Assembly (NCBI GenBank): GCA_030372945.1
Contig: JAUCQD010000173.1
Span: 1-38,589, forward strand
Origin: Methanothrix sp.
GTDB lineage: Archaea; Halobacteriota; Methanosarcinia; Methanotrichales; Methanotrichaceae
Direction of reading: 5' to 3'
Length of the DNA stretch: 38,589 nt
The notes under the pieces were generated by a model, which ran no database searches, was not told the origin of the DNA, and saw only the letters and a program-made list of their open reading frames with translations. Positions 1 through 38,589 of the stretch are shown piece after piece (position 1 is the stretch's first letter; each line of letters begins with the position of its first letter). The translations under genes were made by a program, and so were the position numbers.

Positions 1-2
1 CG

Positions 3-110
3 CCAGGCGGATCGACTGCATTGATCACATCCCTGAAGCAGGCAAGAGGATTGGCCTTCCCTGTCAAGATCGGATGCGAAGGCGTGAGGCTGGAGAGCGA
101 TTTGGGATGA
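3..110 (+). CDS. mvk: Mevalonate kinase, C-terminal fragment (5' truncated by window edge)
   Basis: Frame 3 reads PGGSTALITSLKQARGLAFPVKIGCEGVRLESDLG*, ending at 108-110 and overlapping the next ATG (ATGA). Resembles an archaeal mevalonate kinase C-terminus and sits immediately upstream of isopentenyl phosphate kinase. Confidence 0.7.
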   Translation, partial: PGGSTALITSLKQARGLAFPVKIGCEGVRLESDLG

Positions 111-856
111 AGGTTCTGAAGATCGGCGGAAGTATTTTGACTGACAAAAAAACGATCGGCGCCGCTCGTCTGAGGGAGATTCAGCGCATTGCCGAGGAGA
201 TCGCTGCCCATCCGGAGGATCTGGTGCTGGTCCACGGCGCAGGGTCTTTTGGACATATCCCGGCAAGGAGATATGGACTGCCTGAGAGCTTCAACCCAGA
301 GGGGCTCAGGGCGACTCATAGCTCAGTGGTCAGGCTTAACGAACTTGTCATAGATGCTCTATGCAAAGCAGGCGTCTTCGCGATGCCGGTCCATCCATTC
401 TCCTGCGTCCTCCTAAGAGACGGCAGGATAGACAGCTTTGCCTTGAAGCCCATCGAGGAGATGGTCCGCGACGGACTGCTCCCGGTTTTGCACGGCGACG
501 TGGCCATGGATGCTACCCGCAAAGCGGGAATCGTCTCCGGAGATCAGATTGTGACCTACGTTGCCAGGGCCCTGCAGGCGGAGATCGTGGCCGTGGGATG
601 CAACGTTGATGGAGTTCTCTTCTCAGGAGAGCCGCTGAGGGAGCTGACCCGGAAGGATCTGCCATCAATTGAGAGGGCCCTTGGAGGGAGCGCGGGGGTC
701 GATGTGACCGGCGGCATGCGTGGAAAACTGCTGGAGATGCTGGACCTTGCCGATGCGGGAATAATGTCAGTGATCTTCAACGCAGGCACTGAAGGCAACG
801 TTCTGAGGGCACTGCGTGGCGAGCCAGTTGGCACAAGGGTGCGGAGGTCGAATTGA
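107..856 (+). CDS. ipk: Isopentenyl phosphate kinase (amino acid kinase family)
   Basis: MKVLKIGGSILTDKK N-terminus, VHGAGSFGH, GDVAMD, VGCNVDGV, DVTGGMRGK motifs; placed between mvk and idi2. ATG at 107 preferred over 74 because of ATGA overlap with the upstream stop. Confidence 0.93.
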   Translation: MKVLKIGGSILTDKKTIGAARLREIQRIAEEIAAHPEDLVLVHGAGSFGHIPARRYGLPESFNPEGLRATHSSVVRLNELVIDALCKAGVFAMPVHPFSCVLLRDGRIDSFALKPIEEMVRDGLLPVLHGDVAMDATRKAGIVSGDQIVTYVARALQAEIVAVGCNVDGVLFSGEPLRELTRKDLPSIERALGGSAGVDVTGGMRGKLLEMLDLADAGIMSVIFNAGTEGNVLRALRGEPVGTRVRRSN

Positions 857-1941
857 CGACGTCCAGCCGCAAGCTCGATCACATCAGGATCTGCCTGGAG
901 AAGCCCATAGATGCGCAGATCAGGCCGTTTGACGACCTGATGCTGGTTCATAAGGCCCTCCCCGAGATCGATGAGGCTGAGATTGATACCAGTTGTAGTT
1001 TCCTGGGGATCGGACTCAGCGCCCCGATCATCATCAGCGCCATGACTGGGGGCCATCCAGATGTGTTGGAGATCAACGTTCGACTGGCCAAGGCTGCTGA
1101 AGAAGTCGGCGTGGCCCTCGGTGTTGGATCTCAGAGGGCTGCCATTGAGGATAACAGTCTGGAATGCACCTTCTCAGCAGCCAGAGATGCTGCCCCCGAT
1201 ATTCCTATCATCGGCAATATAGGAGCTGTGCAGTTGAAGAGGTCGGGTCCGGAGATCATACCAAGGCTGGCAGAGATGATTGATGCTGATGCGATAGCAG
1301 TTCATCTGAACTTCCTGCAGGAGAGCATCCAGCCGGAGGGCGATAAAGATGCATCAGGTGTCTTGGATGCCATAAAGGCTGCAGCATCTGGCCCAATGCC
1401 AATAATCGTGAAGGAGACAGGTTCTGGCATATCTCGGGAAGTAGCCTTGGATCTTGTCGGGGCAGGCGTCAAGATCATCGACGTCTCAGGCGTGGGTGGC
1501 ATGAGCTGGGCTGGAGTTGAAGCTTATCGTGCAGCTGAGGTCGGGGACTATGAGCTGGAACAGATGGGAAGGCTGCTGTGGGGCTGGGGAATTCCAACGC
1601 CCGTGAGCATAATCGAGTGCATCGCATCAGGTGCAGAGACGATCGCCTCAGGTGGAGTTCGAAGCGGCCTGGATGTGGCCAGGGGCCTGGCTCTGGGCGC
1701 GAGCATGGCTGGAACTGCCCTCCCAATGCTTGCGCCTGCAACGAAGGATTCACAGTCGGTAGTGAGATCGATAAACGCCTATATCAGGGCATTGAGGATT
1801 TCGATGTTTCTCACCGGCTGCAAAGATATCTCGAGGCTTCGCAGCGTGCCTCTCGTGGTCTTAGGAAGGACCAGGGAATGGCTGGAGGCGCGAGGCTACG
1901 ATACGAGAAAATTTTCTGTTTACAGAGAGTTGGCAAGATGA
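853..1941 (+). CDS. fni: Type-2 isopentenyl-diphosphate delta-isomerase (FMN-dependent)
   Basis: SAMTGGHPDVLEINVRLAKAAEEVGVALGVGSQRAAIED, HLNFLQE, VKETGSGIS, DVSGVGGMSWAGVE, ASGGVRSGLDVARGLALGA; TTG start overlapping the previous stop. Confidence 0.95.
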   Translation: MTTSSRKLDHIRICLEKPIDAQIRPFDDLMLVHKALPEIDEAEIDTSCSFLGIGLSAPIIISAMTGGHPDVLEINVRLAKAAEEVGVALGVGSQRAAIEDNSLECTFSAARDAAPDIPIIGNIGAVQLKRSGPEIIPRLAEMIDADAIAVHLNFLQESIQPEGDKDASGVLDAIKAAASGPMPIIVKETGSGISREVALDLVGAGVKIIDVSGVGGMSWAGVEAYRAAEVGDYELEQMGRLLWGWGIPTPVSIIECIASGAETIASGGVRSGLDVARGLALGASMAGTALPMLAPATKDSQSVVRSINAYIRALRISMFLTGCKDISRLRSVPLVVLGRTREWLEARGYDTRKFSVYRELAR

Positions 1942-3275
1942 AGGATATTGCAATCATCGCTGTCGGCGGTTATAATGAAATAGGCCGCAACATGACGGCG
2001 ATCAGGATAGGAAAGGATATTGTCGTAATGGATATGGGCATTCGGTTGGATAGGGTGCAGATTCACGAAGATACTGATGTGGAGTCTTTGCATGCCTCTG
2101 ATCTGATCGCAATGGGCGCCATTCCCGATGACAGCATCATGGAAAGCATCGACGGAAAGGTCAAGGCAATTGCCTGTACGCATGGTCATCTCGATCACAT
2201 TGGGGCCATCTCCAAGCTTGCCCATAAGTACCATGCCCCAATTATTGCGACGCCATTTACCGCTGATCTAATAAATCAAGAGATCAAATCCGAGAAAATC
2301 TTCGGCGTGAACAATCCAGTGAAGATCATAAACGCCGGAGAGCGTTATCAGGTAACTGAGGACATCGAGCTGGAGTTCATCCGCGTGCAGCATAGCATTG
2401 TGGATTGCGTCTTCGCTGCAATTCACACTCACAAAGGCACGATACTTTACGCTAACGACTACAAGATTGACCGCAGCCCGACGCTGGGCGAGCCGCCAGA
2501 CTTCTCCAGGCTCAGAGCGCTGGGAAAGGAGGGCGTGCTTGCACTGATCACCGAGACCACAAATGCATCGGTCTCTGGGAAGACCCCTTCAGAGAAGATC
2601 GCCAAAGACCTGGTGTGGGATGTGCTCATAGGCACTGAAGAGTCGAAGTCAGGCGTCATGGTCACGACCTTCTCCTCTCACATTGCTCGGATCAGGGCTA
2701 TCATTGAGGCCGCCCATAAGATGGGCAGAAAGCCTGTGCTTTTGGGCAGGTCGATGGAGAAGTACTGGGGCACTGCCGTGAGGACGGGCTACGCAGGGCA
2801 GGGCGAGGTGACTGTCTTCGGGAGGAGGAAGTCTGTGGACAAAGCCCTGAAGAGGATAATGAACGAGGGCAAGGACAAGTACCTTCCAATCATGACAGGC
2901 CATCAGGGCGAGCCTGGAGCCATCCTGAGCCGTGTGGCTGGAGGCGAGACTGACTACCAGGTTGAATCAGGAGATAAGGTCATCTTCTCTGCAGGGATTA
3001 TTCCCCAACCTCTCAATGAGTCCAACCGCCACACCGTAGTGACCAAGCTGAAGATGCGAGGCGGAAGGATTTATGATAACGTTCATGTCTCAGGACATGC
3101 CTGTAGGGAGGACCACTGGGAGCTTTTGAGGATGATAAACCCCGAGCACGTGATTCCCAGCCACGGAAACCTTGTCACTCATGGCAGCTACCTCATGATG
3201 GCAGAGGAGACTGGATATTCTTTGGGCTCCAATATCCATCTTGTGAGGAATGGCCAAGAGCTTCTGATCGATTGA
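1938..3275 (+). CDS. rnj: RNase J-family metallo-beta-lactamase ribonuclease
   Basis: VGGYNEIGRNMTAI, HGHLDHIGA (HxHxDH), SGHACREDH and PSHGN motifs; ATG at 1938 overlaps the idi2 stop. The ORF-track start at 1578 would overlap idi2 and is not credible. Confidence 0.92.
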   Translation: MKDIAIIAVGGYNEIGRNMTAIRIGKDIVVMDMGIRLDRVQIHEDTDVESLHASDLIAMGAIPDDSIMESIDGKVKAIACTHGHLDHIGAISKLAHKYHAPIIATPFTADLINQEIKSEKIFGVNNPVKIINAGERYQVTEDIELEFIRVQHSIVDCVFAAIHTHKGTILYANDYKIDRSPTLGEPPDFSRLRALGKEGVLALITETTNASVSGKTPSEKIAKDLVWDVLIGTEESKSGVMVTTFSSHIARIRAIIEAAHKMGRKPVLLGRSMEKYWGTAVRTGYAGQGEVTVFGRRKSVDKALKRIMNEGKDKYLPIMTGHQGEPGAILSRVAGGETDYQVESGDKVIFSAGIIPQPLNESNRHTVVTKLKMRGGRIYDNVHVSGHACREDHWELLRMINPEHVIPSHGNLVTHGSYLMMAEETGYSLGSNIHLVRNGQELLID

Positions 3276-3276
3276 G

Positions 3277-4257
3277 ATGGTGATGGTGAGACTGATGATG
3301 GACAAAGAGCTAGAAAGGCGCGCAGCCCTGGTGTCGCGTGCCATTGAGCATTTTTTGCCGGTGGTGCATCCTCGCGGCCTGTACGAAGCCGGGCGGCACC
3401 TTGTGGACTCTGGCGGGAAGAGGTTGCGACCATCAATGTTGCTCCTGGCGGCCGAGGCAGTAGGTGGAGATGCTGCGACCCTGGCTCCTGCCGCAGTCTC
3501 AATTGAGTTGATCCACAACTTCACCCTCATCCATGATGACATCATGGACAATGCCGATGTGCGACGCGGTCGTGCAGCAGTTCACAAGCTCTGGGGTGTG
3601 TCCGGGGCCATTCTTGCCGGAGACACCCTCTACTCCAAGGCCTTTCAGGCTCTGGGAATGACTCCTGCAAGGCCAGAGCTGATCCTCGGGGCCATGAATG
3701 TGCTCTCCAGAACATGCACAGCCATCTGCGAGGGCCAGTGGCTGGACATAGAGTTCGAGAAGAGACAGAGCGTCTCTGAGGATGAGTACATGGAGATGAT
3801 CGAGAAGAAGACGGGCGTGCTGTACGGCGCGTCCGCCAGCATGGGTGCACTTCTTGCAGGGGGCTCGGACAGGGTCGTGAAGGGGCTCGAAGAGTTTGGC
3901 AGGCTCACAGGCATGGGCTTCCAGCTTCAGGACGATGTCTTGGATCTGACGGCTCCTGAGAGCGTCCTTGGAAAACGGCGGGGCGGAGATCTCGTCGAAG
4001 GAAAGAAGACACTGATCATGATCCATGCCATGTCCAAAGGGGTCGATGTGGATGTGTTTGGTCGTAAAGATGCCACTTCCGAGCAGATTGAGAGGGCCAT
4101 CACAGTACTTGAGAGGAGCGGATCCATAGAATATGCCAGATCTAGGGCTTGGGATATGGTAGAGGCCGGCAAGAAGGCCCTGGATGTGCTCCCCGATTCA
4201 CCTGCGAAGGTTATGCTGCATGACTTAGCCGATTATATGATCCGGAGAAGGTATTAA
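3277..4257 (+). CDS. idsA: Geranylgeranyl/short-chain polyprenyl diphosphate synthase
   Basis: GGKRLRP, first Asp-rich region LIHDDIMD, second Asp-rich region GFQLQDDVLDL, GKKTLI; isoprenoid gene context. Confidence 0.95.
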   Translation: MVMVRLMMDKELERRAALVSRAIEHFLPVVHPRGLYEAGRHLVDSGGKRLRPSMLLLAAEAVGGDAATLAPAAVSIELIHNFTLIHDDIMDNADVRRGRAAVHKLWGVSGAILAGDTLYSKAFQALGMTPARPELILGAMNVLSRTCTAICEGQWLDIEFEKRQSVSEDEYMEMIEKKTGVLYGASASMGALLAGGSDRVVKGLEEFGRLTGMGFQLQDDVLDLTAPESVLGKRRGGDLVEGKKTLIMIHAMSKGVDVDVFGRKDATSEQIERAITVLERSGSIEYARSRAWDMVEAGKKALDVLPDSPAKVMLHDLADYMIRRRY

Positions 4258-4291
4258 GGAAGAAGGTTCAATAAGCAGGTGGGGTATCAAT

Positions 4292-5500
4292 ATGGAACGC
4301 TTTGCAGTTGCATTGTTGTTATTGCTCTGTATGCCCTCTGCGGCGTTAGCATCGGATTTTGTTGAGGCAACCACGGCAATAACTCTGAGCGTAGACTCGG
4401 TCACAATCTATCCTGACGGCCTGATGGTAGCTAAATGCAAGGGAGTACTGGATACAACAGCAGGCGAGCACAAGTTCGTGGTCAACGTCCCAGATTCTGC
4501 GGATATTAGCTCTGTGCTCCTGACGGTGAGCAACGCAACCGTGGAGAGGGTGGTTTATGATGCAAATCCCGTCTACACATTGAATGTATCTGCATCTGGG
4601 CCCCAGGACTTTGCTCTGAGCTATTTGATGTACGATGCAGGTTTTTGGGAGCCCAGATACGATATGCACCTCACAGACGATTCAGTTCTGCTGAACGCAA
4701 ATGCCCTCGTTCGAAATCGCGGGGGAGATGATCTTAAGAGCGTGCGACTCAAGCTGGTTGCAGGCCTGCCCATATCAGTGAAGCCTGTCTATGCCAGGGC
4801 TGCGCAGAAATACGCAGCTGAAGCGGCTCCAGTGGAAGCTTTGAGTGCAGCGCCCACTCCCTCTGCATCTGGAGAGCTGGAGACATTCTACATCTTTGAG
4901 CTCGCTGGCCGCAAGGACCTGGCCCAGGAGAAGGATATCAGCTTCCCGCTCTTTTCCCAAGACGTGCCCCTCGTGAGGATTTACACATGGAATGCCTACG
5001 AGAAGGATGACGGGCCTGTTGAGGAGGAGATCAAGGCAAACAATACAATGCAAAATCCCTGGCCATCTGGAAGGGCAATGCTCTATCGTAGTGATGAATA
5101 CGTCTCTACCATTGATATGCCTTACACCCCCTCTGGGACCAACGCCTCCATCTCCATCGGCCCCTCAGCGGACCTGAAGGTCTCAAGGAGGCTGAAGGAC
5201 TACAACATCACTGAGAGGATCATTGCTGCAAATACCAGCGCAAAGAACCACACAGTGAAAGAGACCACACAGACCTGGACGTATCACCTGAAGGTCGAGA
5301 GCAATCTGGACCGTGCCTCAACCTTGGAGGTAACAGACAGCCTGCCCCAGGAGGCAGAGATGATAGATGTCACGCCAAAACCGACGGAGAGCACTGCCAC
5401 CAGCCTCAAGTGGAGGCTGCAGCTGATGCCGCGGCAGAAGACATCTATCGATTACAGCTATAAATTGCTCACGACGGAAAGCCTGCAGACAGAAAATTAG
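4292..5500 (+). CDS. Secreted DUF4139-like surface protein
   Basis: Signal peptide MERFAVALLLLLCMPSAALA; LSYLMYDAGFWEPRYDMHLTDDSVLLNANALVRNRGGDDLKSVRLKLVAG is DUF4139-like; several N-x-S/T sequons. Confidence 0.75.
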   Translation: MERFAVALLLLLCMPSAALASDFVEATTAITLSVDSVTIYPDGLMVAKCKGVLDTTAGEHKFVVNVPDSADISSVLLTVSNATVERVVYDANPVYTLNVSASGPQDFALSYLMYDAGFWEPRYDMHLTDDSVLLNANALVRNRGGDDLKSVRLKLVAGLPISVKPVYARAAQKYAAEAAPVEALSAAPTPSASGELETFYIFELAGRKDLAQEKDISFPLFSQDVPLVRIYTWNAYEKDDGPVEEEIKANNTMQNPWPSGRAMLYRSDEYVSTIDMPYTPSGTNASISIGPSADLKVSRRLKDYNITERIIAANTSAKNHTVKETTQTWTYHLKVESNLDRASTLEVTDSLPQEAEMIDVTPKPTESTATSLKWRLQLMPRQKTSIDYSYKLLTTESLQTEN

Positions 5501-5521
5501 AGCGGAAGGGCTCCTTTCGCT
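5501..5521. terminator. Putative hairpin between convergent genes (AGCGGAAGG-gct-CCTTTCGCT)
   Basis: 9-bp stem with one mismatch directly after the stop of 4292..5500, between convergent genes. Confidence 0.4.
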
Positions 5522-5534
5522 CGACCAATTTGGT

Positions 5535-5567
5535 ATGAAAATGGTTCTCGCAAAGATCCATTTTCAT
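5535..5567. repeat. Perfect 10-bp inverted repeat ATGAAAATGG...CCATTTTCAT, 13-nt loop
   Basis: Read directly in the convergent intergenic region. Confidence 0.6.
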
Positions 5568-5599
5568 CCACATGGGTGACCTTGGGTCATGAGGGTTTT

Positions 5600-6412
5600 T
5601 CAATAGATCCTGAGCGTGTAGGCGGTGTTCTTCTTGAAATCCTTGGTATGCTCTTTTTTATTGACGATGTTCCCCTGCCCGTCCCTCTGAGATATTGTTA
5701 TTGTATGCGTCCCATCAGCGCTCAGGAGGAGAGCTGCGTTTCCGTCCAGAGCGCCATCGGCAGCATCGCTGCTGTAAAACACACCATCAACATAGACCTC
5801 ATAGCCCCTGATGCTCTCTGATAAGATACTCACCTTGGCCTTTCCTGGCGCAGCTGCCCTTACATCTACAGGCGAACTTGAGGGCAATTGTGGCCGAGGC
5901 AGGACATCGATGATCAGAGCATTGCTGGGCTGGTTTTTAAAAGCCATTATCATGAACATTCTGCCTGAGTCCGCCACAGTAAGCTTTAGAAGATTGTACC
6001 CTCTTGGGAATTTCAGGCTAAAGTGGCTTATGCTGCTTTTAAAATAGGATATCAGGTAGATATCAGAATAGCCACTGTAGGGCGTGTAGGCGATCAGGTC
6101 CACGACATCTCCAGATGCGACCTGTTTGTACTGGCACCATGCGCCTTCATCCAAAATCCACAGCTCACATGCGCCCTGAGGTGCGATATGGTCGGAGTAG
6201 TTCATCTCTGCATCGCCCAGGCGGATGGTCGAAGGCTCGTTTCCAGTTATGTTGAATGCCACTGGAGGCGAGAGCGTTGGGATCGTCTGCTCCTCTGTTG
6301 CATTTTCAGTGACGTTCCATGGCTCCTCTGTCCAGCTCTGCGTTCCAGCAGGCATCGCTTGCCCAGATGCAGCCAAGAGAATGACCAAGAAGAGAAGCAA
6401 GAGATGATTCAT
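5600..6412 (-). CDS. Secreted protein, C-terminal PEGA-like module
   Basis: Signal peptide MNHLLLLFLVILLAASGQAMP; C-terminus GYEVYVDGVFYSSD...GTHTITISQRDGQG... resembles PEGA-type beta modules. Confidence 0.65.
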   Translation of the reverse strand: MNHLLLLFLVILLAASGQAMPAGTQSWTEEPWNVTENATEEQTIPTLSPPVAFNITGNEPSTIRLGDAEMNYSDHIAPQGACELWILDEGAWCQYKQVASGDVVDLIAYTPYSGYSDIYLISYFKSSISHFSLKFPRGYNLLKLTVADSGRMFMIMAFKNQPSNALIIDVLPRPQLPSSSPVDVRAAAPGKAKVSILSESIRGYEVYVDGVFYSSDAADGALDGNAALLLSADGTHTITISQRDGQGNIVNKKEHTKDFKKNTAYTLRIY

Positions 6413-6430
6413 ACAAACCTCTTTTCTCCT

Positions 6431-8113
6431 TCACATTGTTTCAAGGGCGGCTATGCCCAGGGTCTCCAGAGTTGCACGCAGCGCATTTCGTGCGGCTCCA
6501 ACCAGAGCCAGTCTCGCGTCCTTCAAATCCGAAGGCGCGTCCAGCACAGGGCTGTATCGGTAAAAGAGGTTGAAGCTCTCAGCCAGCTCCCTGGCATAGG
6601 TGGCCAGGTGATGCGGCTTCAGCTCCCGCGCGGCACTGTCGATGACCAGATCGAAGTGAGAGATCTTCTTGATAAGAGCGACCTCATTTTCATCCAATAG
6701 AAGCTCTGCATTGAATTGCCTATCTGCACTCTCTTTTCGAAGGATGCTGCAGGCACGGGCATGTGAATACTGGATGAAGGGGGCAGAGAGCTTTTCGAAG
6801 TCCAGCGCCTGTCTCCAGTCGAACATGGTGGCTTTGTCCGCAGATACCTTGACCACGTCGAAGCGTATTGCCCCTGCCGCTACCTTCATTGCCACATCTC
6901 TTCTGAAATCCTCGCTCTCCTCGGGCCTGCGCAGGCTCACCTCCTCGAAGGCCCGGCGTTCCACCTCATCTATGAGCTCATCTGCAGATATGAACTTGCC
7001 CTTGCGAGTGCTCATGGAGCCTGTGGGCAAAGAGACGAACTCGAATATGACCACCTCCGGCTCGCGGATCCCGAGCAGGCGCAGGGCAGTGCACAATTGT
7101 CCGGATACCAGCTTGTGGTCGGCTCCGAGAATATCCACTGAGCGATCGGAGTTCGCCGATTTCCAGCGGTGATAGGCGAGATCCCGTGTTATGTAAAGGG
7201 ACGTCCCATTGGCCCTCTTGAGAACCATCTTCTTCTCGAAGCCGTATCCTGAGAGGTCAAGCTGAAATGCACCATCCTCCCATTCAGTGTGGCCAGTCTT
7301 CTCCAGCAGCTCTATGATCTGGGCCACGTCTCCGCTGCGAACGAACTCCGACTCCCAGTGGTAGCTGTCGTGATGGATGTTCAAGCGGTGAAGAGTCTCC
7401 TCAATGCCACGAATTGCATAATTCACAGCGTTCTGAATCTTGGCCACTGTCTCAGGATCGCCCGCTTCGTAACGCTGGATGATCTGGTCAGCCTGGACTC
7501 TGATATCCGGGTTCTCTTCCATTGCCTTGTTGGCTGCGATGTAAACCTTTGCTATGGCATGGTCGGGCTTCGAGCCGTCCAGCTGAAAATGCTCGCAGCC
7601 CACAACAACCATTGCTTCCTGGCGTCCCATGTCGTTCACGTAATACTGGGCATCGACTGTGCAGCCAGCCCTGCGCAATATCCTGACTAGTGTGTCGCCG
7701 ATGACGGAATTCCTGATGTGGCCCACATGCAGCGGCCCGTCGGGATTGGCTGAGGTGTGCTCCACGATGACCTTATCGCTCATTTTGCCCGTCCAGCAGT
7801 TGTCGGAGAGTGCCTGATTTAAAACAGTTTTAAGGAACACTCGGTTCATGAAGAAGTTGAGGTATGGGCCTGCAAGCTCCACTCTGTCGACGTATCTGTA
7901 TTCCGTTGGAACCGCCTGGTGGATCTCTTTGGCTATCTGAACTGGGCTCCTTCTTTGGGCTGGAGCCAGCCGAAAGGCGACGGATGAAGCCAGGTCGGCG
8001 TGTGGACTGATCTCCAGGCCTAGATCATTTACTCCATCCTCTACCTTGAAACCGCAATGCTCAAGCGCGTCACGAATAAGCCCTTTGACCTCGCTCATGA
8101 AATCGAGAAACAT
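6431..8113 (-). CDS. argS: Arginyl-tRNA synthetase
   Basis: VEHTSANPDGPLHVGHIRNSVIGDTLVRILRRAG (HIGH motif HVGH), MSTRKG, C-terminal anticodon-binding domain ending ALETLGIAALETM. Confidence 0.97.
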   Translation of the reverse strand: MFLDFMSEVKGLIRDALEHCGFKVEDGVNDLGLEISPHADLASSVAFRLAPAQRRSPVQIAKEIHQAVPTEYRYVDRVELAGPYLNFFMNRVFLKTVLNQALSDNCWTGKMSDKVIVEHTSANPDGPLHVGHIRNSVIGDTLVRILRRAGCTVDAQYYVNDMGRQEAMVVVGCEHFQLDGSKPDHAIAKVYIAANKAMEENPDIRVQADQIIQRYEAGDPETVAKIQNAVNYAIRGIEETLHRLNIHHDSYHWESEFVRSGDVAQIIELLEKTGHTEWEDGAFQLDLSGYGFEKKMVLKRANGTSLYITRDLAYHRWKSANSDRSVDILGADHKLVSGQLCTALRLLGIREPEVVIFEFVSLPTGSMSTRKGKFISADELIDEVERRAFEEVSLRRPEESEDFRRDVAMKVAAGAIRFDVVKVSADKATMFDWRQALDFEKLSAPFIQYSHARACSILRKESADRQFNAELLLDENEVALIKKISHFDLVIDSAARELKPHHLATYARELAESFNLFYRYSPVLDAPSDLKDARLALVGAARNALRATLETLGIAALETM

Positions 8114-8196
8114 GGGAACACCTGAAAGCTATTTCTTTGAAATGGATTTTTCGATATAAGGATTGCGTGATAGGCTGAGGCTCTGTGCCAATGGGA

Positions 8197-9600
8197 TTAA
8201 TACTCGGAAAGCTTGGTCTGGGTGACAATGCACTTTTCGCCAGGAATCTCCACAGGATAAACACCAGTGAGGCATCCCATGCAGAGATCCTCCTTCGGAA
8301 TTCCTACTGCCTCCACCAGTCCTTTGTGGCTCACATAGCCCAGAGAGTCCGCATTTATCACAGCCTCCACTCCTGCCACGGTTTTGTAAGCAGCAATGAG
8401 CTCCTCGCGGCTGGCCATATCGATGCCAAGATAACAAGGAGCGAGGATAGGCGGGCTTCCTATGCGAACGTGCACCTCTTCTGCCCCTGCCTTCCTGACC
8501 ATATTCACAATTCTCCTGCTGGTAGTGCCACGAACTATGGAATCGTCCACAAGGACTAGCTTATGCCCCTCGATGTTTGGCCGAATGGTGTTCATCTTCA
8601 ACCGTACTGCGGTCTCCCGCATGCTCTGGTCCGGCATGATGAATGTCCTGCCAATGTACCTGTTTTTCATCAAGCACTCCCGGTAGCTGATGCCTGAACG
8701 CTGGTGATAGCCCACAGCCAATGTTATGCCCGAATCAGGAATGGGTGTGACTGTATCTGCCTTTGCAGGATGCTCTTCTGCGAGATGTGAGCCGATATTC
8801 ACCCGGACGTCATAGATCAGGCGGCCATCCATGATGCTATCGGGCCTTGCGAAGTAAATGTACTCGAAGATGCAGTGCGACGGATGGGGAAGGCGAGCAA
8901 GCTGATAGGACCTCATCTCACCCTTCTTGATGACAATCAGCTCACCGGGATGGACGTCCCTGACAAGCCTTCCATTCAAAGTATCTATTGCAGCACTCTC
9001 AGAGGCCACGATATAGCCATTATCAACCTCTCCAATGCAAAGAGGTTTTATGCCCAGGGGGTCTCGCAATGCCAGAACTGTGTCCCCCCAAAGGAAAACG
9101 AGTGAATAAGACCCCACCATCTTTCGCATCAGCGCACGAACTGCTTCTTGCAGGTCGTATTTGAGGAGCTCTTTTACAAAAAAATGTGCAATTACCTCTG
9201 TATCCGAGGATGAATAGAATATGTCTCCTGCTTGCTCAAGCTGCTCTCGAAGCTGGCTGGAGTTTACAAGATTGCCGTTATGCGCAACCGCTATGGCACC
9301 ATCTTTGTATTTAACCAAAAAAGGCTGGGCATTCTCAATACACGATCGGCCCGTTGTCGGATACCTGACGTGGCCAATGCCAACAGACCCGCGCAACAGG
9401 TCGATCTGCGCATCGTTGAATGCTTCAGAGACAAGGCCCATGCCCCTGTGGGTGCGAATGGCCTTGCCATCGTGAACGGAGATGCCTGCTGCCTCCTGTC
9501 CCCGGTGCTGCAGGGCATAGAGTGCAAAGTAAATGAATTTGGCTACGTTATTGCCCGACTCATTGAAGGAGATACCGACAACGCCGCAGGCATCGTGCAA
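8197..9600 (-). CDS. purF: Amidophosphoribosyltransferase
   Basis: MHDACGVVGI with N-terminal nucleophile Cys, HRGQEAAGIS, GIGHVRYPT, PRPP motif LVLVDDSIVRGTTS, CYLGIDMASREELIA. Confidence 0.97.
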   Translation of the reverse strand: MHDACGVVGISFNESGNNVAKFIYFALYALQHRGQEAAGISVHDGKAIRTHRGMGLVSEAFNDAQIDLLRGSVGIGHVRYPTTGRSCIENAQPFLVKYKDGAIAVAHNGNLVNSSQLREQLEQAGDIFYSSSDTEVIAHFFVKELLKYDLQEAVRALMRKMVGSYSLVFLWGDTVLALRDPLGIKPLCIGEVDNGYIVASESAAIDTLNGRLVRDVHPGELIVIKKGEMRSYQLARLPHPSHCIFEYIYFARPDSIMDGRLIYDVRVNIGSHLAEEHPAKADTVTPIPDSGITLAVGYHQRSGISYRECLMKNRYIGRTFIMPDQSMRETAVRLKMNTIRPNIEGHKLVLVDDSIVRGTTSRRIVNMVRKAGAEEVHVRIGSPPILAPCYLGIDMASREELIAAYKTVAGVEAVINADSLGYVSHKGLVEAVGIPKEDLCMGCLTGVYPVEIPGEKCIVTQTKLSEY

Positions 9601-9610
9601 CTTTGGGCCC

Positions 9611-9778
9611 CTAGTAATCCGCCTTTCTCATCCACTTATGGCTTCTGAGCTTCGAGGATATACCAAAGCCGCATTTAACGCAAACCTTTCTCTTGAAATT
9701 GAACGAGATACTGCCACAGCGTCTGCACCGGATATGCGATCTCTTGTGGCGTCTGCCCATAGAAGGAGTACCTTTCAC
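9611..9778 (-). CDS. rpl37e: Ribosomal protein L37e (eL37), 55 aa, not in the supplied ORF track
   Basis: Reverse-strand GTG start gives (M)[54 protein letters not shown], with CxxC...CxxC zinc ribbon; immediately downstream of an Sm-like gene as is usual in archaea. Confidence 0.95.
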
Positions 9779-9788
9779 TTAAAACACC

Positions 9789-10097
<309 letters not shown>

Positions 10098-10099
10098 TC

Positions 10100-10582
10100 A
10101 TGAAGATAAAATCCAGGCACTACCTCAAGGGGAGCGATGCCAGGAAGGTAATCGCAAGCCTCGAACAGTTCCTCGATGATCCTTCTCCTTTGAGGGCGGC
10201 ATCTTTGGAGATGGCCATCACCGACGAGGGCATCGATCTCATCTTCGTGAACGGCCGTCCCTTGATAATGCTCTTAGATGGCCAGCCATTTTTCACAGTG
10301 CTCGGAGCCATAGAACTTGGGCCCACAAAGAGGCTGGTGGTAGTGGATGCAGGAGCAGTTAGGTTTGTCGTGAATGGAGCGGATATCATGAACCCAGGGA
10401 TTGTCTCTGCGGACGCGGATATAGCTGCTGGCGACCTGGTGGTGGTAGTAGAGGAGAGACACAAAAAACCCTTGGCCATAGGCAAGGCGTTGATTCCTGG
10501 GAGGGAGATGAGAGGAGAAGGGAAGGCTGTAAAGTCGCTGCATCATGTGGGAGATCAAATCTGGAAAGGACTGGAGGGATGA
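10100..10582 (+). CDS. PUA-domain RNA-binding protein
   Basis: MKIKSRHYLKGSDARKVIASL...LVVVDAGAVRFVVNGADIMNPGIVSADADIAAGDLVVVVEERHKKPLAIGKAL is a typical PUA domain. Start could be 10091 or 10100. Confidence 0.88.
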   Translation: MKIKSRHYLKGSDARKVIASLEQFLDDPSPLRAASLEMAITDEGIDLIFVNGRPLIMLLDGQPFFTVLGAIELGPTKRLVVVDAGAVRFVVNGADIMNPGIVSADADIAAGDLVVVVEERHKKPLAIGKALIPGREMRGEGKAVKSLHHVGDQIWKGLEG

Positions 10583-10583
10583 G

Positions 10584-11480
10584 ATGGAGGAGATTGGCGA
10601 GCTAATCGGCAAGGGATTTGGCACATGGAAGAGAAACCTCAGCTTATGCATTCCATTCCTGCTCAGTTTCGCCCTCTCAATGCTTGTCATAATTGCCTTT
10701 TTGGCGGCTTTTCTCCTAACCGCAGTGCCTCTGGCGAGCATGAACTCTACGACTGTGGAGAGCGTCGAGGAGATGCAAGAGCTGTTTTCTCAGATGGAAG
10801 AATCCACAAGCGGCCTGTCACTGCAGCAGGTCATACAGATCATGCTGCTCTTTGTCATGCTGATAGTTCTCTTATCCTTGGTCAGTGCCTTCTTCACCGC
10901 CGGAGCCATCGGAATGGCCAGGCAGGCTCTGGAGATGGGCAAATCAGATACGAGGGCCATGTGGTCTGCAGGAAGGGAGCATTTCCTGAATATGTTCATT
11001 GCCACAATCTTGATGAACCTCATGACCATGGCCGGCTTGATATTCATTGCGCCGGGCATAGCGATCCTTCCAAGACCACTGCAGGCAGAACCTCAGGCAG
11101 TGAGCCTGTTGGTATTAGGAGTCCTCATGCTCATCCTCTATGTCTTTGCACTATCTCTTGCACTGGCGGCTGCGCCCTATGCTCTGGTTGTCGACAAGAT
11201 AGGAGCTCTGGATGCCATCAAGGCCAGCATAAGCTTCTTTCGGTACAACAAGTTCGACGTGCTGGTTCTCTGGTTGGTCGTAGTGGCCATAGCATTGGGA
11301 CTGCAGATGATCGGCGGCTCTTTCTCGGCGGGAGAGCACACAACCTATCAGCTTCTGTCAGTGATAACGGGCCTGATAAACATCCTGATCCTGTCACCTC
11401 TCTCTACCGTCTGGTGGACAAGGCTTTATATGGATAGAAAGGGATTGCTACTGGTCGATGACGTGAGGCAACCATGGTGA
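10584..11480 (+). CDS. Multi-pass membrane protein (DUF4013/GDPD membrane-domain-like)
   Basis: About six hydrophobic segments with an internal GAIGMARQALEMGKSDTRAMWSAGREHFLNMF motif. Start by similarity is uncertain; the ORF begins at 10545. Confidence 0.65.
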   Translation: MEEIGELIGKGFGTWKRNLSLCIPFLLSFALSMLVIIAFLAAFLLTAVPLASMNSTTVESVEEMQELFSQMEESTSGLSLQQVIQIMLLFVMLIVLLSLVSAFFTAGAIGMARQALEMGKSDTRAMWSAGREHFLNMFIATILMNLMTMAGLIFIAPGIAILPRPLQAEPQAVSLLVLGVLMLILYVFALSLALAAAPYALVVDKIGALDAIKASISFFRYNKFDVLVLWLVVVAIALGLQMIGGSFSAGEHTTYQLLSVITGLINILILSPLSTVWWTRLYMDRKGLLLVDDVRQPW

Positions 11481-11755
11481 ACTTTGAAAAACCAAGTTAC
11501 ATAGACATTATAATTCGCTTCCGGCAGCTCAAGCCTATGCAGCAATCGGCGGTTGTAGGTATCATCTTCTTCATCCTCAATTCCCTTTATTACATCCTTC
11601 TTTTGCACATGGGCCCAGTGGAGTCTGCCAGCATTTCAGTATACTCATCGATAGTTTTCATGGTGGTCTATTACTTCACAACCATCTTTGTGGTCAAAAA
11701 GAATATGCAAGCAGGATCATCAAAGGGACCGAAGAAGGGCCTCAGAAATAAGTGA
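11474..11755 (+). CDS. Small two-TM membrane protein, unknown function
   Basis: 93 aa with two hydrophobic segments and a basic C-terminus; overlaps the previous ORF end. Confidence 0.6.
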   Translation: MVNFEKPSYIDIIIRFRQLKPMQQSAVVGIIFFILNSLYYILLLHMGPVESASISVYSSIVFMVVYYFTTIFVVKKNMQAGSSKGPKKGLRNK

Positions 11756-11761
11756 GGGTTG

Positions 11762-12247
11762 ATGATGGAACTGAAAGTAATAAAGATGGACATTCCAGAA
11801 GGATCGAACCTGGTATTGGGACAGAGCCACTTTATCAAGACGGCTGAAGACCTCTATGAAGCCATTGCAGGCACAGTGCCAGGGGCCAAGTTCGCCGTCG
11901 CTTTCTCAGAAGCCAGCGGTGACTGTCTGGTGCGTTTAGAGGGCAACGACGCCGATTTGATCGAAGTGGCCAAGAAGAACTCGCTGGCGCTCGCCTGCGG
12001 CCACACCTTCGTCGTGCTCCTGAAGGGTGCTTTTCCCATAAATGTCTTGAACGCCATCAAGGGCATTCAGGAGGTTTGTGGCATATTCTGTGCAACAGCC
12101 AACCCACTGGAGGTCGTTGTGGCCGAGACTGAGCTTGGTCGAGGGATCATGGGCGTCATCGACGGATTCTCGCCCAGGGGCGTGGAGGATGCGAGCATGG
12201 TCGAGGAGCGGCGCAAGCTGCTGAGGAGGTTTGGATATAAGCTTTGA
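11762..12247 (+). CDS. Adenosine-specific kinase family protein
   Basis: MELKVIKMDIPEGSNLVLGQSHFIKTAEDLYEA...KFGVAFSEASG-type motifs, NALKGIQEVCGIFCATANP, GRGIMGVIDG. Matches the adenosine-specific kinase family as I recall it; start 11762 or 11765. Confidence 0.88.
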   Translation: MMELKVIKMDIPEGSNLVLGQSHFIKTAEDLYEAIAGTVPGAKFAVAFSEASGDCLVRLEGNDADLIEVAKKNSLALACGHTFVVLLKGAFPINVLNAIKGIQEVCGIFCATANPLEVVVAETELGRGIMGVIDGFSPRGVEDASMVEERRKLLRRFGYKL

Positions 12248-13541
12248 TCTGGCGGTTTTGAATGGCCGCGTTTTTACTCATGCGGGCCTGAAGGCCGTTG
12301 ACATCTGGATCAAAGACGGAAAAGTGTCTGCTCTTGGCGGCTCACACAGGGCAGACGAGAAGATCGATGCCAGGGGAATGCTGGTGCTGCCGGGTGCCAT
12401 CGACGCTCACGTTCATTTCCGCGAACCTGGGCAGGACTACAAAGAGGATTGGCTGAGCGGCTCCTTGTCTGCGGCAGCAGGCGGCGTGACTGCAGTTGTG
12501 GACCAGCCAAACACCGACCCAAAGACCTTGGACGCCAGATCATTTGAGATGAAGCTGGACCTCGCCCGGAGCCGCTCGGTTGTGGACTTCTGCATCAACG
12601 GGGGCCCAGGCAAGATCGAGGAGCTGGCCGGGGTCGGGGCTGCGGCCATAGGCGAGATCTTCACATACGAGCACAGCGACGAGGAGCTAAAAACAGTCCT
12701 GGAGGAGATCCGAAAGGCAGGAATGCTGGCAACTGTCCATGCTGAGGATGGCTCAGTGGTCAGGGAGAAGACTGAGCCTTTGAAGAGCTCGCATGATCCA
12801 CAGGTTTACTCCATGGCCAGGCCTGCTCTGGCAGAGACCAAAGCTATCGAAAAAGTGCTGGCGTGGTCAGAGCGGCTGCACATCTGCCACCTCAGCACCG
12901 GACTGGGATTGGATCTCGTGAGGGCGGCAAAGATGAGCGGCGAAGAGGTGAGCTGCGAGGTAGCTCCTCATCACCTCCTCTTCAATGCAAAGGACTACCG
13001 TCAACAGGGCTCCTTTCTGAAGATGAATCCACCTCTGCGTGGCCAGGCGGACTGTGACGCTCTTTGGGCAGGCCTGCGTGATGGAACTATCGATGCTCTG
13101 GCCTCTGACCATGCGCCTCACCTGCCAGAGGAGAAGAGAGATGACATCTGGGATGCGCCTGCTGGCGTTCCGGGCGTTGAGACTATGCTGCCCCTGATGC
13201 TCTTTTCAGTGAGACGGAATCTCATCAGCCTTGAGCGACTGGTGGATGCGACTGCTGCAAAACCTGCGAGGATATTTTCGCTGGCAGGCAAGGGTGCCAT
13301 AGAGCCTGGTAGGGATGCTGACCTGGTGATAGTGGACACCAAGAACGTGTCGGAGATAAAAGCCGATCATCTGCATAGCCGCGCGGATTGGACGCCCTAT
13401 GAAGGATTAAATGCCATATTTCCTCAAATGACCCTGGTCAGAGGCACTGTGGTCTATGATGGAGATCTGGCGGTCAGCCCTGGCTTTGGCCGTTTCCAGA
13501 GGATGCAAAGGGTTTTATTAGAACAAGGCCCAAATTTTTGA
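12231..13541 (+). CDS. pyrC: Dihydroorotase
   Basis: GAIDAHVHFREPGQDYKEDW, QPNTDP, HVSTG-like ICHLSTG, EVAPHHLLF, ASDHAPH, GVPGVETMLPLML. Confidence 0.94.
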   Translation: MDISFDLAVLNGRVFTHAGLKAVDIWIKDGKVSALGGSHRADEKIDARGMLVLPGAIDAHVHFREPGQDYKEDWLSGSLSAAAGGVTAVVDQPNTDPKTLDARSFEMKLDLARSRSVVDFCINGGPGKIEELAGVGAAAIGEIFTYEHSDEELKTVLEEIRKAGMLATVHAEDGSVVREKTEPLKSSHDPQVYSMARPALAETKAIEKVLAWSERLHICHLSTGLGLDLVRAAKMSGEEVSCEVAPHHLLFNAKDYRQQGSFLKMNPPLRGQADCDALWAGLRDGTIDALASDHAPHLPEEKRDDIWDAPAGVPGVETMLPLMLFSVRRNLISLERLVDATAAKPARIFSLAGKGAIEPGRDADLVIVDTKNVSEIKADHLHSRADWTPYEGLNAIFPQMTLVRGTVVYDGDLAVSPGFGRFQRMQRVLLEQGPNF

Positions 13542-13999
13542 GCATGAAACCCGATACAGGCACTAGCGATCTGGAACGCATGATCGGCAAGGCAGCTGTC
13601 GAGGCTGCCAGGATGTCAAGCCAGGCCAGTCAGGTAGCCAAAAAGATCTTGGGGGAGATGACCTGCGATGTAGGCGAGTCCAAGGGCTATGATTGGGCAG
13701 CCGTCGATCTTCTGGATACCGACGAAGAGCTGATCGCCCTCGTGGCTCTGCCAGGCGCGAGCAAAGAGAATATCGACCTGAGGGCTACGGAGGACAGCCT
13801 TTATGTCGAGACCAAGGCCAACCCGAGAGCTGGAAAATATCTGCGCAGGGAGATAAGCCCAATCGGTCAGAAGCGAGACCTCAAGCTGCCAGTAGAGGTC
13901 AAACCAGAGCAGATCAAGGCCAGCTTCAAGGACGGCATCCTTGAGGTTCACCTGCCCAAACTGGTAGTAATAAATGCCCAGAAAGTGCGGGTCGAGTAG
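13538..13999 (+). CDS. Hsp20/alpha-crystallin family small heat-shock protein
   Basis: LIALVALPGASKENIDLRATEDSLYVETKA...LKLPVEVKPEQIKASFKDGILEVHLPK. Start TTG 13538 or ATG 13544. Confidence 0.9.
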   Translation: MSMKPDTGTSDLERMIGKAAVEAARMSSQASQVAKKILGEMTCDVGESKGYDWAAVDLLDTDEELIALVALPGASKENIDLRATEDSLYVETKANPRAGKYLRREISPIGQKRDLKLPVEVKPEQIKASFKDGILEVHLPKLVVINAQKVRVE

Positions 14000-14003
14000 G
14001 TTC

Positions 14004-15065
14004 TCAGAGATATCCCTCGATCTTTTTAGTCATTTTTCTGGCATGTCTCATGAAGACCCTCTTTGCGAGACACTCGATATCCAAATTCAAACCGGCGACA
14101 TAATGGGCCAGGCACGGCCCTCCGCACAGCCACCGATCAGTACAGACTTGGCATACTTGAGGGGCTTGCACCATAGAGCGTGCTGCAGCCATCCGATCCA
14201 AGAGCCCATCTGCAAAGCCGGGTCTCTTGATGTCGCCCAACCCAAGATTCGGATTGAGAAGAGATGGGCAGACGTAAGATCTGCCATCGGCCAGCACAAC
14301 CAGAGATCTGCATGAATCAAAATAGCAGTGATGGAGCCTCTTTTCATCACGACGCAGTGTGCCACACATCCGCTCGATCTCCCTGAATCTTATCCTTCGT
14401 CCGCCCATCTCAGCAATTCGATCAGCGCGTTTTATGGCAGCCTCAATGCCATTGGCTGCCATTGTGGCTTCGGGCTGCATCGAGCGGCTTGCTCTGCCAA
14501 CTGGCCGCAGGAAGTCCATGGCGATTCCTTCCACATTTCCAAGATAGCTCAGCAGGTCCACCAGCCCCTCAAGCGCCCCTGCGTTTGCACTGGATATGAC
14601 GCATGTCGCGCCCACACGAATGCCATCTTCTCGCAGGGCAAAAATCCCTTTCAGTGCTGACCTTGTGGAGCCTCTGCCATCCGGAAAAGGCCGAAGAGGG
14701 TCGTTCACCAGAGGAGGGCCATCCAGGCTCACGCCTACTGCGATCTTGAGGCTTTTGAGCCTCTCGGCAACATCTGGAGTGATAAGGGTAGCATTGGTCT
14801 GAACCTGGCAGGGAACCTGCAGGCCAATCTCGCCGAGGTATGCCACTGCCCCCTCAATGAGATCGAGCCTCAGAAGGGGCTCGCCGCCTGTGAACTGGAT
14901 CTTGAATCTGCCGAAGCATTCCGCCATCACGTCTATGGCCCGCTTGGCAGTGATCCAGCTCATCGAGGCGCTCGACTCGCCGCCACGGGCATAGCAGTAG
15001 CGGCAGCGAAGGTTGCAATCCCTTGTCACGGACAAGGCAAGCAGGCCGGGGTCTTCCTCGATCAT
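14004..15065 (-). CDS. Radical SAM protein with SPASM-like C-terminal Cys cluster
   Basis: CNLRCRYCYARGG (CxxxCxxC), FTGGEPLLR, SLDGP; C-terminus has Cys cluster C...C(PS)...CQVCTDRWLCGGPC. Confidence 0.9.
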   Translation of the reverse strand: MIEEDPGLLALSVTRDCNLRCRYCYARGGESSASMSWITAKRAIDVMAECFGRFKIQFTGGEPLLRLDLIEGAVAYLGEIGLQVPCQVQTNATLITPDVAERLKSLKIAVGVSLDGPPLVNDPLRPFPDGRGSTRSALKGIFALREDGIRVGATCVISSANAGALEGLVDLLSYLGNVEGIAMDFLRPVGRASRSMQPEATMAANGIEAAIKRADRIAEMGGRRIRFREIERMCGTLRRDEKRLHHCYFDSCRSLVVLADGRSYVCPSLLNPNLGLGDIKRPGFADGLLDRMAAARSMVQAPQVCQVCTDRWLCGGPCLAHYVAGLNLDIECLAKRVFMRHARKMTKKIEGYL

Positions 15066-15107
15066 TGAAGCGTTCTCATCCTTTCAGCTATCGAGACAAA
15101 AATCAGT

Positions 15108-18100
15108 CTATGCCTGATCGTCCTCGATCCACCCTTCGATCTCCAGATAAACCTCCCGAAGCTCCTGCTTCATCTCGTCTGACGCCTGCCACATCCCACG
15201 TTCCACTGCCTCAAGCAGCCTCTCGGTGATGTTCTGCAGGGCGTGGGGATTCACACCTTTTAGCCACTCCTGCATCTCCCTGTCGAGGGCGTACCTGCGA
15301 GCCAGAGCCTCATACATCCAATCTTCCAAAACCTCGGCGGTTGCATCCCAGCCGAAGGCGATGTCCACCATCCTTGACATGTCACCAGCGCCCTTGTAGC
15401 CGTGACGCTTCATGCTCTCGATCCACTTCGGGTTGAGGATGCGGGCCCGGAAGATGTGCTTTGTCTCCTCGACTGTGCTCCTGGTCTTCACCCTGTCAGG
15501 ATCTGAGCTGTCGCCGCAGTACGATCTGGGAAGCTCGCCTTTCAGCGCCTTGACTGCTGCGATCATGCCTCCATGGTAGGAGTAGAAATCATCGCCATCC
15601 AGCATATCGTACTCGCGGGTGTCCTCGTTCTTGACTGTCAGGTCGAGGCGGCTGAGCCGTCTGCGGAACTCATCTGGAGCAGTCGCTCCGAAGTTCTTGC
15701 GGCCGTAGGCATAGCCTCCCCACTTCACGTAGATCTCTGCCAGGTCTTTTTCGTCCTTCCAGTTCTTGGAGTCGATGGCGTCTGAGACGCCTGCACCGTA
15801 GGCTCCGGGACGGCAGCCAAAGATGCGGTAGCATGCCTCGATTTTGGCAAGCTCCCTCTCGACTCCTGCAGCAGTCTTCTCAGAGATGTCTGCTGAAACG
15901 TGCTTTGCCAGGAAGTTCTTCTCAGGCGGCTCCTTCTGCTGCGCCACAAGCTCAACAGCCTCATCAACGAGATGAACGATATTGGGAAATGCATCACGGA
16001 AGAATCCGCTGATGCGCAGCATAACGTCAATGCGTGGACGCTGAAGCTCCTCCAGGGGGATGAGCTCTATCCCGGTGACTCTTCCGCTCCTCTCCTCCCA
16101 GACTGGACGAACGCCCATGAGGCATAGGACCTCGGCGATGTCATCGCCTTTGGTTCGCATTGTGGGACTTCCCCAGATAACGATCCCCAGAGATTCAGGA
16201 TAGCGTCCCTCATCCTCTAGATAGCGCTTGAGCAGAGCTTCTGCCTGGGCTACGCCCACCTTCCAGGCCGCCTTGGAGGGAATGGCCTGGGGATCGACGG
16301 AGTAGAAGTTCCTTGCAGTGGGAAGTATGTCTGCCATCCCACGAGTGGGAGCACCCGAGGGACCGGGCAGGACAAAGCCGCCCTGACAGGCACAAAGGGT
16401 GGCTGAAAGCTCGTCCACAGTTGCATCGATATTGGGCACAAGCGTGGCTGCGATGTAGTCCAGCACCAATTCAACCTTTGGATTTCTCCTTCCCAGTATC
16501 TGCTCTTCCAGAGCTAAAATATGCGCTCTGTCGAAGCCCTGCTCATGAAGTCCTGTGACCAGCCGCAGGGCAAGGGCGTTCAGCTCTTCAATGACCTGGC
16601 CGCAGGTCTTCGATCCTGAGGTGAGCTTGCCCCTGTTGGCCAGAAGATAATCGTAATCGTAGCCCAGGGACTCTGCCAGAGACTGGCGGAGAGAGGGCAC
16701 AGGGCCGTTGGCAATCCTGGTGAGAGCAACCAGGAACTCGTCCATGCGCAAGCCTTCTGGCGGCTCGCCCAGTATGTGAAGCCCGTCCCTGATCTGAGTG
16801 TCTGCCATCTCGTGCAGATATTCGTGAAGGCTTTCCAGGAATTTGTCAAAATCCAGGAACGCTGCCTTCTCATCGATCTCAAGGTCGTGGTCCAGCTTGG
16901 CCTCGCATGCCTTCTCCCAGATCATCCTCTTTTGCGTCTGCAGCTTGGCTGGGTCCTCAGAGGCTGCCTGATAGTAATCGGCAAGCATCACCTCAAGCTC
17001 TGCCATCTCGTCGTAGGCATCGGCATTGTGCATCACTGGAACCAGATGATCGATGATGCAGCAGTAGCTCCTCCTCTTGGCCTGAGTTCCCTCGCCTGGA
17101 TTGTTTATGATGTAGGGATAGATGTTGGGAAGATCGGATATGGCGATGTCAGGGAAGCATGACTGGGAAAGGCCCACGGACTTTCCAGGAAGCCATTCAA
17201 GAGAGCCGTGCTTTCCGATGTGCATGACGGCGTCGGCCCGGAATACATCCCGAATCCAGCGGTAGTAGGCGTAGTAGTGGTGGGGAATAGGGTGATCGGG
17301 GCTATGATAGATGGCTGCCGGGTCCTCCATAAAGCCGCGCGGCGGCTGAAGGCCGATGAAGATGTTGCCATTGATTATCCCCGGAATTATCAGTCTCTTC
17401 TCATGAACGAAAAGCTCTCCTGGAGGCTCTCCCCAGGCTGAGGCCATCTTCTCTTGCACTGCCACTGGGAGCTGCCCAAACCAGGATTCATATTCCTCCT
17501 CCGGCACTGAGTCGATCGCCCTCCTCGCCAGCTCAGCAGGGCTCCTCCAGCGCCTGTCGAGGGTGAGCCCTCTCTTCACCTCCTCTATCAGGGCCTGGCC
17601 GCTCTTGGGAATACTCTCAATCGTGTATCCCGCGTCCTTCATGCCCTTCATGATGTTCAAGACCGATTCAGGCGAGTCCAGCCCGAAGGCCGAGCCAATT
17701 CGATCGTCCCTGGGAGGATAGTTGTGTAAGATTATTGCCACCTTCTTCTGGAAATTGGGAATATGCCGAAGCCTCGCCCAGTTCAGGCTCAGCCGCACGA
17801 TCTTGGAGATGCGCTCGGGCAGCGGCTCAAACCTGATGATCCTCGCCCCAGTCAGCGGATCAATGTCTGATCTCTCCCTGGCTGCCACAGGAACCGCAAT
17901 CAGCATTCCGTCAAATTCCGGCATGGCGACCCCCATGGAGATGTCCAAGGGGCTCAAGCCCTGCAGCGACTGCATCCACTCCGCAGGAGAGTTGTAGGTC
18001 ACGATGGCCTTCAGTACTGGAACATTCAGCCTCTTCAAGAACCACTGCTCAGATCTTGCGACCTCCTCTGCCTCGTATCTGCCTGATCCCTCCCAAGGCC

Positions 18101-18890
18101 TGATGGAGAGCGAGAACATGAGGATGCTGATCAGGACGTCTATGAGGGGGCGTCCGTCAAACATGAAGAAATTTTCAACCACCCACTCCGCACCCTTCGT
18201 TCCCCGCTCGATGTCTTTTTGGGCGTGAAGGAAGACTGGAATGACATTTGCTCCCTGCCCCTCGATCTCAGCTATCAGACTGTCGATGAACGCAGTGTTC
18301 CCCGCCCGCCAAAGGCTCTGGTAGAACCACAATCCGACCGTGGGCCTGCCGGCTACGTACTTGCTCTTCAGATACTCGTCCAGCGTCGGGACGTGATCGA
18401 ACTCCGGGTGATAGATGCCCTCCCAGGTGGGCCTCATGGGCTTGGAAAAAACATAATCTGCACCTGCGAGATGATTGGCCAGGTAGAGGAGGAGGTTGTA
18501 GAAGTTCTCCCGTCCGCCGTAGTCGAGATATTGGGACAAACTCCTGTAGACCTCGCCATCGACGGTCGACAGCCTCATGAGATCGGTCTCTGGCTCATTT
18601 GAGGCTGACTGGGCAAAGATCGAGGCGCCGCTGTTTTGCAGCATCTGGATCAGCTCGTCGAAGTAGGGGAGGCTCTTCCTTCCGCCGTGCAAATTGAAGA
18701 TGACCAGATGACAGCCTCGGGCATTCTGCACAAACTGCTCCCTTTGGGCAGCATCCTTGAGGTCCTCGCCAGATCTGACTGCCACCTCTGCAACCTCCCC
18801 TTTCTGGCGGATCAGCTCTTTTAGTGCTGATGTGAGAGGGAAGACGTCGCTTGCTTCCTGTGTTGTGACATAGGCAATCTTGACCTTCAT
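15108..18890 (-). CDS. cobN: CobN-family cobaltochelatase large subunit
   Basis: 1260 aa; MHIGKHGSLEWLPGKSVGLSQSCFPDIAISDLPNIYPYIINNPGEGTQAKRRSYCCIIDHLVPVM and GVRPVWEERSGRVTGIELIPLEELQRPRIDV are diagnostic CobN/BchH-type blocks. Confidence 0.95.
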   Translation of the reverse strand: MKVKIAYVTTQEASDVFPLTSALKELIRQKGEVAEVAVRSGEDLKDAAQREQFVQNARGCHLVIFNLHGGRKSLPYFDELIQMLQNSGASIFAQSASNEPETDLMRLSTVDGEVYRSLSQYLDYGGRENFYNLLLYLANHLAGADYVFSKPMRPTWEGIYHPEFDHVPTLDEYLKSKYVAGRPTVGLWFYQSLWRAGNTAFIDSLIAEIEGQGANVIPVFLHAQKDIERGTKGAEWVVENFFMFDGRPLIDVLISILMFSLSIRPWEGSGRYEAEEVARSEQWFLKRLNVPVLKAIVTYNSPAEWMQSLQGLSPLDISMGVAMPEFDGMLIAVPVAARERSDIDPLTGARIIRFEPLPERISKIVRLSLNWARLRHIPNFQKKVAIILHNYPPRDDRIGSAFGLDSPESVLNIMKGMKDAGYTIESIPKSGQALIEEVKRGLTLDRRWRSPAELARRAIDSVPEEEYESWFGQLPVAVQEKMASAWGEPPGELFVHEKRLIIPGIINGNIFIGLQPPRGFMEDPAAIYHSPDHPIPHHYYAYYRWIRDVFRADAVMHIGKHGSLEWLPGKSVGLSQSCFPDIAISDLPNIYPYIINNPGEGTQAKRRSYCCIIDHLVPVMHNADAYDEMAELEVMLADYYQAASEDPAKLQTQKRMIWEKACEAKLDHDLEIDEKAAFLDFDKFLESLHEYLHEMADTQIRDGLHILGEPPEGLRMDEFLVALTRIANGPVPSLRQSLAESLGYDYDYLLANRGKLTSGSKTCGQVIEELNALALRLVTGLHEQGFDRAHILALEEQILGRRNPKVELVLDYIAATLVPNIDATVDELSATLCACQGGFVLPGPSGAPTRGMADILPTARNFYSVDPQAIPSKAAWKVGVAQAEALLKRYLEDEGRYPESLGIVIWGSPTMRTKGDDIAEVLCLMGVRPVWEERSGRVTGIELIPLEELQRPRIDVMLRISGFFRDAFPNIVHLVDEAVELVAQQKEPPEKNFLAKHVSADISEKTAAGVERELAKIEACYRIFGCRPGAYGAGVSDAIDSKNWKDEKDLAEIYVKWGGYAYGRKNFGATAPDEFRRRLSRLDLTVKNEDTREYDMLDGDDFYSYHGGMIAAVKALKGELPRSYCGDSSDPDRVKTRSTVEETKHIFRARILNPKWIESMKRHGYKGAGDMSRMVDIAFGWDATAEVLEDWMYEALARRYALDREMQEWLKGVNPHALQNITERLLEAVERGMWQASDEMKQELREVYLEIEGWIEDDQA

Positions 18891-19128
18891 CGCATTAATC
18901 CATCCCGCTATCTTTATTGATCATGCTGACTTTCTCGTAACAAAACATTTTTTAATTTAAAGCTAGTTTAGTTGATTAAATAAAGCTTTCGAGGCATTCT
19001 CGATCATCTGGCGAGTTGGTAGTCTGCTTGTGACATGTGGATAAGCGCAAAATCAATAACTTCAGGCGATCCAAACCATCAACCAATCAGTGGGCATCGG
19101 ACAAAGATCAACAGAACTTTGGATATCA

Positions 19129-19170
19129 ATTTCGATAACGATTTCGATAACGATTTCGATAACGATATCG
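19129..19170. repeat. Tandem array of 12-bp unit ATTTCGATAACG (3 exact copies plus ATATCG)
   Basis: Sequence ATTTCGATAACGATTTCGATAACGATTTCGATAACGATATCG read directly; coordinates could be off by one. Confidence 0.85.
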
Positions 19171-19353
19171 TTCAAAATAAACACACTTAGAGGAACCAGT
19201 TCTTCAGGATCAGCTCAATGAAAGTAGACTATCGGTCGTCACATAGCGATTCATGATGTCTATCAGGCGTCGCTCAACAACAGGTCAACCTGCAATTGTA
19301 GCTTTGTTTTCAACGTTTCAGTGCTCAAATGACAGGGAGTTCAGGGTAAAAAT

Positions 19354-19462
19354 GCGTACTCGCTTTACTGAAAACCATCACTGGAGTCGAATGAAAATGA
19401 CCTATTTTACGGCAAACACCCATTACTTCGCCCGTTAGCTCTATTCAGTAATCTGAGTACGC
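19354..19462. repeat. 19-bp imperfect inverted repeat flanking a ~71-nt interval
   Basis: Left arm GCGTACTCgctTTACTGAA (19354-19372), right arm TTCAGTAAtctGAGTACGC (19444-19462); 16 of 19 positions pair. Confidence 0.7.
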
Positions 19463-19705
19463 GATCGGCCTTTCCGATGTATTCATTCCTGCCTTTGCAG
19501 CTTATTGGCAGACTTCTAAAAAAATTAAATTATTATTAATACTTTTATTAAGATTGTGGAGATCTGTTAATTTGCACCGCAAAATGATGAGGTAAAATGG
19601 TCCAACAATCGATTTAAACCAATACTACTACTAATAATTTTTGTAGTTAGCAAAAGATTTTTGTAAAAGATCTTAGCTAAATACAGAACTGTAGGAGCGG
19701 TTTGT

Positions 19706-20362
19706 ATGCGAACTATATTTAAGATCTCGTTAGTGTTCAGTTTGATTTTAATGCTGAGCACTTCCGCGTTGGGTTATGCATTTGGAAGCAAAGTTGCCCA
19801 TAATAACTACGATTGGGGGTATCCCCTAGTATTTCTAACAGCAAACCCCAATGATATTGGATACGTGGACTCAGGTGCGAATGGTTATGATGTAGGAGAT
19901 ACCATCTATCTGCGAAAATTTGCGAACAGCGACGCAAGAGTTCGGCTGTCCTGGGGCAATGGCAATCCCGGTGCGGCACCTGGCACAAAAGTGGAGATGG
20001 GAGATCAAGACTTCAATCAGCCCCTGATTGCCTTTAATGCTCCTGACTTTGTATTCAATGATATATCCGGTGTGATAGGCACCTACGACCGTTTCGATAG
20101 AGTTTATTTTACGACAGACATTGGTTCCGGATTGCTATTGACTGGCGATGATCGACTGAGTGTGCCCTCTGCAGGAACAAAGATTAGAAACTTCAATCCT
20201 GAAAATGGAAGACCATGGACCGCCTTCCCAGTTGCCTCAATACAGTATGTCGAAATTGATGGAAATGCAGGATACAACGTCTGCAGTGATTTCCTATACC
20301 TTCACATAGGTGGCAGCCATACTGTTTCGACTGGCGACATTCGCCTGACGCCGACACCCTGA
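19706..20362 (+). CDS. Secreted protein of unknown function
   Basis: Signal peptide MRTIFKISLVFSLILMLSTSALGYA; beta-rich body of 218 aa; GTAGGAGCGG upstream of ATG. Confidence 0.75.
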   Translation: MRTIFKISLVFSLILMLSTSALGYAFGSKVAHNNYDWGYPLVFLTANPNDIGYVDSGANGYDVGDTIYLRKFANSDARVRLSWGNGNPGAAPGTKVEMGDQDFNQPLIAFNAPDFVFNDISGVIGTYDRFDRVYFTTDIGSGLLLTGDDRLSVPSAGTKIRNFNPENGRPWTAFPVASIQYVEIDGNAGYNVCSDFLYLHIGGSHTVSTGDIRLTPTP

Positions 20363-20434
20363 TGCAGGTCCTTCTTCTTAGTCCTTCTTCTTTTTTCGAT
20401 CACTTAAAATATCTTGGCATTCAATTTCATCGTC

Positions 20435-21067
20435 ATGCTTCTGCTGGGCGTAGATGAGGCAGGAAAAGGCCCAGTTGTCGGGTCGATGTTCATCGCAGGC
20501 CTGGTCATCGAGGAGGATAGGCTCTTTGACCTCGCGGCTATGGGCGTAAAAGACTCCAAGCGTCTTAGCCCAAAGGCACGTGAGATGCTGGCCAGAAAGA
20601 TCCGAAGCATCTCTGCCGACCAGTACATCCTGGAAGTCCCGCCGCGAGTCATCGATGAGCTTCGACTGGCTATGACGATGAACGAGATCATGGTAAGGAG
20701 CTTCTCTCAGGTGGTGCAAAGGCTGCATGCTGACAGGGCTGTTCTCGACGCCGCGGATGTGGATGCAGCCAGGTTTGCAGAGCGAGTGAAAGAGACCAGC
20801 AAAACCGGCATGGAGCTGATCGCCGAGCATAAAGCTGACGAGCGCCACCTGGTAGTCTCAGCCGCTTCCATCCTTGCCAAGGTGAGGCGAGATGCATCTT
20901 TGCGGGAACTGGAGGAGGAGCTGGGCCGCAAGATCGGAAGCGGATACCCATCTGATAAGGATACACTCGAATTTTTGAGCTGCTGGGTCAGAGAAAATCG
21001 AGAGCTTCCACCATGTGCCAGGCATAGCTGGACCACAGCACAACGTATAAAAGCTAGTTTTATATAG
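20435..21067 (+). CDS. rnhB: Ribonuclease HII
   Basis: MLLLGVDEAGKGPVVGSMFIAGLV, VKDSKRLSPKAREML, DERHLVVSAASILAKVRRD, GSGYPSDKDT. Confidence 0.96.
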   Translation: MLLLGVDEAGKGPVVGSMFIAGLVIEEDRLFDLAAMGVKDSKRLSPKAREMLARKIRSISADQYILEVPPRVIDELRLAMTMNEIMVRSFSQVVQRLHADRAVLDAADVDAARFAERVKETSKTGMELIAEHKADERHLVVSAASILAKVRRDASLRELEEELGRKIGSGYPSDKDTLEFLSCWVRENRELPPCARHSWTTAQRIKASFI

Positions 21068-21106
21068 ACCGCCTGAAACTAAGAGTTCTTTAGAGTTGGG
21101 ATACCC

Positions 21107-22252
21107 ATGGATATAGAGGATACGTTGCTCATGATTCCAGGGCCTGTCAAGGTCGCACCGCGCGTTTTGCGCTCCATGTCCAAACCTATGATCAGCCACA
21201 GAAGCGGCGAGTTCGGAGCCATCTACAGCGATTGCATCGGACTTCTCAAGCAGTTTTTCGAGACCCAGAACGATGTAGTTATAATGACCGGCAGCGGCAC
21301 TGTGGGTATGGATGCAGCCGTGGGCAGCATCATCGGTCGCAAGGACACCATCGTGACCATATCCAACGGAAAATTCGGCGAGAGGTTCACTGAGATCGGA
21401 GAGAGGTACGGCAAGGTCCTACCGGTGAAGTTCGAGTGGGGCACTCCCTTCGATCTGGAAAAGGTTGAAGCTGCACTTGAGCAGGGAGCTAAAGCTGTGG
21501 CCATGGTCCATAACGAGACCTCCGTCGGCCTCACCAACCCTGCAAAAGAGGTTGGCAAGCTGGCCCAAAAGCATGACGCAATCTTCATAGTGGACGGCAT
21601 ATCCTCGATAGGCGGGAATGAATTCCTGACAGATGATTGGAACATCGACATCGCCATCACCGGGTCTCAGAAGGCTCTGGCTGTACCTCCCGGCCTGGCC
21701 ATAGTCTCTGTATCGCAAAAAGCAGAAGAGAGGTTCGAGGCCAAGAGCGCCAGCTATTACGCAGACCTCAAGGCTCATCTGAAGAGTGCTAGGAAGAGTC
21801 CAGTGCAGACGCCTTACACTCCGGCGGTCCCCCTGTTCTTCGCTCTACAAGAAGCGCTGCATATGGCGTCAGAGGAGGGCTTTGCCTCTCGCAGGGCCAG
21901 AACTGCCCGTCAGGCTGAAGCAGTTCGGTCTGCGGCCAGAGCGCTGGACATCGAGCTCTTCCCTCAGGTGAACGAGCATTCTCATTACTCCAATACAGTA
22001 ACTGCCATGAAGATGCCTGCTGGGGTCACAGACGACAAACTGCGTGGCGGCATGAAGAAGCAGGGCGTGGTTGTGTCCGGCGGCCAGGAGCAGCTCAAGG
22101 GCAAGATCTTCCGCATCGGCACCATGGGCGCCTGCTCATCAGGCGATATTTTGAGGACGATCCAGACCCTTGAGCTGGTGTTGGCCAAGGAAGGGCAATT
22201 GCGATCACGTGGCGCAGGCGTTGAGGCAGCGAGCAGGGTGCTGGGAGTTTGA
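21107..22252 (+). CDS. Class V pyridoxal-phosphate aminotransferase (alanine-glyoxylate/aspartate type)
   Basis: MIPGPVKVAPRVLRSMSKPMISHRSGEF, MTGSGTVGMDAAVGS, HNETSVGLTNP, VDGISSIGG, GSQKALAVPPGLA (PLP lysine). Confidence 0.92.
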   Translation: MDIEDTLLMIPGPVKVAPRVLRSMSKPMISHRSGEFGAIYSDCIGLLKQFFETQNDVVIMTGSGTVGMDAAVGSIIGRKDTIVTISNGKFGERFTEIGERYGKVLPVKFEWGTPFDLEKVEAALEQGAKAVAMVHNETSVGLTNPAKEVGKLAQKHDAIFIVDGISSIGGNEFLTDDWNIDIAITGSQKALAVPPGLAIVSVSQKAEERFEAKSASYYADLKAHLKSARKSPVQTPYTPAVPLFFALQEALHMASEEGFASRRARTARQAEAVRSAARALDIELFPQVNEHSHYSNTVTAMKMPAGVTDDKLRGGMKKQGVVVSGGQEQLKGKIFRIGTMGACSSGDILRTIQTLELVLAKEGQLRSRGAGVEAASRVLGV

Positions 22253-22311
22253 GCTACTACGCGTCAGACATCTATAAAATTTTTTCTTAGTCATTTAATT
22301 TATATCGCCAT

Positions 22312-22328
22312 CCAAAAGTCTTATAAGC
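22312..22328 (+). promoter_or_regulatory. Candidate BRE/TATA promoter upstream of the tubulin-like operon
   Basis: CCAAAAGTCTTATAAGC about 60 nt upstream of ATG 22386. Confidence 0.3.
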
Positions 22329-22385
22329 ATGATTTTGCTTTGGAGTAACTTGGAAAAAGAATGCAAAAGGGTTGAGTGAGTTGAA

Positions 22386-24011
22386 ATGGGCTGCCTACGA
22401 TCTTTGATCATTTTTTCTATACTACTCCTGTGGCTTGTCAATCCTGGCAATTCTTACGATGTATCTGTATTCATGAATCAGGCAGGCACTTTGATTGAGC
22501 CTTTTGATGTGGGCAAGACCATAGTATACAATGTTCAGATCTCTGGTGCAAGTAAATCTATGCTGTACACAGTCGAGATTACTGTTGGGCCTGGACCCGA
22601 TCAATCTGTCTCAAAAACCATCAAAAAAGATATAAACGCGAACGGCAACTCAGTCACTGTTCAATTTCCTGTGAATTTTCAGAGCTCCGAATTCTTGAGC
22701 GGTGAATTTGGAAAATGGCTTGGCGACCAAAACCGGACGGAAACATGGGATAGCGCATGGTACAGGGTTACAGTTACATCTCTCAATCCCTTCGAGGAAC
22801 CTGTTCAAGCCGAGGATCATACCGGCAAGCCGTCCATTGCGAAAGTCTTAGAGGAGTTTTGGGACCAGAAAGTTACTCCAAGAAAAGGATCAAATGAAGA
22901 TAGATATCAGTACGAGGTCTCGGTTCTATCCACTGTCCAGGATAGCATAACTTTAGAGGTTGGTCCGTCACGCAGTGGTCCTTGGACTTTGGTGGGCACA
23001 CAATCATATACAACACCTGGAATCCGGCAGATCCTCAAGTGGTCCAACGTAAGCCTGGGCTTTGATTTTGACTCTGCCGCTTACAGGATTTGTGGCAGAA
23101 AACAGATGATATTCGACGGACCCTCATGGCCTGTGGATGTCGAGTATAAAAATAGCAGGGTATCTCCAGATAGGGGCTTGTCAGATACGCCCTTCAACTA
23201 CAGCATAGATGTTAAAGCAGCGAAGGCCATCGATGTGGGGCTGAACGTCTGGGATGTGAGCAACAAAAGATATATTTCTGCAGGAAGGCAAAGCTACGTC
23301 AACGTCGGTCAGTGGGAGACTATGGTCTGGAGAGAGATCAATCCCTCATCGTCTGCAGAATCAAGCGGCATGTCCAACTATTACTTCAGCTTTTACTATC
23401 AAGGATCTGATAATCCTTTCTCCACCACTTATGAAAAAACCGGCAAGTATTCTTCAGGCCCAGCCCTGGTTGCGGTGAATTTGAGGAACTGGACGGTGAG
23501 CCCTGCAAACGGCTCAGTCTTCACCTGTTACAACTATTCTGTCCAGGTAGAAACAAGGCTGCCAAGTTGCGATATCGAACTGCAGACAGCACAGCCAAAC
23601 GGCGGGGTCTGGATAAATCAGGGAACTGCGACATACAGTGGAGACAACGAGACACTCGTTTGGAAAAATGTAAGCTTAGATCCTGTAAGCGATGAGCTGG
23701 GCAATGCAAGCTACAGGTTCTTGCTTGGAGACACAGTTCTGGGAAGATATGTTGGTCCGAAGATCGATGTTGCTTTTCGGGATCTGCTGTACAGCCGCAT
23801 CGGCAATACCGATCGTTTTGATTATAAGGTGAAGGTAAGATCCTCGAGACCTGGCCTGAAAATCGATCTGATCTACACGGATGATGGATTGGTCTGGAAT
23901 AGATCTCATCAGATCCAGGAATACAGATCCAATAGCACAGAATGGCAAGAGCTGGCATGGAAGAACCAACCCTGGCACAAGACAATAAAATTCGATGTGG
24001 TGAGCAATTAA
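22386..24011 (+). CDS. Secreted protein with about four tandem beta-sandwich modules
   Basis: N-terminal signal peptide MGCLRSLIIFSILLLWLVNPGNS; recurring module VxPxxG...Y.Y.V.V...I.L.........W...G...Y.....E.L.WKN. Confidence 0.75.
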   Translation: MGCLRSLIIFSILLLWLVNPGNSYDVSVFMNQAGTLIEPFDVGKTIVYNVQISGASKSMLYTVEITVGPGPDQSVSKTIKKDINANGNSVTVQFPVNFQSSEFLSGEFGKWLGDQNRTETWDSAWYRVTVTSLNPFEEPVQAEDHTGKPSIAKVLEEFWDQKVTPRKGSNEDRYQYEVSVLSTVQDSITLEVGPSRSGPWTLVGTQSYTTPGIRQILKWSNVSLGFDFDSAAYRICGRKQMIFDGPSWPVDVEYKNSRVSPDRGLSDTPFNYSIDVKAAKAIDVGLNVWDVSNKRYISAGRQSYVNVGQWETMVWREINPSSSAESSGMSNYYFSFYYQGSDNPFSTTYEKTGKYSSGPALVAVNLRNWTVSPANGSVFTCYNYSVQVETRLPSCDIELQTAQPNGGVWINQGTATYSGDNETLVWKNVSLDPVSDELGNASYRFLLGDTVLGRYVGPKIDVAFRDLLYSRIGNTDRFDYKVKVRSSRPGLKIDLIYTDDGLVWNRSHQIQEYRSNSTEWQELAWKNQPWHKTIKFDVVSN

Positions 24012-25397
24012 ATGGGCCAAGCACTTCGGTTTGCTATACTCCTGATGCTTCTGTTGCTATTGGATCAGCATGTCGCATGCCAGACTCTGGACATTCCCCC
24101 GCCTACGCCATCGCAAGGAGGCGGCGGGGGCGGTGGGAGCAGGCAGACCGATTTGGACAGGATCTTGAAGGCTTTGCAGGAAGGAAAGGAGCAAAAGCCT
24201 CAGAAGTTCGAGCAGTTGAAGAAACTGCTCTACATTGAGCCGTTTACAACTAAAGAATACAGCGATAAGTTAGGGCTGGGCCTTGATTTCAAAGGCAATA
24301 CGACGCTCAATAGAACTCAGGATTTTGTGGTACGAGCATATGTTGTAAACTCCAATCCGATAGAGATACGCAGGGCGATTTACCTGCGCCTGGAGGCCCT
24401 ATTGCCTGGCGAGAATGCTTTCTTGCAGGTGAATTCCATACCACAGATCATTCAGATAAATGAATACCAGGAGTCGAAGGACGGATCAAACTTTACATAC
24501 AGAGCCTTTCCTGAGCTGACATCGTTTTGTGATTTAAAGAAAGTCGGCACCGTCGTTCTTAGGTTGAAGGCGACCGACGGACAATATACCTGGACCTCGA
24601 AGAATCTCACGCTTAATGTAACAAATAGCCCACCCGTGCTATCTGACCTGTCCATAGAGGCTCCAAGCCCCACGAGGTATAATGATCCCATCACATATGT
24701 GGCCAACGTCACTGATTCAAACGGTGATGCTGTTAATGTCACCTTGCATATACTGGATGATACGGGCAGCGAAAGATCGAATGCAACTCAAATGGTCGCC
24801 TCCGGCCAGAGAGTGAACTTCGTGGCCAGCCAGTATGGTTTTTTTAATAAGGGTGATGCGGGAAAGAACTTCACATATTACTACTCCTTTGGAGACGGCA
24901 TAAACGTCTCTGTGACCGGCATTCAAAAGGGGCCTCAGTTAAAGAAGAGCACAGCCATATGGGCGGGGAGGCCAAAGGTCACACCTGAAGATCAAAATCA
25001 ATATTGGTGGCAGGGCTACAACTTCAGCCTGGAGATGAAGAATCAAGAGCCCGAGGATGCACAGGTGCAAGTCTCCCTCTATTTGGATACAAAGGCCCAC
25101 CCATGGAGGGCAATTGCGAGCCAGAATGTGGTGTTATCGGGCAGTCCCAGGACAGTTTTCTTCCTTGTCAAGCCCTTTGATGTTCTCGATGCCAACCAGA
25201 GCTTCCGCTATAAATTCGAGTATTCAGAATATGACCAGAACCAGAAGGATTATATAGAGCAGGATGCGCAAGCCCCGCTCAGTGCTAAACTGGTCAGATA
25301 CGACACGATCTCTGCTCTGAGCTTGGGCAATGTTGCTGCTATTTTGCTGCTGGCATTTGTGCTCGGCCTCCTTCTGGAGAGGAGGTTTTACAGATGA
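24012..25397 (+). CDS. Type I membrane-anchored extracellular protein with Ig-like modules
   Basis: Signal peptide MGQALRFAILLMLLLLLDQHVACQ, poly-Gly linker, Ig-like region SPPVLSDLSIEAP...ITYVANVTDSNGDAVNVTLHI, C-terminal TM VAAILLLAFVLGLLLERRFYR. Confidence 0.78.
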   Translation: MGQALRFAILLMLLLLLDQHVACQTLDIPPPTPSQGGGGGGGSRQTDLDRILKALQEGKEQKPQKFEQLKKLLYIEPFTTKEYSDKLGLGLDFKGNTTLNRTQDFVVRAYVVNSNPIEIRRAIYLRLEALLPGENAFLQVNSIPQIIQINEYQESKDGSNFTYRAFPELTSFCDLKKVGTVVLRLKATDGQYTWTSKNLTLNVTNSPPVLSDLSIEAPSPTRYNDPITYVANVTDSNGDAVNVTLHILDDTGSERSNATQMVASGQRVNFVASQYGFFNKGDAGKNFTYYYSFGDGINVSVTGIQKGPQLKKSTAIWAGRPKVTPEDQNQYWWQGYNFSLEMKNQEPEDAQVQVSLYLDTKAHPWRAIASQNVVLSGSPRTVFFLVKPFDVLDANQSFRYKFEYSEYDQNQKDYIEQDAQAPLSAKLVRYDTISALSLGNVAAILLLAFVLGLLLERRFYR

Positions 25398-25996
25398 ACC
25401 TGCTCGGGCATGATATATTTGAGGCTTACATGCTCATATGCCTGGTAGCTATTTTGATTTTAGGCGGAGCCCTCCACGTGATGTATCTGAAAATGATTGA
25501 GTCCATGGTGAAGCGCACTGAAGAGAGCGATTTCAACCTCGAAGATCTCATGAGGTCTATGCACATCTCTCAGGGGTCGAATTTCAACATCATGATGATC
25601 CTCTCCTGGAGCCTATTATTGGTGGCGTTGGCTTTTCTTTATTTGCTGACTCCCAGTATCTTTCCGGAGTGGAACTACTTCAAGATCCCTCGCGTGGCCT
25701 CATTGGATTGGGGGTTTGCCATATTTGGCGCAGCAGCACTGATCCCAGGAGCTCTGATCTCCATATTCGTCCCAAAGGTTTACAGTTATTATCAGATACA
25801 CAAACGTCTCAAAGCAATTGCAGCTGCAATTCCAGCCCTGCTTCTCGGATCTATCATCTGTTCCGTTCATCTTGGAACCATCTACCCGGCCAGCGATCAG
25901 TTCTACTGGAATCTTGGATACTTGATGCTAGCGGCAGCAGCCGTCCTCATGATCTTGCCAATCTCAATTGGCTTTCTGGAGGCGTGGCGGCAATGA
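25394..25996 (+). CDS. Five-TM integral membrane protein, unknown family
   Basis: Five hydrophobic segments; ATGA overlaps with both neighbouring genes. Confidence 0.75.
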   Translation: MNLLGHDIFEAYMLICLVAILILGGALHVMYLKMIESMVKRTEESDFNLEDLMRSMHISQGSNFNIMMILSWSLLLVALAFLYLLTPSIFPEWNYFKIPRVASLDWGFAIFGAAALIPGALISIFVPKVYSYYQIHKRLKAIAAAIPALLLGSIICSVHLGTIYPASDQFYWNLGYLMLAAAAVLMILPISIGFLEAWRQ

Positions 25997-27657
25997 GACC
26001 TTGTATCGTTGGCATCGGGGGTGCAGGCGGAAATATACTGAGGCAGTTTTTACAGAGCCAGGACATCAATCTGATGGGCCTTCAATTTGGAAGGCATCTG
26101 GCCTACGGGGGAGTCAAAGGACTGTGGCTGGAATCTGCGACCCAGGACACACAACGCCAGAATTACTACGGAAGTCTGGTACAGGGACGGTATCCACCCT
26201 TTTTGATCTGTCATGGAAATGTGAGCGAGGGCTCAGACACCCGCAGATATTTGAGTGATACCTACGGGTTCGACCTCAAAGCGCCAGGCTTCGACCGCAG
26301 GGCAGAGTACCTGAAAGGGATCTTCGAGGTATTCGAATTCGACCCCAAACTGAAGGAGGTCTGCCTGGAGGAGTTCAAGAGCAACGATAATCCCCTTTCC
26401 GGGTATATGTGGCAGGTAGGCATAAGGCCTCATACGATTATTTCCACAAGCTCCGCAAGATCCAAGCTGTGCGATAGCATTCTCTTCATAGCCTCTTTAG
26501 GTGGTGGAACAGGCACTGGGTTTATAAACCCGATCACGAGCTATGTCCGATCTGAGGAGCCCATATTTCCAATCTTCGCCCTGGGAATTCTGACTGAGAA
26601 GGGAACAGATAAAAGAAAGGCCACAGAGGGCCAGAGGGATCTGGGCGCAGTCATTGCGATGTATGATCTGCTCACAAAGGCCTCAGGCGAAGGAATAGAT
26701 GTATTGATTCTTGTAGACAATCAGGCTCTGGTGCAGAGGTTTGGGGGCAATTACACCAGCATGGACGTATGCATCTACAACTCTCTCAAGCCGCTCCTCG
26801 ATCTCAGGAATTATCCAGGGGACCTGCTCCAGGACGACTCACAAGGCATCAGGAGGGTCATCTGGGAAGTGAATGGGGAGAACAATGGATCTAATGGCAT
26901 TTCCAGGAGGAATGATGGAGCTGGCAATGAAGGTCTGCTTCCGCCCATTCTGGTGCCGTGCTACTGCATTCAAGCTGCACATGAGGGAGATGAGCTGAAG
27001 CTGGTGGAGGGAGCTCTTGGCAAGAGAGGAAGCCTATTGCCTGCGGGCAAAGACGGACGGTTGTTCCCATGCGATCCTACCAAGGCCGATCGAGTCCTGG
27101 TTTTCACCCGCGGCTTTTTCCGCACCGAGGATATTAAGGAGGCCGTACAGAATAGGACGGGCCTGTCGGAGAACAAGATAATGGTCTACCGCAAATTGGG
27201 CGGTGGAAAGGTGGAGGATATGCTCATTCTGCTTCGCAACCCCTATGGTGGCTCCATCGGGGAGCATAAGCGTCCAGGCACTTTGGAGTGGAGGCTTCAC
27301 GATATAATCTCAGAATCGATAAATTACATCGAGAATAACGAGATGAACATCTTGGGCTTCCAGAGCTACAAGGAGATAACGAAGGAGATGCTCAGGAAGT
27401 ACTTCTATGGAAAAGATGGACTGCAAGATGAGCTGTACGACTGCCTGGAACGGCTCAAGGAAGGCGAGGCGCCAGTGTTCACAAGGCCTCTTAGGATCTT
27501 TGGGAATGGAATGAATGCCCTGCGAAATTGTCATGAAGAGCAGCAGATGGCAGCTTCAGATAGGGCCAGCCTGAGGAAGATGGTGAAGGAGGAGCTAAGG
27601 GAGATTTTCAATGACCAGGACTGCAGGAGGAGAATAAGAGAGATCCTTCAATCTTAA
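25993..27657 (+). CDS. Divergent tubulin/FtsZ-superfamily protein
   Basis: N-terminal IVGIGGAGGNIL (T1-like loop) and FIASLGGGTGTGFINP (T4 tubulin signature GGGTGTG); later DVLILVDNQALVQRFG resembles the FtsZ DtLIvIpNdrLl strand. ATG at 25993 overlaps the previous stop; the ORF-track start at 25669 is upstream read-through. Confidence 0.85.
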   Translation: MRPCIVGIGGAGGNILRQFLQSQDINLMGLQFGRHLAYGGVKGLWLESATQDTQRQNYYGSLVQGRYPPFLICHGNVSEGSDTRRYLSDTYGFDLKAPGFDRRAEYLKGIFEVFEFDPKLKEVCLEEFKSNDNPLSGYMWQVGIRPHTIISTSSARSKLCDSILFIASLGGGTGTGFINPITSYVRSEEPIFPIFALGILTEKGTDKRKATEGQRDLGAVIAMYDLLTKASGEGIDVLILVDNQALVQRFGGNYTSMDVCIYNSLKPLLDLRNYPGDLLQDDSQGIRRVIWEVNGENNGSNGISRRNDGAGNEGLLPPILVPCYCIQAAHEGDELKLVEGALGKRGSLLPAGKDGRLFPCDPTKADRVLVFTRGFFRTEDIKEAVQNRTGLSENKIMVYRKLGGGKVEDMLILLRNPYGGSIGEHKRPGTLEWRLHDIISESINYIENNEMNILGFQSYKEITKEMLRKYFYGKDGLQDELYDCLERLKEGEAPVFTRPLRIFGNGMNALRNCHEEQQMAASDRASLRKMVKEELREIFNDQDCRRRIREILQS

Positions 27658-27662
27658 TTCAC

Positions 27663-29117
27663 TCATGTTACGCCCTTGCACAGCTCGCCGCTTTTCAGGT
27701 CCTCCAGGAAGAAGTCCTGCCGGGTGCGCCTTCCCAGGGCCAGATCCAGCTTGCGTTTTGCATAGAATGGCGCCAGCCGCTTCAGCTCATTTGCAAACCA
27801 CCTGGGGTAAATCCTCTTTACTTTATTGTAGCGCAGCCATTCGAAATCGTAGTATCTTGCATTCATCTCCCAGGTGATGTACTGAACCTCCTCGTCGCTG
27901 AGATGCTTCGTCCTCAAGTTGGCATGCAGGCCATCGTACTTGGTGAAATCGTTCCTCGTGATCAGCCCCATCTCCTCGAGCTCGGCGCGCATCTGAGTCT
28001 TGGGGTATGGTGTGTTGATATAGAAAATCGGAAAATCAACTTTCAGCCGCCGGGCTAGATGGAAGTTCTCCCATAAGTCTTCTGCATCATCATCCGGATT
28101 TCCACCGATGAGGCCAGTGGAGACGATGATATCATTATCATGCAAATATTGTACTGCTCTCTCTGCATCATCGGACATGCGGCCCTTGCCGAGGAACTGT
28201 AGATTGCGCTTGTTCACGCTCTCGACTCCCAGGAAGACTCCATCGAATCCTGCCTCGCCCATCTTGTCAACCAGCCGCTTGCTGGATGCTATGCCAGAGG
28301 CCGAAGCCTGGGTCTTGTAGCGCAAATGCGTCAGACCTGCATCTATGATGGCCTGGCAGAGCTGCTCAAGCCTCCTCACGTCCAGGGTGATGTTGTCGTC
28401 TGGGAAGAAGATGGAGCCTGCGCCGTGCTCCTCAGCGTCCTGGATATCGGCAATAACGCGCTGGATGGGAAACTTGCGGAAGTTACGGCCGTACATCAGG
28501 TTGATGCTGCAAAACTTGCACCCTTGAGTGCAGCCCCGGCTGGTCTCAACGGAATCTATGGGAACGTCAAAGCTGTAGAAGCCCTTGGTGATAAGTCGGG
28601 CGTCACGGTCGGGCATCTCGATCTCCTCGACTCTGAGAAGCGGTCGCGGCCTATTGTGCACCATCGTCTCACCCATATGGTATGAGACGCCCATGACGCC
28701 CTTTGGCTCTTTTCCGGCAAGCAGGGCCTCCACAAGCTCCCTGAAGGAGGCCTCGCCCTCTCCTCGCACGATGTAGTCTATGAGCTTTGCATCCTCGCTT
28801 TGGCCGATCTCCTCACATGCAAGTGTTGGATGGTATCCGCCAAAGACCGTCTTTGCACCGGACTCCTTTGCGATGCTGGCCAGCCTCAGTGCTTCCTGAT
28901 ACTGGAAGCTCATGGCAGTGAAGCCCACAAGATCATAGCTGTTGACGATCTTGCGCACGTATTCGCGGTAGTTCTTCATGCCGTGGATGTCGGCGACGTG
29001 AATTGTGCAAAGGTCTTTCACGTGTGCGGCTAGTGATGCCAGCCCGAGGTTAGGCAGACGAGCTATGCGGTCGAAGTCCTGTTGGACTACTGGAGATGAT
29101 AGTAGTAGGATCTTCAT
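27663..29117 (-). CDS. B12-binding-domain radical SAM protein
   Basis: N-terminal Rossmann-like region with DLVGFTAMSFQYQEALRLASIAKE...VFGGYHPTL; CTQGCKFC (CxxxCxxC) cluster; FFPDDNITLD. Confidence 0.9.
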   Translation of the reverse strand: MKILLLSSPVVQQDFDRIARLPNLGLASLAAHVKDLCTIHVADIHGMKNYREYVRKIVNSYDLVGFTAMSFQYQEALRLASIAKESGAKTVFGGYHPTLACEEIGQSEDAKLIDYIVRGEGEASFRELVEALLAGKEPKGVMGVSYHMGETMVHNRPRPLLRVEEIEMPDRDARLITKGFYSFDVPIDSVETSRGCTQGCKFCSINLMYGRNFRKFPIQRVIADIQDAEEHGAGSIFFPDDNITLDVRRLEQLCQAIIDAGLTHLRYKTQASASGIASSKRLVDKMGEAGFDGVFLGVESVNKRNLQFLGKGRMSDDAERAVQYLHDNDIIVSTGLIGGNPDDDAEDLWENFHLARRLKVDFPIFYINTPYPKTQMRAELEEMGLITRNDFTKYDGLHANLRTKHLSDEEVQYITWEMNARYYDFEWLRYNKVKRIYPRWFANELKRLAPFYAKRKLDLALGRRTRQDFFLEDLKSGELCKGVT

Positions 29118-30455
29118 TTAGGCTTCCAGCAGCCTTCTCTGGCTGAAGTCGAACTTGTTGGCCTTGCTTATGTATGATGCCACTTCCTTCACTCCGGCCC
29201 AGCCTGCATAGCGAAAGGCTCCTCTCCACACCCGTGCAGATGTGCGCAGGGGCATGGTCCAGGGATAAACCTGCTTAAACGACCAGTCCAGAATGCCCGG
29301 AATCTCATCTGGTTTTATGTTTGGATGGTTCCAGACAAGGTTTTTGCCATCATAATGATGCCAGTCCCAGTCCCAGATGCCGTACTTCTCCTCGATCTCA
29401 TTCCAGAGAGGTGTCTGTGGCAGCGGTGTTAATACGCAGATCTGGGTGATGTCAAGCTTCAATGCAGCCAGTTTTGGGATATCGATTTTAAGCGATTGCC
29501 TGGTATCGTCTTCAAAGCCGATCATGTAATAGCCAACTGTGCCAAGGCCGTGCTTTTGAAGCAGGTGCACAGTCTCAAGGATGTCTTCAGTGCCTTCTTT
29601 CTTCTTTATGTCGTCCAATCGTTCCTGATGCAGGTTCTCAATGCCAATCGCTGCTCCTCCGAAGCCCGATACGCGCTTCCCGTTTCTCTTTCTCTTCTCC
29701 GCCCATTCGTCGATCATTCTTCGCAGATAATCAGCTCTCGCCATGCAGCCCCAGACCATGCCGTACTTGTCCAGCAGCTCCACAACTGCATCCGCATGAC
29801 GGCGGTTGCAACCGAAGTTCTCATCCTCTATCAGGACAACGTTGATGCCGTGCTCTTTGTAGTAGGCAAGCAGTCGCTCGATGCTCTTTAGGGAAATTGT
29901 GTTGGGCTTATTGCAGAACACTGGGGTCTGGCAGAATTTGCATCCAACTGGGCAGCCGCGTGTGGTGAACATGATGCCGTAAACGTTCAGCTTTATGCCA
30001 AAAGGCGAGTTGAGATACTCGATGAGCGGCGGATGAATGATCTCCTTGATTTGCCTACCAAAATAAGAAGCTACTTGCTGTTCAGCATAACCCACGAAAA
30101 CCTTGTCGAACTCCTCATGGATCTCTGGAGTAAGAGCGCCATAGTTTCCAGCCCAGATCTCGCCAACGGGTGCATTGCGCGCTGCCTTGACCATCTCCAG
30201 GGCCTCATGGGTCTCATTGAGATAGAACGATATGCCCACCACATCCCAGCCCTCTTCTAGCTTCTTGCAGTACTCATCCCATGTGGGAAACTCTAAGATC
30301 TCCAGCTCGGGGATATTCTGCTTGAGGAAGCGCAGGCCAAAGGACTGAATGCGTGGCCAGTAGAATCTGAACCATGATCGGGTATTGGCTCCAATGTAGT
30401 CATAGGGCTCTGAGGCCCTTTTGTAAACGGTTGCGAACAGAACTCTGGGGGCCAT
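29118..30455 (-). CDS. B12-binding-domain radical SAM protein
   Basis: WDVVGISFYLNETHEALEMVKAAR..., CPVGCKFCQTP (CxxxCxxC), LIEDENFG, IGIENLHQERLDDIKKKEG; ends immediately before the ATG of the downstream paralogous-type gene. Confidence 0.9.
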   Translation of the reverse strand: MAPRVLFATVYKRASEPYDYIGANTRSWFRFYWPRIQSFGLRFLKQNIPELEILEFPTWDEYCKKLEEGWDVVGISFYLNETHEALEMVKAARNAPVGEIWAGNYGALTPEIHEEFDKVFVGYAEQQVASYFGRQIKEIIHPPLIEYLNSPFGIKLNVYGIMFTTRGCPVGCKFCQTPVFCNKPNTISLKSIERLLAYYKEHGINVVLIEDENFGCNRRHADAVVELLDKYGMVWGCMARADYLRRMIDEWAEKRKRNGKRVSGFGGAAIGIENLHQERLDDIKKKEGTEDILETVHLLQKHGLGTVGYYMIGFEDDTRQSLKIDIPKLAALKLDITQICVLTPLPQTPLWNEIEEKYGIWDWDWHHYDGKNLVWNHPNIKPDEIPGILDWSFKQVYPWTMPLRTSARVWRGAFRYAGWAGVKEVASYISKANKFDFSQRRLLEA

Positions 30456-30534
30456 TAGTCGCTCTGTTTCGCCACATGAAGATTAATCTTACGATTAATT
30501 GCAGGTCGCCTCTTTCAGCATTCGCGCATCAGGC

Positions 30535-30840
30535 TCATGCATAACCATCCGTGCCCGAAGGGTTGTATTTCTCCATTCTCTCCTCTCTGTCTTTTTCAAT
30601 CTTGTCAATCTCTTTTTGAACTGTACGAAAGACCTCCAAGACGCCTGCATATCGCCCGGCAAACCAGCCACATGCAAAGACTTCAGCATTATCTGGCGTG
30701 ACCTCTGACTCTTCTATCAGCTTTTTTAGCCACTCATCTGGGCTATTGGACTTTGAAAATGAGGCTCTTACCTTCCTGGCGATCTCTTCTGCGCGCTCCT
30801 TGGACATGCCCAGTAGATCGTAAAGGGTGACGTCAGACAT
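30535..30840 (-). CDS. Small hypothetical protein (101 aa)
   Basis: MSDVTLYDLLGMSKERAEEIARKV...; intact, spaced 12 bp from the upstream DUF2240-like gene. Confidence 0.65.
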   Translation of the reverse strand: MSDVTLYDLLGMSKERAEEIARKVRASFSKSNSPDEWLKKLIEESEVTPDNAEVFACGWFAGRYAGVLEVFRTVQKEIDKIEKDREERMEKYNPSGTDGYA

Positions 30841-30852
30841 AAAAGACCGGGC

Positions 30853-31359
30853 TCAATGTGCTTTCTGATCTTGCTGTGCTCTGGCCAGGAGGTTTCGATA
30901 GGCCTCTTCTGCCAGGCTGCTCACATCCAGGCCGAGCTCCCTTGCCAAAAGAAGGACCACGGCATCCAGCTCTACCAATTTCTGTAATGAATCCTGTCTC
31001 TCATTGGCCAGGGCTATCACCTCCTTCCTGCTCATGCCCGTCTGGGAGGTGATGAGCCGAATTCCGCGATCCAAAATGCCCTCATCTGTGGTTGGTTTGA
31101 ATCCTACTGGCACATCCACAGCCCCGGCATCGAATGTGGCAAAGACCATGTCGCCGTCGATCCTCACCAGGCCTTCTGATTCCGCCTCTCTTAGCAAAGA
31201 GCGCACTTTCTCGGGCGGGCCCCATTTCATGTCCAGGTACAATGCAAATATGAAGTCGCTGATCTTAAGGCTCTTCTTGCCGCGCTTCTTGAAGGGCGTG
31301 GCCACTAGAAAGGCTTTTTCTCGATCCAAGGATACACCCGATATCCTGTTTTGAGACAT
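30853..31359 (-). CDS. DUF2240-family protein
   Basis: EKAFLVATPFKKRGKKSLKISDFIFALYLDMKWGPPEKVRSLLREAESEGLVRIDGD and GMSRKEVIALANERQ; family assignment from recall. Confidence 0.75.
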   Translation of the reverse strand: MSQNRISGVSLDREKAFLVATPFKKRGKKSLKISDFIFALYLDMKWGPPEKVRSLLREAESEGLVRIDGDMVFATFDAGAVDVPVGFKPTTDEGILDRGIRLITSQTGMSRKEVIALANERQDSLQKLVELDAVVLLLARELGLDVSSLAEEAYRNLLARAQQDQKAH

Positions 31360-31468
31360 AACAGATATAAACTAGCCTGCCCAAGAGCAACCAAATTTAT
31401 TTATCACTTGGGGACGTGGTTTATAATAACTGTGAAAAAATCCGGCACATGCCATCGTGTGGTGTTAG

Positions 31469-33049
31469 ATGAGGCAAATATACCCTATAGTTATTCTAAT
31501 TCTGCTGATCAGCTTGGGCGCTGCCCAGCTGGCGCCAGATAAGGAGAAGTTCGATGTTGTGCTCCATCCAGGGGAGGTGGAGGAGAGGACGCTAAAGTTG
31601 ACCAATGTGGGCGACGCGCCCATTTTCAAAATCACAGGCACTCAGGTGAGCGGAAGTGCTAAGGACTTTATAATCTTGAGCATGCCTGAACAAAAACCTC
31701 TAAAGCCACAGGACGAGGCGGAGATAAAGGTCTACTTCGCAGTCCCACAGGAGACAAAGCCAGGGTCCTATACCGGATTCATGTATCTACTGGACAACAC
31801 GCCTCCCACCATGCCCGTGAGAATTGAGTTCAATGTGAAGATCGTAGGTCAGGAGAGCTACGGCCTCAGCATGACCATCGACGACGCCAAGTCTGCATCT
31901 CTCACTGCCAAAGCAGAAGACATCGCGCAGTTCGAGCTGGCTGTAAAAAACCTGGGGTTGTTCAGAGATGTAGCACATATCGACTCCTCCCCATTGCCTG
32001 ATGGCTGGAGCGTGACACTGCTCGATGGAGAAGAGGAGGTCTCCTTGCCATACGATGTATCTTTGGACTCCGGCACAACCCATTTTATGAAGTTGCAGAT
32101 ACAAACAACTGAACCGGGAAAGATGGGCGAGCTGCAGATAACTGCTACATCTTTGGGCAACCGCTCCCTAAACGACACAGTCAATGCCAGCGTTGAGTTT
32201 GGCATGGCCGTCAGGGGCTACCGCGTCGATATCGAGGTTCCAGATAGGATCGTAGCCAATAAGACCTACAAAGGCTCATTTAGCGTCATACTCGATGTCA
32301 AGGAGAAGGTGCTGGTCGGAATAGCAACGCCGTCGGAGCTGATGGTCATTCCTCAGGCCCAGGTAGTGGAAGTCAATCCGGAAAAGCCTGGCGTTGCCAA
32401 CTTCACCATGCTGGCATCTCAAACTGGGGATTATCCGATTATTTTCAGGCTTATCGATTCCAATGGCATTCCCATGCCACAGGAGATGACCTCAATCAAA
32501 GTGGTGCAGCCCGAGGGAGTGGCGGTCCTGACAGGGGAAGATCTCCAGTACAGCACAGTGGCATCCTTGTGCGCGCCAGCTAATAGATCGGTGGCCATCA
32601 TCACAGTTCCTCCAGGCAAGCTCAGCGATAAGGATCGAGAATGGCTACAGGACTTCGCCAGAGTTGTGATCTTTGGCAACCACACGGTAGTCTCTATGGA
32701 TGCCGAAAAAGCCCTTGACGGCGTCGAGATCAAGCGCATTCAGGGAGCTGGTCTGTTTGAAGAATGCTGGCTATTCACAGCTGAGATGTGGCAGGATGGA
32801 ATCTCCGAGGTTGTCTTATCAAGTCCCAAACCAGTGGATATATTCAGGGCTTACCAGGTGGCCAAGAACGGTAGCCTGCCTTTGATAATATGCGAGGGTA
32901 ATGTGACAGAAGCTACTAGATACGCAATCAAAGACCTGACCAAACGCAATGTTACTCTCTCCAAGGCTTTGATAGTGGGAGACATTTTAGAGGCGAATTC
33001 TAGAGCGCTGCAAGATGCTGGCGTCTTGATGGAGAAGGTGAGAGCTTGA
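31469..33049 (+). CDS. Secreted surface protein with NEW3-like beta domains and a C-terminal cell-wall-binding-repeat-like region
   Basis: Signal peptide MRQIYPIVILILLISLGAAQ; LTNVGDAPIFKITGTQVSG...; FELAVKNLGLFRDVAHIDSSPLPDGWSVTLLDG; C-terminus FRAYQVAKNGSLPLIICEGNVTEATRYAIKDLTKRNVTLSKALIVGD. Confidence 0.72.
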   Translation: MRQIYPIVILILLISLGAAQLAPDKEKFDVVLHPGEVEERTLKLTNVGDAPIFKITGTQVSGSAKDFIILSMPEQKPLKPQDEAEIKVYFAVPQETKPGSYTGFMYLLDNTPPTMPVRIEFNVKIVGQESYGLSMTIDDAKSASLTAKAEDIAQFELAVKNLGLFRDVAHIDSSPLPDGWSVTLLDGEEEVSLPYDVSLDSGTTHFMKLQIQTTEPGKMGELQITATSLGNRSLNDTVNASVEFGMAVRGYRVDIEVPDRIVANKTYKGSFSVILDVKEKVLVGIATPSELMVIPQAQVVEVNPEKPGVANFTMLASQTGDYPIIFRLIDSNGIPMPQEMTSIKVVQPEGVAVLTGEDLQYSTVASLCAPANRSVAIITVPPGKLSDKDREWLQDFARVVIFGNHTVVSMDAEKALDGVEIKRIQGAGLFEECWLFTAEMWQDGISEVVLSSPKPVDIFRAYQVAKNGSLPLIICEGNVTEATRYAIKDLTKRNVTLSKALIVGDILEANSRALQDAGVLMEKVRA

Positions 33050-36000
33050 GGCTGCTCAGAGTAGTATTAACCATAGCGGTTTTGACCAGTGCAATGCTTC
33101 TTGCAGCCGCTGATCTGGAACGCGGTGTGAAAGGTGATGTAGACGATCTGATCCTGGTAGGTGCGTACGACTGGCATGCATCAGTTGCAGCCACGCCACT
33201 TGCCATTTGGTCTGATGACAACAAGACCATCACGAAAACGCTGTTGATTCTGCCAAAGGACGTAAACGCCGGCGATAGAAATGGCTGGGTCGAAGAGAGC
33301 GATCTGGATAAATATGGAGCCTCAGCCATACTGGGCACATTCAAAGCAGCCAATGTCACGGCCATCACAATTCACGGTGAAGGAGATCAGGTCAAGGCAC
33401 TGGTGGAGGCAGCTCATAAGAATGGGATGAGTGCATATGTTACTGCATCTCTGGAGATTCCTCTGATCTCAGAGCCCCAGACGAATGAGATTGAGGCTGT
33501 GCCAGAGGCAAAGGCTGCGCTCCTCGCAGAGGCCGGCCTGAAAGGCGCAACTCCAGATGAGTCACGAATAGATCCGAGCTGGTTGCAGGTTGCCAATCCC
33601 GAGACTGGAGGCAATGCGAGTTACTTTTGTCCTGCCAATTCAGAGGTGCGGGATTATCTCTACAACAAGATCGAGGCTTTGATTGACGACTATAAAGTCG
33701 ATGGTGTGGTGCTTTACAAATTCGGATTCCAGGATGAGAATTACTGCTTTTGCGACGTCTGCAAAGAGAAGTTCTACAAGGACACAGGCATTGACATCAC
33801 TAGAGTCAAAGCCAACAGCTACAACCTTGATCGGTGGAACAGGTGGAAGCAGGAACAGATCTTGCAGATCGTTGATGAATCCAAAAACATAACATCCGAT
33901 TTGGGTCCGGTGAAGCTGGGCGTTGCTGTAGACAATCCCTTTGATCGCAATCAAGGATACAATTACGCAGAAATAGCCAAGAAGGTCGACTTTACCTTTA
34001 TCACACCTCTCTCTGCCCAGGATGCACAACTTGCAGCAAGCATGAGCAATAAGCCAACCTATGTCAGGCTGAGCGATGACTACGTGGGCTACGTCCTCTC
34101 CACTCAAAATGTGGATGGTGCCGTAAGGTACATCGAGGACCTCACCAAAGCTGGAATCAAAGGAGTGGCCTTTGAATACGATGTAGTTTATACGCCCCTG
34201 TGGTCAGAGCTGGAGCCTCCATCATCAGCGGCTCGCTGGCTGATTCAGCAACTGGGCGGAAGATCGCTTGCAATTGGCAATGTATCCTGGAAGAGCGACA
34301 CAAAGCTGGAAGCCAACAACAGTTATGATATGGCAGAGAAGATCAGCCGCTACTGGAAGAGTTCACCGGGAACAGTGATAGTGGGCGAAAACTACAGCGC
34401 AGCTTTGCAGGCAGCCCCAATTGCATCCTATCTCAACTGGCCATTGCTCTTTGTGAATGACGAGCTCCCCGAGGAGACAGCGACGGCACTTAGGCGCCTC
34501 AGTGCGAAGGAGGTTGTGATAGTAGGTCCTGTCTCGGAGAAGGTGAGACAGAACCTGACGGAGATGAATATAACCATTCTGAATGGCAACGCCGAGCTCC
34601 TGATCAAAGAGATGAAGGATAGGGGCCAAAGTCCTGATATGGTGGTCATGACCAACTCGCATGACCTGTCACTGCTGCCCCCCTCGCCTGATCCTGTGGT
34701 CGAACGTGCCTATGTCGAGGATCTTCAAGTTAGAACTGAGGCGAGCCCGGGCCAAATTCCGGCAGAGGAGCTTGGTGAGATAGTCAGGCTCAATGTAACT
34801 CTTACAAACACAGGCTCAAAGGACCTGACAAGCGTACGCCTGATGGACATATTCCCAATGGGAAGGCTCATCAAATGGCCCAGAGCAAGTAAGGGTGAAG
34901 TGAATGTTACTGATCCGTATACGGGATTGCCGACGGACGCTAACAGCGCATTCCTCAATGGGTCATTGCTACGCTGGAATCTGGTCAGGCTTAGGCCGGA
35001 AGAGTCTGCCACTTTGAACCTTGAGGTCGAGTTCTTGTATCCTATGGACTCTGGCTGGAAGCAGCGCCTGGATACCGGCGCGACTGCGGCCTACGAGGGA
35101 TTTTCCTATAACCACACGCTCGAGAATACTGATGACTGGCCAGTTGTCAATCTGACCTATCCCACATGGATCTACTCTGGCAGAGCAAACATATCATGGA
35201 ACCTCGACAAAGATGCAAGTTACACATCACTAAACCTATACAGCCCTGATGGAAGGGAAGGCAGCGTTGAGATCACAGATATTGCGCCGGACAAGCTTTA
35301 CAATCTGAGAGTGCAGCTCCTGACGCCAGGGGTCTGGAAGTTCAACATAGAGGCAGGAGATGGATATACCCACAGAACTGAGAATTATAGCATCGATGTG
35401 CGGTCGAACACAGATCCTGTGAACATAACTGCCTTCAGCCATACCAAAGTGCCAAGATTGTCGATGGTCGCATCTCAAGCAGCTTCAGCTCACAAGGCCC
35501 TGCTGCTGGATGTGGCCAAGGATCCACAACAGATAGATCCCTTAAACGAGGAGGCATCACTAAACCAGAAGGTCGATGACCTAGAGCTCTCGCCCAAATA
35601 CCTGATGGTTGTGGGGGATCCAGGGTCAATGCCGTTCATATCCACAGGCCTTGTCCAGAAATTGACAAGCGTCATGGAGTATGAGATCTACAGGGACTAT
35701 CAACTGCCCGAGGAATTCGACAATTACAGCAATGTGGCTGTAGGTAGAATCATGGGACTTTCCGTTTATGATGCATCTCAGCTCCTAGCCCGTACCCTGG
35801 CATATGATCGTCTAAGTGGTTCCTGGAAGAGCAACGGCCTTGTCATATCTTCGCCGCCTCTCTCATATCCCCAGGCTCCGATTGCTGCAAGCATCAGAGA
35901 CTACCTGCAAGAAGCAGGGCTTGCTGTCAAAGATCTGCGATACGAAGAGGCTACATATCAGCAGGCTGTCTCGCAGATGAACAATGGTCAAAATATTGTG

Positions 36001-37392
36001 CATTTCGATCATCATGGCAATGAAGAATCATGGGCGCTGTCTGAGTGGTCGAGCATGGACCCGACTTTGACTGGTGCGCACGTAAGGGAGCTCGTCCTGT
36101 CGCCCCAGACCACTACATCATCGGCCTGCGTTACAGTGAACCTCAAGGGCTATTACCTCAACGTCAGCGGGACCAGGATGTACATACCCAAGAATATAGA
36201 GGACTCCATAGCCCTGGCATTCGTCCGGGCTGGCGCTGTAAATTATATTGGAGAATCTGCCTTATCCTGGATCTTCGTATCTGATGACTTCTTCAAGCAG
36301 TTCTATCAGTCTCTTGTTTTTGAGAACGCAACAGTTGGCCAAGCCCAGCTTGATGCAGACAACCTTTTCAAGCTTAAGTTCAGGGGGACTGAGAATCTAA
36401 AGGACATATCCAAATACGACGAAGAACTTCCCGACTGGGGAGAGACTGTGCAGCAGATGCTCAATCAAACAGCATACATGAACGTGATCATAGGGGACCC
36501 CAGCTTCCGGCCCAACCTTCCCAAATCTCCAGCTCTCCCTTACGCCACGGATGTCACGACTGCCAATGGCACAGCCAAGAACAAGACCACGCTGATGGCA
36601 TCTGTGACGCCAAAGAATGAGAGTGCGACAGACTGGATCTACTGGATAGAGACCGACAGCTCCTCCGGAGAGTTGAATCTCAATGCTCCCCCCGCTATCA
36701 TAGGCGAGGTGTCGCTGCCTAAAGACGCAGACAAGGTCGTCGTGAAAGAGATGGGCCTTGCGGTTTGGCATGATGAGATGATCGTCGGTGACCAAAAAAA
36801 AGTGATGTGGCCAATTGTTCGGCCACGGCTTGGTGAGACGAGGAGCTTCCAGATCGAATATGTTCTCGTCCCAGGCGAGGTTCAGGTGATTTGCGTCACT
36901 GCTGGCTGGAATGCAATCTCAGTCTACCTGAATCCAATTGACTCTTCGGCAAGCAAGTACCTGAAAAATAAGCCTTACAGGGGCATATTCTCAAGTGCTG
37001 CGAGCGGATGGTCATTCAGCACAAAGGATGCGGGCATGGTCAATGTCACGAAGTTCAAGCCTGGCGAAGGATACCTCATTGACAGCGCAGGGAACTTCAC
37101 CATGATGATCTCTGGCAAGCCTGTTGATCTGCCCTATCGCCTGGATCTGCATTCAGGATGGAATATGATCGGCCTGCCTGTGAACAGGACAGTGGGTATG
37201 AATAACATTACAGTAAATGCCGAGCATAAGAGATACACTTATCCTGAAGCAGTACAGAAGGGCCTGGTCTCTGCCTTTATCTGGAAGTATGAGGATGAGG
37301 GCTGGACGCACCTTGGAGAGAACGAGACACTTGAGCCTGGAAAGGCCTATTTGATCGAGGCCACGGGGGATGCCAAACTGGAGTTCCGCTAA
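33046..37392 (+). CDS. Giant secreted multidomain protein: glycoside-hydrolase-like barrel, cell-wall-binding-like region, C25/gingipain-like peptidase domain, C-terminal repeats
   Basis: Hydrophobic N-terminus LRLLRVVLTIAVLTSAMLLAAA (TTG start); DGVVLYKFGFQDENYCFCDVCKEKF; ELPEETATALRRLSAKEVVIVGPVSEKV; NIVHFDHHGNEESWAL ... TTTSSACVT; two GWN-type C-terminal repeats. Confidence 0.8.
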   Translation: MRLLRVVLTIAVLTSAMLLAAADLERGVKGDVDDLILVGAYDWHASVAATPLAIWSDDNKTITKTLLILPKDVNAGDRNGWVEESDLDKYGASAILGTFKAANVTAITIHGEGDQVKALVEAAHKNGMSAYVTASLEIPLISEPQTNEIEAVPEAKAALLAEAGLKGATPDESRIDPSWLQVANPETGGNASYFCPANSEVRDYLYNKIEALIDDYKVDGVVLYKFGFQDENYCFCDVCKEKFYKDTGIDITRVKANSYNLDRWNRWKQEQILQIVDESKNITSDLGPVKLGVAVDNPFDRNQGYNYAEIAKKVDFTFITPLSAQDAQLAASMSNKPTYVRLSDDYVGYVLSTQNVDGAVRYIEDLTKAGIKGVAFEYDVVYTPLWSELEPPSSAARWLIQQLGGRSLAIGNVSWKSDTKLEANNSYDMAEKISRYWKSSPGTVIVGENYSAALQAAPIASYLNWPLLFVNDELPEETATALRRLSAKEVVIVGPVSEKVRQNLTEMNITILNGNAELLIKEMKDRGQSPDMVVMTNSHDLSLLPPSPDPVVERAYVEDLQVRTEASPGQIPAEELGEIVRLNVTLTNTGSKDLTSVRLMDIFPMGRLIKWPRASKGEVNVTDPYTGLPTDANSAFLNGSLLRWNLVRLRPEESATLNLEVEFLYPMDSGWKQRLDTGATAAYEGFSYNHTLENTDDWPVVNLTYPTWIYSGRANISWNLDKDASYTSLNLYSPDGREGSVEITDIAPDKLYNLRVQLLTPGVWKFNIEAGDGYTHRTENYSIDVRSNTDPVNITAFSHTKVPRLSMVASQAASAHKALLLDVAKDPQQIDPLNEEASLNQKVDDLELSPKYLMVVGDPGSMPFISTGLVQKLTSVMEYEIYRDYQLPEEFDNYSNVAVGRIMGLSVYDASQLLARTLAYDRLSGSWKSNGLVISSPPLSYPQAPIAASIRDYLQEAGLAVKDLRYEEATYQQAVSQMNNGQNIVHFDHHGNEESWALSEWSSMDPTLTGAHVRELVLSPQTTTSSACVTVNLKGYYLNVSGTRMYIPKNIEDSIALAFVRAGAVNYIGESALSWIFVSDDFFKQFYQSLVFENATVGQAQLDADNLFKLKFRGTENLKDISKYDEELPDWGETVQQMLNQTAYMNVIIGDPSFRPNLPKSPALPYATDVTTANGTAKNKTTLMASVTPKNESATDWIYWIETDSSSGELNLNAPPAIIGEVSLPKDADKVVVKEMGLAVWHDEMIVGDQKKVMWPIVRPRLGETRSFQIEYVLVPGEVQVICVTAGWNAISVYLNPIDSSASKYLKNKPYRGIFSSAASGWSFSTKDAGMVNVTKFKPGEGYLIDSAGNFTMMISGKPVDLPYRLDLHSGWNMIGLPVNRTVGMNNITVNAEHKRYTYPEAVQKGLVSAFIWKYEDEGWTHLGENETLEPGKAYLIEATGDAKLEFR

Positions 37393-37402
37393 AAATTATT
37401 AT

Positions 37403-37451
37403 CCTCCGTGACTCTGTGGGATGTGCTGACTCAACCACAGGGGCACGGAGG
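37403..37451. repeat. Long inverted repeat / stem-loop between convergent genes
   Basis: CCTCCGTGACTCTGTGG (37403-37419) pairs with CCACAGGGGCACGGAGG (37435-37451), 15 of 17 positions, 15-nt loop. Confidence 0.75.
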
Positions 37452-37478
37452 AGATGATTTATTCCCGGATCTTGCTCC

Positions 37479-38519
37479 CTATGCGGGCTTCGTCTCGCCC
37501 ACCTCCGATAGATGGCGTCCTGCATAAAGAATTGCGGCAAATCCCAAGCTCATGGAGATCAAAGAGATCAGTCCACCCACAAATGGCAGCAGGAACATGA
37601 TATTAAGTATCACGAAGCCTATAACAAAGAGGACCAAGTTGCCGTATTTGAGCTTCAGATGCTCGCCTATCCATTTTCCTAGGCTGTAGGAGACAAAGGT
37701 TCCTGTGAGCATAAGGGCTGCGGCGAACAGAAGTGCACCTATCAGGGCAATGGGTATGCCCACGACAGTTATGGCCACCAGCAGCATGGCTATGAATGTT
37801 GCGATCATCAGTACGAAGCCAACGGCGGTCTTCAGAACGGGAGAGCTCCTGATCTCTCGATCTACAGCCATAAAGATGCCTGGCAGATATCTGACCAGAA
37901 TCAGTCCCAGGATGAAGTAGCCTAGAACTGTGAGAAGGCCAAAGATGCTAACCATCTCTTCGGACTTTGCTCTCTCTTCCTTGTGATCCTCTACCTTGTA
38001 GAAGTTCACTTTTCCAGCAGAGCCCGTGTCGCTGAACTGCCTGGAGCTTACGGTCAGGGTGCCGTTGATCTGTCCTGCATTGAAAACGCTACTCCCAGCG
38101 ATCAGAGCATCGCGACCGATGGTCTTGCCAGGAAGGATGTTCACCTGGCCACCAGCAGCCACCAGATTGGTACCTATTTTGCCGCCCAGGTTAATGTTCC
38201 CGCCAGCAACCACAAGTTTTCCGCCTACATCTGAATTGATGTAAACCTGTCCTCCGGCTGCGAAGACATCCCCCTTCACAGGCGCATTGATGTTGAGCGT
38301 TCCTCCTGCGGCCACGACTGAATCCACCGGAGCATTGATGTTAACAATGCTGCCTGCCGCGAAGACATCGTCCTCTACAGGGGTATCTATGGAGACTGTC
38401 TCTCCAGAGAAGGTCTGCAATGCCTGGCCGCTGCAAGAGAGCAAGAGAAGAGCCAGCAAAAGAAAAATAATTGCATATAATTTCATCCCATTCACCGACA
38501 ACATCTGGGATCTTCTCAA
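37479..38519 (-). CDS. Secreted bactofilin-like/polymer-forming beta-helix protein with C-terminal TM domain
   Basis: Signal peptide then short repeats GDVFAAGG.V.I...VGG.LVVAGG.I.L.GKIG.NLVAAGG; C-terminal hydrophobic helices. More likely start MKLYAIIFLLL at 38486. Confidence 0.78.
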   Translation of the reverse strand: MRRSQMLSVNGMKLYAIIFLLLALLLLSCSGQALQTFSGETVSIDTPVEDDVFAAGSIVNINAPVDSVVAAGGTLNINAPVKGDVFAAGGQVYINSDVGGKLVVAGGNINLGGKIGTNLVAAGGQVNILPGKTIGRDALIAGSSVFNAGQINGTLTVSSRQFSDTGSAGKVNFYKVEDHKEERAKSEEMVSIFGLLTVLGYFILGLILVRYLPGIFMAVDREIRSSPVLKTAVGFVLMIATFIAMLLVAITVVGIPIALIGALLFAAALMLTGTFVSYSLGKWIGEHLKLKYGNLVLFVIGFVILNIMFLLPFVGGLISLISMSLGFAAILYAGRHLSEVGETKPA

Positions 38520-38589
38520 ATAAATAACCTATGTAGGTATGCTCGCCCGTTTAGCTCCTCATTCAGCCGAAATGTCTTGAGAGGAGAGC

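Follow-up and report, generated by a model that had tools for sequence, protein, structure and literature searches.

What might a divergent tubulin be doing in an operon of surface-protein genes? Hydrolysis of GTP at the T7 loop is what usually characterizes the tubulin superfamily. In a stretch of Methanothrix DNA of 38,589 nucleotides (the window throughout), a superfamily member that keeps the GTP-binding loops and has lost a T7 acid is encoded among surface proteins, a combination that offers a test of whether tubulins can serve as static scaffolds, or as switches, connected to the cell exterior. The Methanotrichaceae are major converters of acetate to methane and form granules, so the organization of their surface matters in practice. 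The genetic determinants of the Methanotrichaceae cytoskeleton have been stated to be unknown (PMC10598746).

The operon comprises four genes at 22386-27657, all on the + strand and abutting or overlapping by ATGA, downstream of a candidate promoter:

22321..22327, + strand: possible archaeal TATA box, TTATAAG, read by eye, candidate operon promoter
22386..24011, + strand: gene 1, secreted modular protein, 541 aa
24012..25397, + strand: gene 2, anchored Ig-like protein, 461 aa
25394..25996, + strand: gene 3, five-TM protein, 200 aa
25993..27657, + strand: gene 4, tubulin-superfamily protein, 554 aa counted from the ATGA start

The open reading frames reproduced exactly the coordinates, shared strand and junctions of the original prediction, with genes 1 and 2 meeting at 0 bp (24011/24012) and ATGA overlaps joining genes 2 and 3 (25394-25397) and genes 3 and 4 (25993-25996). 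The frame of gene 4 is open back to 25669, upstream of the ATGA start at 25993. Upstream of the operon, 20414-22252 encodes rnhB and an alanine-glyoxylate-type aminotransferase, and the AT-rich gap of 133 bp between the aminotransferase gene and gene 1 holds the candidate TATA box. The promoter scan that we ran was for sigma-70, and archaeal promoters fall outside its coverage. Gene 4 ends 5 bp from a convergent gene, which we read as putatively radical-SAM-like from its CxxxCxxC motif. The rnhB-aminotransferase pair also lies 5' of the operon at many other loci (L105-L145), and one group (L126, L128, L152, and L153) has the operon located away from it.

Gene 4 is a member of the tubulin/FtsZ superfamily, by fold and by G-box. 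The identity first proposed for it held: it scores 34.4 bits against Pfam Tubulin (cut-off 33, E 3.4e-8), a profile matched by 27/27 members of the gene 4 family, and its predicted fold is that of CetZ and tubulin. Fold prediction had been named in advance as a check that could overturn the assignment, and the AlphaFold2 model from 27 sequences (pLDDT 81, pTM 0.82; low-confidence stretches at residues 24-36, 294-313, and 506-522) came out as a tubulin. Foldseek placed CetZ2 (4b45) at 1.1e-13, with tubulin and CetZ1 also at ~1e-13, and comparison with CetZ1 (4b46) gave a TMt of 0.74. Profile-profile ranking put CetZ nearest (E 2.3e-13), followed by Tubulin_2 (1.9e-8) and FtsZ (2e-6). Beyond the GTPase domain, the model contains strands E319-328, E367-373, E396-401, and E407-415, and the family carries a large specific insert between T1 and T4 as well as a C-terminal extension, both absent from FtsZ and CetZ. 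The loops around the nucleotide map as follows:

26011..26031, + strand: T1 loop GIGGAGG of gene 4, residues 7-13; G7, G9, G10, and G12 invariant (n = 27)
26500..26520, + strand: T4 G-box GGGTGTG of gene 4, residues 170-176; invariant in 27/27
26716..26721, + strand: T6-type Asp242-Asn243 of gene 4; invariant in 27/27, aligned to ADNQ of CetZ and PND of FtsZ
26815..26859, + strand: T7-equivalent loop of gene 4, residues 275-289; placed by profile alignment with FtsZ/CetZ and column count

The T7 acids are typical of tubulin/FtsZ members, where they serve hydrolysis at the subunit interface and are not needed for the fold; the second corresponds to the D212 position of Escherichia coli FtsZ. 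Among the 27 aligned gene 4 sequences this second position (Gly285 in the window) is Ala in 24, Gly in two, and Ser in one, so that the hallmark acid is missing from the entire aligned family (27/27), while the first acid is kept in 10/27, the window's protein among them. Because the binding loops are invariant while the second T7 acid is lost, established tubulin biochemistry predicts that gene 4 probably binds GTP yet hydrolyzes it poorly or not at all at the interface.

The window's own genome encodes a canonical FtsZ and a canonical CetZ, with gene 4 as a third member. FtsZ shares with gene 4 the superfamily fold and the GGGTGTG loop; however, the T7 NxDxxD is lost in gene 4, the canonical FtsZ is encoded elsewhere in the genome, and gene 4 reaches 18 bits against the NCBIfam ftsZ model (cut-off 295). 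CetZ (Haloferax CetZ1/2 and Methanosaeta thermophila CetZ) comes closest in structure and in profile comparison (E 2.3e-13 in hhalign, 183 columns; 4b45 and 3zid as PDB profile matches), and gene 4 has its T4 loop and its T6 DN(Q). Identity is nevertheless ~20%, and gene 4 has the long T1-T4 insert and the C-terminal extension in place of the about 370-aa CetZ layout and has lost the DLGDFKT-type T7. Type IV pili and cofactor genes are described as the neighbors of CetZ genes (PMC9856176), and these differ from the neighbors of gene 4.

The original prediction had also pointed to the FtsZ-like families of Makarova and Koonin, a pointer that survives as an analogy. FtsZl1/Tubulin_2 (PF13809; PMC2875224) is likewise a divergent tubulin beside membrane or surface genes, with a T7-H7 region that is not FtsZ-like. 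FtsZl1 has a size of about 740-1090 aa, compared with 554 aa for gene 4, and vWA, kinase, GTPase, and OmpA partners, whereas gene 4 is surrounded by genes 1-3, rnhB, and the aminotransferase. FtsZl1 combines an N-terminal FtsZ domain, an extended coiled coil, and an alpha-helical C-terminus, where the gene 4 model instead has strands after the GTPase domain. Gene 4 scores 12.3 bits against PF13809 (cut-off 27), its similarity to the Tubulin_2 profile is confined to the G-box region, and a search of its own genome for PF13809 members returned no match at E ≤ 1e-8. An assignment to FtsZl1/Tubulin_2 was rejected, as gene 4 departs from that family in score, in size, in the arrangement of its domains, and in its gene neighborhood.

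TubZ, of the phage and plasmid tubulins (TubZ/PhuZ), is the best single-sequence PDB match of gene 4, but partition partners are lacking, and gene 4 is chromosomal and kept across the family. A phage or defense origin was rejected as well: PADLOC returned no defense match, PHROG matching gave one weak hit for gene 4, and 2.9 million viral contigs contained no relative of genes 2 or 4. Gene 4 is neither FtsZ, nor CetZ, nor FtsZl1/Tubulin_2. Targeted searches of the open-access literature found no prior description of the operon, and the accessible parts of three archaeal tubulin surveys (PMC9856176, PMC9871819, and PMC2875224) mention other non-canonical members and not this operon. We regard gene 4 as a new branch of an established superfamily, set in a gene context that is also new.

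Gene 1 bears out its earlier description as a secreted multi-module protein. It has a signal peptide and no anchor, and an N-terminal domain is followed by about four ~100-aa beta-type modules that match one another at about 1e-4 to 1e-9. Its homologues span 537-1460 aa by clade; some groups have lengths of 537-680 aa and others of about 1040-1460 aa, a difference that largely follows the operon clade. We considered the sheath protein MspA as an identity for gene 1 and rejected it, because MspA was reported in 2018 to have no RefSeq homologues (PMC6242892), whereas homologues of gene 1 are present in M. harundinacea 6Ac and across most of the family.

Gene 2 had been called a membrane-anchored Ig-like protein. 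The anchor was borne out by a single C-terminal TM (residues 437-455), which follows a signal peptide, a Gly-rich linker, and an extracellular Ig/PKD-like region; the Ig-like label draws on sub-threshold matches to PKD, cadherin, and Big_9, and the gene 2 profile had no match among PDB sequences. Gene 3, as claimed, has five predicted TM helices, retained in 25/26 homologues, with a predicted N-out/C-in topology and two basic cytoplasmic loops. Its AlphaFold2 model (pLDDT 83) matched no PDB fold below E = 0.5. Conserved positions of both proteins lie at the membrane:

25329..25331, + strand: codon of Asn440, in the gene 2 TM helix; invariant (n = 25)
25571..25585, + strand: residues 60-64 of gene 3, the QGSNF motif, at TM2's cytoplasmic mouth; G61, N63, and F64 invariant

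Glu456-Arg457 of gene 2, on the inner side of the membrane, is likewise invariant (25/25 sequences). The cytoplasmic end of gene 2 is ERRFYR in the window and its group, and is exchanged for a basic tail of ~40 residues in the group whose gene 1 is, for the most part, the longest. Asn440, Glu456-Arg457, and this tail swap suggest, indirectly, a packing of the gene 2 TM against gene 3 and a gene 2 tail facing gene 4.

The four genes are a real conserved unit, essentially specific to Methanotrichaceae. The synteny search, which could have broken the proposal, found them kept together across the family: genes 2-3-4 are contiguous in 43/43 distinct loci with enough upstream DNA, genes 3 and 4 overlap by 4 bp in 35/43, and almost every locus whose contig extends far enough has gene 1 upstream of them (exception L119). 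Three genomes carry two divergent operon copies (fen_7, L122/L134; M. harundinacea 57_489, L127/L133; Methanocrinis natronophilus, L123/L131). Over 25 shared loci, tree distances correlate at r = 0.94 for genes 3 and 4, 0.88 for genes 2 and 3, and 0.84 for genes 2 and 4, compared with 0.52-0.78 between genes 2-4 and the adjacent aminotransferase, a housekeeping gene, at the same loci. Partial correlations given the aminotransferase, calculated by hand, were about 0.93 (3-4), 0.77 (2-3), and 0.81 (2-4); shared phylogeny inflates distance correlations, which makes them support for co-evolution and not proof of it. Comparison with the two closest relatives gave dN/dS values of 0.07-0.25 for all four genes, indicating purifying selection.

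Gene 4 was found in 21/22 Methanotrichaceae genomes of at least 90% completeness and in 0/24 genomes of other families in the same search. Named records with gene 4 belong to Methanothrix, Methanosaeta, and Methanocrinis, and the isolates include M. harundinacea 6Ac (plasmid NC_016637) and G130 (single contig, 1,879,471 bp), which we take to be M. thermoacetophila PT. M. soehngenii GP6 (plasmid NC_015430) is the exception: genes 2 and 4 are absent, and a tryptophan-synthase-beta-like gene follows the conserved aminotransferase in the place of the operon. A phylum sample of 295 genomes yielded one genome with gene 4 from outside the family, a Methanocellaceae MAG; the other matches scored weakly (E 1e-11 to 1e-6), and the ones inspected turned out to be canonical CetZ. 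The complete four-gene operon of this MAG (UBA148, L109) is nested in the window's Methanothrix clade and absent from four relatives, and could reflect either horizontal transfer or a mis-binned contig. In one further MAG (L035), a single TAG stop splits gene 4 into frames of 338 and 240 aa, either a sequencing error or a recent pseudogene.

We tentatively favor, at slightly below an even chance, a transmembrane envelope module specific to Methanotrichaceae, in which a submembrane tubulin-like polymer or GTP switch positions surface proteins. Gene 4 would bind GTP via T1, T4, and T6 and, lacking the T7 acid, would most likely assemble into stable protofilaments that turn over slowly beneath the membrane, or else act as a GTP-held switch. 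It would dock on the cytoplasmic loops of gene 3; within the membrane, gene 3 would pair with gene 2's only TM, and gene 2 would present or tether gene 1 between cell and sheath, so that the complex would place surface proteins according to the internal polymer. The module draws on the tubulin fold, the loop residues, the predicted topology, the conservation of the operon (43/43 contiguity), co-divergence, and block duplication in the two-copy genomes, with further support from the gene 2 invariants, purifying selection, and the joint loss of genes 2 and 4 in GP6. Counted against it are a gene 3 of no known fold or family, a T7 loss read from an alignment, the phylogenetic inflation of the distance correlations, and the low-confidence stretches of the gene 4 model. 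The earlier proposal that a cytoskeleton couples to the surface through membrane proteins gains plausibility from the co-divergence of genes 2-3-4, the whole-operon duplications, and the TM and junction invariants of gene 2; the physical coupling itself we infer. A bolder form, in which a hydrolysis-deficient tubulin homologue is a permanent submembrane scaffold that sets the positions of extracellular Ig-type proteins by way of a dedicated transmembrane linker of two proteins, is distinctly unlikely; if true, it would be a tubulin-based prokaryotic counterpart of cytoskeleton-to-matrix coupling.

The lost T7 acid, the insert and extension absent from FtsZ and CetZ, and the constant adjacency of the five-TM gene 3 would suit a gene 4 that never polymerizes and, as a monomeric GTP-binding switch, gates the export or assembly of surface proteins via gene 3. 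We consider this switch unlikely, though credible: the operon has no export machinery or ATPase, and the ordinary signal peptides of genes 1 and 2 call for no special exporter. That the genes share a transcript and no common function is very improbable; rnhB and the aminotransferase are conserved neighbors at many loci despite an unlikely functional relation, but the operon stays intact away from them (L152, L126, and L128), duplicates as a block, and co-diverges.

Two further readings start from the near restriction of the operon to a family of filamentous, sheathed cells, and GP6 disfavors both, since it lacks genes 2 and 4 while its species, described as M. concilii, is a classical former of sheaths and concentric-ring plugs (PMC6242892; match at the species level), and SH sheath proteins have been reported throughout the Methanotrichales (PMC11576556). 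In the first, gene 4 would be an auxiliary tubulin at the septum, part of an apparatus for division or for the septum/spacer plug; this would fit the fact that plug proteins are unknown (PMC6242892, PMC11576556), but canonical FtsZ and CetZ are also present in these genomes, and we judge it quite improbable. The original prediction had offered sheath patterning as an example, and guidance of sheath hoop assembly is the least likely reading considered here. Its taxonomic overlap with sheathed Methanotrichaceae and the thioredoxin/DsbD-like pair 3' of many Methanothrix loci, given disulfide-linked hoops (PMC6242892), speak for it; against it, no sheath (SH) protein was recognized in the operon, and no other sheathed group with the operon was seen in the 295-genome phylum sample, whose genera are unstated.

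Two neighbors of the operon deserve mention. Upstream of rnhB, 19706-20362 encodes a secreted 218-aa protein that could be a cap-less sheath-type protein; one to three copies of its relatives are present, frequently as tandem genes directly 5' of rnhB or within ~55 kb of the operon, and GP6, itself without the operon, yielded none. Downstream of gene 4, many Methanothrix genomes (loci L139, L142, L143, L144, L145, and L113) carry a secreted thioredoxin-like gene of 188-194 aa and a DsbD/CcdA-like gene of 468-490 aa. Because sheath hoops are disulfide-linked (PMC6242892), an envelope redox link is possible.
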